Source: Thermochromatium tepidum ATCC 43061 (GTDB taxonomy: Bacteria > Pseudomonadota > Gammaproteobacteria > Chromatiales > Chromatiaceae). From it: a stretch of 64,000 nucleotides of DNA. How positions within the stretch are numbered: position 1 is the stretch's first letter; each line of letters opens with the position of its first letter. This document shows positions 1 to 64,000 of the stretch, piece by piece. The notes beneath the pieces are model-generated. The model had not been told where the DNA came from and searched no databases. It saw only the letters and a list, made by a program, of their open reading frames with translations. The stretch covers positions 481,501-545,500 of the forward strand of contig NZ_CP039268.1 in the NCBI RefSeq assembly GCF_009664085.1. The letters run 5' to 3'. Position numbers and translations under genes: made by a program.

Positions 1-38
1 TCGCGCGGAACATCGAAGGCAAGTTGTAGCCAGGGCAT
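1..38 (-). CDS. prmA: Ribosomal protein L11 methyltransferase, N-terminal fragment (gene runs off the window)
   Basis: Only the first twelve codons are inside the window. Read on the minus strand from the ATG at 38 they give MPWLQLAFDVPR, which matches the very conserved beginning of PrmA, the SAM-dependent enzyme that trimethylates ribosomal protein L11. The gene is divergent from pntAA with about 240 bp between the two starts. The call rests on a short N-terminal match only, so it needs the neighbouring sequence for confirmation. Confidence 0.6.
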   Translation of the reverse strand, partial: MPWLQLAFDVPR

Positions 39-198
39 GAAGTCGGACCAGGGTTGGGTGCGACGATCAAAGCGCGCGATTGTAGCCTGTTCGGCTGTCG
101 GCGTTCAGTGCCGTATCGAGCGCATGGCGGAAGTCGCAACATCGACAGGCGCCGCGACCGTCCCCGAGACAGGGCGAAGACTTCGGAATATTAACAAG

Positions 199-227
199 TT
201 GCGATCGACCAATGCGCTCGGGATAAT
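199..227 (+). promoter_or_regulatory. Candidate sigma-70 promoter for the pnt operon
   Basis: TTGCGA (199-204) and GATAAT (222-227) are separated by exactly 17 bp, a good sigma-70 arrangement. Transcription would start near 234, leaving a leader of about 50 nt before the pntAA ATG at 283. This is judged from motif and spacing only. Confidence 0.45.
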
Positions 228-282
228 GCGCGCATTTTGCCGCCCAGGGGGTGGCACACCACAACAGGGGCGAATCGTTAGC

Positions 283-1380
283 ATGAAGATTGGAATTCCG
301 TTGGAGACTCGCCCAGGCGAGAGGCGCGTGGCCTCGACGCCCGAGGTCGTGAAGAAACTGGTCGACCAGGGGTTTGCGGTCGTGGTCGAGCGCGGCGCCG
401 GGGTGCGTGCCGGCTATCCGGATGCCGATTACGAGGCGGCCGGCGCTAGTCTGACCGACCGTGCCGGCGCCTATGACGTCGACCTGCTGCTCAGGGTCCG
501 CCGTCCGGACGAAACCGAGGTCGAGGCCATGCGCGCCGGCGGACTCTACATCGGTCTGCTCGAATCCTGCGGCGAGGACGCGATCCTGTCGCGCCTACTG
601 GCCAAGGGGATGCGCGTCCTGGCGTTGGAGCGGATGCCGCGTACCTCACGCGCCCAGGCGATGGACGTGCTGTCTTCGCAGAGCAACATTGCCGGCTATC
701 GCGCCGTGATCGAGGCCGCCGCGCGCTATGGGCGCTTCCTGCCGATGATGATGACCTCGGCCGGTTCGGCCAAGCCGGCGCGGGTGGTGGTGCTGGGCGC
801 GGGTGTGGCCGGACTTCAGGCGATCGCCACGGCACGCCGCTTAGGCGCGGATGTCTACGCCTATGACGTGCGCCCCGAGACGCGCGAGCAGATCCTCTCG
901 CTCGGTGCCAAGCCGATCGATCTCGATCTCGGCGAGAGCGGCGCGGGGGAGGGCGGCTATGCCCGTGAACTCTCCGACGAGGCCAAGGCGCGCCAGCAGG
1001 CCGCACTCGCCGACGTGCTGGCCAAGGCGCATATCATCGTCACCACGGCGCTCATCCCCTGCCGCCGCGCGCCTGTGCTGGTGACCGAGGACGTGGTCCG
1101 GCAGATGCGCCCCGGCTCGGTCATCGTCGATCTGGCGGCGGCCAGTGGCGGCAACTGTCCGCTCACCGTCGCCGACGCGATCGTCGAGCGTCATGGTGTC
1201 ACCCTGGTCGGTCTGACCAACTTCCCGGCCTTGGTCCCGGCGGATGCGAGCGCCTTCTATGCGCGCAACCTGCTCAATCTGATCGAGATCATGTTCGAGT
1301 GTGGCGCGTCCGGTCCGAAACTCAAGGATCTAACCGCCGACGACATCACGGCGGCCATGCTGGTCCAGGCGGTCTCTTGA
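283..1380 (+). CDS. pntAA: NAD(P) transhydrogenase subunit alpha, part 1 (NAD-binding domain I)
   Basis: This 365-aa cytoplasmic subunit binds NAD(H) in the proton-translocating transhydrogenase, which transfers hydride between NADH and NADP+ at the expense of the proton gradient. The start is set at ATG 283 because MKIGIPLETRPGERRV is the family N-terminus; the frame is open upstream but that extension has no family similarity. A Rossmann motif, VVVLGAGVAGLQAI, lies at about residues 167-180, and the C-terminal half ends in the usual domain I helices. The gene belongs to the split type, in which the alpha chain is encoded by two genes. pntAB follows 126 bp later and pntB after that, so the complete enzyme is encoded here. 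The gap to pntAB holds a GC-rich inverted repeat (about 1414-1436) and a run of seven T. Confidence 0.95.
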   Translation: MKIGIPLETRPGERRVASTPEVVKKLVDQGFAVVVERGAGVRAGYPDADYEAAGASLTDRAGAYDVDLLLRVRRPDETEVEAMRAGGLYIGLLESCGEDAILSRLLAKGMRVLALERMPRTSRAQAMDVLSSQSNIAGYRAVIEAAARYGRFLPMMMTSAGSAKPARVVVLGAGVAGLQAIATARRLGADVYAYDVRPETREQILSLGAKPIDLDLGESGAGEGGYARELSDEAKARQQAALADVLAKAHIIVTTALIPCRRAPVLVTEDVVRQMRPGSVIVDLAAASGGNCPLTVADAIVERHGVTLVGLTNFPALVPADASAFYARNLLNLIEIMFECGASGPKLKDLTADDITAAMLVQAVS

Positions 1381-1506
1381 ACGACTTGCATACCCTGACC
1401 CCCTTTCCCGAATCCCTCTCCGCGAGGGGGGAGGGGCCAACAGCATCCTGGCCGGTTGCGTTTTTTTACTCAAGGCGCGATCCGCCTCATATCAGGAGTC
1501 ACATAC

Positions 1507-1806
1507 ATGTCTGAGGCACTCGATCCCTCGTTGATCGCCCTCTATGTCTTCGTCCTGGCCTGTTTCATCGGCTACTGGGTGATCTGGGGCGTCACGCCCT
1601 CGCTGCATACGCCACTGGTGGCGCTCACCAATGCCATCTCCGGCATCGTCCTGATCGGCGCGCTCCTGGTCGCGGGCGATCCGCAGGCCGGACTGTTGAT
1701 CCAGTCGATCGGCTTCGTCGCCGTACTGCTGGCCTCGATCAACGTCTTCGGCGGCTTTCTGGTCACGCACCGGATGCTGTCGATGTTCAAGAAGAAAAAG
1801 CACTAA
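1507..1806 (+). CDS. pntAB: NAD(P) transhydrogenase subunit alpha, part 2 (membrane)
   Basis: A 99-aa protein with three hydrophobic segments, forming the membrane part (domain II) contributed by the alpha chain of proton-translocating transhydrogenase. ATG 1507 is preferred over the longer frame because it has an AGGAGT ribosome-binding site at 1494-1499 and leaves the family-typical start [10 protein letters not shown]. The C-terminus is the usual basic tail after [12 protein letters not shown]. pntB begins 12 bp downstream, so the two are surely co-transcribed. Confidence 0.93.
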
Positions 1807-1818
1807 GGGCGGACAGCG

Positions 1819-3219
1819 ATGGAATTCACGGTCAATCATCAGGCGCTGGCCTATCTGGTCGCGGCGATCCTGTTCATCCTCGGCCTCAAGGGGCTGACCC
1901 ATCCGGCGAGCGCGCGGCGCGGCAATCTGTACGCCATGCTCGGCATGGTCATCGCCGTCGTCGCCACCCTGCTCGCGCGTGAGGTGCAGTCCTACGGCTT
2001 CATCCTCGCCGGGATCGCGGGCGGCGCCATCCTCGGGTCCGGCGTCGCGATGCGCATCCAGATGACGGCCATGCCACAACTGGTCGCGGCACTGCACAGC
2101 TTCGTGGGTCTGGCGGCGGTGCTGGTCGGGATCGGTACCTTTCTGAGCAAGGACGCCGCCGGTCAGCTGAATGCCGTCCTGATGGGCGAGATCTCGGCGG
2201 GCGTGGTGATCGGCGCCATCACCTTCACCGGCTCGGTCATCGCCTTTGGCAAGCTCCAGGGGCTGCTCTCAGGGGCGCCGGTCAAGTTCAGAGGCCAGCA
2301 TCTGCTCAATGCGGTCATCGGCGCACTGACCATTGCGCTGGCGTTGCATTTCGCTATGACCGGTAGCCTAGTCTCTCTGGCCCTGATGACGGTGCTGGCG
2401 CTCGTCATCGGCGTGACCCTGATCATCCCGATCGGCGGGGCGGACATGCCGGTCATCATCTCGATGCTCAACAGCTATTCGGGCTGGGCGGCGGCGGCGA
2501 CCGGATTCACGCTACACAACCCTCTGCTGATCATCGTCGGCGCCATCGTCGGCTGCTCGGGCGCGATCCTGTCCTTCATCATGTGCAGGGCGATGAACCG
2601 CTCGATCCTCCATGTCGTCTTCGGGGGTTTCGGCTCCGATGGCGGCTCAGGCGATAGCACAGGCGCCCAGGCGGCGGAAAAGGGCATCAAGTCGGCCGCG
2701 ATCGAGGATGTGGTCTATTGGATCGAGGACGCAAACAAGGTCATCATCGTGCCCGGCTATGGCATGGCCGTCGCGCAGGCCCAACATGCGCTCAAGGAGC
2801 TGTCCGAGCTGCTCGGGGCGCGCGGGGTCGAGGTCAAGTTCGCGATCCACCCGGTCGCGGGGCGCATGCCGGGGCACATGAACGTGCTGCTGGCCGAGGC
2901 CGACATCCCCTACGATCAGGTGCTGGAGATGGATGAGATCAACCCCGAGTTTCCAGGGACCGACGTGGTACTGGTGGTCGGGGCCAATGACGTGGTCAAT
3001 CCAGCCGCCAAGGAGGACCCGACCAGCCCCATCTACGGCATGCCGATCCTCGAGGCCGGGCGCGCGCGTCAGGTCTATTTCCTCAAGCGCTCGATGCGCC
3101 CGGGGTATTCAGGCGTCGACAACCTGCTGTTCTATCAGGACAACACCTATCTGGTGTTCGGCGACGCCAAGGACACCATCGAGGGGATGAATACGGCGCT
3201 CAAGGGCGGAGGGCATTGA
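1819..3219 (+). CDS. pntB: NAD(P) transhydrogenase subunit beta
   Basis: A 466-aa subunit that completes the transhydrogenase. Roughly residues 1-265 are a chain of hydrophobic helices (domain II, the proton path). The C-terminal ~180 residues form the NADP(H)-binding domain III, with the motif VIIVPGYGMAVAQAQHAL and the following GRMPGHMNVLLAEA loop. Length and motif order are normal for PntB. It is the third gene of the operon, 12 bp after pntAB, and its stop overlaps the TTG proposed as a start for the next gene. Making NADPH from NADH suits an autotroph, but that physiological role is inferred. Confidence 0.95.
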   Translation: MEFTVNHQALAYLVAAILFILGLKGLTHPASARRGNLYAMLGMVIAVVATLLAREVQSYGFILAGIAGGAILGSGVAMRIQMTAMPQLVAALHSFVGLAAVLVGIGTFLSKDAAGQLNAVLMGEISAGVVIGAITFTGSVIAFGKLQGLLSGAPVKFRGQHLLNAVIGALTIALALHFAMTGSLVSLALMTVLALVIGVTLIIPIGGADMPVIISMLNSYSGWAAAATGFTLHNPLLIIVGAIVGCSGAILSFIMCRAMNRSILHVVFGGFGSDGGSGDSTGAQAAEKGIKSAAIEDVVYWIEDANKVIIVPGYGMAVAQAQHALKELSELLGARGVEVKFAIHPVAGRMPGHMNVLLAEADIPYDQVLEMDEINPEFPGTDVVLVVGANDVVNPAAKEDPTSPIYGMPILEAGRARQVYFLKRSMRPGYSGVDNLLFYQDNTYLVFGDAKDTIEGMNTALKGGGH

Positions 3220-4487
3220 GCTGGTTCGCCTCCAGCGCCAGGACGATGACCCAGGACACCCTGACCAAAGCCACCGTCATCCTGATGACGCTCGCGATCT
3301 CGGCGCTCTTCCTCGCCATGATCCAGCCCTTCCTGATGACGCTCCTGCTCGCCGGGATCTTCAGCGCCCTGGCGCGCCCGCTCTATCTGCGACTGCAGGC
3401 CCGGCTCGGTTGTAGCGCGTCGCTCGCCTCACTCCTGACCCTGCTGCTGCTTGCGATCATGGTGCTGATCCCGGCGGTCTTTCTGATCACGGTCCTGATC
3501 GGCCAGGCACTCGATGTCAGTCAGCTGATCACGGTCTGGGTCCGGGGCGTGATCGAGGATCCGACCGACTTCATGGCTGGGCTCCAGCATCTGCCCTTCT
3601 ATGAGGAGATCCTGGAGCATCGTGGACTGATCCTGCAGCAGGCCGGGCAAGCGGCAACCCTGATCAGCAAGTTCCTGGTCGATTGGGTGTCATCGGTCAT
3701 GCTCAAGACCGTCAATTTCGTCTTCTTGACCTTCGTACTGCTCTATAGCCTGTTCTTCCTGCTGATGGACGGGCCGAAGTTCATCCTCAAGCTACTCTAC
3801 TATCTGCCGCTCCAGACCCGCGATGAGCGTCTGCTGCTCGACAAGTTCGCCTCGGTGACGCGCGCAACGCTCAAGGGCTCATTGCTCATTGGATTGCTGC
3901 AGGGCGGCCTGGCGGGCATCGCCTTCGCCGTCGTGGGCATCGACAACGCCGTGTTCTGGGGCACGGTCATGGCGATCCTGTCGATCATCCCCAATGTCGG
4001 CACCTCCCTGGTCTGGGGCCCAGCAGCGGTCATCCTCATCGTTCAGGGCTCGGTGCTGAAGGGCGTCTTGCTTGCGCTCTTCTGCGGTCTGGTCGTCGGC
4101 AGTCTGGACAATCTGCTGCGCCCGATCCTGGTCGGCAAGGACACCAAGATGCACGAGCTGATGATCTTCTTCAGCACGCTCGGCGGTCTTCTGATGTTTG
4201 GCCTGCCGGGACTCTTCATCGGGCCTGTGATCGCCTCGCTTCTGATCTCGATCTGGGAGATCTATGGCGTCGAGTTTGCAGACGTGCTGCCTGAGGTGGG
4301 CGAGTCGCTGGTCGAGCAGTTGACCAGGGGCCTGTCTGAGTCCGAGACCGCCCAATGCGACCAGGATCCACAGGGGGCGTGCACCGATGGTCTGAACGAT
4401 TCCGGACGAGCCGAGGGGTCGGACTCTGATATCTTGGTCGAAACACCCCCATCGTCCGCCCCCGGATCCGACGAACGCCCTAAGTAA
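3216..4487 (+). CDS. AI-2E family (PerM-type) membrane permease
   Basis: A 423-aa polytopic membrane protein of the PerM/AI-2E exporter family, with about eight hydrophobic segments and the family C-terminal region around DNLLRPILVGKDTKMHELMI. The substrate is unknown for most members. The TTG at 3216 overlaps the pntB stop by four bases; an internal ATG at 3246 (MTQDTLTK) is the alternative start and matches the usual family length better. The last ~65 residues are hydrophilic and acidic, unlike the core. A miniature insertion element begins in the stop codon region, so the native 3' end may have been altered by that insertion. Confidence 0.85.
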   Translation: MSWFASSARTMTQDTLTKATVILMTLAISALFLAMIQPFLMTLLLAGIFSALARPLYLRLQARLGCSASLASLLTLLLLAIMVLIPAVFLITVLIGQALDVSQLITVWVRGVIEDPTDFMAGLQHLPFYEEILEHRGLILQQAGQAATLISKFLVDWVSSVMLKTVNFVFLTFVLLYSLFFLLMDGPKFILKLLYYLPLQTRDERLLLDKFASVTRATLKGSLLIGLLQGGLAGIAFAVVGIDNAVFWGTVMAILSIIPNVGTSLVWGPAAVILIVQGSVLKGVLLALFCGLVVGSLDNLLRPILVGKDTKMHELMIFFSTLGGLLMFGLPGLFIGPVIASLLISIWEIYGVEFADVLPEVGESLVEQLTRGLSESETAQCDQDPQGACTDGLNDSGRAEGSDSDILVETPPSSAPGSDERPK

Positions 4488-4742
4488 ACAACCCTCGACT
4501 GAAGTCGAAGGCTTTATTGTGAGACGCAGCAAACATGGTTGACCACATCCCCAACATTGGGCGTGTTTACAGCCGCCCTTGGCAGCGGGGCCCCGCTGCC
4601 AATCCGGGCCAGGTTTCGACTGGCGTTACAGTCGGCGTGCGCCCGGAGACCACACTGTATTATACACCACATGGTGCGCTTCGCGCACCCGCCATTCCTC
4701 CCGCGACTCAAGTCGCGGGTTTCCTTGCGGAGGGTCTATGAA
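4484..4742 (-). mobile_element. Miniature IS200/IS605-type (TnpB-derived) element, copy 1
   Basis: This 259-bp unit recurs almost unchanged at 46589-46853. Read on the minus strand it starts with a left-end palindrome (CCCGCGACT/AGTCGCGGG, 4700-4719). After a short spacer it encodes the last ~45 codons of a TnpB nuclease, including AHADCNASRNLARIGSG, which carries the conserved third RuvC aspartate. It ends with an imperfect right-end palindrome (CCTTCGACT/AGTCGAGG, 4492-4510). There is no tnpA and no tnpB body, so it is a non-autonomous derivative. The flank of the left end is TTCAT on the element strand in both copies, a likely target pentanucleotide. The retained 3' part of tnpB and the right end are where the guide (omega) RNA is encoded in active elements. 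Confidence 0.75.
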
Positions 4743-4872
4743 AAATGGACCGGTCTGGGGTGTGGCCCAGCCTAAGACCGGGATGTGAATGCGTCCAGGG
4801 ATCTTCTCTGGGCGATGGCTTGGCCGCCCTTAAACCGCCTTCAGACGAGTCCCGCCGTGTCAGCCTGTGGCT

Positions 4873-4897
4873 CCGCCTGCGCGCAGCGCGCAGGCGG
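4873..4897. repeat. Perfect GC-rich palindrome downstream of dsrC
   Basis: Two 12-base arms (CCGCCTGCGCGC and its complement) flank a single A. It lies 56 bp past the stop of the minus-strand dsrC gene. There is no T-tract, so it could be a REP-like palindrome or a weak terminator. Related GC-rich hairpins occur at 19715-19747 and 34792-34813. Confidence 0.5.
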
Positions 4898-4952
4898 GTG
4901 AACAGGCAGGCGTCAGTCTGAATGGAACGGTGAATGGGCGATCGGCATGTGG

Positions 4953-5324
4953 TTATTGGACGCTGCCGAAGGATTTATCGACCGCGCCCGAGGGGGCCTT
5001 GAGACCTGCGAAACGGCAGCCCTGGGCGACCGGGCCGCCCGGGAAGAGACGATAGAGATACTTCAGTCCACCCTGGGAATGGAAGGACTCGTCGAGCGCG
5101 TCATGGAGCTCGCGGATATTGGGATGTTCGTGACGCGCGAAATAGTTCTGCAGGGCCTTGAGCATACGCCAATGATCGGCGGTGAGTTCGATTCCGTCGC
5201 GCCGGGCTGCCTCCTCGGCGATCGATCGATTCCAGTTGACCGGGGCCTGCGGAAAGTCGGGGTCAAAGACGCTGATCGCGCCTGGATTCAGGATCTCGGC
5301 CATTGTCTGGGTCTTGGTCGGCAT
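4953..5324 (-). CDS. DsrC/TusE-family sulfur relay protein lacking the penultimate cysteine
   Basis: A 123-aa cytoplasmic protein of the DsrC/TusE family, which carries sulfur as a persulfide between TusA/DsrE-type donors and acceptors. The start is ATG 5324, preceded by GGGAGG; the frame is open further upstream but without similarity. The DsrC fold core is clear, with LTADHWRMLKALQNYF at 48-63 and KYLYRLFPGGP at 88-98. The C-terminal arm holds the first conserved cysteine (C103, in QGCRFAGL), but the position of the penultimate catalytic cysteine, 11 residues later, is alanine (A114). The tail then extends by nine residues, DKSFGSVQ at the end. It is therefore not the canonical two-cysteine DsrC of sulfite reductase; a single-cysteine carrier or regulator is more likely. 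No dsr genes are adjacent. Confidence 0.85.
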   Translation of the reverse strand: MPTKTQTMAEILNPGAISVFDPDFPQAPVNWNRSIAEEAARRDGIELTADHWRMLKALQNYFARHEHPNIRELHDALDESFHSQGGLKYLYRLFPGGPVAQGCRFAGLKAPSGAVDKSFGSVQ

Positions 5325-5410
5325 GTTCGTCCTCCCGGTGTCGTGTTGTCGCTCGTACTGTCGATCCGGCCCGGAGGCCGGGGCTGGACGCTGGATTGTC
5401 TCCATGACTT

Positions 5411-5670
5411 GACATCCTCCCCGGCCTTCCGTCCGGAGATTCATACGGCGCTTTAAGGCGCGGCATTGAGCCACACCTTAAAGTCGCTTCGGTGGGTTCC
5501 TGGGCCGAGTGCGCAACCGCTGCTCGTCTCTCCACAGGCGTGACTTCCGGCGTGCCCCGCCGGAAGTCGCCTTGGGTATCGGCGACAACAGGATTGTAGG
5601 ACGGCTGCGCCGTCCGCGCGATCCTTCCTTGGCCTTCAGGCCAAGGCCTGTCGCGCACCGGGTCATCCGG
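5411..5670 (-). pseudogene. Remnant of the 3' end of a tnpB element (IS200/IS605 type)
   Basis: On the minus strand this stretch encodes TPVERRAAVAHSAQEPTEAT and neighbouring residues, resembling the C-terminal tail of many bacterial TnpB proteins. It finishes in an imperfect palindrome (5417-5438) followed by GATGTCA, a typical right end of this family. No upstream tnpB body or transposase remains. Two further small hairpins, GGACGGC/GCCGTCC and TTGGCCT/AGGCCAA, lie at 5600-5650. It sits just upstream of the dsrC-like gene and probably overlaps its promoter region. Confidence 0.5.
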
Positions 5671-5725
5671 TCATCGTCAATCGGGAAGAGTTGAGCCTTT
5701 TCCCGAGGAGTTCAAGATAGAGCGG

Positions 5726-6313
5726 CTATTCTCGGGTGCGGCCTCTGTAGTCCCAGGGTTGCTGATGTTCGCCGCGACGACCCCAGATGCCGCGCTTGGC
5801 GGCGCGCGCCGCCCGCTCGGTCCTCAGATAGCGCGAGTCGTCGCAGAACTGCCGATAGACGGCGGCCTGACCGGCCTCGACCATGTCCAGATTGAGTAGG
5901 CGCGGTTTGGCGTCCGTGGTGTAGATCTCGCCGACCGTGCGTCCATACTGATCCCGGTCGATCTTGAGCAATCTGACATTGGACGGCGTGATGGATTGCA
6001 GATAATCGCGCGCGCGCGTACCCCAGGGCTTTTGGGCTATTTCAGGCGCGTCGATGCAGTAGAGTCGCACCCTCTCCAACCGGGTGCCGCAGCGCAGATT
6101 CATTGTGTCGCCGTCGCTGATCTTTTCCACCCGGCAGTCCTGACCGCTCAGGGGGAGCCTCCAGGTATTCGGGATCAGCGCGCCAGCCCAGCGCTCGACC
6201 GCCCAGAGCGCGAGTACGGCCAGGACGACGCTGCCGACCGAGCGTGCCGAGAACCGTCCCGGGTTTCTGAGTTTCGCGCGCAGAGAGTGCTTGAGGAAGG
6301 TTTGCGGTCTCAA
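5726..6313 (-). CDS. Thermonuclease-family (SNase-like) protein, membrane-anchored
   Basis: A 195-aa protein with an N-terminal hydrophobic segment (about residues 26-44), then a staphylococcal nuclease-like fold. The pattern DGDTMNLRC, RLYCIDAPE, KIDRDQYGRTVGEIY covers the expected calcium-binding and catalytic arginine/glutamate region. It probably acts as a periplasmic or surface nuclease; that location is inferred from the anchor. The only start available is TTG 6313, which overlaps the ppk1 stop (TTGA), so the gene is translationally coupled to ppk1. Confidence 0.85.
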   Translation of the reverse strand: MRPQTFLKHSLRAKLRNPGRFSARSVGSVVLAVLALWAVERWAGALIPNTWRLPLSGQDCRVEKISDGDTMNLRCGTRLERVRLYCIDAPEIAQKPWGTRARDYLQSITPSNVRLLKIDRDQYGRTVGEIYTTDAKPRLLNLDMVEAGQAAVYRQFCDDSRYLRTERAARAAKRGIWGRRGEHQQPWDYRGRTRE

Positions 6314-8529
6314 GCCTGTACCTTTTCACGCAGTCGCCACTGAAAATGGCTCAGCAGCCGGGAGCGTACCTTTTTTTCTTTATGCTTGGCAGCGGCGGCC
6401 AGACGTTTCTCAGCCAGGCTGATCAGGGTTTCCTGGGCGCCCTTTTGGCTGTCGTCCTCGGGCGTGCGCTGGGTGTAGTGACCATTGGCATCCATGTCCC
6501 AGGCCGAGCGGGTGTCAGAAAACTGCACGTCTAGGATCAGACGCAGCTCCTGACGCAGCTCCGGACTCTCGACCGGGGCATGGACCTCGACCCGGCTTTC
6601 GAGATTGCGCCGCATCATGTCCGCCGAGCCGATGTAGTACTCCTCCTGGCCAGCGTTGCGGAAATAGAGGATGCGTGCATGCTCCAGGAAGCGCCCAACG
6701 ATCGAGACCACACGCGCCCGTTCGCTCAAGCCAGGGATGCCAGGGCGGAAGCGGCAGGTGTCGCGCACGATCAGATCGACCTGCACCCCGGCGCGGCTGG
6801 CCTTGTAGAGCGCACGGGTGATGTCGGGGTCTTCGAGGGCGTTCATCTTCATCTGGATGCAGCCGCCGCCGTTGCGCTTGTGATGCTCGATCTCGCGGTT
6901 GATCTTGTCGAGGATGGCGCGCTTGAGGTTATAAGGCGCCACCAGGATCTTGCGGTAGCTCGGCGGCGGCGAGTAGCCGGTGAGATAGTTGAAGAGCTCG
7001 GTCAGATCCTGACCGATGTCCTCGTCGCAGCCAAGCATCCCGAGGTCGCTATAGAGCTTGGCGGTTCCGGGGTGATAGTTGCCTGTGCCGATGTGGTAGT
7101 AGCGACGCAGTTGCGAGTAATCGCGGCGGACGACGAAGATCAGCTTGCTGTGGGTCTTGAGTCCCATGACCCCATAGGTGACATGGATGCCCTCGGACTC
7201 CAGTCGCCGTGCCCACTGGATGTTGGCCGCCTCGTCAAAGCGTGCCTTGAGCTCGACCAGGACCGCGACCTGCTTGCCGTTGCGCGCGGCCTGGATCAGC
7301 GAGTCGAGGATGGCCCCGGCCGAGGTGCGATACAGGGTCATCTTGATCGCCAGCACCTTGGGATCCTCGGCCGCCGTGCGCAGAAAACGCTCGACCGAGG
7401 TGCTGAAGGGCTGATAGGGATGCTGGAGCAGGATCGGGCCGCTCTCGCGGATGATATGGAAGATGTTGCGTCGGTCGTTGGCGAGCAATGGATGGTCGAC
7501 CGGACGATGCGGCCTATCGTGCAGCTCGGGGATGTCGATGGCGGCGATCTCGAAGAGGTCGCGCAGGGCGAACAGGCCCTCGACCTCAAAGACGTCCTCG
7601 GCCTCGTTGAGGCCCAGCTCGGCGGCGAGCATCCCGCGATGGGTGGCCTCCATACCGGGATCGATCTCCAGCCGCACGATGGGTGCGAAATGGCGCTCGC
7701 GTAGCTCACTCTCGATCATCTCCAAGAGGTCGTTGGCCGCCTCCACGTCCGGTTCGACGATGGCGTTGCGGGTGACCCGGAACAGGGCGCAGGAGACAAA
7801 CTCCATGCCCGGAAACAGCATGTCGAGGTTGTTGATGATCAGGTCTTCGAGCGTGACATAGGTGTGCGAGCCGACGACTGAAATGAATCGTTTGGACACG
7901 TCCTTATGCACCGGCACCTTGACGCGGGCCATGTGGACCTCGTTGCCTTCGGGATAGCGCAGGGTGACGAGTAGGTTGAGCGCCAGGTTGGAGATGAAGG
8001 GGAAAGGATGCGCCGGGTCCATCGCCAGGGGTGTGAGCATGGGGAAGATGTTGGCGCGGAAGTGTTCGCGCAGTCGGGTGCGCTCCGCCTCGGCGAGCTC
8101 ATGATAGGGACAGATGCAAACGCCGTGCGTCTCGAGCTCGGCCATGAGTTCGACATAGACGCGGCGTAGATCGGACTGAAAGGCACGCACCGCGGCCTGA
8201 CACTCCCTGAGCTGTTGAACCGGGGTGCGGCCATCGACCCCTGGGGTATGGACACCGGCGGCGATCTGCTGCTTGAGACCGCCGATACGCTTCATGAAAA
8301 ACTCATCGAGATTGCTACTGACGATGGCCAGGAATTTGACCCGCTCCAGAAGCGGCGTACGTGGATCCTCGGCCTCATGGAGCACACGCCGATTGAAGGC
8401 AAGCCAGGTCAGTTCACGGCTGAGATAGAGGCTAGGATCGTCGAGGTCGACTTCGGGCGGGGGCGGGATTTCCTCGGCGGTCGACTCACTGTAGGTCGCG
8501 TCTTCGGTCAGGGCTTGAATCGTGCTCAT
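6310..8529 (-). CDS. ppk1: Polyphosphate kinase 1
   Basis: A 739-aa enzyme that reversibly transfers the gamma phosphate of ATP to polyphosphate. All four PPK1 domains are visible: the N-terminal helical part (YLSRELTWLAFNRRVL), the head domain, and two C-terminal catalytic domains. The autophosphorylated histidine lies in YGVMGLKTHSKL, and the motif YHIGTGNYHPGTAKLYSD follows. The start is ATG 8529, with AGGA ahead of it. The length is slightly above the family mean because of an acidic N-terminal extension of about 25 residues. The downstream nuclease gene overlaps by four bases. No ppx or phoU is in the window. Confidence 0.96.
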   Translation of the reverse strand: MSTIQALTEDATYSESTAEEIPPPPEVDLDDPSLYLSRELTWLAFNRRVLHEAEDPRTPLLERVKFLAIVSSNLDEFFMKRIGGLKQQIAAGVHTPGVDGRTPVQQLRECQAAVRAFQSDLRRVYVELMAELETHGVCICPYHELAEAERTRLREHFRANIFPMLTPLAMDPAHPFPFISNLALNLLVTLRYPEGNEVHMARVKVPVHKDVSKRFISVVGSHTYVTLEDLIINNLDMLFPGMEFVSCALFRVTRNAIVEPDVEAANDLLEMIESELRERHFAPIVRLEIDPGMEATHRGMLAAELGLNEAEDVFEVEGLFALRDLFEIAAIDIPELHDRPHRPVDHPLLANDRRNIFHIIRESGPILLQHPYQPFSTSVERFLRTAAEDPKVLAIKMTLYRTSAGAILDSLIQAARNGKQVAVLVELKARFDEAANIQWARRLESEGIHVTYGVMGLKTHSKLIFVVRRDYSQLRRYYHIGTGNYHPGTAKLYSDLGMLGCDEDIGQDLTELFNYLTGYSPPPSYRKILVAPYNLKRAILDKINREIEHHKRNGGGCIQMKMNALEDPDITRALYKASRAGVQVDLIVRDTCRFRPGIPGLSERARVVSIVGRFLEHARILYFRNAGQEEYYIGSADMMRRNLESRVEVHAPVESPELRQELRLILDVQFSDTRSAWDMDANGHYTQRTPEDDSQKGAQETLISLAEKRLAAAAKHKEKKVRSRLLSHFQWRLREKVQA

Positions 8530-8694
8530 GGGGCGGTCCTCGTCGACATGGATGCGGCGATTCTAACCCAAGGCCCGCCGCTATTCCGTTACCTTACGTG
8601 AACGGTGCTTTAACCTGTTCAAGCCCTGGTGAGTGACAGAACCGAATGGTGCGAACTACATCGGTATACAACATCTTCGATGAGAGACACTGTG

Positions 8695-9287
8695 ATGGAT
8701 GACCTTTTGACCGCGCCGTCGGTCCGGTGCGTCCCTTTGAGTTTGATGGCGAGGTGGCGCGCGTCTTCCCGGACAGGGTGCGACGCTCGGGACCAGGCGA
8801 TGCCGAATTGGTTTGGCTTGATCGGTCTGATCGCTCACTGTATCGCCAGACCGGGGACGCGCTCCTGTGACCTGCGCTGCTCGCTAGGTGCGGTGACGCG
8901 CTCGATCCTGCCCCAGACCGAACCCGAGGTCTCTGTCGTCGCGATCGACAAGGCGCCGGCCATGATCGCTGGACTCCAGGCGCGCCTGGCCGGCGAGACC
9001 GAGCTCGATGCGGGGGTAACAGGTACTGGTTCCGCCCAATCATTACGCCGGTATGCGCAACCCCTGGTTCATCCCTGGCGTCGAGTTGCTCTTGGTCTGG
9101 ATGGGGCGGGTCGGTTTCTAAGGACATCGAAGTCGTCGACCTCAGCTGGACCACGATCGAAGAGCAGCACCCAACCGACTGGATGTGCTTCCAGTCACTG
9201 CCAGACCATCTCGATCCGCTGGATCCGAACCGCACCATCAAGGGTCATCCGGCCCCGGTACGGTCGATTCTCATCGCCCGAGCCTGA
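8695..9287 (+). pseudogene. Decayed cmoA'-'cmoB fusion remnant
   Basis: CmoA and CmoB make the cmo5U34 wobble modification of tRNAs. Here 8695 to about 9010 resembles CmoA in alternating frames: a start MDDLLTAPSV, then a different frame reading PVRPFEFDGEVARVFPD, then back to a SAM-binding stretch, CDLRCSLGAVTRSIL, and VVAIDKAPAMI. From about 9035 the sequence switches to the C-terminus of CmoB: NHYAGMRNPWFIPGVELL, a frameshift near 9118, then DIEVVDLSWTTIEEQ and a tail ending GHPAPVRSILIARA at 9287. At least three frameshifts and the loss of the 3' half of cmoA and 5' three-quarters of cmoB make this a pseudogene. No intact copy is in the window. Confidence 0.75.
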
Positions 9288-9498
9288 GCGTGCATGAACG
9301 CCATTCCAGCGGTGAGTCGAGAAGGTTCGGGTGACAGTGCGGTGGGCGGGGTTGTCGACCGCATAGCTACGGTCGTCAAGCCTCCAGGGATGGATTCGCG
9401 GCGTCCCTCGCCTGCCGTCTGCCGTCACCCGACTTGGCACAACCTTCGCCCCAGCCACCCGGCAACGACCGCCCATCTCCAGCATCCTCGAAAACACC

Positions 9499-9882
9499 AT
9501 GAATGCTACCCTTGCTATCTTCACAGGGGCCGGTCTCGGCGCACTGCTGCGCTGGTTCCTCGGCCAGCGACTCAACCCCTTCATCCCGAGCCTGCCGCTG
9601 GGCACGCTGGCCGCCAACCTGCTCGGTGGTCTGCTGATCGGCCTGGCCATCGCCTGGAGTGGGCGTCATCCCGGGCTGCCGGTCGAGATCCGCCTGTTCT
9701 TCATCACCGGCTTTCTTGGCGGACTGACCACCTTCTCGACCTTTTCCGCTGAAGTCGTCACCCTGTTGTCCAAGGGTGAGCTGCTCTGGGGGCTGATCGC
9801 AATCTGTTCCCATCTGATCGGTTCACTGACGATGACCGCCCTGGGAATCTGGCTCGTACATCTGTTGCTGACGCGCGCTTGA
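9499..9882 (+). CDS. crcB: Fluoride ion channel CrcB/Fluc
   Basis: A 127-aa integral membrane protein with four hydrophobic helices that exports fluoride as a dual-topology dimer. Family signatures are GALLRWFLG near the N-terminus, the asparagine-containing [14 protein letters not shown], and the [13 protein letters not shown] break of helix 3 that carries the polar track. The start is ATG 9499. It stands alone between the cmoAB remnant and the suf region. I found no convincing fluoride riboswitch ahead of it. Confidence 0.93.
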
Positions 9883-10018
9883 ACAACGGCACCTGGACAC
9901 CATCACGGCGCCTCCTGAACGGTTTTGAGCGTCATAGATGGGCACGCGAGGATCTCCCGCTCGGGTGAGCTACAAGTCGAGGTCTGTGCATGCCGCCCGT
10001 CTTTAGGTAAGGCACCTC

Positions 10019-10184
10019 TATTTAAGGTGGCCCATCAAGACCATCGGGCCAGAAGGCTGCCACACACCTCGAGCGGTCTGCCAGGAAGGCGTGAACGCTA
10101 GAACGATTTCAAGCCCTGGCCCTGTATTAAGGTGGATCTCGGCAAAACGGGTCGGTGGCTCTGTAGGGGCGCCTTGAGGCGCGA
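10019..10184 (+). repeat. Left copy of an inverted repeat flanking the suf cluster
   Basis: About 165 bp here align, with a few substitutions and a ~10-base indel, to the reverse complement of 14559-14708. Shared blocks include CCCATCAAGACC, GGCTGCCACAC, TTTCAAGCCCTGGCCCTGT and CTCGGCAAAACGGGTCGG. The inner end of the copy reads into a REP-like palindrome (GTAGGGGC...GCGCGAT). No transposase gene is attached. The remaining intergenic sequence from 9883 to 10404 shows no coding signal. Confidence 0.75.
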
Positions 10185-10212
10185 TGACAGTGGGAGCGCC
10201 TTCAGGCGCGAT
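10163..10212 (+). repeat. Two tandem REP-like palindromes
   Basis: GTAGGGGCGCCTTGAGGCGC (from 10163) and GTGGGAGCGCCTTCAGGCGC (from 10190) are successive imperfect palindromes of the same type. Related units are at 14559-14581 (inverted) and 30174-30195. They resemble the dispersed REP sequences of many gammaproteobacteria and lie upstream of sufB. Confidence 0.6.
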
Positions 10213-10295
10213 GGCGGCGTTTGTTGCCGCCTCAACCGCCCCAATCTCGGCTAAAGCTGTTCCTAAGTATTAGGGCCGGGTTAGTAATTAGAGAA

Positions 10296-10301
10296 TATAA
10301 T
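10296..10301 (+). promoter_or_regulatory. Possible -10 element upstream of sufB
   Basis: A perfect TATAAT sits in an AT-rich patch (10281-10301) about 100 bp before the sufB start. No good -35 hexamer lies 16-18 bp upstream, which would fit an activator-dependent promoter. I could not recognise a clear IscR site, so the call is weak. Confidence 0.25.
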
Positions 10302-10404
10302 CGATCGCTCATTGATCTGAGCCGTTCTATAGACGTTGATTCCAATCCGAGCGGTCGCATATGCGAGGTCTAGAACATCACTCAAGAACGCGGAGCCAGG
10401 AGTC

Positions 10405-11850
<1,446 letters not shown>

Positions 11851-11874
11851 GCACGGTGTTGAACCGCACCGGGT

Positions 11875-11912
11875 GCAAAGGATCGAGACGCCGTGTGCTG
11901 GGCGTCCTTTGC
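11875..11912 (+). other. Intercistronic hairpin between sufB and sufC
   Basis: GCAAAGG...GACGCC pairs with GGCGTC...CCTTTGC (a 4-base internal bulge on one side and a ~7-base loop) within the 116-bp sufB-sufC gap. No T-run follows, so it is not a classical terminator. It could set relative expression through RNA processing or stability, which is an inference. Intergenic spacing this long is unusual in an operon whose other genes overlap. Confidence 0.4.
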
Positions 11913-11966
11913 GGTTTGAGCCTCTCATGCCTGGTGCCCGTCGAATTGATTGCTGGAGAAGCTGTG

Positions 11967-12719
11967 ATGCTGTCTGTCAAGGGCCTGCGGGCCAACGTGG
12001 GTGATCAAGAGATCCTCAAGGGGCTGGATCTAGAGGTCGGGTCGGGCGAGGTCCATGCCATCATGGGGCCGAACGGCTCGGGCAAGAGCACCCTGTCCCA
12101 CGTCTTGGCGGGACGCGAGGGCTATCGGGTCACCGCCGGATCCGTGACCTTCGTGGGACAGGACCTGCTCGCGCTCGAACCCGAGGAGCGGGCCCGGCTC
12201 GGACTCTTTCTGGCCTTTCAGTACCCGGTCGAGCTGCCGGGCGTCAACAACACCGCCTTCCTCAAGGCCGCGCTCAACAGCCTGCGCAAGGCGCGCGGCG
12301 AGCCCGAACTCGACGCCGTTGCCTTTTTGCGTCTGATCAAGGACAAGCTCAGGGTCCTGCATCTCGACGAATCCCTGCTCAAACGCCCGGTCAATGTCGG
12401 TTTTTCGGGGGGCGAAAAGAAGCGCAACGAGATCTTCCAGATGGCGCTCTTGGAACCCAGGCTTGCCATCCTCGACGAGACCGACTCGGGGCTCGACATC
12501 GACGCCCTGCGCGGGGTGGCCGAGGGCATCAATGCCCTGCGCTCGCCCGAGCGCTCCATGATCCTGGTCACCCACTATCAGCGTCTGCTCGACTACATCC
12601 AGCCGGACTATGTGCACGTCCTGGCGCAGGGTCGCATCATCCGCTCGGGTGGCAAGGAACTGGCGCTGGAGCTGGAAGAGAAGGGCTACGGCTGGATCGA
12701 CGCGGAGCTGGCCGCATGA
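11967..12719 (+). CDS. sufC: Fe-S cluster assembly ATPase SufC
   Basis: A 250-aa ABC-type ATPase that drives conformational change of the SufB-SufD pair during cluster assembly. It has Walker A (GPNGSGKST), the signature FSGGEKKR, and Walker B followed by the SufC-specific LAILDETDSGLD. ATG 11967, preceded by GGAGAA, gives the standard start MLSVKGLRANVG; the longer frame upstream overlaps sufB and is not coding. sufD starts inside its stop codon (ATGA), so the two are coupled. Confidence 0.96.
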   Translation: MLSVKGLRANVGDQEILKGLDLEVGSGEVHAIMGPNGSGKSTLSHVLAGREGYRVTAGSVTFVGQDLLALEPEERARLGLFLAFQYPVELPGVNNTAFLKAALNSLRKARGEPELDAVAFLRLIKDKLRVLHLDESLLKRPVNVGFSGGEKKRNEIFQMALLEPRLAILDETDSGLDIDALRGVAEGINALRSPERSMILVTHYQRLLDYIQPDYVHVLAQGRIIRSGGKELALELEEKGYGWIDAELAA

Positions 12720-14080
12720 ACGCCCCCTTGGCTCAGGGTCTCGAACACTGGTTGCCGGCGCCGGATGCAGGCCCGGACTGGCTCAAGGAGCGTCGCCAGC
12801 AGGCGCGTGCCTGCTTGAGTGCCCAGGCGCTGCCGCATTCCAAACAGGAGGCCTGGCGCTACACCAGCCTCAAGGGTCTGCTCGAACAGCGGTTCCGGGC
12901 CATCGACGCGCCGCCGAGCGCGGTTCGGCCCGAGGACCTCGCGGCGGTGTTGATCCCGGGCCTCGACGCCCATCGCGTCGTGCTGGTCAATGGCCGTTTC
13001 GCCCCCGAGCTCTCGGCCCTGGATGAGCTTCCGGACGGGGCGCGGGTTGGCGGACTGCGCGACTGGCTCGGGCGCGATCCCGAATCCCTGCGCGATCGGC
13101 TCGATGCGGTGCGCGGTGAATCCAACGCCTACTTCGCCCTGCTCAATACCGCCGGACTCGACGATGGTCTGGTGGTATGGCTGGGTGCCGGGGTGCGGCT
13201 TGAGCGCCCGCTCGAACTCATCCAGCTCTCGGTCGGGCTGGATGAGCCGCGCGTCGCCCAGCCGCGCCATCTGGTGCAGCTCGAGGCCGGTGCCCAGGCG
13301 ACCCTGATCGAACGCTATGTCGGCCTGGGCGCCTCACCCTACTGCACCAATGCGGTCATAGAGGTCGCGCTCGGGCGCGCGGCCCGACTCAGACACGAAC
13401 GGTTACAGATGGAGGGGCACAACGCCTTCCATCTCGCTGGTGTTTATGTGGTCCAGGACGCCGACAGCCACTACGCGGGTCTCCACATCGGTCTGGGCGC
13501 CCGCTGGGCGCGCACCGAGCTTAACACCCGTTTTCGGGGCGAGCATGCTGAGGCCGTGTTGCAGGGGCTCTATCTGGCCGGCGATGGTCAGTTGCTCGAC
13601 TACCACCTCGACATCGAGCACGCCGTCCCACACTGTCGCAGCGCGGAGGGCTTCAAGGGGCTGCTCATCGGGCAGGGGCGGGCGGTGTTCGATGGACGGG
13701 TGCTGGTCGCCAAGGGCGCCCAAGGGAGCGATGCGGCCATGTCCAACCGCAATCTGATACTCTCCGAGCAGGCCGAGATCGACACCAAACCCCAGCTCGA
13801 GATCCAGGCCGATGACGTCAGGTGCAGTCATGGCACCACGGTCGGCCAGCTCGAGCCCGAGCTGCTGTTTTATCTGCGCTCGCGCGGCATCGACGCGGCC
13901 CAGGCGCAGCGGATGCTATGTCTCGGCTTTGCGGGTGAGATCATCGACCAGTTGGGGAGCGAGGCCGTGCGTGGGCAGGTGGCCGCGGTGATCGAACAAC
14001 GGCTGGATGAGGGGAGTGGCTCAGGCGCATCCGACGATGGGGCCTTTGAGCCTGCGCCTGATGTTTCGCGGAGGACGTGA
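12716..14080 (+). CDS. sufD: Fe-S cluster assembly protein SufD
   Basis: A 454-aa partner of SufB in the SufBC2D complex. It has an N-terminal helical part with KQEAWRYTSLKGLLEQRF, typical of SufD, then a beta-helix, and the C-terminal family block AEGFKGLLIGQGRAVFDGR followed by CSHGTTVGQLEPELLFYLRS. Start ATG 12716 overlaps the sufC stop by four bases. Roughly the last 35 residues are a polar tail without recognisable conservation. The next gene begins at the stop codon. Confidence 0.95.
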   Translation: MNAPLAQGLEHWLPAPDAGPDWLKERRQQARACLSAQALPHSKQEAWRYTSLKGLLEQRFRAIDAPPSAVRPEDLAAVLIPGLDAHRVVLVNGRFAPELSALDELPDGARVGGLRDWLGRDPESLRDRLDAVRGESNAYFALLNTAGLDDGLVVWLGAGVRLERPLELIQLSVGLDEPRVAQPRHLVQLEAGAQATLIERYVGLGASPYCTNAVIEVALGRAARLRHERLQMEGHNAFHLAGVYVVQDADSHYAGLHIGLGARWARTELNTRFRGEHAEAVLQGLYLAGDGQLLDYHLDIEHAVPHCRSAEGFKGLLIGQGRAVFDGRVLVAKGAQGSDAAMSNRNLILSEQAEIDTKPQLEIQADDVRCSHGTTVGQLEPELLFYLRSRGIDAAQAQRMLCLGFAGEIIDQLGSEAVRGQVAAVIEQRLDEGSGSGASDDGAFEPAPDVSRRT

Positions 14081-14508
14081 TGAACAGACTGGCCCGCTTT
14101 GCCGGTTTCGGCCGAGATCAACAAAGACCGGACGCCGCGGAGAGAGAAGAACGGGCGGCACTGGAGGCCGGAGACCAGGAGGTCCCAGTGGCGCGCCTGG
14201 ACCCCGAGGAACTGCGCGAGCCGATCATCGCCGCGCTGCGCCGCGTCCATGACCCCGAGATCCCGATCAATCTCTATGACCTGGGCCTGATCTATCGCAT
14301 CGACATCGACAACAAGGGCGATGTGGCGATCGAGATGACCCTGACCGCCCCCGGCTGTCCAGTCGCCGGGATGATGCCATTGATGGTCAAGCGCGCCGTG
14401 GAACAGGTCGAGGGTGTCGGGCAGGTCAGGGTTGAACTGGTCTGGGATCCACCCTGGAGCGCCGACAACATGAGCGACGAGGCGCGCTTGCAGCTTGGGT
14501 TGATGTAA
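14080..14508 (+). CDS. sufT: SufT-like MIP18/DUF59-family Fe-S maturation protein
   Basis: A 142-aa protein with an N-terminal charged segment of about 40 residues and a MIP18 (DUF59) domain: HDPEIPINLYDLGLIY and MTLTAPGCPVAGMM, the latter with the conserved cysteine. Members linked to suf operons are auxiliary factors for cluster maturation or transfer. ATG 14080 has GGAGG five bases upstream; an adjacent GTG at 14077 is possible but too close to that site. It closes the operon. The classic partner genes sufS and sufU/sufE, which supply sulfur, are missing, so a desulfurase must come from elsewhere. Confidence 0.88.
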   Translation: MNRLARFAGFGRDQQRPDAAEREERAALEAGDQEVPVARLDPEELREPIIAALRRVHDPEIPINLYDLGLIYRIDIDNKGDVAIEMTLTAPGCPVAGMMPLMVKRAVEQVEGVGQVRVELVWDPPWSADNMSDEARLQLGLM

Positions 14509-14558
14509 GTCGCCTCAGACACCCGCCAAATAGATTAATCCGGCCCTTTAAGATGTGG

Positions 14559-14708
14559 ATCGCGCCTTACGGCGCCCCTACAGAGCCGCCGACCCGTTTT
14601 GCCGAGACCCACCTTGACAGGGCCAGGGCTTGAAATCGCCCTAGCGTTCACGGACCGCTCAAGGCGTGTGGCAGCCTTTTGGCCCGAGGGTCTTGATGGG
14701 TCAACTTA
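14559..14708 (-). repeat. Right copy of the inverted repeat flanking the suf cluster
   Basis: The reverse complement of this segment aligns along its length with 10019-10184, including the REP-like terminal palindrome (14559-14581). The pair encloses the whole suf cluster within about 4.7 kb. The rest of 14509-15015 has no convincing gene; a 32-codon frame at 14709-14807 starts directly at the repeat edge. Confidence 0.75.
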
Positions 14709-15015
14709 ATGGATCGGGAACCGTTCACCTCCTTGGTGAGCGAGATCCGCCGTCTGCCCACGCCCTCGCCCACCCTAGTCAAGGCTCAAGTTCCAGGTGC
14801 TGCTTGAGCCCTGACGTTCCCCGCACGGCATCCTTCAGCCAAGAGATCCAGGAATCCTGCGTCGACGATCACGGGGACTGGACTCAAGCCCTTGACGCCG
14901 GCCCACCCAGACCGCCTAAATGGATCACCCGATCATCCCTGGCTTTCAGGGGATACCCCTCCCCGGTCCTCCACATAAACGGGGGGTCCGCCATCGCCAT
15001 TAGGATACAAAGCAG

Positions 15016-16902
15016 ATGACGCTCAATCGCAAGATGACCCTCCTCTTCATCGCCTTGGCAGCGAGCATCCTAGCGGCGTTGGTGATCATCTCACTCTATG
15101 CCTTCCGCTCGTTTGCGCTGACATCATCGACGGCCCATGTCAAAACCGCCGCCGAGATCGTCCGTGTGCATCTGACCGAGTCGATGATCAATGGCACCAT
15201 CGGTAAACGCGAGCAATTCCTCAAGCGTTTGATGGAGATCCAGGGATCAAGCACGGCGCGGGTGATCCGTTCGCCCTTGGTGAGCAGACAGTTTGGTGAA
15301 GGGCTGCAACGCGAGATGCTGGCCGACCGCATCGAGCTACAGGTCCTACGCGATGGCAAGCCGCGCTTCAGTCTGGTCGACGAGATGGGTGAGCCGGTGT
15401 TTCGCGGCACCATCCCCTATATCGCCAGTTCTCAAGGGACGCCGAATTGTCTGCAATGCCACCAGGTGAACGAAGGCGATGTCCTGGGTGCCATCACGAT
15501 TGAACTGCTGTTGTCCGGATTGCGTAACCATGCGCTCACCAACGTGGTGGGCATCATGGTCACAGTCGGGCTGTTTTCGCTGTTGGCGATCTTCGGCGCC
15601 CGCCGGTTGATGCTGCCAGTCGGCGAGACCGCCAGCGAGATCGGCGAGGTGGTGCAACGGGCGATCAAGGGCCAGTTTAGGGTGCGAGTCACGCAGCGCA
15701 CCAAGGACGATATCGGACTTATCGCCGCCCATGTCAATCGGCTGCTCGAGCATCTGGAACAAGGCTTGGCGCGCATCATGGACAGGGTCACCGAACTGAC
15801 TGGGCGCATGCCAAGCGGCATCGACAATCAGCTCGAGGCCACCATCGACATGGTCAACAGCTTGGCGGACGCCGCGACCTTCAAGGCGACCATCGAGGAA
15901 GATGAGCGCCAGCATGAGATCTACGACCGTTTCGGACGTCTGCTGACCGAGCGTTTCGGCCTGCGCGAATACTCGTTTTACGAGACCCTGGATAACGGAC
16001 ACCTGCAGGTGATCTGCGTCGACGGTGAGGGCAGCTGCAGCTGTCGGTGGTGCGATCCACAGATCCTGGTGCGCAGCGAACGCTGTCGCGCCCGCCGGGC
16101 CGGACATGTGGTCGATGGGCTCACTCAGGAGCACATCTGTACGGCCTTCATCCCAGAGGCTAAGGGGGGCGAACCACGTCGCCATTATTGCGTACCGATC
16201 ATTCAATCGGGGGTCATCGGCGCCTTGGTACAGCTGGTCACGCCCGCGAGCACGGCCAGCTGCCTGGCGCTGCAGACGCCCTACATCCTGATGTTCATCC
16301 GGGAGATGGCGCCGGTCCTCGAGGCCAAACGACTGACCGAGACCCTGCGTCAATCCGCCCTGCATGACCCCATGACCGGATTGCACAATCGGCGCTTCCT
16401 CGAGGAATATGTTGAGACCCTGATTGCGACGACCCGGCGTCGACACACCAGTCTGGCCGTTCTGTTGCTGGACCTGGACTATTTCAAGATGGTCAATGAC
16501 ACCCACGGACATGACGCTGGAGATGCGGTCCTCAAGTCTCTCGCCGAGCTGTTGCAACAGAGTGTCCGCGCCTCGGATCTGGTCGTTCGCTTCGGTGGCG
16601 AAGAGTTCTTGATCCTCTTGCCCGATACCAGTGGGGACGCGGCCCTGAAGGTGGCCGAAAAGATCCGCGCCTCGGTCGAAGGGTACAAATTCCGCGTCGC
16701 GGGTGGTGAACTGAGGAAGACGATCTCGATTGGGGTGGCCCTGTTTCCCGAAGACAGCGAGACCTTCTGGCAGACGGTCAAATATGCCGATGTGGCCCTG
16801 TATCGAGCCAAGGACGAAACCGCGTGTTGCGCTTTGCGCCTGAGATGTGGCAGGACGAAAACAGCAACTATTAAAAGTGCCGCCCTGCTACAGGCTCGAT
16901 AA
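15016..16902 (+). CDS. Membrane heme c-binding diguanylate cyclase (GGDEF), C-terminus altered by a frameshift
   Basis: A 628-aa predicted c-di-GMP synthase. It has a transmembrane helix at about 8-32, a periplasmic domain with a c-type heme motif CLQCH at 145-149 (a Tll0287/DUF3365-like layout), a second helix near 175-196, a HAMP-like stretch, a cysteine-rich GAF-like region, and a GGDEF domain. The catalytic motif is RFGGEEFL and the domain begins DPMTGLHNRRFLEEY. A redox or gas-sensing input is inferred from the heme motif. At about 16814 the frame is broken: the expected ending RNRVLRFAPEMWQDENSNY is encoded in the +1 frame and stops at 16874, whereas the annotated frame runs on through unrelated residues to 16902. 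The catalytic core lies before the break and may still work. Confidence 0.85.
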   Translation: MTLNRKMTLLFIALAASILAALVIISLYAFRSFALTSSTAHVKTAAEIVRVHLTESMINGTIGKREQFLKRLMEIQGSSTARVIRSPLVSRQFGEGLQREMLADRIELQVLRDGKPRFSLVDEMGEPVFRGTIPYIASSQGTPNCLQCHQVNEGDVLGAITIELLLSGLRNHALTNVVGIMVTVGLFSLLAIFGARRLMLPVGETASEIGEVVQRAIKGQFRVRVTQRTKDDIGLIAAHVNRLLEHLEQGLARIMDRVTELTGRMPSGIDNQLEATIDMVNSLADAATFKATIEEDERQHEIYDRFGRLLTERFGLREYSFYETLDNGHLQVICVDGEGSCSCRWCDPQILVRSERCRARRAGHVVDGLTQEHICTAFIPEAKGGEPRRHYCVPIIQSGVIGALVQLVTPASTASCLALQTPYILMFIREMAPVLEAKRLTETLRQSALHDPMTGLHNRRFLEEYVETLIATTRRRHTSLAVLLLDLDYFKMVNDTHGHDAGDAVLKSLAELLQQSVRASDLVVRFGGEEFLILLPDTSGDAALKVAEKIRASVEGYKFRVAGGELRKTISIGVALFPEDSETFWQTVKYADVALYRAKDETACCALRLRCGRTKTATIKSAALLQAR

Positions 16903-16917
16903 CACACGGTAAAAACC

Positions 16918-18363
16918 ATGCACTGGCGTGCCCTCATCCGGCTATTCGGCCTGCTATTGATGCTCTACAGCCTGAGCTTTGTGCCATCGCTCATCCTAGC
17001 GCTCGTCGACCAGGATGGCGAGTGGTGGGTGTTCCTTGCCTCGCTGGTGCTGACCGCAAGCGTTGGTCTGCTGCTGTGGTGGCCGAACGATCACTGCGAC
17101 AACGAGCTGTCAGTGCGCGATGGATTTCTCGTCGTGGCCTTGTTTTGGGCGCTGCTTGGGCTGTTCGGCGCACTGCCCTTCATCTTCGGGTTGCATCTGA
17201 ACCTGACCGATGCGGTCTTCGAGTCGATCTCAGGCTTCACCACCACGGGCGCGACCGTCATCGACGGACTCGACCAGCTGCCGCCCTCGATCCTCTATCA
17301 CCGTCAGCAGATCCAATGGCTCGGTGGTATGGGCGTGATCGTACTGGCGGTGGCCATCCTGCCGCTGCTGGGCGTGGGCGGGATGCAGCTCTACCGGGCC
17401 GAGGCCTCGGGTCTGACCAAGCATGAAAAACCGACCCCCCGCATCGGCGAGACGGCGCGCGCGTTCTGGTCGCTGTATCTCGGCCTGACAGTCACCTGCG
17501 CGCTGGCCTTCTGGCTGGCCGGGATGACCCCCTTCGATGCCGTCGGCCATGCCTTCACGACCGTGGCCACCGGCGGCTTCTCGACCCATGACGCCAGTCT
17601 AGGGTACTACGACAGCCCGCTGATCGAGGCGATCGCCATCGTCTTCATGCTCGCAGGCGGGATCAACTTCACCGTCCATTTCGTCGCCTGGCACGACCAG
17701 GATGTGCGCGCCTATCTGCGTGACCCGGAGACCCGGGCCTTCGGCCTGATCGCCCTCGGTGGTGCGCTTTTCGTCTCAGCCAGCCTCTACTGGATCGGTG
17801 TCTATGCCGATGGTTGGCAGGCGCTTCGCCATGGCACCTTTCAGGTCGTCTCGATCCTGACCAGCACCGGATTCAGCACCGCGACCTTCAGCGACTGGCC
17901 GCTGCACATCCCCTTGGTGCTGGTCATCCTCTCCTTCATCGGTGGCTGTGGTGGCTCGACGGCAGGTGGAATCAAGGTCTTGCGGGTGATACTGCTGGCC
18001 AAGCTCGGCGTCCGTCAGCTGTTTCAATTCATCCATCCGCACGCCGTGTTGGAGGTCAAGATCGGGCGCCGTCTCATCCAGGAGGAGGTGTTACTGTCGG
18101 TCTGGGGCTTCTATGTGCTCTATATCGCGACCTGTCTGCTATTGACAGTGGCCATGATGGCCGCTGGGCTGGATCTGGAATCGGCCGTCGGCGCGGTCTT
18201 CACCACGGTCAACCTCTGTGGGCCCGGGCTCGGCGAGGTCGCCGTCACCTTCGCCACGGTTGATCCGGTGGTCAAGTGGCTGGGCATCTTCGGGATGCTG
18301 GCGGGGCGGTTGGAGATCTTCACCCTGCTGATCCTCTTCATTCCGGCCTTCTGGCGGCATTGA
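16918..18363 (+). CDS. trkH: Trk-type potassium uptake membrane protein
   Basis: A 481-aa potassium channel subunit with the four pseudo-repeats of the Trk/Ktr/HKT family. Selectivity-filter segments are visible, for example SISGFTTTGATVI, TTVATGGFST, LTSTGFST and TTVNLCGPGLGE. It would work with a cytoplasmic TrkA regulator, which is not in this window. ATG 16918 follows the cyclase gene by 15 bp. Length and topology are normal for the family. Confidence 0.95.
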   Translation: MHWRALIRLFGLLLMLYSLSFVPSLILALVDQDGEWWVFLASLVLTASVGLLLWWPNDHCDNELSVRDGFLVVALFWALLGLFGALPFIFGLHLNLTDAVFESISGFTTTGATVIDGLDQLPPSILYHRQQIQWLGGMGVIVLAVAILPLLGVGGMQLYRAEASGLTKHEKPTPRIGETARAFWSLYLGLTVTCALAFWLAGMTPFDAVGHAFTTVATGGFSTHDASLGYYDSPLIEAIAIVFMLAGGINFTVHFVAWHDQDVRAYLRDPETRAFGLIALGGALFVSASLYWIGVYADGWQALRHGTFQVVSILTSTGFSTATFSDWPLHIPLVLVILSFIGGCGGSTAGGIKVLRVILLAKLGVRQLFQFIHPHAVLEVKIGRRLIQEEVLLSVWGFYVLYIATCLLLTVAMMAAGLDLESAVGAVFTTVNLCGPGLGEVAVTFATVDPVVKWLGIFGMLAGRLEIFTLLILFIPAFWRH

Positions 18364-18797
18364 GTTTGGAGCACTCGGTCGATAGATGAGATGACTGTTC
18401 TGTCATTGCCGCGCTCACATCGGCGAGTGCCTTCAGCCAGGGCGGCACGGTGTGATCATGATCGTTGCCGGCCCGTACCGCGCACGCGACGTTCAGACCC
18501 CAATCCTTACGAACGCTCGCCAGCCGATCGCGCGCAATGGCCGGGGACTGGTTGTCGCCGTCGATGGAGGGGGCAACAGAACGGGGCGGCTGAAGCGGGA
18601 CAGTGAGCAGGACGGGCGGGCGCGCTCTTCAAGACCGCTCGACGCGCCTGTCTGCCGGCACAGACGCCTCGGACACGACAGGTGCGGATGATGCGCACCC
18701 ATCCGTGGGCGATCCCTCGTCTTCGAGGCTGGGTTTAGGCTCGGTCTCGGCGTCGAGCACTTCGAGCGGTCACAGGGCGATTTCCATCGATGTCTCC
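18364..18797. other. Gene-poor spacer with possible short remnants
   Basis: About 430 bp without a credible full gene. On the plus strand a frame from 18452 begins MIMIVAGPYRARD, which faintly resembles the start of DUF4406-like proteins but decays at once. On the minus strand 18787-18629 forms an acidic, proline-containing frame behind a good GAGGAG site that is interrupted by TGA at codon 6. Neither is strong enough to annotate as a gene. Confidence 0.3.
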
Positions 18798-19256
18798 TCA
18801 TCCTTGAGATTCCTCAAATCGATCCCGCGCTGCCCGCCACACCAGCGGAACGCCCAACAGCACACTGAGCGTCGTCGTCTCCGGTCTCTGCTCCAGCCGG
18901 ATCAGATGCGCCGGACAGTCGCAGTCGCTCGCCCCAAAGCGGGCCAGTGGCCATGAGGCACCCGGCAAGGTCCCGAGCAAGCGCGCCCAGACATGCTCGC
19001 GCCGCTTTAGTCCGCGTGCGACCCAACAACCCGGAACACGACAGTGCGGACGCAGAGAATCCAGATGCCAGTGCGGCCGTGCGGTCACTCGCCCATGGTG
19101 ACGACAGCGCGCCGCCAGTCCGCCCGGACCCAGCGCACTGCCGACATAGAGCAGCTCCCCGCCGGTGAGCATCAGGGTGCCAAGCCGCCCGATGCGCACC
19201 GGCCCCGAGTGCTCGGGGATCAGCCGGACCAGATAGGTGCCACGGTCATCGCTCAT
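18798..19256 (-). CDS. GIY-YIG-like DUF123 domain protein
   Basis: A 152-aa protein of the DUF123 group, related to the GIY-YIG nuclease fold. Typical pieces are GTYLVRL at the start, LLYVGSALGPGGLAARCRHH, HWHLDSLR and a cysteine pair in CDCPAHLIRL. The biochemical role is unknown; some homologues are fused to endonuclease domains. The ATG pair at 19259/19256 overlaps the end of the upstream DUF1810 gene, which suggests a two-gene unit. The second ATG is taken as the start. Confidence 0.75.
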   Translation of the reverse strand: MSDDRGTYLVRLIPEHSGPVRIGRLGTLMLTGGELLYVGSALGPGGLAARCRHHGRVTARPHWHLDSLRPHCRVPGCWVARGLKRREHVWARLLGTLPGASWPLARFGASDCDCPAHLIRLEQRPETTTLSVLLGVPLVWRAARDRFEESQG

Positions 19257-19695
19257 CATGCCGGGATCCAGCTGACAGGCGTTCCAGCGTCAACCGATCA
19301 GGTTGCCCGCCACAATACCGCTCCAGCAGCCGATGGAACACCGACCCCGGCGGCGAAACTTGGGCAAAGAGCGTGGCACTGGAGCACAGCTTCAGGTCGT
19401 CCGGCGATCCTAGAATCTCCCGTGCTGATCGCCCCTCGATGGCCAACAGCGCCTCGGCACAGTCGCGCAACCGCGCCCCAAGGATTGGATGGTTCAGATA
19501 GGCCCGCGCCTCGTCCAGGTCGCGGAGGGCATAACGGCACGCCATCGTGCTTGATCCGAGCCCAGCGATCTGCGGGAAGACAAACCACATCCAGTGCGAG
19601 CGTTTGCGACCGGCGCGCAGTTCAGCCAGCGCTTGGGCGTAGATGTCACCTTGGGCCTCGACGAAGCGGTTCAGGTCAGGGGCGGTGTTGCTCAT
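19246..19695 (-). CDS. DUF1810 domain protein
   Basis: A 149-aa protein. DUF1810 is recognised from NRFVEAQGDIYAQALAELRAG, SHWMWFVFPQIAGLG, YALRDLDEARAYL and DDLKLCSSATLF. No activity is established for the family. ATG 19695 gives the family-like N-terminus MSNTAPDLNRFVEAQ; the open frame extends 14 codons further without similarity. Its 3' end overlaps the start of the DUF123 gene. Confidence 0.88.
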   Translation of the reverse strand: MSNTAPDLNRFVEAQGDIYAQALAELRAGRKRSHWMWFVFPQIAGLGSSTMACRYALRDLDEARAYLNHPILGARLRDCAEALLAIEGRSAREILGSPDDLKLCSSATLFAQVSPPGSVFHRLLERYCGGQPDRLTLERLSAGSRHDER

Positions 19696-19714
19696 CCGGC
19701 TGTCTCCTACTCCA

Positions 19715-19747
19715 GCCTGCCCGCCTGCACACGGCACGCGGGCAGGC
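19715..19747. repeat. GC-rich hairpin
   Basis: GCCTGCCCGC and GCGGGCAGGC form 10-bp arms around a 13-base loop just upstream of the DUF1810 gene and next to a transposase fragment. A related hairpin is at 34792-34813. Confidence 0.5.
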
Positions 19748-19789
19748 GACGGCAGCGTTCCCAGTCCTCATCAAAGCTCTCACCAGCAG

Positions 19790-19965
19790 GGTGTGCCGCT
19801 CTGCCAAGTGGCTAACCCAGACCATCAAGCGTTATGTCAGGTCTATGACCAACACCTTCCGCCAAAGGCCCTCGGCCATATCGCACCGATTCAGGCGCTC
19901 AAGGGCCGGCACAACAAACGCCTCCAAAGGCTTCAAAAGGCGTGTCTATAATTTCCGGGGACTTG
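19790..19965 (+). pseudogene. 3' fragment of an integrase-core transposase gene (IS3/IS481-like)
   Basis: Broken frames encode a characteristic transposase C-terminus: TIKRYVR, then in the next frame VYDQHLPPKALGHIAPIQAL, then back to FKRRVYNFRGLE. These match the end of DDE integrase-core transposases of the IS3/IS481 group. At least two frameshifts and the missing catalytic domain show it is dead. It lies between the DUF1810 gene and mazG. Confidence 0.6.
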
Positions 19966-20067
19966 AGGGGGTTGGGAGAGTCGGCCCATCGCGCCAAGCT
20001 TAGCGGAGTTCGTTACGCTGTGATACCGTCTCCCAACCGTCAAGCCTTTGCATCACCACGGGCTTCC

Positions 20068-20871
20068 ATGACCGACACCCCGCCGATCGATCGACTCATC
20101 GCCATCATGGCGCGTCTGCGCGATCCTGAGAACGGCTGCCCCTGGGATCTGGAGCAGACCTTTCGCACCATCCTGCCCTATACCCTTGAGGAGGCCTATG
20201 AGGTCGCCGAGGCAGTCGAGCGCGAGGATATGACCGCCTTGCGCGATGAACTCGGCGATCTGTTGCTCCAGGTGGTCTTCCATGCACGCCTGGCCGAGGA
20301 GGGTGGGCATTTTGCCTTCGCCGATGTGGTCGAGTCGGTCTGCGCCAAGCTGATCCGGCGCCACCCCCATGTCTTTGGTACGCTCGAGCTGGCAGACGCG
20401 GCGACCGTCCTGGACCATTGGGAACGACTCAAGGCCGCCGAACGCGCCCAGACCCGGGTCGATGAACCCGGGGCACTGGCCGGTGTCGCGCGCACCCTGC
20501 CGGCCCTGGTGCGCGCCGAGAAGCTCCAGCGCCGTGCGGCACGGGTTGGGTTCGATTGGGATGAGCCCCTGGCCGTCTTGGCCAAGGTCGAGGAAGAACT
20601 CGCCGAGTGTCGCGCGACCCTGACCGATCAGGCCACCCCGAGCGAGCGCATCCACGAGATCGGTGACCTGCTGTTTGCCTGCGTCAATCTGGCCCGCCAT
20701 CTAGGCGTGGAGGCCGAACAGGCCTTGCGCGCCGCCAACCGGCGCTTCGAGCAGCGCTTCGCCCAGGTCGAGCGTGGACTGCGCGAACAGGGCCTCGAAC
20801 CGAGCCCGGAGACCCGCGACGAGATGGAGCGTCAGTGGACGCTCGCCAAGGCCACCGAGCGTCGCGGCTGA
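20068..20871 (+). CDS. mazG: Nucleoside triphosphate pyrophosphohydrolase MazG
   Basis: A 267-aa enzyme that hydrolyses NTPs and dNTPs to monophosphates and pyrophosphate, cleaning nucleotide pools and possibly lowering ppGpp. It has tandem MazG domains: CPWDLEQTF and EEAYEVAEA...[14 protein letters not shown] in the first, and KVEEELAE...[13 protein letters not shown] in the second, both with the E-x2-E and D/E metal ligands. ATG 20068 gives the canonical N-terminus; the open frame runs back to 19942 through the transposase fragment. uvrA starts 6 bp downstream. Confidence 0.94.
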
Positions 20872-20877
20872 GCACCC

Positions 20878-23697
<2,820 letters not shown>

Positions 23698-23738
23698 TCG
23701 CTCAGCGACCGGGTGACTCGGCGGCAGACTCCATCGCC

Positions 23739-24131
23739 TCAAGCCCCAAGGGCGTTGGTCACCTGCCGTGCGCTCATCTGACTGGCCTGCGCCTGAAAAG
23801 CGAGCTGGGGATTGAGCACCATCGTCTCCCGAGTCGTCCGCGCCAGGGCGATCGCCTGCTCGGAATCCAGGCCGTTGTACGACCTGGAATCGAGGGTCTC
23901 GGTCGTAGGCGCGCCGGTTTGCTGTAGACGGTAGGCGTCCGAAGAAATCGAGAGGGTGTCGCTGGATGGACCCTGGGTCGGAGACGTCGAGCTGGGGCCG
24001 CGATCCAGCGTCGATGGGGTTACACCAGGGCTGGTCAAGGGGCTGTCGGACCCGGAGTCAACCCGCGGCGACGGATAGGACCTGGTTGCGCCGATCGACG
24101 GCATGTTGCTAGACAAACCAATTTCGTTCAT
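23739..24131 (-). CDS. Small Ser/Thr/Pro-rich protein with a helical C-terminus, function unknown
   Basis: A 130-aa protein that I do not recognise with confidence. The first ~75 residues are low-complexity, rich in Ser, Thr, Pro and Gly. The last ~45 are helix-forming, ending LAFQAQASQMSARQVTNALG. That tail recalls the small putative motility proteins of the YjfB type, but the match is loose. The start is well supported, with GGAGG seven bases ahead of ATG 24131. It has no evident partner and lies between uvrA and the hemerythrin gene. Confidence 0.6.
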   Translation of the reverse strand: MNEIGLSSNMPSIGATRSYPSPRVDSGSDSPLTSPGVTPSTLDRGPSSTSPTQGPSSDTLSISSDAYRLQQTGAPTTETLDSRSYNGLDSEQAIALARTTRETMVLNPQLAFQAQASQMSARQVTNALGA

Positions 24132-24244
24132 AAAAAACCTCCAGGCTTGGCGAATACGGTGTATCTACTCGTACCTCTGCAAACAGTAGAGCCGCTGGAT
24201 CAAGCGAGGGGTCTGGGTCGCGGTTTGAGATCCAGCGGACAGGG

Positions 24245-24793
24245 TCAGTGTCGCACTTGCTCGATAAGTTGACGATAGAGCACCCTGAAGTGCCGCGGAT
24301 CAGGCGCCCCGAACACCGGATCCAGGGTTGGAGCGGCCAACTCGATCTCGATCCAGTCGGCCTCGGTCAGGTATTTGAGCGCCAATGGCAGGGCCTCGCG
24401 CTCCTCTTGGATCAGATGACCACGCTGATTGCCGATCAGGGCACGACCGGCGGCCTCCACGTCCTCGCGCAGCAGCACCTCCTCGCTGAGGATCATCCGC
24501 AGCGACTGGCGGAAGTCCTTGGTCAGGCGGCTTAGACCCGGGTGCTGACGCATGGGGATACCGAAGACCTCAGACGGTTCGACGCCCTTGTCGATCAGAC
24601 GCCGGAAGATCAGATCCTCGGTCGGGTGGTGGACGATGTCGGCATAGCAGTCCATGTATTCGATGAGCGCATCGATCAGCGCGTAGTCCGGCTCGTCGCC
24701 CTCGTGAAAACGGTCGAGCAAGGACTCAAGCAGGTCGAGTACCCGCCGCAGTCGTGCATGATCCTGACCGAGTCGCGTCATGATGGCGTGCAT
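24245..24793 (-). CDS. Hemerythrin-like domain protein
   Basis: A 182-aa four-helix protein with the metal-ligand pattern of hemerythrins: H12 in QDHARLRRVL, H55/H56 with E59 in IVHHPTEDLIF, H83 in RQHPGL, and H126 with E130/E131 in RGHLIQEEREALP. It would bind a di-iron centre and sense or store O2 or NO; which of these cannot be read from sequence. The start MHAIMTRLGQDH could also be the second ATG, four codons in. It stands alone, upstream of and in the same direction as the kinase gene's end. Confidence 0.85.
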   Translation of the reverse strand: MHAIMTRLGQDHARLRRVLDLLESLLDRFHEGDEPDYALIDALIEYMDCYADIVHHPTEDLIFRRLIDKGVEPSEVFGIPMRQHPGLSRLTKDFRQSLRMILSEEVLLREDVEAAGRALIGNQRGHLIQEEREALPLALKYLTEADWIEIELAAPTLDPVFGAPDPRHFRVLYRQLIEQVRH

Positions 24794-24915
24794 GGCTTAA
24801 CCCTCTTGAATAGAGTCGTTTGTGCATCCTACCCTCCTTCGATGTCGTCCGGTTCGGTATCGTCCAGCCCCGCCGGCAGAAATATTCGGTGCGGATGCAC
24901 TGACCTGGGTTCCGC

Positions 24916-25830
24916 TCAGCCGGTGTCGCCCTTGCGTATCCGCTCCAAGCGCGGGTCGTCGATGTGCGGCAGGAGGGCGAACAATAGCTCCTCGGCATCC
25001 TGGGGGCGCTTCTCCGGATCCATCGACATCGCCCAGTCCACCGCCTTGAGCAGGAACTCGGGATAGCGATCCTTAAGGGCCTCGACGGCCGGCACGACCC
25101 TGTCTTCCTTCTGGCGCTCCGGTGCCGGCTGGGGCGTGCGACCGTCCATGCAGGTGCGGATGCTGGCCCCGACCGCATAGACATCGGTCCAGGGACCGAC
25201 CTGACCGCCGCGAAAATATTGCTCGACCGGAGAATAGCCAGCGGTGATGACCTGCCCGCCACGCGAGCGCCCGCGATTAAACGGATGGACCGCGCCGAGA
25301 TCCAGCAGCAGGGGCATGTTGCCGTGACGCAGATGGATGTTGCCGGGCTTGACATCGAGATGGACCATGGAACGCCGATGCAAGAGCGCCAGTGCATCTA
25401 GGATCGGGATGAAGACCTCTAGGATAAAAGAGGTGCTCAGCCCGCCCTTGCGCTCGCGCAGATAGGCCCCGAGATTGCGCCCACGCTCGTTGGGCATCAC
25501 CATGTAGCCGGTATCGTTGGCCAGGAAGAAGGCGAGCACCCGAACGATGTTGGGATGTTTCAGCGACGCCAGTGCCTTGACCTCCTGGAAGAACAGCTTG
25601 CGTCCGTGATGGAGGCTCTCGGCATATTCGATGCTTGCCGGCACCACGCGCCGGTCGCGATCGCGGCGCGCGAGCTTCTTGGGCATGTACTCCTTGATGA
25701 CGACCTCTTCGCCGCTGTCGTCGTCGGTCGCGAGATAGATGAGGCTAAAGCCGCCCTCGGCGATCGGCTTGACGATGTGGTAGCTACCCACCTGGGTGCC
25801 TGGTGGGAGTGTCTCTCGTGCGGCTGCCAT
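24916..25830 (-). CDS. Eukaryotic-like serine/threonine protein kinase
   Basis: A 304-aa cytoplasmic kinase. The glycine loop is AEGGFSLIYLA, the ATP lysine lies in EEVVIKEYMP, the catalytic loop is HLDVKPGNIHL and the metal-binding loop is LLDLGA in place of DFG. GYSPVEQYFRGGQVGPWTDVYAVGA provides the activation segment and APE-like region. ATG 25830 is chosen because the longer frame would cross the divergent yicC start. There is no transmembrane or sensor domain, so the input is unknown. Kinases of this simple type often accompany phosphatase or type VI genes, none of which is nearby. Confidence 0.88.
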   Translation of the reverse strand: MAAARETLPPGTQVGSYHIVKPIAEGGFSLIYLATDDDSGEEVVIKEYMPKKLARRDRDRRVVPASIEYAESLHHGRKLFFQEVKALASLKHPNIVRVLAFFLANDTGYMVMPNERGRNLGAYLRERKGGLSTSFILEVFIPILDALALLHRRSMVHLDVKPGNIHLRHGNMPLLLDLGAVHPFNRGRSRGGQVITAGYSPVEQYFRGGQVGPWTDVYAVGASIRTCMDGRTPQPAPERQKEDRVVPAVEALKDRYPEFLLKAVDWAMSMDPEKRPQDAEELLFALLPHIDDPRLERIRKGDTG

Positions 25831-25983
25831 GATCGGGCAGTGGATCTCCAGGCGGACGTTGACGGGAGTGACTGGATGCGGCCTTCCTCGGTTATGATAA
25901 ACGCTGTTCGGCTGGCTCGGCAGGGATCGAGCCCTGTTCGTCCGCCCACGTGAGACCGCCCCCTCAAGAGACGTCCTTAGCCA

Positions 25984-26850
25984 ATGATCAAGAGTATGAC
26001 GGCCTTCGCCCGCGCGTCGCGGACAGGCGATCTGGGTGAATTGACCTGGGAGGTACGTACGGTCAATCACCGTTTCCTGGAGCCTTGCATCCGCTTGCCC
26101 GAGGAGCTGCGCGGACTCGACATCCAGGTGCGCAACCGTCTGGCGGCGCGTCTCCAGCGCGGTAAGATCGAATGTACGCTGCGCTATGCCCCGGCCCTGG
26201 GTGCCGCGAACGCGATCCGGATCAACTGGCCCTTTGTTGAGCAGCTCCTGGCGGCGGGACGTGAACTCAGCGCGCGCATCGGCTGTACCCAGGAGCCGAC
26301 CCCCTTCGATCTACTGCGCTGGCCAGGCGTGGTGCAGGAGACCGAACCGGATCTCGACCGGCTCGGTGCCGAGGCGCTGGCGCTGCTCGAACAGACCCTG
26401 GATTCGCTGGTCGAGACCCGCGCACGCGAGGGCGCGCGCCTGGCCCAGCTCCTGCGTGAGCGTTGCGAGCGTCTGTTTGAGAGTGCAGCCCGCGTGCGCG
26501 CGCGTCTGCCCGAGGTACTGGTCGAGGTGCGCCGGCGTCTGGCTGAGCGTCTGACCGAGCTGCGTGCCGAGCTCGATCCGACCCGGTTGGAGCAGGAGAT
26601 CGTCCTGATCGCCGCGCGGCTTGACGTCGACGAGGAACTCGACCGGCTCGGCGCCCATCTCGAGGAGGTGCTTGCTGTCCTGACCCGCGATGAGCCGGTC
26701 GGGCGCCGGCTCGATTTTCTGATGCAGGAGCTTAACCGTGAGGCCAATACCCTCGGCTCCAAGTCGTCTGACCTCGCCATCACCCGCGAGGTGGTCGAGA
26801 TGAAGGTCTTGATCGAACAGATGCGCGAACAGGTGCAAAATCTCGAATGA
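25984..26850 (+). CDS. yicC: YicC-family endoribonuclease
   Basis: A 288-aa protein of the YicC/YloC family, RNases implicated in sRNA turnover. The N-terminus MIKSMTAFARAS and the C-terminal DUF1732 region FLMQELNREANTLGSKSSD are diagnostic. It heads a plus-strand run yicC-gmk-rpoZ-spoT, and its stop overlaps the gmk ATG by four bases. The arrangement is common in gammaproteobacteria. Confidence 0.94.
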   Translation: MIKSMTAFARASRTGDLGELTWEVRTVNHRFLEPCIRLPEELRGLDIQVRNRLAARLQRGKIECTLRYAPALGAANAIRINWPFVEQLLAAGRELSARIGCTQEPTPFDLLRWPGVVQETEPDLDRLGAEALALLEQTLDSLVETRAREGARLAQLLRERCERLFESAARVRARLPEVLVEVRRRLAERLTELRAELDPTRLEQEIVLIAARLDVDEELDRLGAHLEEVLAVLTRDEPVGRRLDFLMQELNREANTLGSKSSDLAITREVVEMKVLIEQMREQVQNLE

Positions 26851-27482
26851 ACGACCGATCCCAGCCCAGGGGGCTTTTGTTTATCGTCTCGGCGCCCTCG
26901 GGCGCGGGTAAGACCAGTCTGGTCAAGGCCCTGGTGGAACGCGATCCGGGGCTCATGCTATCGGTCTCCTGTACCACGCGCCCAGCCCGCGCGGGCGAGC
27001 AGGATGGCGTCCACTACCATTTCCTCGATCGCGAATGCTTCGAGCGCGAGATCGAAGCCGGCGCCTTTCTGGAACAGGCCGAGGTCTTTGGTAATCTGTA
27101 CGGCACCCGCGCCGCCGACGTGCACCGGCGTCTCGACACTGGACGAGACATCCTCCTGGAGATCGACTGGCAGGGTGCGCGTCAGGTGCGCGCGCGCCTT
27201 CCCGAGGCAATCTCTATCTTCGTGCTGCCGCCTTCCATCGAGGAGCTCGAACGCCGTCTGCGTGGACGCGGTACCGACAGCGATGAGGTGATCGCCCGCC
27301 GCATGACCCAGGCCCGCGCCGAGCTGGCGCATTTTGCCGAATACACTTATCTGGTCGTCAACGACTGCTTCCAGACGGCGCTCGCGACCTTGGCGGCGAT
27401 CGTCACCGCCGAGCGTCAGCGTCTGGCCTATCAGCGCCCGCGTCTGGCCGCGTTGCTCGACCCCATCGAATCCATTGCCTAA
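26847..27482 (+). CDS. gmk: Guanylate kinase
   Basis: A 211-aa enzyme that phosphorylates GMP to GDP with ATP. The P-loop SAPSGAGKTSL is at about 14-24, followed by the GMP-binding segment SCTTRPARAGEQDGVHYHF. DILLEIDWQGARQVR and the lid with RLRGRGTDSDEVIARR complete the family set. It is translationally coupled to yicC and sits 12 bp ahead of rpoZ, in front of spoT, so guanine nucleotide supply and ppGpp metabolism share an operon. Confidence 0.97.
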   Translation: MNDRSQPRGLLFIVSAPSGAGKTSLVKALVERDPGLMLSVSCTTRPARAGEQDGVHYHFLDRECFEREIEAGAFLEQAEVFGNLYGTRAADVHRRLDTGRDILLEIDWQGARQVRARLPEAISIFVLPPSIEELERRLRGRGTDSDEVIARRMTQARAELAHFAEYTYLVVNDCFQTALATLAAIVTAERQRLAYQRPRLAALLDPIESIA

Positions 27483-27494
27483 AGGGAGACCATC

Positions 27495-27797
27495 ATGGCC
27501 CGCATCACGGTCGAGGATTGCCTCGAACACGTCGATAACCGTTTCGATCTGGTTCTGCTCGCCACCAAGCGCGCACGGCAGCTGGCCAAGGGCGTCGAGC
27601 CGCTGCTGCCGGCAGAGAACGACAAACCGACCGTCCTGGCCCTGCGCGAGATCGCCGCTGGCAAGATCACTAACGCCATGATCCAGGAGGCCCAGCGCGA
27701 GATGGACGACATGGCGGCGGCACTGGAGCAGGCACTGGCTCAGGAATTCGCCACCAGGCTCGAGGACGTGGAATCCGACAGGGATGTCAAGGACTGA
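27495..27797 (+). CDS. rpoZ: RNA polymerase subunit omega
   Basis: A 100-aa subunit that assists folding and assembly of beta-prime and, in proteobacteria, forms one ppGpp site of RNA polymerase. The N-terminus [20 protein letters not shown] and the KRARQL motif are conserved. GGGAG lies a few bases before ATG 27495. Its 3' end overlaps the start of spoT by 14 bases, as in the usual rpoZ-spoT pair. Confidence 0.97.
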
Positions 27798-30075
27798 CGA
27801 GGCCAATGCCGACAAGGATCCGACCGCACGGCCTGAGTTGGGTGCGTCCGGTCTAGATGCGGCTGCTCAACAGGTTAGGTCACTCAAGTCTCTAGACCGG
27901 GCGCCGCCCATCGAGCCGCTCAAGCCCGCCAGCGAGACGCGCTATCTGATCAGTGACCTCTGCGCCTATCTGGAGACCTATCTACCGCCCGAGCAGATCA
28001 GCGAGTGCTATCGCGCCTATCTGTTCGGCGCTGAGGCGCACGAGGGCCAGAAACGCAAATCGGGCGAGCCCTACATCTATCATCCGATCGCGGTCGCACG
28101 CATCCTGGCCGAGATGCGCATGGACTATCAGTGTCTGATCGCGGCCTTGCTGCATGACGTCATCGAGGACACCCCGATCGATAAGGCCCAGTTGGCCGAG
28201 GCCTTTGGCGAAGAGGTCGCCGAACTGGTCGATGGGGTCAGCAAGCTCACCAGGCTCGATTTCAAGTCGCGCGCTGAGGCCCAGGCGGCAAGTCTGCAGA
28301 AGATGCTGCTGGCGATGACGCGCGATATCCGCGTCATCCTGATCAAGCTTGCCGACCGACTGCACAACATGCGCACGCTCGACTCGATGAGCCCGGAGGC
28401 CTGCCGGCGCATCGCGCGCGAGACACTCGACATCTTCGCCCCCATTGCCAATCGCCTCGGGATCAACTGGATCCGCATCGAGTTGGAAGAGCTCAGCTTC
28501 GCGCACTACTGGCCGTGGCGGCGGCGGGTCATCCAGCGCGCGCTCCAGGGGCGCAGCAGTGGTGCGCGATTCGAGATGGTCAGCCTGGTCGAGACGACGT
28601 TGCGCCATGCCTTGCAGCAGGAGGGCATCGCGGGCCGGGTCGAGGGGCGTCAAAAACACCTCTACGGCATCTATCGCAAGATGCGCGAGAAGTCACGCGG
28701 CTTTTCCGAACTGGCCGACGTCTTTGCCTTTCGGGTGACGGTCGATCGGGTCGATACCTGCTATCGGGTGCTGGGGCTGGTTCATAATCTCTACAAGCCG
28801 GTGCCCGGACGCTTCAAGGACTATATCGCCATCCCCAAGGCCAACGGCTATCAATCCCTCCACACCGCCCTGATCGGACCCCAGGGCATCCAGATCGAGA
28901 TCCAGATCCGCACCGAAGACATGCAGCGCCTGGCCGAGTCCGGGATCGCTGCGCACTGGATGTACAAGAGCGGGGGCCAGTCCGCCGGCGCCAATCCGAC
29001 CGCACTCGCCGCCGATTGGTTGCAGAACCTGCTGGAGATGCAGCGCGAGGCGGGCAACTCGGTCGAATTTCTGGAGCACGTCAAGATCGACCTCTTCCCC
29101 GACGAGGTCTATGTCTTCACGCCCAAGGGACGCATCCATGCGCTCAAGCGTGGTGCGACCGTGGTCGACTTCGCCTATGCCATCCACTCGGACGTGGGCA
29201 ACACCTGTGTGGCCGCGCGCATCGACCGGCGTATGGCCCCGCTAAGCACACAGCTGCGCAATGGTCAGACGGTCGAGATCATCACAGCCCCGGGTGCGCG
29301 GCCCAATCCGGGCTGGCTGAACTTCGTGGTCACGGCCAAGGCGCGCGTCAATATCCGTGGACACCTCAAAAACATCAAACAGCGCGAGGCCCAGGCACTT
29401 GGGCGACGGCTCCTGAACACCGAACTGGCCGCGCTGGGCACCACGCTTGAGATGCTCGAACCCGTGCGCCTGGCAGCCTATCTGGAGGAGACGGGACTGG
29501 GGAGTCTGGAGGAACTGTTCGGTGAGATCGGACTTGGCAACCGGCTAGCGCCGCTGGTCGCGCGACGATTGGCCGGGGCCGAGGGCGCGGACTCTGAGAC
29601 ACGACTGGACAACCGCGATCTCCATCCGCATCGGCTGGCCATTCGCGGCACCGAGGGCATGGTGGTCAACTTCGCGCGCTGCTGCCGTCCGATTCCGGGC
29701 GATGCCATCACGGCGATCTTTAGCCCGGGACGCGGGATCGTGGTCCATCGTGCCGAGTGCCGCAACCTTGGGGGGCTGGAAGGCAAGCGTGACAAGCGGC
29801 TCGACGTCGAGTGGTCCAAGGAGCCGGAGGGCGAATTTGCCACCGAGATTCGGGTCGAGGTCAACAATCGGCGCGGCGTGCTGGCCGTGGTCGCCGGGGC
29901 GATCGCCGAACTCGGGTCCAACATCGAGAACGTCCAGACCATCGAAAAGGACGGCGTGATGACGGATCTAGAATTTCGCCTCCTGGTCAAGAGCCGTGAT
30001 CATCTCGCACGCATCATGCGCCGGGTGCGGCTCATCCCGGATGTCGATCGCATCACCCGCATCACCCGATCCTGA
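27784..30075 (+). CDS. spoT: Bifunctional (p)ppGpp synthetase/hydrolase SpoT
   Basis: A 763-aa RelA/SpoT-family enzyme. The hydrolase domain is intact: [11 protein letters not shown], and HD in [10 protein letters not shown], with a second set in [12 protein letters not shown]. The synthetase region follows, with [24 protein letters not shown] domain ([21 protein letters not shown]), a conserved-cysteine region ([13 protein letters not shown]) and a C-terminal ACT domain complete it. An N-terminal extension of about 50 residues is variable. ATG 27784 lies within the end of rpoZ. Because the HD motif is intact it is called SpoT rather than RelA. Confidence 0.96.
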
Positions 30076-30116
30076 GTCGCGCGCCAGGGCGTCCGAGAAT
30101 CAAGTCGGATCCTTAA

Positions 30117-30226
30117 GGAAGCGCTGATTGATTCCATTCGTGGCAAAACCTTCTTCCGTAAACCATTGATTTTGTAGGAGCGGCTTCAGCCGCGATTGAG
30201 AGGCACGCGATTTATTCAGCGCTTCC
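30117..30226. mobile_element. MITE-like unit with 11-bp terminal inverted repeats and an internal REP palindrome
   Basis: GGAAGCGCTGA (30117-30127) is repeated inverted as TCAGCGCTTCC (30216-30226), framing 110 bp. Inside is a REP-like palindrome, GTAGGAGCGGCTTCAGCCGC (30174-30193). No open frame or clear target duplication is visible. It occupies the convergent gap between spoT and suhB. Confidence 0.45.
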
Positions 30227-30255
30227 ATAATTCAGTGAAATGCCCCGAGTAGCCA

Positions 30256-31056
30256 TCAGACCCTGAGCCGATCGTTCAGGCACGGCTGGATCAGATCCAG
30301 CAGGGCGCGATGCACCCGCAGATTGCCTGCGACCAGGTTGCCGGTGTCGAGAAACCGGTCGCCGCCTGCCAGGTCGGTCACGGTGCCGCCCGCTTCCTTG
30401 ATCAGCAACGCCCCCGCCGCGCAATCCCAAGGCGAGAGTCCCAGCTCCCAGAATCCATCGGTACGTCCAGCCGCCACATAGGCCAGATCGAGCGAGGCCG
30501 AGCCGGGACGGCGCACCCCGGCTGTGGCCAAGGTCACCGCCTTGAACATGGCCAGATAGGCGTCGATGTGGCGGTGATCGCGGAACGGAAAGCCGGTGCC
30601 GATCAGCGCCCCGTCGAGCGACTGACGATTGGCGACCCGGATCCTGCGGTCGTTGAGCTGGGCACCCTGACCGCGCGCGGCGGTGAACAGCTCCTCGCGC
30701 AGCGGATCATAGACCACGCCGCATTCAAGCTGTCCCCTGTGTAGCAGGGCGATAGAGACGGCAAACTGTGGAAAACCGTGCAGATAGTTGGTGGTGCCGT
30801 CGAGCGGGTCGATGATCCACTGGAACTCGCTGTGGCCGGGCTGCTCGCCGCTCTCCTCGGCCAGGATGGCGTGGTTGGGGAAACGTCCGCGCAGCTCCTG
30901 GACGATGGCCGCCTCGGCGGCACGGTCGACGTCGCTGACAAAGTCGTTGCGGCTCTTGGTCTCGACCCTGAGCTGATCGACCCGATCGGAGAAACGCAGG
31001 ATGATCTTGCCGGCATGGCGGGCGGCACGGATGGCGATATTGAGGCTTGGGTGCAT
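30256..31056 (-). CDS. suhB: Inositol monophosphatase family protein SuhB
   Basis: A 266-aa Mg-dependent phosphatase. Metal-binding motifs are seen in order: LAEESGE, the WIIDPLDGTTNYLHGFP signature near residue 82, and the C-terminal WELGLSPWDCAAGALLIKEAGG. SuhB homologues also act in rRNA transcription antitermination with Nus factors. The gene is divergent from trmJ, with about 80 bp between starts. Length is normal. Confidence 0.95.
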   Translation of the reverse strand: MHPSLNIAIRAARHAGKIILRFSDRVDQLRVETKSRNDFVSDVDRAAEAAIVQELRGRFPNHAILAEESGEQPGHSEFQWIIDPLDGTTNYLHGFPQFAVSIALLHRGQLECGVVYDPLREELFTAARGQGAQLNDRRIRVANRQSLDGALIGTGFPFRDHRHIDAYLAMFKAVTLATAGVRRPGSASLDLAYVAAGRTDGFWELGLSPWDCAAGALLIKEAGGTVTDLAGGDRFLDTGNLVAGNLRVHRALLDLIQPCLNDRLRV

Positions 31057-31136
31057 CGGTTGCGGGATATCCAGGAAGGTCGCTGTATCATAGCGGTCTT
31101 GAGACAGCGAACAGAGACGTGATAATTGAGTCGCTC

Positions 31137-31913
31137 ATGATAGACCAAATGAACGAGCCGCTGGCGCGAATCCGTTTCGTGCTGGTCGAGACGACCCACA
31201 GCGGCAACATCGGCGCAGTGGCGCGCGCGATGAAGACCATGGGGCTGTCGCGTCTGGAACTGGTTGCACCACGCCAGCGACCCGATGCCGAGGCCCTGGC
31301 GCGCGCCTCCGGGGCCGATGACCTGCTCGAGCGCGCCGGGATCCACCAGACCCTGACCGAGGCACTGGTCGGCTGTCGGCTGGTGATCGGCACCAGCGCG
31401 CGCCTGCGCTCGATCGAGTGGCCATTGCTGGAGCCGCCCGAATGCGCCGCGCGTCTCCTGGCCGAGGCCCAGGAGGGGGAGGTGGCCCTGGTGTTGGGAC
31501 GCGAGAGTTCCGGCCTGACCAACGACGAGCTTGCGCGCTGTCACTTTCTGGCCCATATCCCGACCAATCCCGCGTTCAGCTCGCTCAATCTCGCCGCTGC
31601 CGCCCAGGTATTCGCCTACGAGATCCGGCGCGCGGCCCGTGTCGTGACCGGCGAGCGACTGACCGAGACGCCGCGCGACCTGGCCAGCGCCGAGGCGATG
31701 GAAGGCTTCTACACCCATCTGGCCGACACCCTGATCCAGATCGGCTTCAGCGACCCCGAGCAGTCACGCACGCTCATACGCCGACTGCGTCGTCTCTTCA
31801 ACCGTGCCCGGCCCGATCGGGTCGAGCTCAATATCCTGCGCGGCATCCTCAGCGCCGCCCAGGGACGCAAGACCCCAAACCGCTTCGCCCGTCCGGACGA
31901 TTCGGCGCCATGA
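31137..31913 (+). CDS. trmJ: tRNA (cytidine/uridine-32-2'-O)-methyltransferase TrmJ
   Basis: A 258-aa SPOUT methyltransferase that methylates the ribose of nucleotide 32 in certain tRNAs. The trefoil-knot motifs are [21 protein letters not shown] at the start, [16 protein letters not shown], and [22 protein letters not shown] 31137 or the ATG at 31149 ([12 protein letters not shown]) could be used. It is followed closely by cysE, the usual order trmJ-cysE-iscR in gammaproteobacteria. Confidence 0.94.
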
Positions 31914-31935
31914 ACCCAAGAGGGAGTGGGATCCC

Positions 31936-32733
31936 ATGTTCGATCGCATCCGAGAAGACATCCGCTGTGTCTTCGACCGTGACCCGGCCGCGCGCAACGC
32001 ATTCGAGATCCTCACCACCTATCCGGGTCTGCATGCCATCCTCATCCATCGTCTTGCCCATCGGCTATGGCACTGCGGCCTTAAATGGCCGGCGCGCCTG
32101 CTGTCGAACGTCGCGCGCCTGTTCACCGGCATCGAGATCCATCCGGCGGCCGTGATCGGTCGCCGGCTCTTCATCGATCATGGGATGGGTGTGGTCATCG
32201 GCGAGACCGCCGTCATCGGCGACGACTGTACCCTGTATCATGGGGTCACACTCGGCGGGACGAGCTGGCAGAAGGGTAAGCGTCACCCGACGCTCGGGCG
32301 TGACGTCGTGGTCGGCGCCGGGGCCAAGGTGCTTGGTCCGATCCAGATCGGTGACGGGGCGCGCATCGGTTCGAATGCTGTGGTGGTCAAAGCGGTCCCC
32401 CCGGGGGCCACTGTAGTCGGTGTGCCTGGACGCATCATCGAACCCGATCGTGATGCGACCAGCCGCAGGCGCGCCGATACCGCTAAGCGCATCGGCTTCG
32501 ATGCCTATGGTGCTACGCGCGATGCGCCCGATCCGGTCGCCAATGCAATCAACCGGATGCTCGATCATATCCACCACATAGACCAGCGGCTCGAATCCAT
32601 GTCGTACATCCTGGAGCGGCATGGGCTCATGGTGCACTTCGACCACGACGGCGACATCGACGCGATGGAAATCGAGCCTGCGACCCGGCCCGATATCGCT
32701 CAAGCGGATGACCCGACACAGGCTAGGGGATAA
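31936..32733 (+). CDS. cysE: Serine O-acetyltransferase
   Basis: A 265-aa enzyme that makes O-acetylserine for cysteine synthesis. It shows the left-handed beta-helix hexapeptide repeats and the catalytic region [18 protein letters not shown], then [17 protein letters not shown]. The C-terminal ~70 residues beyond the helix are a long polar tail typical of the isc-linked group. ATG 31936 is preferred because the upstream frame overlaps trmJ. iscR begins 61 bp downstream. Cysteine supply next to an Fe-S locus makes functional sense since cysteine is the sulfur donor. Confidence 0.94.
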
Positions 32734-32794
32734 TTGATCACCATGCTTGGGTAACGTATGATGCCAAGCGTACGTCACACAAGAGAGGGTACCT

Positions 32795-33277
32795 GTGAGA
32801 CTGACGACCAAAGGCCGCTATGCCGTCACCGCGATGCTGGATCTGGCCATCCAGCAGGGGGGGGGTCCGATCGCCCTGGCCGACATCGCCCAGCGGCAGG
32901 GGATCTCCTTGTCCTATCTCGAACAGCTCTTCGCCAGGCTGCGTAAGCACGGATTGGTGACGAGCGTGCGTGGTCCGGGTGGCGGCTACAACCTGGCCCG
33001 ACCCGCAGCCGAGATCTCTGTTGCCGAGGTGATCAGCGCCGTCGACGAGCGTGTGGATACGACCCGCTGTGGCGGCGCACATAATTGTCAGAACAATGGG
33101 CCCTGTCTGACCCATGATCTCTGGTGCGATCTCAGCGACCGCATCCACGATTATCTCAACCAGATCGATCTTCAGACCCTGGTCGATCAGCGCGATGGAT
33201 TGGGTCGGCGTCCGCCGACCACCTGTGCGGCGGTCGACGTCAAACTCGACGTCCAGCGGATCCGCCTCGGCGCCTGA
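32795..33277 (+). CDS. iscR: Fe-S-responsive transcriptional regulator IscR (Rrf2 family)
   Basis: A 160-aa winged-helix regulator that represses or activates Fe-S genes depending on whether it carries a [2Fe-2S] cluster. The start is GTG 32795 behind AGAGAGGG, giving [18 protein letters not shown]. The cluster ligands are all present with standard spacing: three cysteines six residues apart in [17 protein letters not shown], then the histidine. Normally iscS, iscU and iscA follow; here hscB comes next after 37 bp. The intact ligands suggest the regulator still works, perhaps on the suf cluster; that target is inferred. Confidence 0.95.
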
Positions 33278-33314
33278 GATTTTGGGTCTAGATGGTCCGA
33301 CGACGGCACGAGCC

Positions 33315-33857
33315 GTGTTGAACTCACAGAAAAACCATTTCGAGCTCTTCGACCTGCCGGTCGGTTTCATGCTCGACTCCGGCTTGCTGGCCGAACGTTA
33401 TCGCGCCCTGGTGCGCGCGGTTCGGACCGATGTCCTCAGCGATCAGGGAGACGAGACGAACCGCTTGCTGGCGCACATCGACCTGGCCTATCAGACCCTG
33501 ACCGAGCCGCTGGCCCGCGCGGAGTATCTCTTCCGGCTCTATGGCGTGGAGGGCGTGGAGTCTGGCGCTGACGAAGACCCCCCGAGCACCAAGTTCGTCG
33601 AGGAGATCGAATGCCAGGAGGCCCTAATCGCGGCCACCAACCGTTCCGATCCGGGCGCCGCCCTGTCCGAGGTGTTGACCCGTCTGGCTGAGCGCGGCGC
33701 GGCACTCGACAAGGAACTGCACCAACTCTTCGCTGATCCCACGCCAACCAATCTGAACGCTGCGCGCGAGGTCGTGCGTCAGCTCCAGGTCCTCGCCCGC
33801 TGCCGGCGCGAGACCGAAGAGCGACAGGCCAAACTGCTCAGGTCGCGTCCGGACTGA
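33315..33857 (+). CDS. hscB: Fe-S assembly co-chaperone HscB with a degenerate HPD motif
   Basis: A 180-aa J-protein of the ISC system, which normally delivers IscU to the Hsp70 HscA. The family architecture is kept: NHFELFDLPVGFMLD, the J-domain helices, RAEYLFRLYGVEG, and a C-terminal three-helix IscU-binding domain with EEIECQEAL. The catalytic HPD tripeptide, at residues 37-39 of this reading, is RTD. HPD is needed to stimulate the partner ATPase. The start is GTG 33315 or TTG 33318; both are non-ATG. iscS, iscU, iscA, hscA and fdx are all absent from the locus, so this gene looks like a leftover, or has taken another role. Confidence 0.85.
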   Translation: MLNSQKNHFELFDLPVGFMLDSGLLAERYRALVRAVRTDVLSDQGDETNRLLAHIDLAYQTLTEPLARAEYLFRLYGVEGVESGADEDPPSTKFVEEIECQEALIAATNRSDPGAALSEVLTRLAERGAALDKELHQLFADPTPTNLNAAREVVRQLQVLARCRRETEERQAKLLRSRPD

Positions 33858-33884
33858 GCAAGACGCGGCCTAAGCGCGCTCAAA

Positions 33885-34322
33885 CTAGCACTGTTCCCAG
33901 GGAAGTCCGTGGAAACGCCAACCGCCGCGGCTGCTGCGATGATGTTGCTCGTCGAGCTCGCCCTCGAATCCCTCATCGACGTGGAACACCGACTTGAAGC
34001 CCGCGCGGATCAAGGCCCGCCCGGCCTCCAGTGACCGCTTGCCGCTGCGACAGATGAGGATGATCGGTGCACAGTTCTCGCGCTGCTCGCAGACTGCACC
34101 GCCGAGCACCAGTTTGCCGATCTCGGTGACGAAGTTGGGGTTGACCACCCAGTCGGGCTCGTCGATCCAGGCCACATGGACCGCGCCCTTGGGGTGCCCG
34201 ACGAACAGGAACTCCATGGACGAGCGGATATCGACCAGAATGGCCTTTGGATTGGATTCGATCATCTCGAAGGCCTCGCGGGGCGAGAGTGGGGTTGGCA
34301 GGTCTTCGTTTGTGTTGCTCAT
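33885..34322 (-). CDS. Rhodanese-like sulfurtransferase
   Basis: A 145-aa single-domain rhodanese. Landmarks are LSPREAFEMIESNPKAILVD, DIRSSMEFLFVGHPKGA and the active-site loop CRSGKRS with the persulfide-forming cysteine. The C-terminal segment GFEGELDEQHHRSSRGGWRF is typical of a subgroup in sulfur-oxidising gammaproteobacteria and others. It could transfer sulfane sulfur to acceptors such as TusA or DsrC-type carriers. The gene converges on hscB, with 27 bp between them. Confidence 0.92.
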   Translation of the reverse strand: MSNTNEDLPTPLSPREAFEMIESNPKAILVDIRSSMEFLFVGHPKGAVHVAWIDEPDWVVNPNFVTEIGKLVLGGAVCEQRENCAPIILICRSGKRSLEAGRALIRAGFKSVFHVDEGFEGELDEQHHRSSRGGWRFHGLPWEQC

Positions 34323-34504
34323 GATGGGTGATGCCTCGTCTTGGTGGTTGGTGGTCGATGCTTGTTATCCTGCCCTTTCGGTTTGCACCGAGCGGCGGGT
34401 GACTCGCCAGTATAAGCGGCACCTGCCGTCTGTCATGATGCACACCCCAGGCGAGTGGTTTGAACAAATGGTGCGCGCCTTCCCCGGCACGGTGTAACGA
34501 GGAG

Positions 34505-34860
34505 CGGTGAGTGACGCATCACTCACCCGGACGACTGCCCCGTGAGGCGCGGTTTGTCTGCCAGGGCGGCGGCCAATCACGCCCACGCCGATCCCAACGC
34601 CGCGCCGGTCATCGCGGTGCGGGCCGGGTGGCCGACGGACAGTGGTCGAAGACGTCAAGAAACGCTGTGCGCCCAAGCGTGCAAGGGTCAGGTCGGAGGG
34701 TCCGAACCGGCGGGATTGATCCAGCGAATGCCTGTGGAGAACGCACGAAGATGCGGTCGTGGCCGTGCGCCCGTGCGGCGTTCGCTGAGGCCTGCCCGCG
34801 TGCAGGCGGGCAGTAAAGCCCAGCTATACACCAAGGGCTTTAGCGGGGGCTTCATTGAAT
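34505..34860 (+). pseudogene. Decayed 3' part of a tnpB gene and its right end
   Basis: The plus strand encodes pieces of the TnpB C-terminus in shifted frames: RFVCQGGGQS, part of the zinc finger with one Cys lost, then HAHADPNAAPVIAVRAGW, the RuvC III aspartate motif, after a one-base shift. A tail containing NACGE follows near 34730. A GC-rich hairpin at 34792-34813 and a short palindromic stretch up to 34860 probably mark the right end and guide-RNA region. The rest of the element is gone. The preceding 34323-34504 shows no recognisable gene. Confidence 0.6.
34792..34813. repeat. GC-rich hairpin inside the tnpB remnant
   Basis: CTGCCCGC and GCGGGCAG form 8-bp arms around a 6-base loop. 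Its sequence is closely related to the hairpin at 19715-19747. In an active element this zone would belong to the tnpB 3' end or guide RNA scaffold. Confidence 0.45.
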
Positions 34861-34907
34861 AAAACTAAACCGCGACGATTGAATTTTGGGTTGTCGCGGT
34901 GGGAGCT

Positions 34908-35918
34908 ATGGCCTTGACTCGCCAAACGAAGCGAGACTCAAACCTGAGGAAGGGGAGCGTGCCAGAGTTCGGACGGGCGCTCAAAGAGCATGGATTGCGG
35001 ATGCTGATGCACGGCCTGGCACGTCTGCCGTTGCCGCTTCTACACCGGCTGGGCGCGGTCTTGGGTTGGGGCGTAGCACGCTGGCCCAATCGACAGAGGC
35101 GCAATGCGCTCATCAACATTGCGCTCTGCCTTCCGGAATTGACGGCGGATGAGCAGCGCCGTCTGCGTGATCGCAACCTCCGAGAGTTCGGCAAGACCTA
35201 TCTGGAGATCGCCTATCTCTGGCTAAGGCCGGTCGATCAGGTGTTGTCGCTGATACGCGAGGTGCGCGGGGCCGAATGGCTCGCACGCCGACCGGGGCAG
35301 GGGCTCATCGTCCTCTCGCCCCATCATGGTGCCTGGGAGCTGGCCGGACTCTATCTGGCGACCCAGGGACGCACGGCCATCTTCTACAAGCCGCAGCGCT
35401 ATCTCGACGACCTGATCCGCGAGTCGCGCGCGCGCACCGGAGCGGATCTGGCGCCGATCACGGCGCGCGGAATCCGGGTGCTGGTCGAGGCGCTGGAGCG
35501 GGGGGATTTCGTTGGCATCCTGCCCGATCAGGAGCCGAAAGCAGACAAGGGAGCGGTCTTTGCGCCCTTCTTCGGGATACCGGCTTTTAGCATGCTGCTG
35601 GTCAACCGGCTGGCACGGCGTACCGGCGCGCCCGTGATCTTTCTGTTCGCCGAGCGGCTGGCCGATGGGAGCGGGTTCGTCATCCACTGTCTGCCGGCCC
35701 CCGAGGGGGTCGACAGCGAGGATGACCAGGTCGCAGCGACGGCGCTCAATTGCGGCATCGAACAGTGCGTGCGCCTCTGTCCCGAGCAGTATCTCTGGCC
35801 CTACAAGCGCTTTCGGTGTCGTCCGGAAGGTATGCCCAAGGTCTACACTGGACCGCTCGACGATGCGCACGCCCTTGAACAGGCCCGTCGCGTGCGCGAG
35901 ACCCTAGCGCGGATGTGA
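34908..35918 (+). CDS. lpxL: Lipid A biosynthesis acyltransferase (LpxL/HtrB family)
   Basis: A 336-aa late acyltransferase that adds a secondary acyl chain to lipid A at the inner membrane. The catalytic H-x4-E motif is HHGAWE at about residues 141-146; other family landmarks are RNLREFGKTYLE and GDFVGILPDQEP, followed by FFGIPAFS. ATG 34908 is preceded by GGGAG, four bases upstream. Its last 15 bases overlap the convergent mutM gene. Whether it acts as LpxL or LpxM cannot be decided from sequence. Confidence 0.9.
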   Translation: MALTRQTKRDSNLRKGSVPEFGRALKEHGLRMLMHGLARLPLPLLHRLGAVLGWGVARWPNRQRRNALINIALCLPELTADEQRRLRDRNLREFGKTYLEIAYLWLRPVDQVLSLIREVRGAEWLARRPGQGLIVLSPHHGAWELAGLYLATQGRTAIFYKPQRYLDDLIRESRARTGADLAPITARGIRVLVEALERGDFVGILPDQEPKADKGAVFAPFFGIPAFSMLLVNRLARRTGAPVIFLFAERLADGSGFVIHCLPAPEGVDSEDDQVAATALNCGIEQCVRLCPEQYLWPYKRFRCRPEGMPKVYTGPLDDAHALEQARRVRETLARM

Positions 35919-36758
35919 GTCAGCAGTGACTAAAGTCTGACAGCGCGGACAATAGAAACTCGACCGCTGTCCGATCCGCTGTTGCTGGATGGGTGTCCCA
36001 CAGACCCGGCAGGGTTCGCCCGCGCGCCCATAGACCCGCAGTGACTGGGCGAAATACCCAGGGGCACCGGATTCGTTGACAAAGTCGCGCAATGTGGTGC
36101 CACCCTGTTCGATGGCGGCCCCGAGCACCAGGCGAATCGTCTCGGCCAGACGGTCATAGCCGGCCGGGTCGATTTGGTTGCAGGCACACGCCGGATGGAT
36201 CCCCGCAAGGAACAGCGACTCATTGGCGTAGATGTTGCCGACACCCACTACGACCGCTGCGTCCATGATGAATGATTTGACAGTGATCCGACGCACGCGA
36301 CTTGCGCGATAGAGATATTCACCGTCAAAGTGCTCGCCCAAGGGCTCCGGACCCAGCCTGCACAGGAGCGGATGCTGGACGAGTGCCGTCTCCGGCGCCT
36401 GGGGTATCCAGAGAAAGATCCCAAACCGGCGCGGATCGTGGAAGCGCAGGAGGCCGCCGTCCGAAAGCGACAGATCGAGATGATCGTGCATCCTCGGCGC
36501 ACTCTCGGGTGCGACCAGACGCAGGCTGCCCGACATGCCGAGATGCACCAGCAGGCTGCCATGCGCCAGCTCGATCAACAGATATTTGCCGCGCCGCCTC
36601 AGGGAGTGGATCGGTTGACCGGCGAGCCGTTCGGGCATCTCGGGCGGGATCGGTCGGCGCAGACGGGGTTCGCGCACGATCAGGCGCACGATCCGGCGGC
36701 CCTCCAGATGAGGGCGGATCCCGCGCGCTGTGGTCTCGACCTCGGGGAGTTCGGGCAT
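35904..36758 (-). CDS. mutM: Formamidopyrimidine-DNA glycosylase (Fpg/MutM)
   Basis: A 284-aa base-excision repair enzyme that removes 8-oxoguanine and nicks the strand. The N-terminal catalytic proline and glutamate are in MPELPEVETTARGI, the active-site lysine in RRRGKYLLIEL, and the H2TH segment in VGVGNIYANESLFLAGIHP. The C-terminal zinc finger has CRVCG and CPRC. It overlaps lpxL by 15 bp at the 3' end and lies 33 bp downstream of the DUF4340 gene, in the same direction. Confidence 0.96.
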   Translation of the reverse strand: MPELPEVETTARGIRPHLEGRRIVRLIVREPRLRRPIPPEMPERLAGQPIHSLRRRGKYLLIELAHGSLLVHLGMSGSLRLVAPESAPRMHDHLDLSLSDGGLLRFHDPRRFGIFLWIPQAPETALVQHPLLCRLGPEPLGEHFDGEYLYRASRVRRITVKSFIMDAAVVVGVGNIYANESLFLAGIHPACACNQIDPAGYDRLAETIRLVLGAAIEQGGTTLRDFVNESGAPGYFAQSLRVYGRAGEPCRVCGTPIQQQRIGQRSSFYCPRCQTLVTADSHPR

Positions 36759-36791
36759 CAGCGGGTTCAGATCGAGGCCCTGTTTGAGGCC

Positions 36792-37985
36792 TCAGTCGGC
36801 AGGCGGATCGGCATACATGGCCGGATCGGGTGCGAAGGGATCCTGCCCGAAACCGCTGGGCGCGGCCTTGTCTGGCTCGCCCGGCAGCCGGAACTCGGAT
36901 GGGGCCGGGGTGGTATCAGGGGTCTCGACCGGCACGGCACGGCCATCCGGCGTCAGGCGGACCATGGGCGGCTCGCTTGGCGGCGTGTCTCCGAGAACCA
37001 TGGGTTCTGGAGACTCGTCCAGCCCCTGATCCGGGGCGCCGAAGGATCGAAAGGGATCTGCCCCGATCGATTTGGGCTCGCCGGTCGATGGCTCCGGCTC
37101 GAACCATGGGGTTGGAGATGATTCCGGGCTCGTGTCGGACGGGCCGTAGAGGACCGGCGCCGGCTCGGCGGGTCCGTCGAACGCGGCCGGCGGCGCCGGT
37201 TCCGGCTCCGGCGGCGTGGGATCGACCGCGTTTGGATCGAGCGTCAACGCGGGCGCATCGGTCAGGACATAGAGCAGGCGTTGATCGAGTCGCGCCCAGC
37301 GACGCCTGTCCTGCGAGAGCAGGAAGCGCAGCGTGCTTCCATCGGCCGATTTGAGCACGACCGACTCGCCGCTCGGCGGCTCGACCAGGATCTCGACGCG
37401 CTCGGCGTGTAATCCTTCCAGATCGTTCAGGGTCTCGGGCGTGACCGGAACCTCACCCAGTCGCCCGAAGACGGGTGCGAAGCCGCGCGGGACCAGTTGC
37501 GGCGAGACATAGTGGATGGGCGGTGCGATCAGCAGTGGATGGAAACGATCCTGGATCAGGTGCACCAGCCCCTCGCTGGCGACATAGCGCATCTGACCGA
37601 TGGGATCGGTATTGCCGAACTGGAGCTCGCGCCCATCCAACAACAACCTTAGGCGAGGCGGCGAGAGCCCGAGTTCGCGTAGATCGACGCTCGCGGACGG
37701 AAAGCTGCGCTCGACCGGTGCCTCCAACACAGCGAGCAGTTGGGCGACGCGGCCATTGTCGGCATCGACCTGGAAGGGTGTCTCCAGACGCCAACCGAGC
37801 GCCGTCTGAATCAGGCTCAGGGTCGGTTCACCCTGGCGCGTGATCTGAACCCGATAGAGGTCGGTGGCGGTCAGATCGGTCAGGGTCGGGATGACATGCG
37901 CGCGCTGGAGCTCGGCTCGGATCATCAGACCGAGCATGACCAGGAGTATCGCCAATGCCACATTGGTCAGCCAGCGTCCGCTCAT
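36792..37985 (-). CDS. DUF4340 domain protein of a Gld-type ABC system
   Basis: A 397-aa protein with one N-terminal membrane helix (about 6-24) and a DUF4340 region (about 35-240), predicted to be periplasmic. The C-terminal ~150 residues are low-complexity and very rich in Pro, Glu, Ser and Asp, an unusual tail. The gene is the last of four overlapping minus-strand genes: ATPase, permease, GldG-like, DUF4340. It overlaps the GldG-like gene by four bases. In other bacteria DUF4340 proteins accompany this ABC exporter with unknown function. Confidence 0.85.
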   Translation of the reverse strand: MSGRWLTNVALAILLVMLGLMIRAELQRAHVIPTLTDLTATDLYRVQITRQGEPTLSLIQTALGWRLETPFQVDADNGRVAQLLAVLEAPVERSFPSASVDLRELGLSPPRLRLLLDGRELQFGNTDPIGQMRYVASEGLVHLIQDRFHPLLIAPPIHYVSPQLVPRGFAPVFGRLGEVPVTPETLNDLEGLHAERVEILVEPPSGESVVLKSADGSTLRFLLSQDRRRWARLDQRLLYVLTDAPALTLDPNAVDPTPPEPEPAPPAAFDGPAEPAPVLYGPSDTSPESSPTPWFEPEPSTGEPKSIGADPFRSFGAPDQGLDESPEPMVLGDTPPSEPPMVRLTPDGRAVPVETPDTTPAPSEFRLPGEPDKAAPSGFGQDPFAPDPAMYADPPAD

Positions 37986-39355
37986 CGACCCCTCCAGCGA
38001 TACCAGCGCATCCCCAACCCACCGATCAGGAACAGCCCCGGCAGTAACACCAAGGCCGTCAGACCGATCAGGGCGCGGTGCGGCGCGTCCAATTCCAGCG
38101 GCTCGGCGACGGTCGGCGGGGGCGGGAGTTCGGGCAGATCCTCGTCCTCGCTCAGCCAGCGTAACAGCGCCAAGCCAAGCGCGCGATTGCCCTGGCGTCC
38201 GATATGGGCGTTGGACAGAAAATCACCGTCGCCTACCACCACCAGACGCTGCTCGGGCTTGCGCTCGGGGAGCGTGCGCACGAGCGCCAGCACAACCGGC
38301 AACGGACCGGTACGCTCGCCGATCACCTCGTCGCGTGTGAGCGAACCGGCGAGCATGCCGGTCTCGTTCCAGCTCTGGGCGCTGCTTGTCAGATAGGTCG
38401 CCAGGGTCCAGCCCGGCGCGACCTGGGTCTCGAAGGCCAGGGCGCCTGGCAACAGTGCAGGCGCAGTCAATCCCAGGGTCAATGGGTGCACCGGATAGTC
38501 CTCGATCAGGGCAGCGGCAACCGTACCGAATCCGAGATGCATGGCCTTCGGATCGACCACCTGGCCGGGTCGGACGGCGAGACCCAGATGCCCTAGCAGG
38601 GGTTCGAGACCGCTCGGTGGACCCGGATCCAGTAGCCACAACAGATGACCACCACGATCCAGAAACGCGATCAAGGCCTCGATCTCGCCCGGAAAGGGCG
38701 GTAGCCGGGGTTGGCTGAGCACCACGAGGGCGGTGTTGTCCGGGACGGCGTTGGTGAGTGTCAGGTCTAGCGGGCGTGCGATCAGACCCAGTTCGAGCAG
38801 CTCGCGTCCGAACTGGCCCAGATCGGCGTCTTGGTCGCGGTCGAGCCTGCGCTCGCCATGCCCCTCGATAACCGCCACCCAGGTCTGACGCGGACGGGAC
38901 AGACGGGCGATGGCCGCCGAGATGGATCGCTCGCCAATCTCGGTCAGTGTCTCGCGCCGCCCCCGGTATTCGAGCAGGATCTGACCTTGCAACGAGACCT
39001 CGGCCTCGCGCGCCTGTTCGGGGAAGCGGCGCGGATCCAGATAGCGGATCTCCAGGTCGGGTGCTTCGTGCGCGTAACGCTCCAGGATCTGGCCGATCTG
39101 TCGTGCCAGCGGCGACTGCGGGTCGGCAAAGACGGTCAGATGCAGTGGCGCCTCCAGCCGTTCGAGGATGAGTCGACTCTCGCGGGTCAGCCGATGGACC
39201 TGGGATTGGGTCCAGTCCCACTGACGATCGTGCCGCGCCGTCAGCCAGCCCGCCGCGACGACACAGCCCAGCAGCAACAGCATGAACAGGGTGTCGGCGA
39301 GCGCGCGCTCGAAGCGGCGGACGATGGCCTGGAGCGTCTGGGTGCGCGTCTTCAT
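37982..39355 (-). CDS. GldG-like ABC transporter auxiliary protein
   Basis: A 457-aa protein with an N-terminal helix (about 21-40), a large extracytoplasmic domain of the GldG/IFT52-like type (VHRLTRESRLILERLEAPLHLTVFAD, IEGHGERRLDRD, LIAFLDRGGHLLWLLDPG) and a C-terminal helix ending in RWYRWRGR. ATG 39355 is chosen because it overlaps the permease stop; the longer frame runs antisense through the permease gene. In Bacteroidota GldG pairs with GldF and GldA for gliding, but proteobacterial homologues have no established function. Confidence 0.87.
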   Translation of the reverse strand: MKTRTQTLQAIVRRFERALADTLFMLLLLGCVVAAGWLTARHDRQWDWTQSQVHRLTRESRLILERLEAPLHLTVFADPQSPLARQIGQILERYAHEAPDLEIRYLDPRRFPEQAREAEVSLQGQILLEYRGRRETLTEIGERSISAAIARLSRPRQTWVAVIEGHGERRLDRDQDADLGQFGRELLELGLIARPLDLTLTNAVPDNTALVVLSQPRLPPFPGEIEALIAFLDRGGHLLWLLDPGPPSGLEPLLGHLGLAVRPGQVVDPKAMHLGFGTVAAALIEDYPVHPLTLGLTAPALLPGALAFETQVAPGWTLATYLTSSAQSWNETGMLAGSLTRDEVIGERTGPLPVVLALVRTLPERKPEQRLVVVGDGDFLSNAHIGRQGNRALGLALLRWLSEDEDLPELPPPPTVAEPLELDAPHRALIGLTALVLLPGLFLIGGLGMRWYRWRGR

Positions 39356-40089
39356 TGCAACCGCCGATTGGCCAGGCGTCGATGGGCCAGGGCCAGGAAG
39401 AAGCCGGTAAAGAGGAGGAAATAGGTCAGATCGCTCAGACGCACGGCCCCGAGCAGGAATCGGAATAGATGCTCGTTCCAGGACAGCCACCCGAAGAGTG
39501 AGAGCGTCTGGGCCGTAAACGATTCGGCACGCCCCACGATCGAAAAAAAGACCAGGACGCCAAAGGCGATCAGCACCGCCGCACCGGGCTGTTCGGTGAG
39601 ACTTGCGGCCTGGAGTCCGATCGCACCGAAGAACAGGGCCGCGAGCCACAGACCCAGGGTGGCCGCCGCGACCTGCCCCAGGTCAAGCGTGGCCACGCCG
39701 GCCAGGAGCGCCAGATTGGCCGCCGGCAGCAGACAGAGCGGGGTGATCAGGACCGCGAGCCCGATGAACTTGCCAAAGAGGATCTCGATCAGGGTCACAG
39801 GGGCGCCGGCGAGCAGGTCATAGCCACCATCGCGAAACTCTGCGCTCAGCATCCGCATGGCCAGAAGTGGTGCGGCGAGCATGGCGAGCACGGCGGCAAA
39901 CCCAAACAGATTCAGACACAGCTCCTGGGTGAGCGAGATGAGCCGCTGATCGGCGTTCAGGCCGCTGAAGTTCTCGATGACCTGGAGAAAGATCCAGGCC
40001 AGCACCACCTGACCCGCACCCAGCAGTACCCAGAGCAGGGGCGTGACCAGTCCGCTGCGGATCTCGCGGGCGGCGATGGTCCCGATCAT
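39352..40089 (-). CDS. ABC-2 type transporter permease (GldF-like)
   Basis: A 245-aa membrane protein with six hydrophobic segments. The N-terminal MIGTIAAREIRSGLVTPLLW and the ALLAMRMLSAEFRDGGYDLLAGAPVT segment are typical of this permease group. ATG 40089 overlaps the ATPase stop, and its own stop overlaps the GldG-like start, so translation of the whole operon is coupled. The exported substrate is not known. Confidence 0.9.
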   Translation of the reverse strand: MIGTIAAREIRSGLVTPLLWVLLGAGQVVLAWIFLQVIENFSGLNADQRLISLTQELCLNLFGFAAVLAMLAAPLLAMRMLSAEFRDGGYDLLAGAPVTLIEILFGKFIGLAVLITPLCLLPAANLALLAGVATLDLGQVAAATLGLWLAALFFGAIGLQAASLTEQPGAAVLIAFGVLVFFSIVGRAESFTAQTLSLFGWLSWNEHLFRFLLGAVRLSDLTYFLLFTGFFLALAHRRLANRRLQ

Positions 40090-41003
40090 GCGTGCTCCTC
40101 CGCGCCAATGAGATCGAAGAAGGTCCGTTCCAGATCAGTGCGCTCGGGGACCAGCTCGAAGAGCTCCAAACCTGACCGTAGGATGGCGCGCGCCAGATCG
40201 GACGAGTTCGACCCCTCTCGCAGTTCAACCTGGAAGCGGTTCGGGCCTATGGCGATCGCGCCGGCGACCGGATCCAGGGCGGTCAGGTGCATGATATGGG
40301 TCTCGCCGCCTAGACGCACCCGCCAGAGATTGGTCGGGCGTGCCGCGCGTGTCTCGGCATCGAAACGCACCCGTCCCCGATGCAGGATCATCACCCGGTC
40401 GCACACCGACTGGACCTCGGGCAGTAGATGGCTGGAGAGGATGATGCCTGTGTCCTGCGCCAGATCACGGATGAGTTGGCGCAGCTCGCGCATCTGAACC
40501 GGGTCGAGCCCCTCGGTCGGTTCGTCAAGGATCAGGAGCGGCGGGCGGTGCAGGATCGCCTGGGCCAGGCCGAGCCGCTGGCGATAGCCGCGGGAGAGCT
40601 TGGCGATCAGGCGTCGCCCTTGATCCTCCAGGCCACAGCGCTGTTTGGCGGTGGCGATGGCCGCGGGGATGGCGCGTCTGGGTAAACGGTGCAGCTGGGC
40701 GCAGTGGGTCAGGTACTCATCGACCCGCAGTTCGGGATACAGGGGCGGGCGCTCGGGCAGGTAGCCAAGGTGGCGCTTGGCCGCAAGCGGGCGGCGTGCC
40801 AGATCAATGCCCAGGATCTCGATGCGGCCCGAGCTCGGGGCGAGCAGCCCGCTCAGGAGCCGCAGACAGGTGGTCTTGCCTGCCCCGTTTGGCCCAAGCA
40901 GGCCGAGCACCTGCCCGCGTTCCAGGCACAGGTCGAGGTTGGACAGGGCCGGGTGGCGTCCGAAGTCGCGGCTCAGATTGGTGGCGAAAACGAGTGTCTC
41001 CAT
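40086..41003 (-). CDS. ABC transporter ATP-binding protein (GldA-like)
   Basis: A 305-aa ATPase, first gene of the operon. Walker A is GPNGAGKTTCL, the signature is LSRGYRQR (S-R-G in place of S-G-G), and Walker B is LLILDEPTEGLD, followed by HLLPEVQSVCDRV. ATG 41003 starts METLVFATNLSRDFG; no strong ribosome-binding site precedes it. The operon is divergent from deaD. The order ATPase, permease, GldG-like, DUF4340 matches a widespread but uncharacterised exporter. Confidence 0.9.
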   Translation of the reverse strand: METLVFATNLSRDFGRHPALSNLDLCLERGQVLGLLGPNGAGKTTCLRLLSGLLAPSSGRIEILGIDLARRPLAAKRHLGYLPERPPLYPELRVDEYLTHCAQLHRLPRRAIPAAIATAKQRCGLEDQGRRLIAKLSRGYRQRLGLAQAILHRPPLLILDEPTEGLDPVQMRELRQLIRDLAQDTGIILSSHLLPEVQSVCDRVMILHRGRVRFDAETRAARPTNLWRVRLGGETHIMHLTALDPVAGAIAIGPNRFQVELREGSNSSDLARAILRSGLELFELVPERTDLERTFFDLIGAEEHA

Positions 41004-41076
41004 AGGTGGCACGAAGATAACCGGTCTCGTCCGTCTTGCCAAATCCGCGCCCCCAGCGCGCTGGTCATTGACTCTA

Positions 41077-41105
41077 TTGCATTGCCCAGGACTTTCGGTG
41101 AAAAT
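41077..41105 (+). promoter_or_regulatory. Candidate promoter for deaD
   Basis: TTGCAT (41077-41082) and GAAAAT (41100-41105) are 17 bp apart, about 100 nt before the deaD ATG. Such a long leader would suit a cold-responsive helicase gene, but the -10 match is imperfect. Confidence 0.3.
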
Positions 41106-41203
41106 CTTAGGTTACTCATTATTCTGCGATCCCCCTCTAGGCTGGCCGGTTGGCCTTCACCAAAGGGTTCGCCCTTACCTCCCTCCGAGAGGCCCCCTCC
41201 ATC

Positions 41204-43150
41204 ATGGATACCCCAGACGAAACGAGCGTCGGCTTCGACGCGCTCGGTCTTTCGCCCGTGATCGCGCAAGCGGTCAAGAACCTCGGCTACGAATCCCCGA
41301 CGGCGATCCAGAGTCAGTGCATCCCTCATCTGCTCGCCGGGCGTGACCTGCTTGGCCAGGCCCAGACCGGTACCGGAAAGACCGCCGCCTTTGCCTTGCC
41401 GCTGCTCAGTCGTCTCGATCCGGATCTGCGCAAGCCGCAGGTGCTGGTGCTCACGCCCACACGCGAACTCGCGCTCCAGGTGGCCGAGGCCTTCCAGCGC
41501 TATGCCGCTGGACTCAAGGGCTTCAATGTGCTCCCCATCTACGGTGGTCAGGGCTATGGGCTGCAACTTGCTCAGCTCAAGCGCAATCCGCAGGTGATCG
41601 TCGGGACTCCAGGACGGGTCATGGATCACATCCGGCGCGGCACCCTGGTGCTGGACGCGATCCGCGCCCTGGTGCTGGATGAGGCCGACGAGATGCTCAA
41701 CATGGGTTTTGCCGAAGACATCGACTGGATCTTCGATCAGGCCCCGGTCGAGCGTCAGGTCGCGCTGTTTTCGGCCACTATGCCGCCGGCGATCCGGCGC
41801 GTGGCTCAGGCGCGGCTGGTCGACCCGATCGAGGTCAGGATCGCTGCCGACTCCGAGACGGTCGATACCATCGATCAGCATCACTGTATCGTCACCCGCT
41901 TCCATAAGCTCGACGCGCTCACCCGGATCATGGAGCTGGAGGCGTTCGACGGGCTCTTGATCTTCGTGCGCACCAAGAACGCCACCACCGAACTGGCCGA
42001 CAAGCTCAAGGCGCATGGTTTCGCCGCCGAACCGCTCAATGGCGATATGAACCAGGAGATGCGCGAACGCACCATCGAACGGCTCAAGCAGGGTCAGCTC
42101 GATGTGCTGGTCGCCACAGATGTGGCCGCGCGCGGTCTGGATGTCGAGCGCATCAGTCATGTGATCAACTACGATATCCCGACCGATCCCGCGGCCTATG
42201 TGCACCGCATCGGACGCACCGGGCGTGCCGGGCGTACCGGGCGCGCGATCTTGCTGGTCGAGCCGCGCGAGCGCGGACTGCTCAAGTCGATCGAGCGCGT
42301 CATCCGGCGGCGCATTCCGGCGATGGAGCCGCCCTCGGCGGCGGCGCTGAGCGAGTCGCGGATCGACCGCTTCATCGGCGAGATCCGCAAGACCCTCTCG
42401 GAACAGGACCTCGACTTTTTCTATCGTCTGCTCGCGCGCCTCAGTCAGGAGCAGGAGATCGAGATGATGGATATCGCCGCCGCGCTGGCCTACCTCAATC
42501 AGCGCGAACGTCCGTTGAACATCAAAGAGGATCCGCTGCGTCCACCCAAGCGTTTCGATGGGCGCGGCGAATCTGGATGGGATCGCGACGCCGGCCGGCG
42601 TCAGGGCGGTTGGGAGGATCGTCCGCCACCTCGTGAGCGCTTTGACGACAACGCTGGACATCGCGATGAGCGCCGTCTGCGCCCGGAACGCCCTCAACCG
42701 CGCCGCGACGACGCCGATCTGACCAGCTATCGCATCGAGGTCGGCCATCGGCACGGTGTGACCCCGCGCGAGATCGTCGGCGCCATTGCCAACGAATCCG
42801 GTCTGGAGGGACGCTATATCGGACGCATCGACATCCGTGACGATCACTCGGTCGTCGACCTGCCCAAGGGCATGCCGAACGAGATCTTCCAACACCTCAA
42901 GCGTGTCTATGTGCGCGGTCAGGCGCTTCGGATCGCGCCGGCCGACGAGGGCCGGGCGACAAGGAAGGGCAACGCTTGGGAAGGTCACCATGAGGGGGCG
43001 CGCGATCGCGAAGCGAGACCGCCGCGCGCTGGAGCTGATTTTCCCCATCGCGATCGCAACGGCGACTTAAGGCCCCGGCCAAGCCCAGGCAAGCGCAGCG
43101 ATGGTGTTGCCAGGCGTGGACCTGGGGCCGGGCGCAAATTCCGCGATTGA
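41204..43150 (+). CDS. deaD: DEAD-box ATP-dependent RNA helicase (DeaD/CsdA type)
   Basis: A 648-aa helicase that unwinds structured RNA in ribosome assembly and mRNA decay. Motifs in order are a Q-motif (YESPTAIQSQ), motif I (AQTGTGKT), PTRELALQ, DEAD in VLDEADEMLNMGF, SAT in FSATMPP, and HRIGRTGRAGRTGRA. After an arginine-rich linker (about 460-520), a DbpA-type RNA-binding domain starts at TSYRIEVGHRHGVTPREIVG. The C-terminal tail is again Arg/Gly-rich. ATG 41204 replaces the longer TTG-initiated frame at 41150. Length and domain order fit DeaD. Confidence 0.95.
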   Translation: MDTPDETSVGFDALGLSPVIAQAVKNLGYESPTAIQSQCIPHLLAGRDLLGQAQTGTGKTAAFALPLLSRLDPDLRKPQVLVLTPTRELALQVAEAFQRYAAGLKGFNVLPIYGGQGYGLQLAQLKRNPQVIVGTPGRVMDHIRRGTLVLDAIRALVLDEADEMLNMGFAEDIDWIFDQAPVERQVALFSATMPPAIRRVAQARLVDPIEVRIAADSETVDTIDQHHCIVTRFHKLDALTRIMELEAFDGLLIFVRTKNATTELADKLKAHGFAAEPLNGDMNQEMRERTIERLKQGQLDVLVATDVAARGLDVERISHVINYDIPTDPAAYVHRIGRTGRAGRTGRAILLVEPRERGLLKSIERVIRRRIPAMEPPSAAALSESRIDRFIGEIRKTLSEQDLDFFYRLLARLSQEQEIEMMDIAAALAYLNQRERPLNIKEDPLRPPKRFDGRGESGWDRDAGRRQGGWEDRPPPRERFDDNAGHRDERRLRPERPQPRRDDADLTSYRIEVGHRHGVTPREIVGAIANESGLEGRYIGRIDIRDDHSVVDLPKGMPNEIFQHLKRVYVRGQALRIAPADEGRATRKGNAWEGHHEGARDREARPPRAGADFPHRDRNGDLRPRPSPGKRSDGVARRGPGAGRKFRD

Positions 43151-43193
43151 ACCGAGATGTCTCTGGTCACAAGCTTCAGCGTCGTGATGCCGA

Positions 43194-44372
43194 ATGCAGG
43201 ATCGAGGAGGCGCTCTGAATCCGGTCATCGAATTGGTCCGCGGCCTAGCCGCCTGGATGGTCTTCACGGCGCATGCCGCGCATCTGCTCACACCTGAGCC
43301 GGCGCTTTTGAAATTCCTCTGGACCGGGGTCGATCTGTTCTTCGTGATCAGCGGCTTTGTGTTTGCCCCCTTACTGCTGTCGGGTGGCTTTGCGATCCGG
43401 CCCTATGCGATCAGGCGCGTCTTTCGTCTGTATCCACTCTATCTGGTCTCGCTGCTGCTGTACGATCTGATCGCACCCGAGTCGCCAGACAAGCTCCTCT
43501 ATCTGCTTAGGCATCTGGTTTTTCTCGGTACCACCAGTAGCGCGCACGAGGCCTTCTTTTTCAACCCGGCCTACTGGAGCCTGCCGGTCGAGGTCGAATA
43601 CTATCTATTGCTGCCCCTGCTGGCGCTGATCGTCGCGGGTCGGTTGTGGGTAGTGCTGGCGCTGTTTGCGGTTTTTTGCCTCGTGCGGTTTGGGATTGCG
43701 CTGGGGGCCACGCCCTTTGCGAGCTCAGAGCCGAACTGGCTGGCCATCCTGCGGATCCATCTCCCAGGGATCCTGATCGAGTTCCTGGTCGGGGTCTTCG
43801 TCTATGCAGCCCATCAGCGCTGGAGCGGGTCTAAGCAGCGACTCTGGCCGATGCTCGCCGGTCTAGTGGGGGCAAGCCTCTGGCTAGCGTTGGGGCTCTT
43901 TTTTGCACGCCATGGCGATCAGGGGATCACTGCCCATCTGTGGCTGAAGTCCTATTTCAGCCTGCTATGCGCTATTGGCTATGGTCTGATGCTGTTTGGG
44001 GCATTGGCTCTGCTTCCCTGCCGCAATGGACCCTGCCGGCAGCTGGCGTTCTTTCTGGGAAACCTGAGTTATGGTGTCTATCTGTTCCATATCCTGGTGC
44101 TGCGGCTCTACGAGCAGTCGGGCGTGTCGCTGCCGGGGGTCTCGGACTTCATCGTCACCGCATTTGCGGTGCTGGCCTTGGCCTGGCTGGGCCATCATCT
44201 GATCGAGCATCCGGCGCGCGCCCTCGGTCGCCGGTTGGCGTTGTGTCATCAGGCGACACAGCCTCTATCCGCAAATCCAAATCCGCTGAGTCAGGGTCCT
44301 GAGCCAGCGCCAAAGAGGTCGCCGGAATCCGATTCTGCAGGCTATGATCGATCGCACAGGAGATATGCTTGA
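43194..44372 (+). CDS. Acyltransferase family 3 (OafA/OatA-like) membrane protein
   Basis: A 392-aa protein with about ten hydrophobic helices and the acyltransferase-3 signature ELVRGLAAWMVFTAHAAHLL near the N-terminus; RRVFRLYPLYLVSLL and PAYWSLPVEVEYYLLLPLL follow. Such enzymes O-acylate surface polysaccharides or other glycans. The start is unsettled. ATG 43194 has no good ribosome-binding site, whereas a strong GAGGAGG at 43204-43210 lies inside that frame, just before a CTG (43215) that would give LNPVIELVRG. The last ~45 residues are polar and variable. Confidence 0.85.
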   Translation: MQDRGGALNPVIELVRGLAAWMVFTAHAAHLLTPEPALLKFLWTGVDLFFVISGFVFAPLLLSGGFAIRPYAIRRVFRLYPLYLVSLLLYDLIAPESPDKLLYLLRHLVFLGTTSSAHEAFFFNPAYWSLPVEVEYYLLLPLLALIVAGRLWVVLALFAVFCLVRFGIALGATPFASSEPNWLAILRIHLPGILIEFLVGVFVYAAHQRWSGSKQRLWPMLAGLVGASLWLALGLFFARHGDQGITAHLWLKSYFSLLCAIGYGLMLFGALALLPCRNGPCRQLAFFLGNLSYGVYLFHILVLRLYEQSGVSLPGVSDFIVTAFAVLALAWLGHHLIEHPARALGRRLALCHQATQPLSANPNPLSQGPEPAPKRSPESDSAGYDRSHRRYA

Positions 44373-44535
44373 TTTCAGCACGCTGCCCGAGGGCCTATGG
44401 TTGTCTTTCCTCGGGGGTGGTCATGGGCCTTCTTAAGGTCCATGGGTTTTGGGGTGCGGCGTGTAAGGAACCATTATATAGCCTGAAAAAGCGGCCCAAT
44501 CGGCACGCCGCAGCTGGCAATCCAGAGGCCCATGC

Positions 44536-45219
44536 ATGATGACTGATGACCTGGCGCCCCCCCCTTTCCCGGAGCGGATCCGAGGATTTTCGCAACGATT
44601 GCACGAACGGCTAGATGCCACACTGGATCTGCTCGGACGTGTGCGTGCCGACGAGGCGCTGTTGGCGGCGACGCTGGAGGCCGCGGTCCAGACTGCCGAG
44701 GCGATCGCCCGGGGTGCGACGCTCTTTATCTGCGGCAACGGCGGAAGTGCGGGCGAGGCGACCCATCTGAGCGGCGAGCTGATCGGTCCCTTTCTCGACA
44801 AGGGGCGCCGCCCGCTGCCAGCCATCGCGCTCGGTTTCGACACCAGTGCGACCTCGGCCGTGGCCAATGATTTCTCCTTCGACGAGATCTTCGCGCGTCC
44901 ACTTGCCGCGCTGGCCCGCCCGGGCGACGTGCTCTGGGCCCTGTCGACCAGCGGGCGCTCGCCCAATGTGCGCCGGGCCCTGGAGACGGCCGCTGACAAG
45001 GGCATGCTGAGCGTGCTACTGACCGGCGCCCGGCACGCGGATCTACCGCCCCAGGCCGACATCGTGCTTGCCGTCCCCTCGCGTGAGACACCCCGCATCC
45101 AAGAGATGCACCTGGTGTTGGGACACTTCCTATGCGAGGTCGTCGAGTCTCTGAATCTGGACCGAGGCCGGGTGAACGCCTTACACGATCATGGCCAGCC
45201 CGAAGCCGATCACCAGTAG
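44536..45219 (+). CDS. gmhA: SIS-domain protein, phosphoheptose isomerase family
   Basis: A 227-aa protein of the GmhA/DiaA group. The sugar-phosphate-binding SIS motifs are LFICGNGGSAGEATHLSGEL near residue 60 and VLWALSTSGRSPNV near 137. GmhA converts sedoheptulose-7-phosphate to the heptose precursor of lipopolysaccharide; DiaA instead regulates replication initiation. The C-terminal IQEMHLVLGHFLCEVVE contains the histidine region expected for an isomerase, so GmhA is favoured. Two successive ATGs (44536, 44539) are possible starts. Its end overlaps the convergent TauE/SafE-type gene by 39 bp. Confidence 0.85.
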   Translation: MMTDDLAPPPFPERIRGFSQRLHERLDATLDLLGRVRADEALLAATLEAAVQTAEAIARGATLFICGNGGSAGEATHLSGELIGPFLDKGRRPLPAIALGFDTSATSAVANDFSFDEIFARPLAALARPGDVLWALSTSGRSPNVRRALETAADKGMLSVLLTGARHADLPPQADIVLAVPSRETPRIQEMHLVLGHFLCEVVESLNLDRGRVNALHDHGQPEADHQ

Positions 45220-45858
45220 TCCGGCCAGGCGCCGGATCCAGGAATGCTCGGTCAGACGCGCCACGGCGCCCGCCAGAAACGCGAGGCCGAGCAGGTTCGG
45301 CAGGGTACCGAGGCCAAAGGTCAGCATGATCAGTGCCCCGGCGCGCGGATCGGCGCTCGACATCGCCATGATAAGCAGGCTGTAGACCAGGCCGCAGGGC
45401 AGCCAGGCCCAGATGAATCCGATGACGGCGGCCTGCACCAGGCGCTGGACCGGCAGGAAGGGGCGCGCGATGGGTTCCAGCCGCCGCCAAAGCGGCGCCC
45501 CTAGGCGCTCAAGGGCAGCAAGGGCGCTGGACCAGCCGGCCAGATAGAGCCCAAGCAGGACCATGATCACAGCGGCCAGCCCCTGGAGTAGACGCTGCGT
45601 CAGTTTCAGACTCTCGAACTCAGTCAGCATGGAGCCCAATGCGCCGAAGAGTGCCCCCGCCACTGCGTAGCCACTGATGCGCGCCAGGTTGTAGACGAGC
45701 TGATAGGGCAACATCCGCCGGGGATCACGGCGGATCTCGGGGTGCAGTCCCAGCGTCAGGGTAGCGACCAGTCCGCCGCACATGGTCAGACAATGCACGC
45801 CGCCCAACAGCCCGACGGCCAGTGCCGTGAAGTACACTTGCGGCTGAGAAACGTCCAT
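45181..45858 (-). CDS. Sulfite exporter TauE/SafE-family (DsbD-like) membrane protein
   Basis: A 225-aa protein with six hydrophobic helices. The motif GGVHCLTMCGG near residue 18 and the second half AWLPCGLVYSLLIMAM are diagnostic of a cysteine-containing subgroup often found beside cytochrome oxidase biogenesis genes; export of copper or sulfur compounds has been suggested, not shown. ATG 45858 has GGAGGG upstream and is preferred to the in-frame ATG seven codons earlier. It is divergent from pyrE and overlaps gmhA at the 3' end. Confidence 0.85.
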   Translation of the reverse strand: MDVSQPQVYFTALAVGLLGGVHCLTMCGGLVATLTLGLHPEIRRDPRRMLPYQLVYNLARISGYAVAGALFGALGSMLTEFESLKLTQRLLQGLAAVIMVLLGLYLAGWSSALAALERLGAPLWRRLEPIARPFLPVQRLVQAAVIGFIWAWLPCGLVYSLLIMAMSSADPRAGALIMLTFGLGTLPNLLGLAFLAGAVARLTEHSWIRRLAGLLVIGFGLAMIV

Positions 45859-45943
45859 CGTAGACCCTCCCTGACTCAAACTCGATCAGACACGACCGCA
45901 AGGCCCCCACCGCCGTCCGCCTGTGCGGGCAGGATCCCTAACG

Positions 45944-46585
45944 ATGCGAGATTATCAACGTAAACTGCTGGACTTTGCCACCGAGATCGGCGCCCTGCGC
46001 TTCGGTAACTTTACCCTGAAATCCGGACGCTGCAGCCCGTATTTCTTCAATACCGGGCTCTTCTCCAGCGGCCTGCGGCTCGTCCATCTGGCACGCGCCT
46101 ATGCCCATGGCATCCAGGACTCCGGGATCGCCTTCGACGTGCTCTACGGCCCGGCCTACAAGGGCATCCCGCTGGCGGCGGCCACGGCCATGCTCCTGGC
46201 CACCGAGCATGGACGCGACACGCCCTATGCCTTCAACCGCAAGGAGACCAAGGACCACGGCGAGGGCGGGCTGATCGTCGGCTCGCCACTCAACGGACGC
46301 ATCCTCGTCATCGACGATGTCATCACGGCCGGCACCTCGGTGCGCGAGTCGGTCGAGATCATCCGCTCAGCGGGCGCGACACCGGCCGGCGTCGTCATCG
46401 CGCTCGATCGCCAGGAACGCGGGCAAGGCGAGCGATCGGCGGTGCGGGAGGTCGAAGATGAGTTCAGCCTGCCGGTCTTGGCCCTGTTGACCATGGATGA
46501 CCTTATCCTCTATCTCGAGGAACAGGGCGCAGACGCCGCTCTGGTGGAATCCATGCGCGCCTATCGTTCCGACTATGGAGTGTGA
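45944..46585 (+). CDS. pyrE: Orotate phosphoribosyltransferase
   Basis: A 213-aa enzyme that joins orotate to PRPP in pyrimidine synthesis. The family N-terminus is MRDYQRKLLDFATEIGALRFG and the PRPP-binding motif is RILVIDDVITAGTSVRE at about 117-133. KETKDHGEGG provides the flexible catalytic loop. ATG 45944 follows an AGGAT site. The stop codon lies four bases before a miniature TnpB-derived element, so whatever normally followed pyrE has been separated from it. Confidence 0.96.
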   Translation: MRDYQRKLLDFATEIGALRFGNFTLKSGRCSPYFFNTGLFSSGLRLVHLARAYAHGIQDSGIAFDVLYGPAYKGIPLAAATAMLLATEHGRDTPYAFNRKETKDHGEGGLIVGSPLNGRILVIDDVITAGTSVRESVEIIRSAGATPAGVVIALDRQERGQGERSAVREVEDEFSLPVLALLTMDDLILYLEEQGADAALVESMRAYRSDYGV

Positions 46586-46588
46586 ACC

Positions 46589-46853
46589 GTAAACAACCCT
46601 CGACTGAAGTCGAAGGCTTTATTGTAAGACGCAGCAAACATGGTTGACCGCATCCCCAACATTGGGCGTGTTTACAGCCGCCCTTGGCAGCGGGGCTCCA
46701 CTGCCAATCCGGGCCAGGTTTCGACTGGCGTTGCAGTCTGCGTGCGCCCGGAGACCACACTTGCGGTGCATTATACACCACATGGCGCACTTCGCGCGCC
46801 CGCAATTCCTCCCGCGACTCAAGTCGCGGGTTTCCTTGCGGAGGGTCTATGAA
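46589..46853 (-). mobile_element. Miniature IS200/IS605-type (TnpB-derived) element, copy 2
   Basis: This 265-bp copy matches 4484-4742 nearly base for base, except for scattered substitutions and a 6-base difference near 46765. Both end palindromes and the tnpB 3' segment (AHADCNASRNLARIGSG on the minus strand) are preserved. Its left end abuts TTCAT on the element strand, which on the plus strand is ATGAA, the first codons of the DUF4124 gene. The outermost 15 bases hold GGAGGG, now placed as that gene's ribosome-binding site. Near identity of the two copies implies recent movement or conversion, although no transposase gene is in the window. Confidence 0.78.
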
Positions 46854-47856
46854 TCACTCGACTCCACTCAAGGTGGGTGGATCAGACCACCGACTGGCGC
46901 TTTTGATGCTGATCCCGGCCCTTGGTCTGGTGTCCTGGACCGCGCTGGCCCAGAAGCTCTACCGTTGGGTCGACGATCAGGGCGAGGTTCACTATTCCGA
47001 CCAGGTGCCGCCCTCGCAGGCCGACAAGGAACGCACCCGCTTATCAAAGCAGGGCTTCGCCGTCGAGACCCAGCCGGCGGTGCCGACCGGTGAGGAACTA
47101 AAACGCGTCAAGGAACTGGAGCGCCAAAAGGCCGAGGAAGCGCGGCGGCGCGCCGAGCGTCAGGCCGAGGACGAGCGTCTGTTGAAACTTTATCGCACGC
47201 TCGATGAACTGGAACTGGCCCTTGACGGACGCCTCGCCGCCGTCGAGGCCGTCATGCAGGTCAAGCGCGACGAGGTGCGCAACGAGAGCGAACGCCTGGT
47301 CGATCTCGACAAGGAGCGACAGGCGCTACGCAAGGCCGGCCTGCCCCCCCCCGACGAGCTCACAGCGAAGATTCAGGACGCGACGGCGCGCATCCGTGCG
47401 GACTATGCCGAGATCGTCGCCAACGAATATCGCAAGCTGGCTATCCAAGAGGAGTTCAAACACAGCATTGAGCGGTTCAGACAGCTGAGGCAGCTACCGC
47501 CGCCGACTGCGACCGCCTCTAGCGACGCGCCCGGGCCGTCGCTCAGCGACGCCCTAGTGGTGTGTAGCGACAAGGCCAGGTGCCATGCCTATTGGAAGCG
47601 CGCCGTCGACTATGTCCGCGCCCACTCAGATCGCGAGGGCGAGATCCTGGAGGTCGGTCTTCTGTTGGCCTTCCAGAATGACGAGCGCGAGCATCGCACC
47701 TTCACGCTGTCTTGGACGCAACGCGCACCCGAGCAACCGGTCCATATCTATTTGGACATTCAATGCAAGAATCGTCTGACTGCAAGCCTAGTCTGCCTCG
47801 ACCCGAGGGTGCCCGAGGTGCGGGCCGGCTTCCGGTCGGCCGTGATGGAAGAATGA
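46849..47856 (+). CDS. DUF4124 domain protein, exported, with coiled coil
   Basis: A 335-aa predicted periplasmic protein. A signal peptide is seen at about 14-34 (LALLMLIPALGLVSWTALAQ), then a DUF4124 motif, KLYRWVDDQGEVHYSDQVPP, a charged helical coiled coil (about 80-200) and a C-terminal domain of about 110 residues without recognised fold. Family function is unknown; members look like envelope proteins. The start ATG 46849 and its GGAGGG site coincide with the edge of the miniature element, so the native leader was replaced by it. The frame is open further upstream only because the element happens to be open. Confidence 0.85.
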   Translation: MNHSTPLKVGGSDHRLALLMLIPALGLVSWTALAQKLYRWVDDQGEVHYSDQVPPSQADKERTRLSKQGFAVETQPAVPTGEELKRVKELERQKAEEARRRAERQAEDERLLKLYRTLDELELALDGRLAAVEAVMQVKRDEVRNESERLVDLDKERQALRKAGLPPPDELTAKIQDATARIRADYAEIVANEYRKLAIQEEFKHSIERFRQLRQLPPPTATASSDAPGPSLSDALVVCSDKARCHAYWKRAVDYVRAHSDREGEILEVGLLLAFQNDEREHRTFTLSWTQRAPEQPVHIYLDIQCKNRLTASLVCLDPRVPEVRAGFRSAVMEE

Positions 47857-47886
47857 CCTCGAATGCCTCCTGCTAGAGACGATAAA

Positions 47887-47904
47887 ACCCGCCTTAGAGC
47901 GGGT
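47887..47904. terminator. Hairpin between convergent genes, possible terminator
   Basis: ACCCGC and GCGGGT form a 6-bp stem with a 6-base loop, flanked by AAAA on the left and TCTTG on the right. It lies between the DUF4124 gene and the minus-strand small gene, so it could serve both directions. The T-tract is short. Confidence 0.45.
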
Positions 47905-47948
47905 CTTGCGTGCCTCATCCCGAACGGCGTCGGGATGGATGGTGATCC

Positions 47949-48173
47949 TCAGAGACGCGAGGAGCCGACGATCTGGTGCGCCAAATCCACGACTCGGTTG
48001 GCTATGTCCATGTATTCCTTGCGATAGTTTGCCAGCATACCCTCTGAGGAGGCCCAGTAATCCTTGCCGGAGACGCCGTGCTGGTGCTCATACTCGATGA
48101 ACTGTTTCTGCATCTCCAGCATCTTGTTGATCAGATCCTGCTTTTCTTTTTTCAGCGCCGCGATGTCGGTCAT
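47949..48173 (-). CDS. Small coiled-coil protein, function unknown
   Basis: A 74-aa protein I do not recognise. It is highly helical: an N-terminal coiled coil (LKKEKQDLINKMLEMQKQFI), a central HQHGVSGKDYWASSEGML, and a second helix, YRKEYMDIANRVVDLAHQIV. ATG 48173 is preceded by an AGG-containing stretch. The codon use resembles its neighbours and the composition is protein-like, which supports it as a real gene. It is transcribed divergently from trmL. Confidence 0.65.
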   Translation of the reverse strand: MTDIAALKKEKQDLINKMLEMQKQFIEYEHQHGVSGKDYWASSEGMLANYRKEYMDIANRVVDLAHQIVGSSRL

Positions 48174-48280
48174 GACAAGGTGTCCCCCAGTCTGGGATTG
48201 GCCGTGAAGCCTTGTGGTTTCAGTAAATATGGATGTCTTAATATAGCACGCGCCTAGGAAAAGATGTAAAGCCTCCCGAG

Positions 48281-48757
48281 ATGTTCGACATCATCCTCTA
48301 CGAGCCCGAGATTCCGCCCAATACCGGCAATGTCATGCGCCTGACGGCCAATCTCGGTGCGCGTCTGCATCTGATCGAACCGCTGGGCTTCTCGCTCGAT
48401 GATCGCTTGTTGCGACGCGCCGGGTTGGATTATCGAGAATGGGCCGAGGTGCGCGTGCATCCCTCACTGACGACCTGCCTCGACAGACTAACGCATCCCA
48501 GACTGCTGAGCGTCAGCACTCGGGGGCGTATCCCCTATGTTGAACCAGACTTTCGACCGGGAGACGCCTTTCTGTTTGGCCCGGAGACGCGCGGACTCCC
48601 CGATGGGGTGCTTGAGTCTGTGCCTGAGCAACAGCGCCTGCGCATCCCCATGCGTCCGGGCAACCGCAGTCTGAACCTCTCCAACGCCGTGGCTGTGGTG
48701 CTCTACGAGGCCTGGCGCCAGCAGGGATTCGCCGGCGCGGCTGAAATGGAAAGCTAG
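48281..48757 (+). CDS. trmL: tRNA (cytidine(34)-2'-O)-methyltransferase TrmL
   Basis: A 158-aa SPOUT enzyme that 2'-O-methylates the wobble base of tRNA-Leu isoacceptors. The family sequence is complete: YEPEIPPNTGNVMRLTANLG, LIEPLGFSLDDRLLRRAGLDY, FLFGPETRGLP, and IPMRPGNRSLNLSNAVAV with the knot. It overlaps gpsA at the 3' end by four bases (convergent). Unlike cmoAB, this wobble modification gene is intact. Confidence 0.95.
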   Translation: MFDIILYEPEIPPNTGNVMRLTANLGARLHLIEPLGFSLDDRLLRRAGLDYREWAEVRVHPSLTTCLDRLTHPRLLSVSTRGRIPYVEPDFRPGDAFLFGPETRGLPDGVLESVPEQQRLRIPMRPGNRSLNLSNAVAVVLYEAWRQQGFAGAAEMES

Positions 48758-49761
48758 ACAAACTCCGGCTTGGGTCCGCGCTCCAGGAGCGCGCGGGTGG
48801 CCGCGGACGGTAAGACGCCTTCGTAGAGCACACGATAGACCTGTTCGCTGATGGGCATCTCGATGCCGAGCCGCGCGGCCAGGCGATGGATGGCGAGTGC
48901 CGTGACAACACCCTCGACCTCCTGCCCGATCTCGGCCTTGGCTGCCTCGACCGTCAGGCCGCGCGCCAATGCCAGGCCCAGTCGGCGGTTGCGCGACTGA
49001 TCGTCGGTGCAGGTGAGTACCAGATCCCCGAGACCGGCCAGTCCGGTGAAGGTCTCGGGACGACCACCAAGCGCGGTCCCGATCCGAATCAGTTCGGCTA
49101 GCCCCCGGGTGATGAGTGCCGCGCGCGTGTTGGCGCCAAAGCCCAGTCCATCGGCGATGCCCGTCGCAATGGCCAGCACGTTCTTGGCCGCGCCACAGAT
49201 TTCCACTCCCACCATGTCCGGGCTGGTGTAGGCGCGGAAGGTCGATCCATGCAGCAGTGCGGCGAACCGCGCGGCGAACTCCGGCTGGTTGGAGGCAATC
49301 GTTACTGCCGTCGGCAGTTTGCGCGCGACCTCGCCGGCAAAACTTGGCCCTGAGATCACAGCCAGCGGTCGTTCGCCGAGCTCTTCCTGAGCGACCACAT
49401 GCAGGAGTTGACCGCTGGCCGCATCCAGCCCCTTGGTCGCCCAGGCGACGCCAAAATCCGCTGGTAGACGCTCGGCTAATTGGCGCACAACCTGACGGAA
49501 GGCCTGGCTTGGCACGACCACCAGACAGTCGTCGGCGTCGGCCAGCGCCTCGTCGAGCGAATCCGTCGGGTGCATCGTGGCCGGGATTGGATGGCCGGGC
49601 AGGAAGTGACGATTCTCGCCGGCACGGCGGATCGCCTCGATCTGACTCGCCTCATGTCCCCACAACCGCACCTCATGACCGTTGCGGCACAGCTGCAACC
49701 CCAGGGCCGTGCCCCAGGACCCAGGACCGAGCAGCGCGATTCGGGCCGGCGTCGTGTTCAT
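48754..49761 (-). CDS. gpsA: Glycerol-3-phosphate dehydrogenase [NAD(P)+]
   Basis: A 335-aa enzyme that reduces dihydroxyacetone phosphate to glycerol-3-phosphate for phospholipid synthesis. The nucleotide-binding motif is LLGPGSWGTALGLQL, and the substrate region includes VEICGAAKNVLAIATGIADGLGFG with the catalytic lysine. GLGDLVLTCTDDQSRNRRLG is also diagnostic. It is 2 bp downstream of secB in the common order rhodanese-secB-gpsA. Length is normal. Confidence 0.96.
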   Translation of the reverse strand: MNTTPARIALLGPGSWGTALGLQLCRNGHEVRLWGHEASQIEAIRRAGENRHFLPGHPIPATMHPTDSLDEALADADDCLVVVPSQAFRQVVRQLAERLPADFGVAWATKGLDAASGQLLHVVAQEELGERPLAVISGPSFAGEVARKLPTAVTIASNQPEFAARFAALLHGSTFRAYTSPDMVGVEICGAAKNVLAIATGIADGLGFGANTRAALITRGLAELIRIGTALGGRPETFTGLAGLGDLVLTCTDDQSRNRRLGLALARGLTVEAAKAEIGQEVEGVVTALAIHRLAARLGIEMPISEQVYRVLYEGVLPSAATRALLERGPKPEFV

Positions 49762-49763
49762 GG

Positions 49764-50243
49764 TCAGTGCTGGATAGGTTGCGCGCTGTTGGACTGGGCC
49801 TGTTCGGCGGCTTGCCGCTGGTGCTGGGCGAAGAGCAGGTCGAAATTGACGTGCTGGAGCACAAGCGGCGGGAAGCTACCCTTGACCACCAGATCCGAGA
49901 CGACCTCGCGCGCATAGGGAAAGAGTAGGTTGGGACAGTAGGCACCGAGCAGCGGCCCGAGCTCCTCCTCGGCGAACCCGTGCGCGGTGAAGATACCGGC
50001 CTGCTGCACCTCGACCAGGAAGGCGGTCTTGTCCTCGACCTTGACCGTCACGGTGACCGCGAGCACCACCTCGTAGACATCGGTGTCGAGCGGGTTGATC
50101 GTGGTGTTGAGTCTGAGCTCGTGACGCGGCTTCCACTCGCCCCGGAAGATCTCGGGGGCATTGGGCGACTCGAAGGAGACGTCCTTGGTGTAGAGGCGTT
50201 GCACGGAGAATTGACGTTCGTTGTTCTGCTGTTCTTCTGTCAT
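49764..50243 (-). CDS. secB: Protein-export chaperone SecB
   Basis: A 159-aa cytoplasmic chaperone that holds preproteins unfolded for SecA. The core [21 protein letters not shown] and [20 protein letters not shown] are diagnostic. ATG 50243 ([10 protein letters not shown]) fits the family; the longer frame adds a basic stretch without similarity. grxC, often between the rhodanese gene and secB, is absent here. Confidence 0.95.
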
Positions 50244-50321
50244 GCTAGAGATCCGGCGTCTGTGGGTCGTGTATGAATGGGGTTTGAGTGATGGCACCCG
50301 GGGCGCTGATCGCCATGGGGA

Positions 50322-50744
50322 TTAGCGTTTCTTGCGTGTCAGGGGCAGGTTCGCCGACTCCCAGGCCAGGATGCCGCCCTGGAGGTTGTAGACCTCTTCG
50401 AACCCAGCCTTGCGCAGATACGCGCAGGCCACTGCAGACTGGGCACCGGACCGGCAATTGACGATGATAGGCCGACCCTTGTATTTGTTCAGGGTCGCCA
50501 GCTGGTGATTGAACCCATTCATCGGGATGTTCAGGGCGTTGATGATGTGGCCGCGTGCATAATCCGCCGCCGGACGCACGTCGATGATGACCGCCTCGCG
50601 ATGATTGATCAGCTCGGTGGCCTGGAGCGGCCCAACACTGCCCTTGCCGCCGACGATGAGATTGTGCGTCAAGAGGCCCAGGATCACGATCAGGGCTAAG
50701 AACAGAAACCAATGATTGCCAATGAACTCGATGAGTTGTGACAT
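50322..50744 (-). CDS. Membrane-anchored rhodanese (YibN-like)
   Basis: A 140-aa protein with an N-terminal transmembrane segment (about 10-28, WFLFLALIVILGLLTHNLIV) and a rhodanese domain. The active-site loop is NCRSGAQSA, with the persulfide cysteine. It would face the cytoplasm in the YibN topology. It precedes secB on the minus strand and is followed upstream by a SqrR/BigR-like regulator gene, which suggests a link to sulfane sulfur. That link is inferred from proximity. Confidence 0.92.
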   Translation of the reverse strand: MSQLIEFIGNHWFLFLALIVILGLLTHNLIVGGKGSVGPLQATELINHREAVIIDVRPAADYARGHIINALNIPMNGFNHQLATLNKYKGRPIIVNCRSGAQSAVACAYLRKAGFEEVYNLQGGILAWESANLPLTRKKR

Positions 50745-50794
50745 GTGCGGGCCGTCTTGTTCAGAAGGTTGGAGGACGGGCTAGGCGGTTTGCC

Positions 50795-51163
50795 CTAGTG
50801 GGCGTGATGGCAGAAGACCTCGCGCATCATCCCGATCAGTCGCAGGGTACGGTTGTCGCTGACGCGATAGTAGACGCGATTGGCGTCCTTGCGCGAGGTG
50901 AGGATCCCCTTGTCGCGCAGGATCGCCAGATGCTGTGAGATATTGCTCTGCGAGGTGCCAACATGCTCGACGATCTCCTGGACGCTGACCTCCTGGTCGC
51001 CGAGCGTACAGAGGATCTTCAGACGCAACGGATGCGAGATTGCCTTGAGCGAACGCGAGGCACGCTCGATATCGGCGTCGTCGGTGAGTAGGTCGATCTC
51101 CTCGCGCACGCCTTCAGGGATATTTACCCCCGGACCGACGGGATGACTCGGGTTGTCCACCAT
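50795..51163 (-). CDS. ArsR-family regulator with the two-cysteine pattern of persulfide sensors
   Basis: A 122-aa winged-helix repressor. The recognition region is SQSNISQHLAILRDKGIL, typical of ArsR/SmtB proteins. There are only two cysteines, C52 in LKILCTLG and C118 in EVFCHHAH, 66 residues apart. SqrR (C41/C107) and BigR (C42/C108) have the same spacing and join these residues through a polysulfide bridge when sulfide or persulfide rises. ATG 51163 is chosen as the family-like start. A rhodanese gene lies directly downstream and is a plausible target; envC is divergent. Metal-site motifs of classical ArsR proteins (CVC) are missing. Confidence 0.85.
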   Translation of the reverse strand: MVDNPSHPVGPGVNIPEGVREEIDLLTDDADIERASRSLKAISHPLRLKILCTLGDQEVSVQEIVEHVGTSQSNISQHLAILRDKGILTSRKDANRVYYRVSDNRTLRLIGMMREVFCHHAH

Positions 51164-51360
51164 TGGATCGCATTTGGTTGATTTATCGGCGTACAATGAT
51201 AAACGCTTTCCATCCGGCTGCGAAGCGCCTGGACGCAAAGCGCGCGATGCTATCAACTCAGACACCATCGATGCCCAGCACCCTTGACGGGTCCAATCCG
51301 AGATTCCAGCGAGGGGCCCCAGCTGCGCACCGATGGCCAAACTCGTCCGGGCGTGGGTCT

Positions 51361-52722
51361 ATGCAGCACCGAGGCGCGATCCTACTCTTTACCGCACTCC
51401 TGCTGCCGTCGAGTCCCTCGCTCCCTCAGTCGGGCGCCGACCCGACGCTAGAGGCTCGACAACGGGATCTCAGTACGATCGAACGCTCGCTCGAGCGTAT
51501 CGGGCGCGAATTGAGCGACAGAAACGCCGACCGGCGTGCCCTAATCGCTGAATTGGAGGCGCGCGAGCGTAACGTCGCCGAGCTGTCGCTGGCCAATCGC
51601 GAGCTGGAACGCCTGGTCGCGGAGCACAATCGTGTCGCCGGCGAGCTGCGCGCGCGCCAGGTTGAGCAACAGGCGGCGCTGGGTATCGAGCTTGACTCGC
51701 TCGCGGATCTGCTGCGAACGGCCTACATCATGGGCCGCGCCGACCGTCTGCGTCTGCTGCTCAACCAGCAGGATCCGACCCGCGCCAGCCGTGTCATGTC
51801 CTATTTCGCCTATTTCAATCGCGAGCGAATGAAGCGGGTCCAGGCGGTGCAGCAACGCGCCGATCGACTCGAACGGCTGGCCCAAGAGGCCGAGGAGGAG
51901 TCGCGTCGGCTGGCCGAGCTGGCACGCAGTCAGGAGGCTACGCGCCTGCGGCTCGAAGAGGCCAGGATACGTCGCGCCCAGGTCTTGCGCGATCTGGAGG
52001 CCAGCATCACCAACCGCGCCGAGACCCTCGAGGCGCTCAAGCGCGACGCCGAATCCCTCAGGCAGCTGGTCGAGCATCTGCGCCAGCGCGCCCAGATCCA
52101 GGCCGAACTCAATATCCAGTCGCGTCCATTCGCCGATCTCAAGGGACAGCTTGCCTGGCCGCTGCTTGAAAACCGCATCCTCGCGGCCTTTGGCACCCGC
52201 AAGGAGGCAACCGAGGTCGACTGGGATGGTGTGCTGTTGGCAGCCAGCGAGGGCGAGGAGGTGCGCGCGGTCAAGGACGGGCGGGTGATCTATGCCGACT
52301 GGCTGCGCGGCTTTGGTCTCTTGATCGTGATCGACCACGGCGACGGCTATATGACGTTCTATGGCCACAACGAGGCACTGTTGCGCGAGGTCGGCGAATG
52401 GGTCTCGACCGGCGACCCCATCGCGCTTAGCGGCAAGAGTGGTGGACGTCGGGAGCCCGTGCTCTATTTCGCCATCCGGCACAATGGGCGTCCCCAGGAT
52501 CCGGCGGTCTGGTGCGTGAGTCAGGGCCGATACGATCGAGGCTCCAGTCAGACCCAACCCGCCGGAGCCAACCCATTGGAAGGCAGTGCTGAGCCGTCCT
52601 CACGGCAGGCTGGGGCACTGATCGCCCAGGTGCCGAATCTGTCGAATCGATGCGAAACATGCGATGCTCATGACACTGTGTCCAATTCAGCCTTTCGTGC
52701 ACTACCTGCCACCGTCCGCTAG
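51361..52722 (+). CDS. envC: Murein hydrolase activator EnvC
   Basis: A 453-aa exported protein with a signal peptide (about 1-23), a long coiled coil (about 30-255) and a C-terminal LytM/M23-like domain. EnvC-type domains activate amidases and lack full zinc ligands; here GLLIVIDHGDGYMTFYGHNE and GEWVSTGDPIALSG are seen. The domain normally ends soon after the segment corresponding to RPQDPAVWC. Here about 65 extra residues follow, polar and without similarity, so the natural stop may have been lost. ATG 51361 is preferred for the signal peptide. ctpA follows six bases later, the usual gene pair. Confidence 0.9.
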   Translation: MQHRGAILLFTALLLPSSPSLPQSGADPTLEARQRDLSTIERSLERIGRELSDRNADRRALIAELEARERNVAELSLANRELERLVAEHNRVAGELRARQVEQQAALGIELDSLADLLRTAYIMGRADRLRLLLNQQDPTRASRVMSYFAYFNRERMKRVQAVQQRADRLERLAQEAEEESRRLAELARSQEATRLRLEEARIRRAQVLRDLEASITNRAETLEALKRDAESLRQLVEHLRQRAQIQAELNIQSRPFADLKGQLAWPLLENRILAAFGTRKEATEVDWDGVLLAASEGEEVRAVKDGRVIYADWLRGFGLLIVIDHGDGYMTFYGHNEALLREVGEWVSTGDPIALSGKSGGRREPVLYFAIRHNGRPQDPAVWCVSQGRYDRGSSQTQPAGANPLEGSAEPSSRQAGALIAQVPNLSNRCETCDAHDTVSNSAFRALPATVR

Positions 52723-52728
52723 GGATTC

Positions 52729-54045
52729 ATGATGATGCGCCTTCAATTCGTCTCGCCACTCTGTCTTGGCCTTCTGATCGGCGCCGTCGCCTGCGCCGAG
52801 GAGCCGGCCCCCGTTGTTTCGGCCTCGTCCACTGACACGTCCCAGGATCTGCCGCTCAAGGCACTGCGAACCTTCGCCGACGTCTTCGGACGCATCAAGG
52901 AGGACTATGTCGAGGAGGTCAAGGACAAGCTGCTGATCGAAAACGCCATCCGCGGTATGTTGTCTGGACTCGATCCGCACTCTTCCTATGTCGACGGCGA
53001 GGAGTACCGTGAGCTCCAGGTCGGGACCAGCGGCGAGTTCGGCGGACTCGGCATCGAGGTCGGTCTGGAAGATGGCTTCGTCAAGGTGATCGCGCCGATC
53101 GACGACACCCCGGCGCAGCGCGCCGGACTCCAGGCCGGCGACATGATCATCCGCATCGACGACAAACCCGTGAAGGGCCTAAGCCTGAACGAGGCCGTAC
53201 AACTGATGCGCGGCAAACCTGGCACCCAGATCCGGCTTGGCATCCTGCGCGGTACCGACGACAAGCCCTTCGAGGTGGTTATCGAGCGCGCTGTCATCCA
53301 GGTCGCCAGCGTCAAGAGCCGGATGCTGGAACCCGGATTCGGCTATGTGCGTCTGACGCATTTCCAGGCGCACACCACAGACGATATGCTCAAGGCGATC
53401 GACCAACTCAAGAAGGCCAGCGGGGGACGGCTCAAGGGGTTGGTGTTGGATCTGCGCAACAATCCAGGCGGCGTGCTCAATGGTGCAATCGGCGTCAGCG
53501 ACGCCTTTCTGACCAACGGGCTGATCGTCTACACCGAGGGCCGGGTCAAGAATAGCCAGATGCGTTTCAAGGCGGGCCCGGACGACGTGCTCGACGGTGC
53601 CCCCATCGTGGTGTTGGTCAATTCCGGCAGCGCCTCGGCCTCCGAAATCGTCGCTGGTGCGCTCCAGGATCATCGGCGCGCCATCGTCATGGGCACCCAG
53701 ACCTTCGGCAAGGGATCCGTCCAGACCATCGTGCCGATCGATGAGGACTCGGCCCTGAAGCTGACGACCGCGCGCTATTACACCCCGTCTGGTCGCTCGA
53801 TCCAGGCCAATGGCATCGTGCCTGACATCACCTTGGAGCGTGGCGAGTTCAAGCCGCTGACCGATCCCGATCCAGGCTCGCTCAAGGAGTCCAATCTAGT
53901 CCGGCACCTCAATGGACAGGCGCCCGCGACCGACAAGCCGGCCGAACCCGAGCCGTTGCCGCTCGCTGTCGAGGACTTCCAGCTCTCTGAGGCGCTCAAT
54001 GTCCTCAAGGGGTTGAATATCCTCGGCGCAGCGGTCAAGCCCTGA
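52729..54045 (+). CDS. ctpA: Carboxy-terminal processing peptidase (S41 family)
   Basis: A 438-aa periplasmic serine protease. A signal peptide covers about 1-22, a PDZ domain lies at about 90-170 (GGLGIEVGLEDGFVKV), and the catalytic core follows. The nucleophile is in VNSGSASASEIVAGAL and the general-base lysine in TFGKGSVQTI. Three ATGs in a row mark the start. It forms a unit with envC, both acting on the cell envelope. The C-terminal ~70 residues are a proline-rich linker and a short helix. Confidence 0.95.
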   Translation: MMMRLQFVSPLCLGLLIGAVACAEEPAPVVSASSTDTSQDLPLKALRTFADVFGRIKEDYVEEVKDKLLIENAIRGMLSGLDPHSSYVDGEEYRELQVGTSGEFGGLGIEVGLEDGFVKVIAPIDDTPAQRAGLQAGDMIIRIDDKPVKGLSLNEAVQLMRGKPGTQIRLGILRGTDDKPFEVVIERAVIQVASVKSRMLEPGFGYVRLTHFQAHTTDDMLKAIDQLKKASGGRLKGLVLDLRNNPGGVLNGAIGVSDAFLTNGLIVYTEGRVKNSQMRFKAGPDDVLDGAPIVVLVNSGSASASEIVAGALQDHRRAIVMGTQTFGKGSVQTIVPIDEDSALKLTTARYYTPSGRSIQANGIVPDITLERGEFKPLTDPDPGSLKESNLVRHLNGQAPATDKPAEPEPLPLAVEDFQLSEALNVLKGLNILGAAVKP

Positions 54046-54199
54046 TTCGACGGCTTCAACGTCGATCGGCACGCCCGAGCCCGCCGACCTGCGCAGCCGG
54101 GGAGAAGGCTGGACATGCAGGCGGGAGCTGAGTTGATGCCACCAACCCCAGTGCCGCCATACGCAACGCTCAATGATCTCTGTTTTAGGAGGATCCGCC

Positions 54200-54751
54200 A
54201 TGCGCGTACTCGTCCCACTCGCCCAAGGCTGCGAGGAACTCGAGGCCGTCACCATCATCGACCTGCTGCGCCGCGCCGAGATCGAGGTCGTGACTGCCGG
54301 TCTGACCGAGGGTCCGGTTAGGGCCAGCCGTGGCACCGTGCTGCTGCCCGACACCACGCTGGAGGCGATCGCCGATCAGGACTTCGACATGGTCGTCCTG
54401 CCTGGCGGACTGCCGGGTGCCCAGTATCTGGAAGACGACCCGCGCGTGCATGACATCCTGCGCCGTCACGCCGAGCGTGGCGCCTACACGGCGGCGATCT
54501 GTGCTGCCCCCAGGGTGCTGGCCAGCGCGGGGCTCCTCGACGGCAAGCAGGCGACCTGCTATCCAGGCTGCGTGAAGCCGGAGGATTTCCCGCATCTGAA
54601 CCTGATCGACGCTCCCGTCGTGATCGATGACCGGGTGGTCACCGGACGTGGTCCGGGGGCGGCCATGGATTTCGCGCTCGCGCTCATTGAGTCGCTCGTG
54701 GGTCGCGAGCGGCGCGATGCCGTCGAGTCGGCCCTGATCCGCTCGCACTGA
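54200..54751 (+). CDS. yajL: DJ-1/PfpI family protein (YajL-like)
   Basis: A 183-aa protein of the DJ-1 superfamily, linked to protection from oxidative and carbonyl stress. The nucleophilic elbow with the reactive cysteine is AAICAAPRVLA; the glutamate of the triad lies in QGCEELEAVTIID. ATG 54200 has AGGAGGA at 54187-54193. It is transcribed with the flow of ctpA, but after a 150-bp gap. The exact activity (chaperone or deglycase) is disputed for the family. Confidence 0.92.
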   Translation: MRVLVPLAQGCEELEAVTIIDLLRRAEIEVVTAGLTEGPVRASRGTVLLPDTTLEAIADQDFDMVVLPGGLPGAQYLEDDPRVHDILRRHAERGAYTAAICAAPRVLASAGLLDGKQATCYPGCVKPEDFPHLNLIDAPVVIDDRVVTGRGPGAAMDFALALIESLVGRERRDAVESALIRSH

Positions 54752-54790
54752 AAAGACTCAGACAATCGAGTCGCCATCGCACGTCGTTCC

Positions 54791-55837
54791 ATGTCGCCCA
54801 GTCTTGCACCGCTCGTCCTCGTCTCCCTGGCCGCCCTGATCCTCAGCCTGCGGCTCACGCGCCGGCTGGCGACGCAGACGGGCTCGGGATTCGTGCCGCT
54901 CGATCATCCAAACGAGCGTTCACTGCACACCGCGCCTGTACCCCGCTCAGGCGGGCTGGGCGTGCTGGCGGGCGTGCTCCTAACGCCCCTGGCCGCGCTC
55001 GGGCTGGGCTGGATGGAGCCCGAACTGGCCTGGATCACGGGTGCGTTGCTGCTCGTTGCGCTGGTGTCCTTTCGTGACGATCTCGGCGATCTCTCGCCGC
55101 TGGCGCGGCTGATGGCCCATGGGCTGGCCGCTGGCCTGCTCATGGGCGGTGGACTGGACTGGGGCCGATTGGATCTGCCCGGCTTGACGCTGGTGTTCCC
55201 CAACTGGCTCGCGCCTGTGCTCACAGGGCTGTTCGTGGTCTGGATGATCAACCTCTACAACTTCATGGACGGCATGGACGGTCTGGCCGGCGGCATGGCC
55301 GTATTTGGCTTCCTGGCCCTGGCCTGGTTCGGCTGGCGCGGTGCGGAGTCTGTCTATGCGCTCGTGTGTCTCGGCGTGGCGGCATCCGCTGGAGGTTTCC
55401 TGTTTAGCAACTTTCCACCGGCGCGCATCTTTTTGGGCGATGTCGGCTCATCGAGCCTGGGGCTCCTGGCCGCCGCGCTCGCGCTCTGGGGAACCAAACT
55501 TGGGCTCTTTCCACTCTGGGTGGCTTGGTTGGTCTTCTCGCCCTTCATCGTCGACGCCACCTGGACATTGCTGGCGCGGCTGGCCCGTGGGGAGCGGGTC
55601 TGGGAGGCGCATCGCTCCCATCATTATCAGCGTCTGGTGCTGGCCGGCTGGAGCCATCGCAAAACGCTGCTGCGCGCCTATGCGCTGATGGCGGCGGTGG
55701 CCGCCTGCGCGATCGCGACGCCCAGACTCACGCCTGCCGATCAGTGGATGCTGATCGGTGCCTGGACCCTGATCTACGGGGTCATCCATCTCATGGTCGG
55801 TCTGGTCGAGCGTCGCGCCCGGATAGACGCCAGATGA
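54791..55837 (+). CDS. Undecaprenyl-phosphate sugar-1-phosphate transferase (WecA/WbpL family)
   Basis: A 348-aa membrane enzyme with about ten helices that starts polysaccharide or O-antigen synthesis by loading a sugar-1-phosphate on undecaprenyl phosphate. Catalytic loops are FRDDLGDLSPLARL, NLYNFMDGMDGLAGG and FLGDVGSSSLG, followed by the HRSHHYQRL motif. The stop overlaps the start of the next gene (ATGA). The pairing with a WbpM-like gene matches the WbpL-WbpM order of Pseudomonas O-antigen loci. The substrate is probably a UDP-N-acetylamino sugar. Confidence 0.9.
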   Translation: MSPSLAPLVLVSLAALILSLRLTRRLATQTGSGFVPLDHPNERSLHTAPVPRSGGLGVLAGVLLTPLAALGLGWMEPELAWITGALLLVALVSFRDDLGDLSPLARLMAHGLAAGLLMGGGLDWGRLDLPGLTLVFPNWLAPVLTGLFVVWMINLYNFMDGMDGLAGGMAVFGFLALAWFGWRGAESVYALVCLGVAASAGGFLFSNFPPARIFLGDVGSSSLGLLAAALALWGTKLGLFPLWVAWLVFSPFIVDATWTLLARLARGERVWEAHRSHHYQRLVLAGWSHRKTLLRAYALMAAVAACAIATPRLTPADQWMLIGAWTLIYGVIHLMVGLVERRARIDAR

Positions 55838-57699
55838 GTCCTGTCATCGACCGGCTGCGCTCGCGCACCGCCGCCTTCACCCATGACCTCCTGACCATCC
55901 CGATCGCCTGGATGCTGGCCTACTGGCTGCGCTTCAATCTGGACACCATCCCGGCCGAGTTTTTGACCGGCGCGCTCCAGTCCCTCCCCTGGGTCATCCT
56001 GATCCAGGCCGGTGTCGACTGGCTGTTCGGGCTCTATCGCGGTGTCTGGCGCTTCGCCTCTATCCCAGATCTGGTGCGCATCACCAAGGCCGTGCTGGTT
56101 GGCACCGCACTGGTGGTGGTCGTGCTTTTCATCCTCAATCGCTCGCAGCATGTCCCGCGCTCGGTGCCCGTGCTCTATCTGGGCATCCAATTCATCTTGC
56201 TCACTGGGCCGCGTCTGCTCTATCGCTGGCTGAAGGATCAGCGTTTCAATCTGTCATCCGGACAACGGGTGCTGATCGTTGGCGCCGACCGGGCGGGCGA
56301 CCTGTTGGCGCGCGATCTGTTGCGTGACCCCAGTCGTGCCTATTTCCCGGTCGGCTTCGTCGACGATACGCTCAGGCGCCAGGGCAGCGAGGTTCAGGGG
56401 CTACCTGTGCTGGGACCGACCTCGCTCATCCCCGAGATCGTACGCGAACACGACATCCAGCTCATCATGCTCGCCGTGACCGGGGCAAACGCGCGCGAGA
56501 TGCGCCGTCTGGTCGAACTCTGCGAGCAGACCGGGCGGCCTTTCCGCATCCTGCCTGATCTACGCGGGCTGCTGACTGGCGAGGTCGATTTCCGCCAACT
56601 GCGTCCGGTCTCGATCGAGGATCTGCTGGGACGCGAGCCGGTCGAACTCGACTGGCCCGAGATCCGGGCCGGTCTGGCCGGACGCGACATCCTGGTGACG
56701 GGCGCGGGCGGTTCGATTGGTTCGGAGCTGGTGCGCCAACTGGCCACCGCCGGTCCGTCACGCCTGATCCTGGTCGATCATGGCGAGTTCAATCTCTATC
56801 GTATCGAGATGGAGCTGAGCGAGACCCATCCCGAGCTGCCGATGACCCGTCGGTTGCTCGACGTGACCGACGCGATCGCGATCGAGGCACTCTTTCGCGA
56901 CGAACGACCAGCGATCGTCTTTCATGCCGCTGCCTACAAGCATGTGCCACTCCTGGAGGATCAGCCGCGCACCGCGGTGCGCAACAACGTATTCGGCACG
57001 CTTCGGGTGGCCGAGGCGGCGGTGGCGAACGGCGTTGAGCGCTTCGTGCTCATCTCGACCGACAAGGCGGTCAACCCGACCAGTGTCATGGGGGCGACCA
57101 AGCGGCTCGCCGAGGTGCTGTGCCAGGATCTGAACGGCCGCTCGGCGTGCCGTTTCATCACGGTGCGCTTCGGCAATGTGCTCGGCTCGGCCGGAAGCGT
57201 GGTCCCGCTGTTTCGGCGCCAGATCGAGCAGGGCGGTCCTGTGACCGTCACCCATCCAGAGATTGAGCGCTTTTTCATGACCATCCCCGAGGCCAGCCAG
57301 CTCATCATGCAGGCGGCCGTGATCGGTGACGGCGGTGAGGTGTTCGTGCTCGACATGGGTGAGCCGATCAAGATCCGCTATCTGGCCGAACAGATGATCC
57401 GACTCTCAGGGCGCGAGCCGGGCGAGGACATCGCCATCGAATATATCGGTCTGCGTCCGGGCGAAAAGCTCTACGAGGAGCTCTTCCATGATTCGGAGCA
57501 GATCATCGAGACGCGCCACCCAAAGATCCACCGTGCGCGCCAGTCCAACGGACTCGGCGGTCTGGAACTCAAGGAGGGTCTGAATCGGCTCGCCCAGGCC
57601 GTCGAGGCATCCGACCAGGGGCGCATCCTGAGCACGCTCCGCGAGCTGCTGCCAGACTGGCAGCCTGCACCCGTTCATTTCAACCAAAACAGGGGCTGA
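55834..57699 (+). CDS. Membrane-bound nucleoside-diphosphate sugar 4,6-dehydratase (WbpM/CapD family)
   Basis: A 621-aa enzyme. The N-terminal ~140 residues hold four membrane helices, then a CoA-binding-like Rossmann domain ([18 protein letters not shown]), and a C-terminal short-chain dehydrogenase domain with [17 protein letters not shown]. The active site reads [18 protein letters not shown], with Met and Lys in place of Tyr-Lys. Such enzymes convert UDP-GlcNAc to a 4-keto-6-deoxy sugar. It is coupled to the upstream transferase gene; gspE follows 4 bp later. Confidence 0.93.
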
Positions 57700-57703
57700 G
57701 CCG

Positions 57704-59518
57704 ATGCAAGAAGACGTCATCCTAGAGGACGCGCCGCCGATCAAGGCCCGGCGCGACGAACCGGACGAGTCACCGCTGGAGGCACCGGCGCATTCGGTCA
57801 AGGAAGCGATACCCACGTCGCCCGAGCCGAGCGCCGAGTTCAGGATCGCCGCGCATCTGCTCGCCCAGTCCAAGCTGACCGCCGCCGACATGGCGCGTGC
57901 CCGGCGTCTGGCCGAGGAGGCGGGTGAGTCCCTCTTGCCCCTGCTGGTACGCCTTGGGCTGGTCTCCGAGCGCGACATGGCGCTGGCCATGTCCGAGGTC
58001 CTGGGCCTGCCGCTGGTCCATGGCGCCGATTTCCCCGAGGAGCCGGTGCGCGAGGATCTGCTCACACTGCGTTTTATGAAGGATGCGCGTGTACTGGTGC
58101 TTGCCGAGCACACCAATCATCTGCGCGTGGCCTTCGCCAATCCGGTCGACGACTTTGTCCGGGCTGCCGTCGCCCTGGCCGCCGATCGCCCGATCGAGGC
58201 CGTAGTCGCCCTGCCGAGCGAGATCGACTCGGCCATCCAGCGACTCTATGAAAAGGTCGAGGAGACACCCGAGACCGACGGGTCCGAGGCGGATTTCGGT
58301 GACTTCGACGAGGAAGACATCGAGCATCTGAAGGATCTGGCCAGCGAGGCGCCGGTCATCCGCATGGTCAATCAGCTCATCCAGCGCGCCGTCGAGTCGC
58401 GCGCCTCTGACATCCATATCGAACCCTTTGCCGACGCGCTGAGGGTGCGTTACCGGATCGACGGCCTTCTCACCGAGGTCGAGGCCCCACCGGTGCGCTC
58501 CACCGCTGCCGTGATCTCGCGCGTCAAGATCATGGCCAAGCTCAATATCGCTGAGCGTCGGCTGCCGCAAGACGGGCGTATCCCGATCCGCATCCAGGGC
58601 AAGGAGCTGGATCTGCGGGTCTCGACTGTACCGACCCTGTTCGGCGAGAGCGTGGTCATGCGTCTCTTGGACAAGGAGAGTGTGCGCTTCGATCTCGACG
58701 CGCTCGGCTTCGACGGCGGACCGCGCGCCCGGCTCAACCGCATCCTCGAACAGCCTTACGGCATCCTGCTGGTCACAGGGCCGACCGGCTCGGGTAAGAG
58801 CACCACGCTCTATACCGCGCTCAGCCGGCTCAACACCGAGGAGCGCAAGATCATCACGGTCGAGGACCCGGTCGAATATCAACTCCCCGGCATCAATCAA
58901 ATCCAGGTCAAATCCTCGATCGGCATGACCTTCGCTGGGGCGTTGCGTGCCATCGTGCGCCAGGACCCCGACATCATCATGGTCGGCGAGATGCGCGACC
59001 TGGAGACGGCACGCATTGCGGTCCAATCTGCGCTCACCGGTCACGTCGTGCTCTCGACGCTCCATACCAATGACGCGGCGAGCGGCGTGACGCGATTGTT
59101 GGATATGGGCGTCGAGGACTATCTACTGACCTCGACCATCAACGGTATCCTGGCCCAGCGGCTGGTGCGCCGACTCTGTCCGCACTGTCGCGAGCCCTAT
59201 CGGGCCCAGCCCGAGCTCGCCGCGCGCTTTGCGCACATCAAGGGCCTAAGCAAACCGACCGATGGGCTCGATCTCCAGCGTGCCGTCGGCTGCGAGCGGT
59301 GCAACGGCACCGGTTATCGCGGCCGGCTGGTCATCAGCGAGGTGCTGGTCATGTCCGAGGCGATCCGCCGGGCGGTCCTGGCCCATGCCACGGCCACCGA
59401 GATCAAGCGCATCGCCATGGAAGAGGGCATGGAGACCATGTATCAGGACGGGCTGCGCAAGGCGTTTGACGGGCGCACCACCATCGAGGAGGTGTTGCGC
59501 GTGGCCGAGGCGGATTGA
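57704..59518 (+). CDS. Type II secretion / type IV pilus assembly ATPase (GspE/PilB family)
   Basis: A 604-aa hexameric ATPase that powers pseudopilus or pilus assembly. It has an N-terminal MshEN-like domain (about 50-180), then Walker [16 protein letters not shown], the Asp box, Walker [13 protein letters not shown] and the His box [14 protein letters not shown] tetracysteine zinc site is formed by CPHC and CERC. The GspE arrangement is favoured by the full length and zinc motif, but PilB is possible; no other gsp or pil gene is nearby. The first ~45 residues are acidic and unconserved. Confidence 0.92.
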
Positions 59519-59538
59519 ATCTTGCGCGTTTTCGGGGG

Positions 59539-59567
59539 TTGCATTAGCGGATGCCCTTGCGTATAGT
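59539..59567 (+). promoter_or_regulatory. Promoter of the rplM-rpsI operon
   Basis: TTGCAT (59539-59544) and TATAGT (59562-59567) are separated by 17 bp. Transcription would start near 59574, giving a leader of about 80 nt before the L13 ATG. A GC-rich stretch follows the -10, as in growth-rate-controlled promoters. Confidence 0.6.
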
Positions 59568-59603
59568 TTGCGGTCTTTCCTAGGTTGGATCAACAATTGA
59601 TAC

Positions 59604-59634
59604 GGCCTGCGTACTGATTTTTCAGTACGCGGCC
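59604..59634 (+). other. Leader hairpin immediately before rplM
   Basis: GCGTACTGA and TCAGTACGC pair perfectly around a TTTT loop, and GGCC/GGCC extends the stem past a one-base bulge. It ends a few bases before the GGAG ribosome-binding site of rplM. It may be part of the autogenous control site bound by L13 in gammaproteobacterial leaders; this is inferred from position. Confidence 0.5.
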
Positions 59635-59652
59635 CTCCCGGAGCGATGGAAC

Positions 59653-60090
59653 ATGACGACGACTGTTAGCGCCAAGCCCGCCGAGGTTCGCCGCGCTTGG
59701 TACCTAGTTGATGCCGAGGGCAAGACCCTGGGGCGTTTGGCAAGCGAGCTAGCACGCCGACTGCGCGGCAAGCACAAACCGCAATACACTCCGCATGTTG
59801 ACACAGGCGACTACATGATCGTCGTCAATGCCGAGAAGATCCGTGTGACCGGCAACAAGCTCAAGGACAAGATGTACTATCGTCACACCGGCTATGTCGG
59901 CAACCTCAAGACGACCAATCTAGAAAAGCTGTTACAGACGGCGCCCGAACGTGCCATCCAGATCGCCGTCAAAGGTATGCTGCCCCGCGGTCCCTTGGGT
60001 CGCGCCATGTTCAAAAAATTGCATGTCTATGCCGGACCCAATCACGCGCATCAGGCCCAGCAACCGCAAGTCCTTGAACTCAACGTGTAG
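59653..60090 (+). CDS. rplM: 50S ribosomal protein L13
   Basis: A 145-aa primary 23S-rRNA-binding protein of the large subunit. [39 protein letters not shown] and [14 protein letters not shown] are diagnostic. ATG 59653 lies 14 bases after GGAG. rpsI follows 11 bp later; together they form the standard L13-S9 operon. Confidence 0.98.
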
Positions 60091-60101
60091 GAATTAGTCT
60101 C

Positions 60102-60491
60102 ATGTCGGAGACACAACTCGCCACTGGTCGTCGCAAGACCTCCGCTGCACGGGTCTTCCTGTCGCTTGGATCGGGTAACATCACCGTCAATAATCGTCCG
60201 CTGGATGAGTATTTCGGTCGCGAGACGGCGCGCATGGTCGTGCGTCAGCCGTTGGAGGCCGCCGGACTGGCCGATCGGGTCGATGTCAAGGTCACGGTTC
60301 GCGGCGGTGGCAATACCGGGCAGGCCGGTGCCATTCGTCACGGTATTGCTCGTGCGCTGGTCAAGTATAATGAAGAGCTACGCGGCCCAATGCGCCGCGC
60401 CGGATTCCTGACCCGCGATGCCCGCGAGGTCGAGCGCAAGAAGGTCGGCCTGCACAAGGCGCGCAAGCGTCCGCAATACTCCAAGCGCTGA
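60102..60491 (+). CDS. rpsI: 30S ribosomal protein S9
   Basis: A 129-aa small-subunit protein whose C-terminal tail contacts the P-site t[17 protein letters not shown] begins the conserved part and the protein ends in the invariant KRPQYSKR. It is co-transcribed with rplM. A tRNA-Gln gene lies 20 bp downstream and may be part of the same transcript, which ends at a strong terminator. Confidence 0.98.
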
Positions 60492-60511
60492 TCGCTTCAA
60501 GACAGTTTTCC

Positions 60512-60585
60512 TGGGGAATCGTCTAACGGCAGGACAGCGGACTCTGACTCCGTCAATCTAGGTTCGAATCCTAGTTCCCCAGCCA
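60512..60585 (+). tRNA. tRNA-Gln (anticodon CTG)
   Basis: The acceptor arm TGGGGAA pairs with TTCCCCA. The anticodon arm GCGGA/TCCGT encloses the loop CTCTGAC, with anticodon CTG for glutamine codon CAG. The T-loop GGTTCGAATCC is standard and the CCA end is encoded at 60583-60585. Its promoter appears to be that of rplM-rpsI. Confidence 0.96.
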
Positions 60586-60591
60586 AAAAAC

Positions 60592-60624
60592 AAGGGCCTC
60601 GCCGCAAGGCAAGGCCCTTTTACT
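60592..60624 (+). terminator. Rho-independent terminator after tRNA-Gln
   Basis: AAGGGCCT pairs with AGGCCCTT, with an inner GCC/GGC stem closing a GCAA tetraloop, followed by TTTTACTTT. It ends the rplM-rpsI-tRNA transcript, facing the minus-strand chemoreceptor gene. Confidence 0.85.
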
Positions 60625-60731
60625 TTACGCTGAGCCCAAATCGGGCGAGTCCGCGACAAACGCTGGGACCGTGAAGATCGATCGCGCACCCGGCTGACAG
60701 AGCTAACTGGGTGATCCTTCTTGGAATCGGA

Positions 60732-63533
60732 TCAAAACTCTTCCCACTGATCCCCCTCGTCGTCGGCGTTTGCCTGCATGGGTCGTTTTGCCTGCATAGG
60801 CCGTGTGGTGACTGGGGCATTGCTCGTCTTGCGCTGGGATCCATGCGTTCGAGGACGGGGCTGGGACCTGTCCGGAGACTGGGTGCGGGAGAGCTTGAAG
60901 ACGGAGACGGCCTGCGTCAGCACCCGGGCCTGGTCCTCCAGGCTCTCGGCGGCCGCGGCGGCCTCCTCGACCAGGGCCGCGTTCTGCTGGGTGACCTCGT
61001 CCATCTGGGCGATGGCCTTGGTCACCTGTTCGATCCCAGTACTCTGCTCGCGCGAGGCATTGGTGATCTCATCGACCAGGGTGCTGACCTGACGGAAGCT
61101 ATCGAGGATCTCGTCCATGGTCGCACCGGCCTGGGCGGCCAACTGGGCGCCACCCTCGACCTTGGTGACCGAGTCGGTGATGAGATCCTTGATCTCCTTG
61201 GCGGCCTGGGCGCTGCGCTGGGCCAGATTGCGCACCTCGGCGGCGACCACGGCAAAACCGCGGCCCTGTTCGCCGGCGCGCGCGGCCTCGACCGCGGCAT
61301 TGAGGGCCAGGATATTGGTCTGGAAGGCGATGCCGTCGATGACGCCGATGATGTCGGCGATGCGCCGGCTTGCCTCCTGGATGTCGCCCATGGTCGCGAC
61401 GACGCGTCGCACCATATCGCCACCGCGCGCGGCGATGCTGTTGGCATTCTGGGCGAGTTGATTGGCCTGCTCGGCGTTCTGGGCATTCTGTCTGACCGTG
61501 GCATTGAGCTCTTCCATGGAGCTTGCGGTCTCTTCCAGGCTCGCTGCCTGTTCCTCGGTGCGTCCGGAGAGGTCGGCATTGCCCGAGGCGATCTCGCCGG
61601 CGGCAGTGGAGATGGCGTCCGTGGCCTCGAGGATGCGACCGACCACCTCGCGCAACCGGGCGACCGTGGTATTGGTGTCGTCCTTGACCTGACCGAAGGT
61701 GCCGCTGTACTCGGCCTCGATGGTGCGATTGAGATCGCCCGCGGCGATGGCGTTGAGCACGGTGGCGATATCGGCCAGGCCCTGGGCGACGATCTCGATT
61801 AGGCGATTGAGATCTTCGCCCAGCTGCAAGAAAAAGCCCTCCTTGTTTTGGAGCTCGATGCGGCGGCTGAAGTCGCCCTGGGCCGCGGCCTGGATCAGCG
61901 CGGCGATCTCCTGCTCGGCCAGCACCTCAGCGGTGCGGTCGCGCCATTGGGTCACGCGCCCGGCATACTGACCCTGGTCGTCATAGACCGGGGTCGCGAT
62001 GAGCCGCAGATGACGCTTGGCAAACAGCATATCGAAGTGTCGTGTCTCGGGGAGATGTTCGCGATAGGCGGCGGCCACGGCCGGGTCCTCGAAGTGCTGC
62101 GCCAGGGTCGAGCCGATCAGGCGTTCGGGGTCGAACTCGGGGCTATGGCGTCGGATCTCGGGCGTCAAGGTGTCCCACAGCGCGCGACAGGCCTCGTTCA
62201 TATAGATCAGCAGATTGCGATCGTCTGAGATCGTGACCGGCAACTGGATCTTGTCGAGCCCGGTGCGGATGCGCAGGTTCTCGAAGGCCTTGGTACGCGC
62301 CTCCTGGAGGTCGAAGTCGAGGCGGGCCTGGACGGTCTTGATCGACAACAACAGTTCGCCGAACTCATCCTGGGCCGGGACCTGGATCCGGGTGCTGTAG
62401 TCGTCATTGGCGATCGCCTGTAGGTGGACCTGGGCCGCACGCAATGGGGTCAGGATCTTGCGCACCAGCACCCAGGCCTGAAGAAAGGCGATCAGGAGTG
62501 CGACCAGGGTCAAGGCGATCGACTCGCGCATGGTCCATACGGCCTCGGCAACCGTTGCGGCGCGCTGGGCGGTGAGCTCCTGCTGCAGACGGCTGTGTGC
62601 CGGCTGGATCAGGGCCTTATAGCGGCGCCATGTGGGGTTTTCCTGGGTGTCATAGGTCTGCTTGGCCGCGGTCAGTTCACCGGCATCGAGCAGCTCCAGG
62701 ACGCGATCCTGGATCTTCAGGTGTTCGCGGTAGGACTGTTCGATGAGGCCCAAGACATGCTTGGCCGGGACATCCCCCGGGTCGAGGTGGGTCTGGATCA
62801 CCTGGAGGTTGTCGGCAAAGCGGCGGCGCGACTCAAAGACATTGTCGCGGGCCTGCTTGTCCGCGGCATTGAGGAGCAGATAGCGCACCGCGGCGGTCAT
62901 CTGCAAGCCGGAGTCGAGCAGGTTGCGATAGGCGTTTTCGAGCGGCTGGGTGTGATCATTGATGTTGCGCAGCGCTTCAGTGGTGTGCCCCAGACTGATG
63001 AGGGTAAAGACCAGCGCCGCTAAGAAGACCGCGGCGATCAGGGTGAGACCGCCGGGGAGCCCGAACCGGATCGGGGTATCGTTGAAGCGCTGCCACAGAC
63101 GTCTCCACCAAGGCTGAGCCGGCTTGCCGGCGCGCAGCCGGGCATAGAGCGCCTCGGCTGCGGCGATCTGGTCTCGCGTCGGCTTGCGTCGGACCGAGAT
63201 ATAGCCCGTGATCTGACCGTGCTCGATCAGCGGTGAGACATTGGCATCCACCCAGTAAAAGTCGCCGTTCTTGCAGCGGTTCTTGACCACCCCGGTCCAG
63301 GGCTTGCCCGCCTTGATGGTGTCCCACATCTCCTTGAACACGGCTGGGGGCATGTCGGGGTGGCGGATGATGTTTTGCGGTGCGCCCAACAGCTCCTGCT
63401 CGGAAAAACCGCTGATCATAACGAAATCGTGGTTGAAATCGGTGATCCGGCCCTTGAGGTCGGTCTTGGAGACGATCAGCTGATCATCCCGCAGCTCACG
63501 CTCGATCGTGGTGACGGGCAGATTCATGCGCAT
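60732..63533 (-). CDS. Methyl-accepting chemotaxis protein with PAS domains
   Basis: A 933-aa chemoreceptor. The N-terminal PAS domain (about 15-125) resembles that of Aer, with [15 protein letters not shown] and [15 protein letters not shown]. Two membrane helices at about 155-180 and 335-360 enclose a four-helix periplasmic region. A HAMP domain, a second PAS (about 425-545), a second HAMP-like segment and the signalling domain with [18 protein letters not shown] follow. The protein ends in QWEEF, fitting the xWxxF pentapeptide used to tether CheR. The Aer-like PAS suggests energy or redox taxis, but flavin binding is not established. No other che gene is in the window. Confidence 0.93.
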
Positions 63534-63704
63534 GGTTGGTCGTGTCCCCTGATGTTATCGTTACGGTGCGGGTGCGATGCGGCAGAAGCGACTGGGTATT
63601 GAATATCAATGCCGGATTTAGTTTAAAGGCCTCGGAACAGGCCCGATCAGCCTATACTCAGTTATCTTACGATCGCAACCTGGAATCCGCCGAGGTGGCT
63701 TAGC

Positions 63705-64000
63705 ATGGTTTGTTCTATGTCCAGTCGTTTCACAGCGCTGTTTGGTTCCGCCTTGATGGTCGTGACGCTGGCTGCCTGCGTCTCGGCTCCCGAGTCGAGT
63801 GACCCTGACCACCAGGCGGTCGAACCCGTCGCGCCCGGTCGCGACATCGATCATTTCGTCCTGGTGGATTGTCTGCTGCCGGGCCAGATCCGCCAGCTTG
63901 GAACCGGCATGACGTATCTGAGTCCGCGCCGTATGGTCAAGTCGACCAAGAGCGACTGCGCAATCCGCGGCGGTGAATTCGTCCTCTTCGATCGCTCGGA
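63705..64000 (+). CDS. Predicted lipoprotein, N-terminal part (gene runs off the window)
   Basis: The frame from ATG 63705 (or 63717) is open to the window end. A lipoprotein signal is visible: MSSRFTALFGSALMVVTLAA then a cysteine. After a short polar linker comes a segment, VDCLLPGQIRQLGTG and MTYLSPRR, that I associate with the N-terminus of Sel1/TPR-type envelope proteins in gammaproteobacteria; that assignment is tentative because only ~98 codons are visible. GAGG precedes ATG 63705 by nine bases. Confidence 0.6.
   Translation, partial: MVCSMSSRFTALFGSALMVVTLAACVSAPESSDPDHQAVEPVAPGRDIDHFVLVDCLLPGQIRQLGTGMTYLSPRRMVKSTKSDCAIRGGEFVLFDRS

Follow-up and report, generated by a model that had tools for sequence, protein, structure and literature searches.

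An orphan HscB without the HPD motif, kept behind iscR after the apparent loss of the ISC system in Thermochromatium tepidum and related Chromatiaceae

Introduction

Why should a bacterium from which the ISC system of Fe-S cluster assembly appears to have vanished hold on to the co-chaperone of that system, and which part of the co-chaperone does selection preserve once its partners have gone? HscB is described in a review as the protein that brings IscU to HscA, and the same review attributes the HPD tripeptide to all J domains (PMC9596805). The window studied here, a stretch of 64,000 nucleotides of the Thermochromatium tepidum ATCC 43061 genome, encodes an HscB in which this tripeptide reads RTD. 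A first-pass annotation of the window had proposed that the ISC locus is reduced to iscR and hscB, that SUF has replaced ISC, that iscR has been kept as the regulator and that hscB is either drifting or repurposed. Here, we examine this locus in its own genome, across the genus (eight genomes) and across the family (210 genomes), and we weigh the explanations that could account for the persistence of the gene.

Results

The iscR-hscB locus of the window

Only 37 bp separate iscR from hscB, and no isc gene lies 3' of hscB; a rhodanese gene on the opposite strand comes next, and then a lipid A acyltransferase gene (table 1). In these points, and in its reading of RTD at the HPD position, the first-pass annotation was accurate. 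IscR scores 213.3 bits against TIGR02010 (Rrf2 family, IscR; cut-off 207.55) and has all four cluster ligands, C92, C98, C104 and H107 in E. coli numbering; the regulator has thus been kept, as had been claimed. Between positions 32600 and 34000 a single sigma-70-like promoter was found (0.1 expected in shuffles), and when 15 regions preceding iscR were aligned, similar hexamers could be made out by eye in most of them. The same interval holds a weak terminator-like hairpin at the iscR stop, of which 0.5 would be expected by chance. The hscB starts are GTG and, by eye, have no obvious ribosome-binding site. Even with three mismatches allowed, neither of two E. coli-type IscR boxes matched anywhere in the window.

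Table 1. Coordinates, in the window, of the iscR-hscB locus, its flanking genes and the SUF cluster
Feature	Position	Strand	Basis or remark
sufB	10399-11850	+	profile match
sufC	11961-12719	+	profile match
sufD	12716-14080	+	profile match
SUF-associated MIP18-type protein (sufT-like)	14077-14508	+	TIGR02945 above cut-off; long SufT model below its own
cysE (serine O-acetyltransferase; longest frame), upstream anchor of isc locus	31804-32733	+	
Sigma-70-like promoter of iscR, TTGATC-17-TATGAT	32734-32762	+	motif scan
iscR ([2Fe-2S] regulator)	32795-33277	+	GTG start; profile match, ligands present
Orphan hscB without HPD	33315-33857	+	GTG start (alternative TTG 33318); profiles, alignment, fold
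HPD tripeptide position, here R-T-D (residues 37-39)	33423-33431	+	translation, alignment
HscB C-terminal three-helix domain (residues 93-172), better-conserved part in orphans	33591-33830	+	
Rhodanese-domain protein, downstream anchor of isc locus	33885-34322	-	
Lipid A biosynthesis acyltransferase (lpxL-like), downstream anchor	34899-35918	+	

Identity of the HPD-less protein

The HscB of the window is 180 aa long. It matches four NCBIfam HscB models along nearly its full length (best E 1.1e-21), scores below the cut-off of all four (32.6 bits against 46.75 for TIGR00714, and likewise for the three PRK models), and has no Pfam match at E 0.5. It aligns over its full length with 29 HPD-bearing HscBs, and its sequence matches include the HscBs of E. 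coli (1fpo, E 1.8e-10) and Vibrio (4it5, E 9.7e-19). The fold predicted from an 8-row alignment has a mean pLDDT of 81, and the ten PDB entries that resemble it most are without exception HscB, Hsc20 or Jac1, among them structures from Vibrio, E. coli, human and yeast. Together with the locus order and the tree described below, the alignment and the structure match identify the protein as an HscB, both by descent and by its two-domain fold. Among plasmid records, 12 have an HscB match, at 26-33% identity, either under that name or unannotated.

ISC and SUF genes in the genome

The genome that contains the window (G000) is a single contig of 2,958,290 bases, 99.97% complete. A genome-wide profile search found no match to the IscU/NifU_N-domain family, and nothing over the cut-off for either HscA (best score 635 bits against 708.55, which fits DnaK) or the ISC ferredoxin (best 22.9 bits against 132.1); neither of these two cut-offs was exceeded in any of the eight genomes of the genus. 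A second isc operon, which would have overturned the earlier proposal, is ruled out by these IscU, HscA and ferredoxin searches. Four A-type carriers are encoded, none of them near iscR. The only strong class-V aminotransferase (PF00266) match, at 478 bits, is a SufS-SufE fusion (G000:C1:1472464-1474086, L085), a 583-aa frame with SufE in its C-terminal part. The other matches comprise three long ones of 99-183 bits and three partial ones of 20-28 bits; by eye, two of the weaker matches are SerC-like and one resembles another aminotransferase. To judge from these PF00266 scores, IscS also appears to be absent.

The analysis of SUF covered the genome of the window and, for SufE, the whole genus. 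The sufBCD-sufT cluster at 10.4-14.5 kb of the window is confirmed by profile matches, and with sufB, sufC, sufD, SufS and a SufE-type sulfur acceptor the SUF system of this genome is complete. The replacement of ISC by SUF that had been proposed is thus borne out by the genome-wide results. A second SufE lies beside an A-type carrier (806902-807645). Long SufE-bearing frames (578-678 aa) occur in all eight genomes of the genus, the SufS part having been checked in G000. Many relatives encode a second IscR-like protein, about 60-64% identical, at another locus; such second matches came from 16 of the 22 genomes searched.

Distribution of HPD-less HscB in the family

In the genus, the HPD position reads RAD in five genomes, RAE in two and RTD in one, and all eight proteins fall below the HscB cut-off (32.3-41.6 bits against 46.75). 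When 15 other members of the family were compared with the same model, 10 exceeded the cut-off (88.6-125.9 bits), one, lying at a contig end, was matched only in part (45.4), and the remaining four had J-domain matches only. A profile of the eight genus HscBs found matches in 155 of the 210 family genomes. The motif was read in 79 of these 155; 49 HscBs carry HPD (29 + 20) and 30 do not. These 30 HPD-less orphans, 30 of the 210 family genomes, represent eight genera (g60, 10; g1, 8; g55, 4; g67, 3; g36, 2; g33, g48 and g59, 1 each); in every one hscB lies 31-210 bp behind iscR, and in none does HscA exceed its cut-off. The triplets that replace HPD include RTD, RAD, RAE, RIE, RTE, RNE, REE, QRI, HAD, ETP and RPD as well as unrelated ones. 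A loss of HPD common to all eight genomes of the genus and to 30 genomes overall rules out a sequencing error or a strain oddity.

The hscB frame is open in all 30 orphans, although that of G125 ends early, with a TAA inside the profile match. A NifU_N match (E 8.6e-52 or weaker) is present in 24 of the 30 genomes; in the 13 of these for which the frame length is known, the NifU_N-bearing frames are of NifU length (312-381 aa). The six orphan genomes with no such match are G000, G003, G006, G097, G100 and G125. Named members of the HPD-less set include Allochromatium humboldtianum, A. warmingii, A. palmeri, Thiorhodococcus drewsii, Thiobaca trueperi, Thiocapsa roseopersicina, Marichromatium gracile and M. 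bheemlicum. Among the best 26 named HscB loci, nine have HPD and 17 lack it; in these 17, which include Thiocystis violacea and Imhoffiella purpurea, iscR is directly ahead and no isc gene was found.

Two of the 49 HPD-bearing HscBs, those of G161 and G038, lie away from isc genes in a genome without HscA over the cut-off. HscA is also below the cut-off in G039, G068, G073, G118 and G146, where isc genes are present together with a piece of hscA broken by a contig end. The HscB of G038 (L301, 3537-4067) has an intact HPD and stands outside any isc locus; by eye, its neighbors are a LysR-type gene and a phosphoglucomutase-like gene. NifU_N matches in G038 are weak (best E 1.4e-24), and no HscA passes the cut-off there. 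Some ISC-bearing genomes match the orphan-type HscB profile more than once (G159 three times; G160, G163 and G210 twice each).

All HPD-less rows fall on one side of a single branch of the HscB tree (support 100/100, stem 0.48), within which G125 (1.11) and G131 (0.81) have long branches. A SpoT tree of 30 genomes, picked to cover all states, unites 16 HPD-less orphans and four genomes without hscB in one clade (100/99); its sister is genus g63, in which three of the four genomes sampled have ISC. The single HPD-less clade and the syntenic locus rule out horizontal replacement of hscB.

Successive states of one locus

In ISC-bearing relatives, as far as the stretches reach, the order of genes is cysE-iscR-iscS-iscU-hscB-hscA-fdx-iscX-rhodanese-acyltransferase, iscA not having been among the gene queries of this comparison. 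The orphan locus reads cysE-iscR-hscB-rhd-lpxL. Each of its flanking genes was recovered in 28 of the 30 orphans. The exceptions are G003 and G005 for cysE, their stretches being short, G007 and G100 for the rhodanese gene and, within the stretches compared, G070 and G132 for the acyltransferase gene.

A second, recent collapse is seen in G161 (L142, 3156-4305), a Thiodictyon metagenome-assembled genome of 910 contigs. Aligned with G165, to which it is 90-94% identical here, it has a clean gap on either side of hscB: one of about 2.0 kb that has taken iscS and iscU, and another of about 2.7 kb that has taken hscA, fdx and almost the whole of iscX. Between them lie an intact, HPD-bearing hscB, short pieces of the iscS frame and, by eye, a truncated iscA. 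G161 has no NifU_N match and no HscA over the cut-off. In the SpoT tree it stands beside the ISC-bearing G165 (99/96), outside the orphan clade, and these gaps and this position imply that ISC was lost at least twice, with hscB left behind both times. In G165 itself (L151, reverse strand), all that can be seen of iscA by eye, between iscU and hscB, is a short stub interrupted by a stop. As this genome still bears ISC, iscA was probably lost before the rest.

At the other end of the series, four of the 20 sampled clade members (G134, G045, G136 and G194) have iscR without hscB, which indicates that the gene is dispensable. In G134 (L217) the locus is at a pseudogene stage, with 29 aa from the 3' end of hscB left ahead of the rhodanese gene and just behind iscR, and G045 has lost hscB relative to its close relative G040; in G136 and G194 a profile search found no hscB next to iscR. 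A similar hscB tail is visible by eye in G194. The IscR proteins of these four genomes are 82-84% identical to that of the window.

Selection on the retained protein

Over residues 7-172, all 28 pairs of the window's genus give dN/dS of 0.06-0.32, with dS above 1 in many of them, and differences accumulate at third codon positions (for example 20/11/79 at positions 1/2/3 for G001-G007). For the separate domains, nonsynonymous and synonymous changes were counted in within-genus pairs with pS of at most 0.55 and at least three synonymous differences; g12 offered no such pair, and g36 and g67 offered a single one apiece. In five orphan genera dN/dS is 0.04-0.38 for the C-terminal domain (0.38 in g55) and 0.10-0.32 for the J domain without its loop. 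For the HPD loop it rises to 0.69 in g60 and 0.94 in g55 and is 0.06-0.21 in the other three. Three HPD-bearing genera gave 0.11-0.29, 0.07-0.19 and 0.07-0.12 for the C-terminal domain, the J domain without the loop and the loop, respectively. The J-domain scaffold of the orphan and, above all, its C-terminal three-helix domain are thus under purifying selection.

Residue diversity points in the same direction. With genera weighted equally, orphans have a mean entropy of 2.57 bits in the HPD loop, versus 0.96 in HPD-bearing proteins, and of 1.39 versus 1.08 over the whole J domain; for the C-terminal domain the values are 1.03 versus 1.48, the orphan figure being lowered because the HPD-bearing set spans 15 genera against eight. 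G161 was counted with the HPD-bearing rows despite its lack of ISC and is one of the seven g63 rows in the residue comparison. Among 19 orphans of eight genera, 25 residues are invariant. T122, L124, E126, L131, K133, L135, P142 and R165 occur in all 30 orphans and in all seven g63 rows; in the 22 other HPD-bearing rows T122 occurs twice, K133 and R165 once each, E126 never, L124 four times, L131 14 times, L135 seven times and P142 13 times. As T122, E126, K133 and R165 are already present in the ISC-bearing sister g63, they were fixed before ISC was lost, and their persistence may therefore partly reflect shared history.

In E. coli HscB the hot spots of IscU binding are reported to be L92, L96 and F153, and replacement of F153 by alanine to weaken binding more than 20-fold (PMC3040723). 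At the F153 position, phenylalanine is found in all 29 HPD-bearing rows (22 of 22 others and seven of seven g63) and in nine of the 30 orphans, the window having V. The L92 position is L in 27 of the 30 orphans and F in the window, although HMMER instead leaves L92 unpaired, and the L96 position is I, M or L in all 30.

Discussion

That ISC has gone and that HscB has been uncoupled from HscA we regard as almost certain. That the protein was retained for a new or second function is a lesser claim, which we consider probable. The comparison of loci and the missing genes show that everything but hscB was lost from the ISC operon that lay ahead of the rhodanese gene in an ancestor of a Chromatiaceae clade, to which Allochromatium, Thiorhodococcus, Thiocystis, Thiobaca, Marichromatium and Thiocapsa belong, and that SUF, as seen in the window's genome and, for SufE, in its genus, took over as the Fe-S assembly system. 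Without HscA and IscU the J-domain loop was freed, and HPD was replaced in many ways. The retained HscB, presumably made together with IscR from one promoter, would be an Hsp70-independent binding protein whose C-terminal domain holds or presents a client in Fe-S supply with no ATP-driven chaperone step. First among the candidate clients would come a SUF component or an Fe-S recipient protein, a choice of partner that we offer with considerable doubt. Taken as a whole, an HscB uncoupled from its Hsp70 and kept for a binding role of the C-terminal domain is the explanation that we favor, with moderate confidence. Against it stand the loss of the gene in four clade members, the fast evolution of the orphan HscBs, the dN/dS of 0.38 in the C-terminal domain of g55, and GTG starts that seem to lack a ribosome-binding site. 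Against it, too, stands the intact HPD of two HscBs without ISC genes, those of G161 and G038, from which it follows that the loss of HPD was not immediate. As to the alternative of drift or repurposing posed by the first-pass annotation, the evidence favors a maintained body whose contact with Hsp70 has been released; slow erosion keeps some probability, because some relatives have since lost hscB.

The weightiest rival is built on just this erosion: hscB would have been spared by chance, its J function lost first, and the rest would now be decaying lineage by lineage. The loss of the gene in four of the 20 sampled clade members, one with a remnant, the long orphan branches of the HscB tree, the scarcity of phenylalanine at the F153 position and a loop dN/dS near 1 in g55 all suit such a relic, but a relic would hardly be expected to keep its frame open in every orphan (early as it ends in G125), to show low dN/dS outside the loop in all five orphan genera measured, to hold 25 residues invariant across eight genera, or to escape in two collapses, in the later one with a separate deletion on each side of it. 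We judge slow decay to be a real, if unlikely, alternative. The orphan hscB seems to be useful enough for most, though not all, members of the clade.

An improbable reading would make IscR the partner, the co-transcribed HscB binding it (or its apo form) and so tuning the SUF regulon. The gene does sit directly behind iscR in 30 of 30 orphans, only one promoter-like site and a weak terminator-like hairpin were found around the pair, and IscR keeps its cluster ligands; but simple deletion would leave the same adjacency, IscR is equally conserved in the four genomes that lack hscB, and the two E. coli-type boxes are without a match in the window. Far less probable still is continued service to a scaffold, namely the NifU N-domain where it is present, with DnaK in place of HscA. 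Here one may point to the NifU_N matches of 24 orphan genomes, to the persistence of the fold and of much of the IscU-facing helix, and to mitochondrial Hsc20, which is reported to work with a DnaK-type Hsp70 (PMC9596805); however, HPD is reported to be needed for Hsp70 stimulation (PMC8215388), and six of the 30 genomes, the window's included, keep hscB without any NifU_N match, which refutes this as a general explanation. Retention of the DNA rather than the protein, as a leader, terminator or regulatory RNA for iscR, has next to no probability as the main cause, for although the stretch is directly behind iscR in all 30 and the weak hairpin lies at the iscR stop, the concentration of substitutions at third codon positions refutes it.

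If the binding role is accepted, its age can be considered. T122, E126, K133 and R165 are fixed in the ISC-bearing sister, so a second function probably predates the loss of ISC, and this would probably be why hscB was spared. We tentatively raise a broader possibility, for which we claim less than an even chance: that the HscB of the Chromatiaceae acquired, while ISC was still present, an additional and ancient function that needs neither Hsp70 nor IscU. Such a function would have been important enough for the gene to survive both independent collapses, and through it a J-domain co-chaperone would have become a non-J binding protein in an Fe-S supply run by SUF alone. In that case, the HscB of ISC-bearing bacteria may also have an unrecognized role apart from HscA. 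Binding beyond the HscA cycle is not unprecedented, since E. coli HscB is reported to bind IscS weakly as well (PMC5037179) and yeast Jac1 to shield Isu1 from a protease, a precedent for action without Hsp70 (PMC13254874). The first of these precedents is of limited application here, no IscS-like desulfurase having been seen in G000.

The interest of the locus is that a single syntenic position offers a natural series, from the full operon through a fresh two-deletion collapse that retains HPD and the HPD-less orphan of eight genera to a remnant and a clean loss, and that this series reveals what selection preserves of HscB after Hsp70 and IscU have disappeared. The question of other HscB binding partners thereby becomes testable in culturable organisms, purple sulfur bacteria that are used for studies of photosynthesis and sulfur oxidation. 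It also touches on work already done: a study of the T. tepidum Rieske protein considered IscU as a candidate cluster donor (PMC10492824), and IscU is not encoded in the window's genome. In the titles and abstracts of the open PMC literature, we found no HscB that lacks HPD or stands as an orphan beside iscR. A paper on pyrite growth of A. vinosum names IscR (Alvin_1420), and hscB and suf were not found in its main text; in the Thiocapsa bogorovii genome paper no HscB, SUF, Fe-S cluster, IscR or IscU was found.

Among known systems, the nearest is the HscB/Hsc20/Jac1 of ISC itself, to which the orphan is orthologous by locus, alignment and fold, with the same two domains and the same origin in the iscR locus. 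It differs in lacking HPD, in having the F153 hot spot mostly replaced, and in residing in a genome without the IscU family and without HscA or ISC ferredoxin over the cut-off. The Pam16 of mitochondrial import likewise lacks HPD. It is described as a pseudo-J-domain kept for binding (PMC13254874); Pam16, however, pairs with a true J protein, Pam18, whereas in the orphan HscB the stronger constraint lies in the C-terminal domain, which is not a J domain. The single iscS of Mycobacterium tuberculosis (PMC10848736) resembles our case as a lone ISC gene beside a complete SUF system, but the survivor there is a desulfurase and here a co-chaperone without its chaperone. Finally, HscB without a dedicated Hsp70 has been met before: two bacterial genomes with HscB and no HscA are on record (Barriot et al. 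2020, cited in PMC9596805), and hscA is reported from 328 of 330 genomes with hscB (PMC13254874). As given in these sources, such cases count HscA only, whereas the losses described here extend to IscU or its ISC form, to the ISC ferredoxin (as checked in the genus) and to HPD, and this across eight genera.
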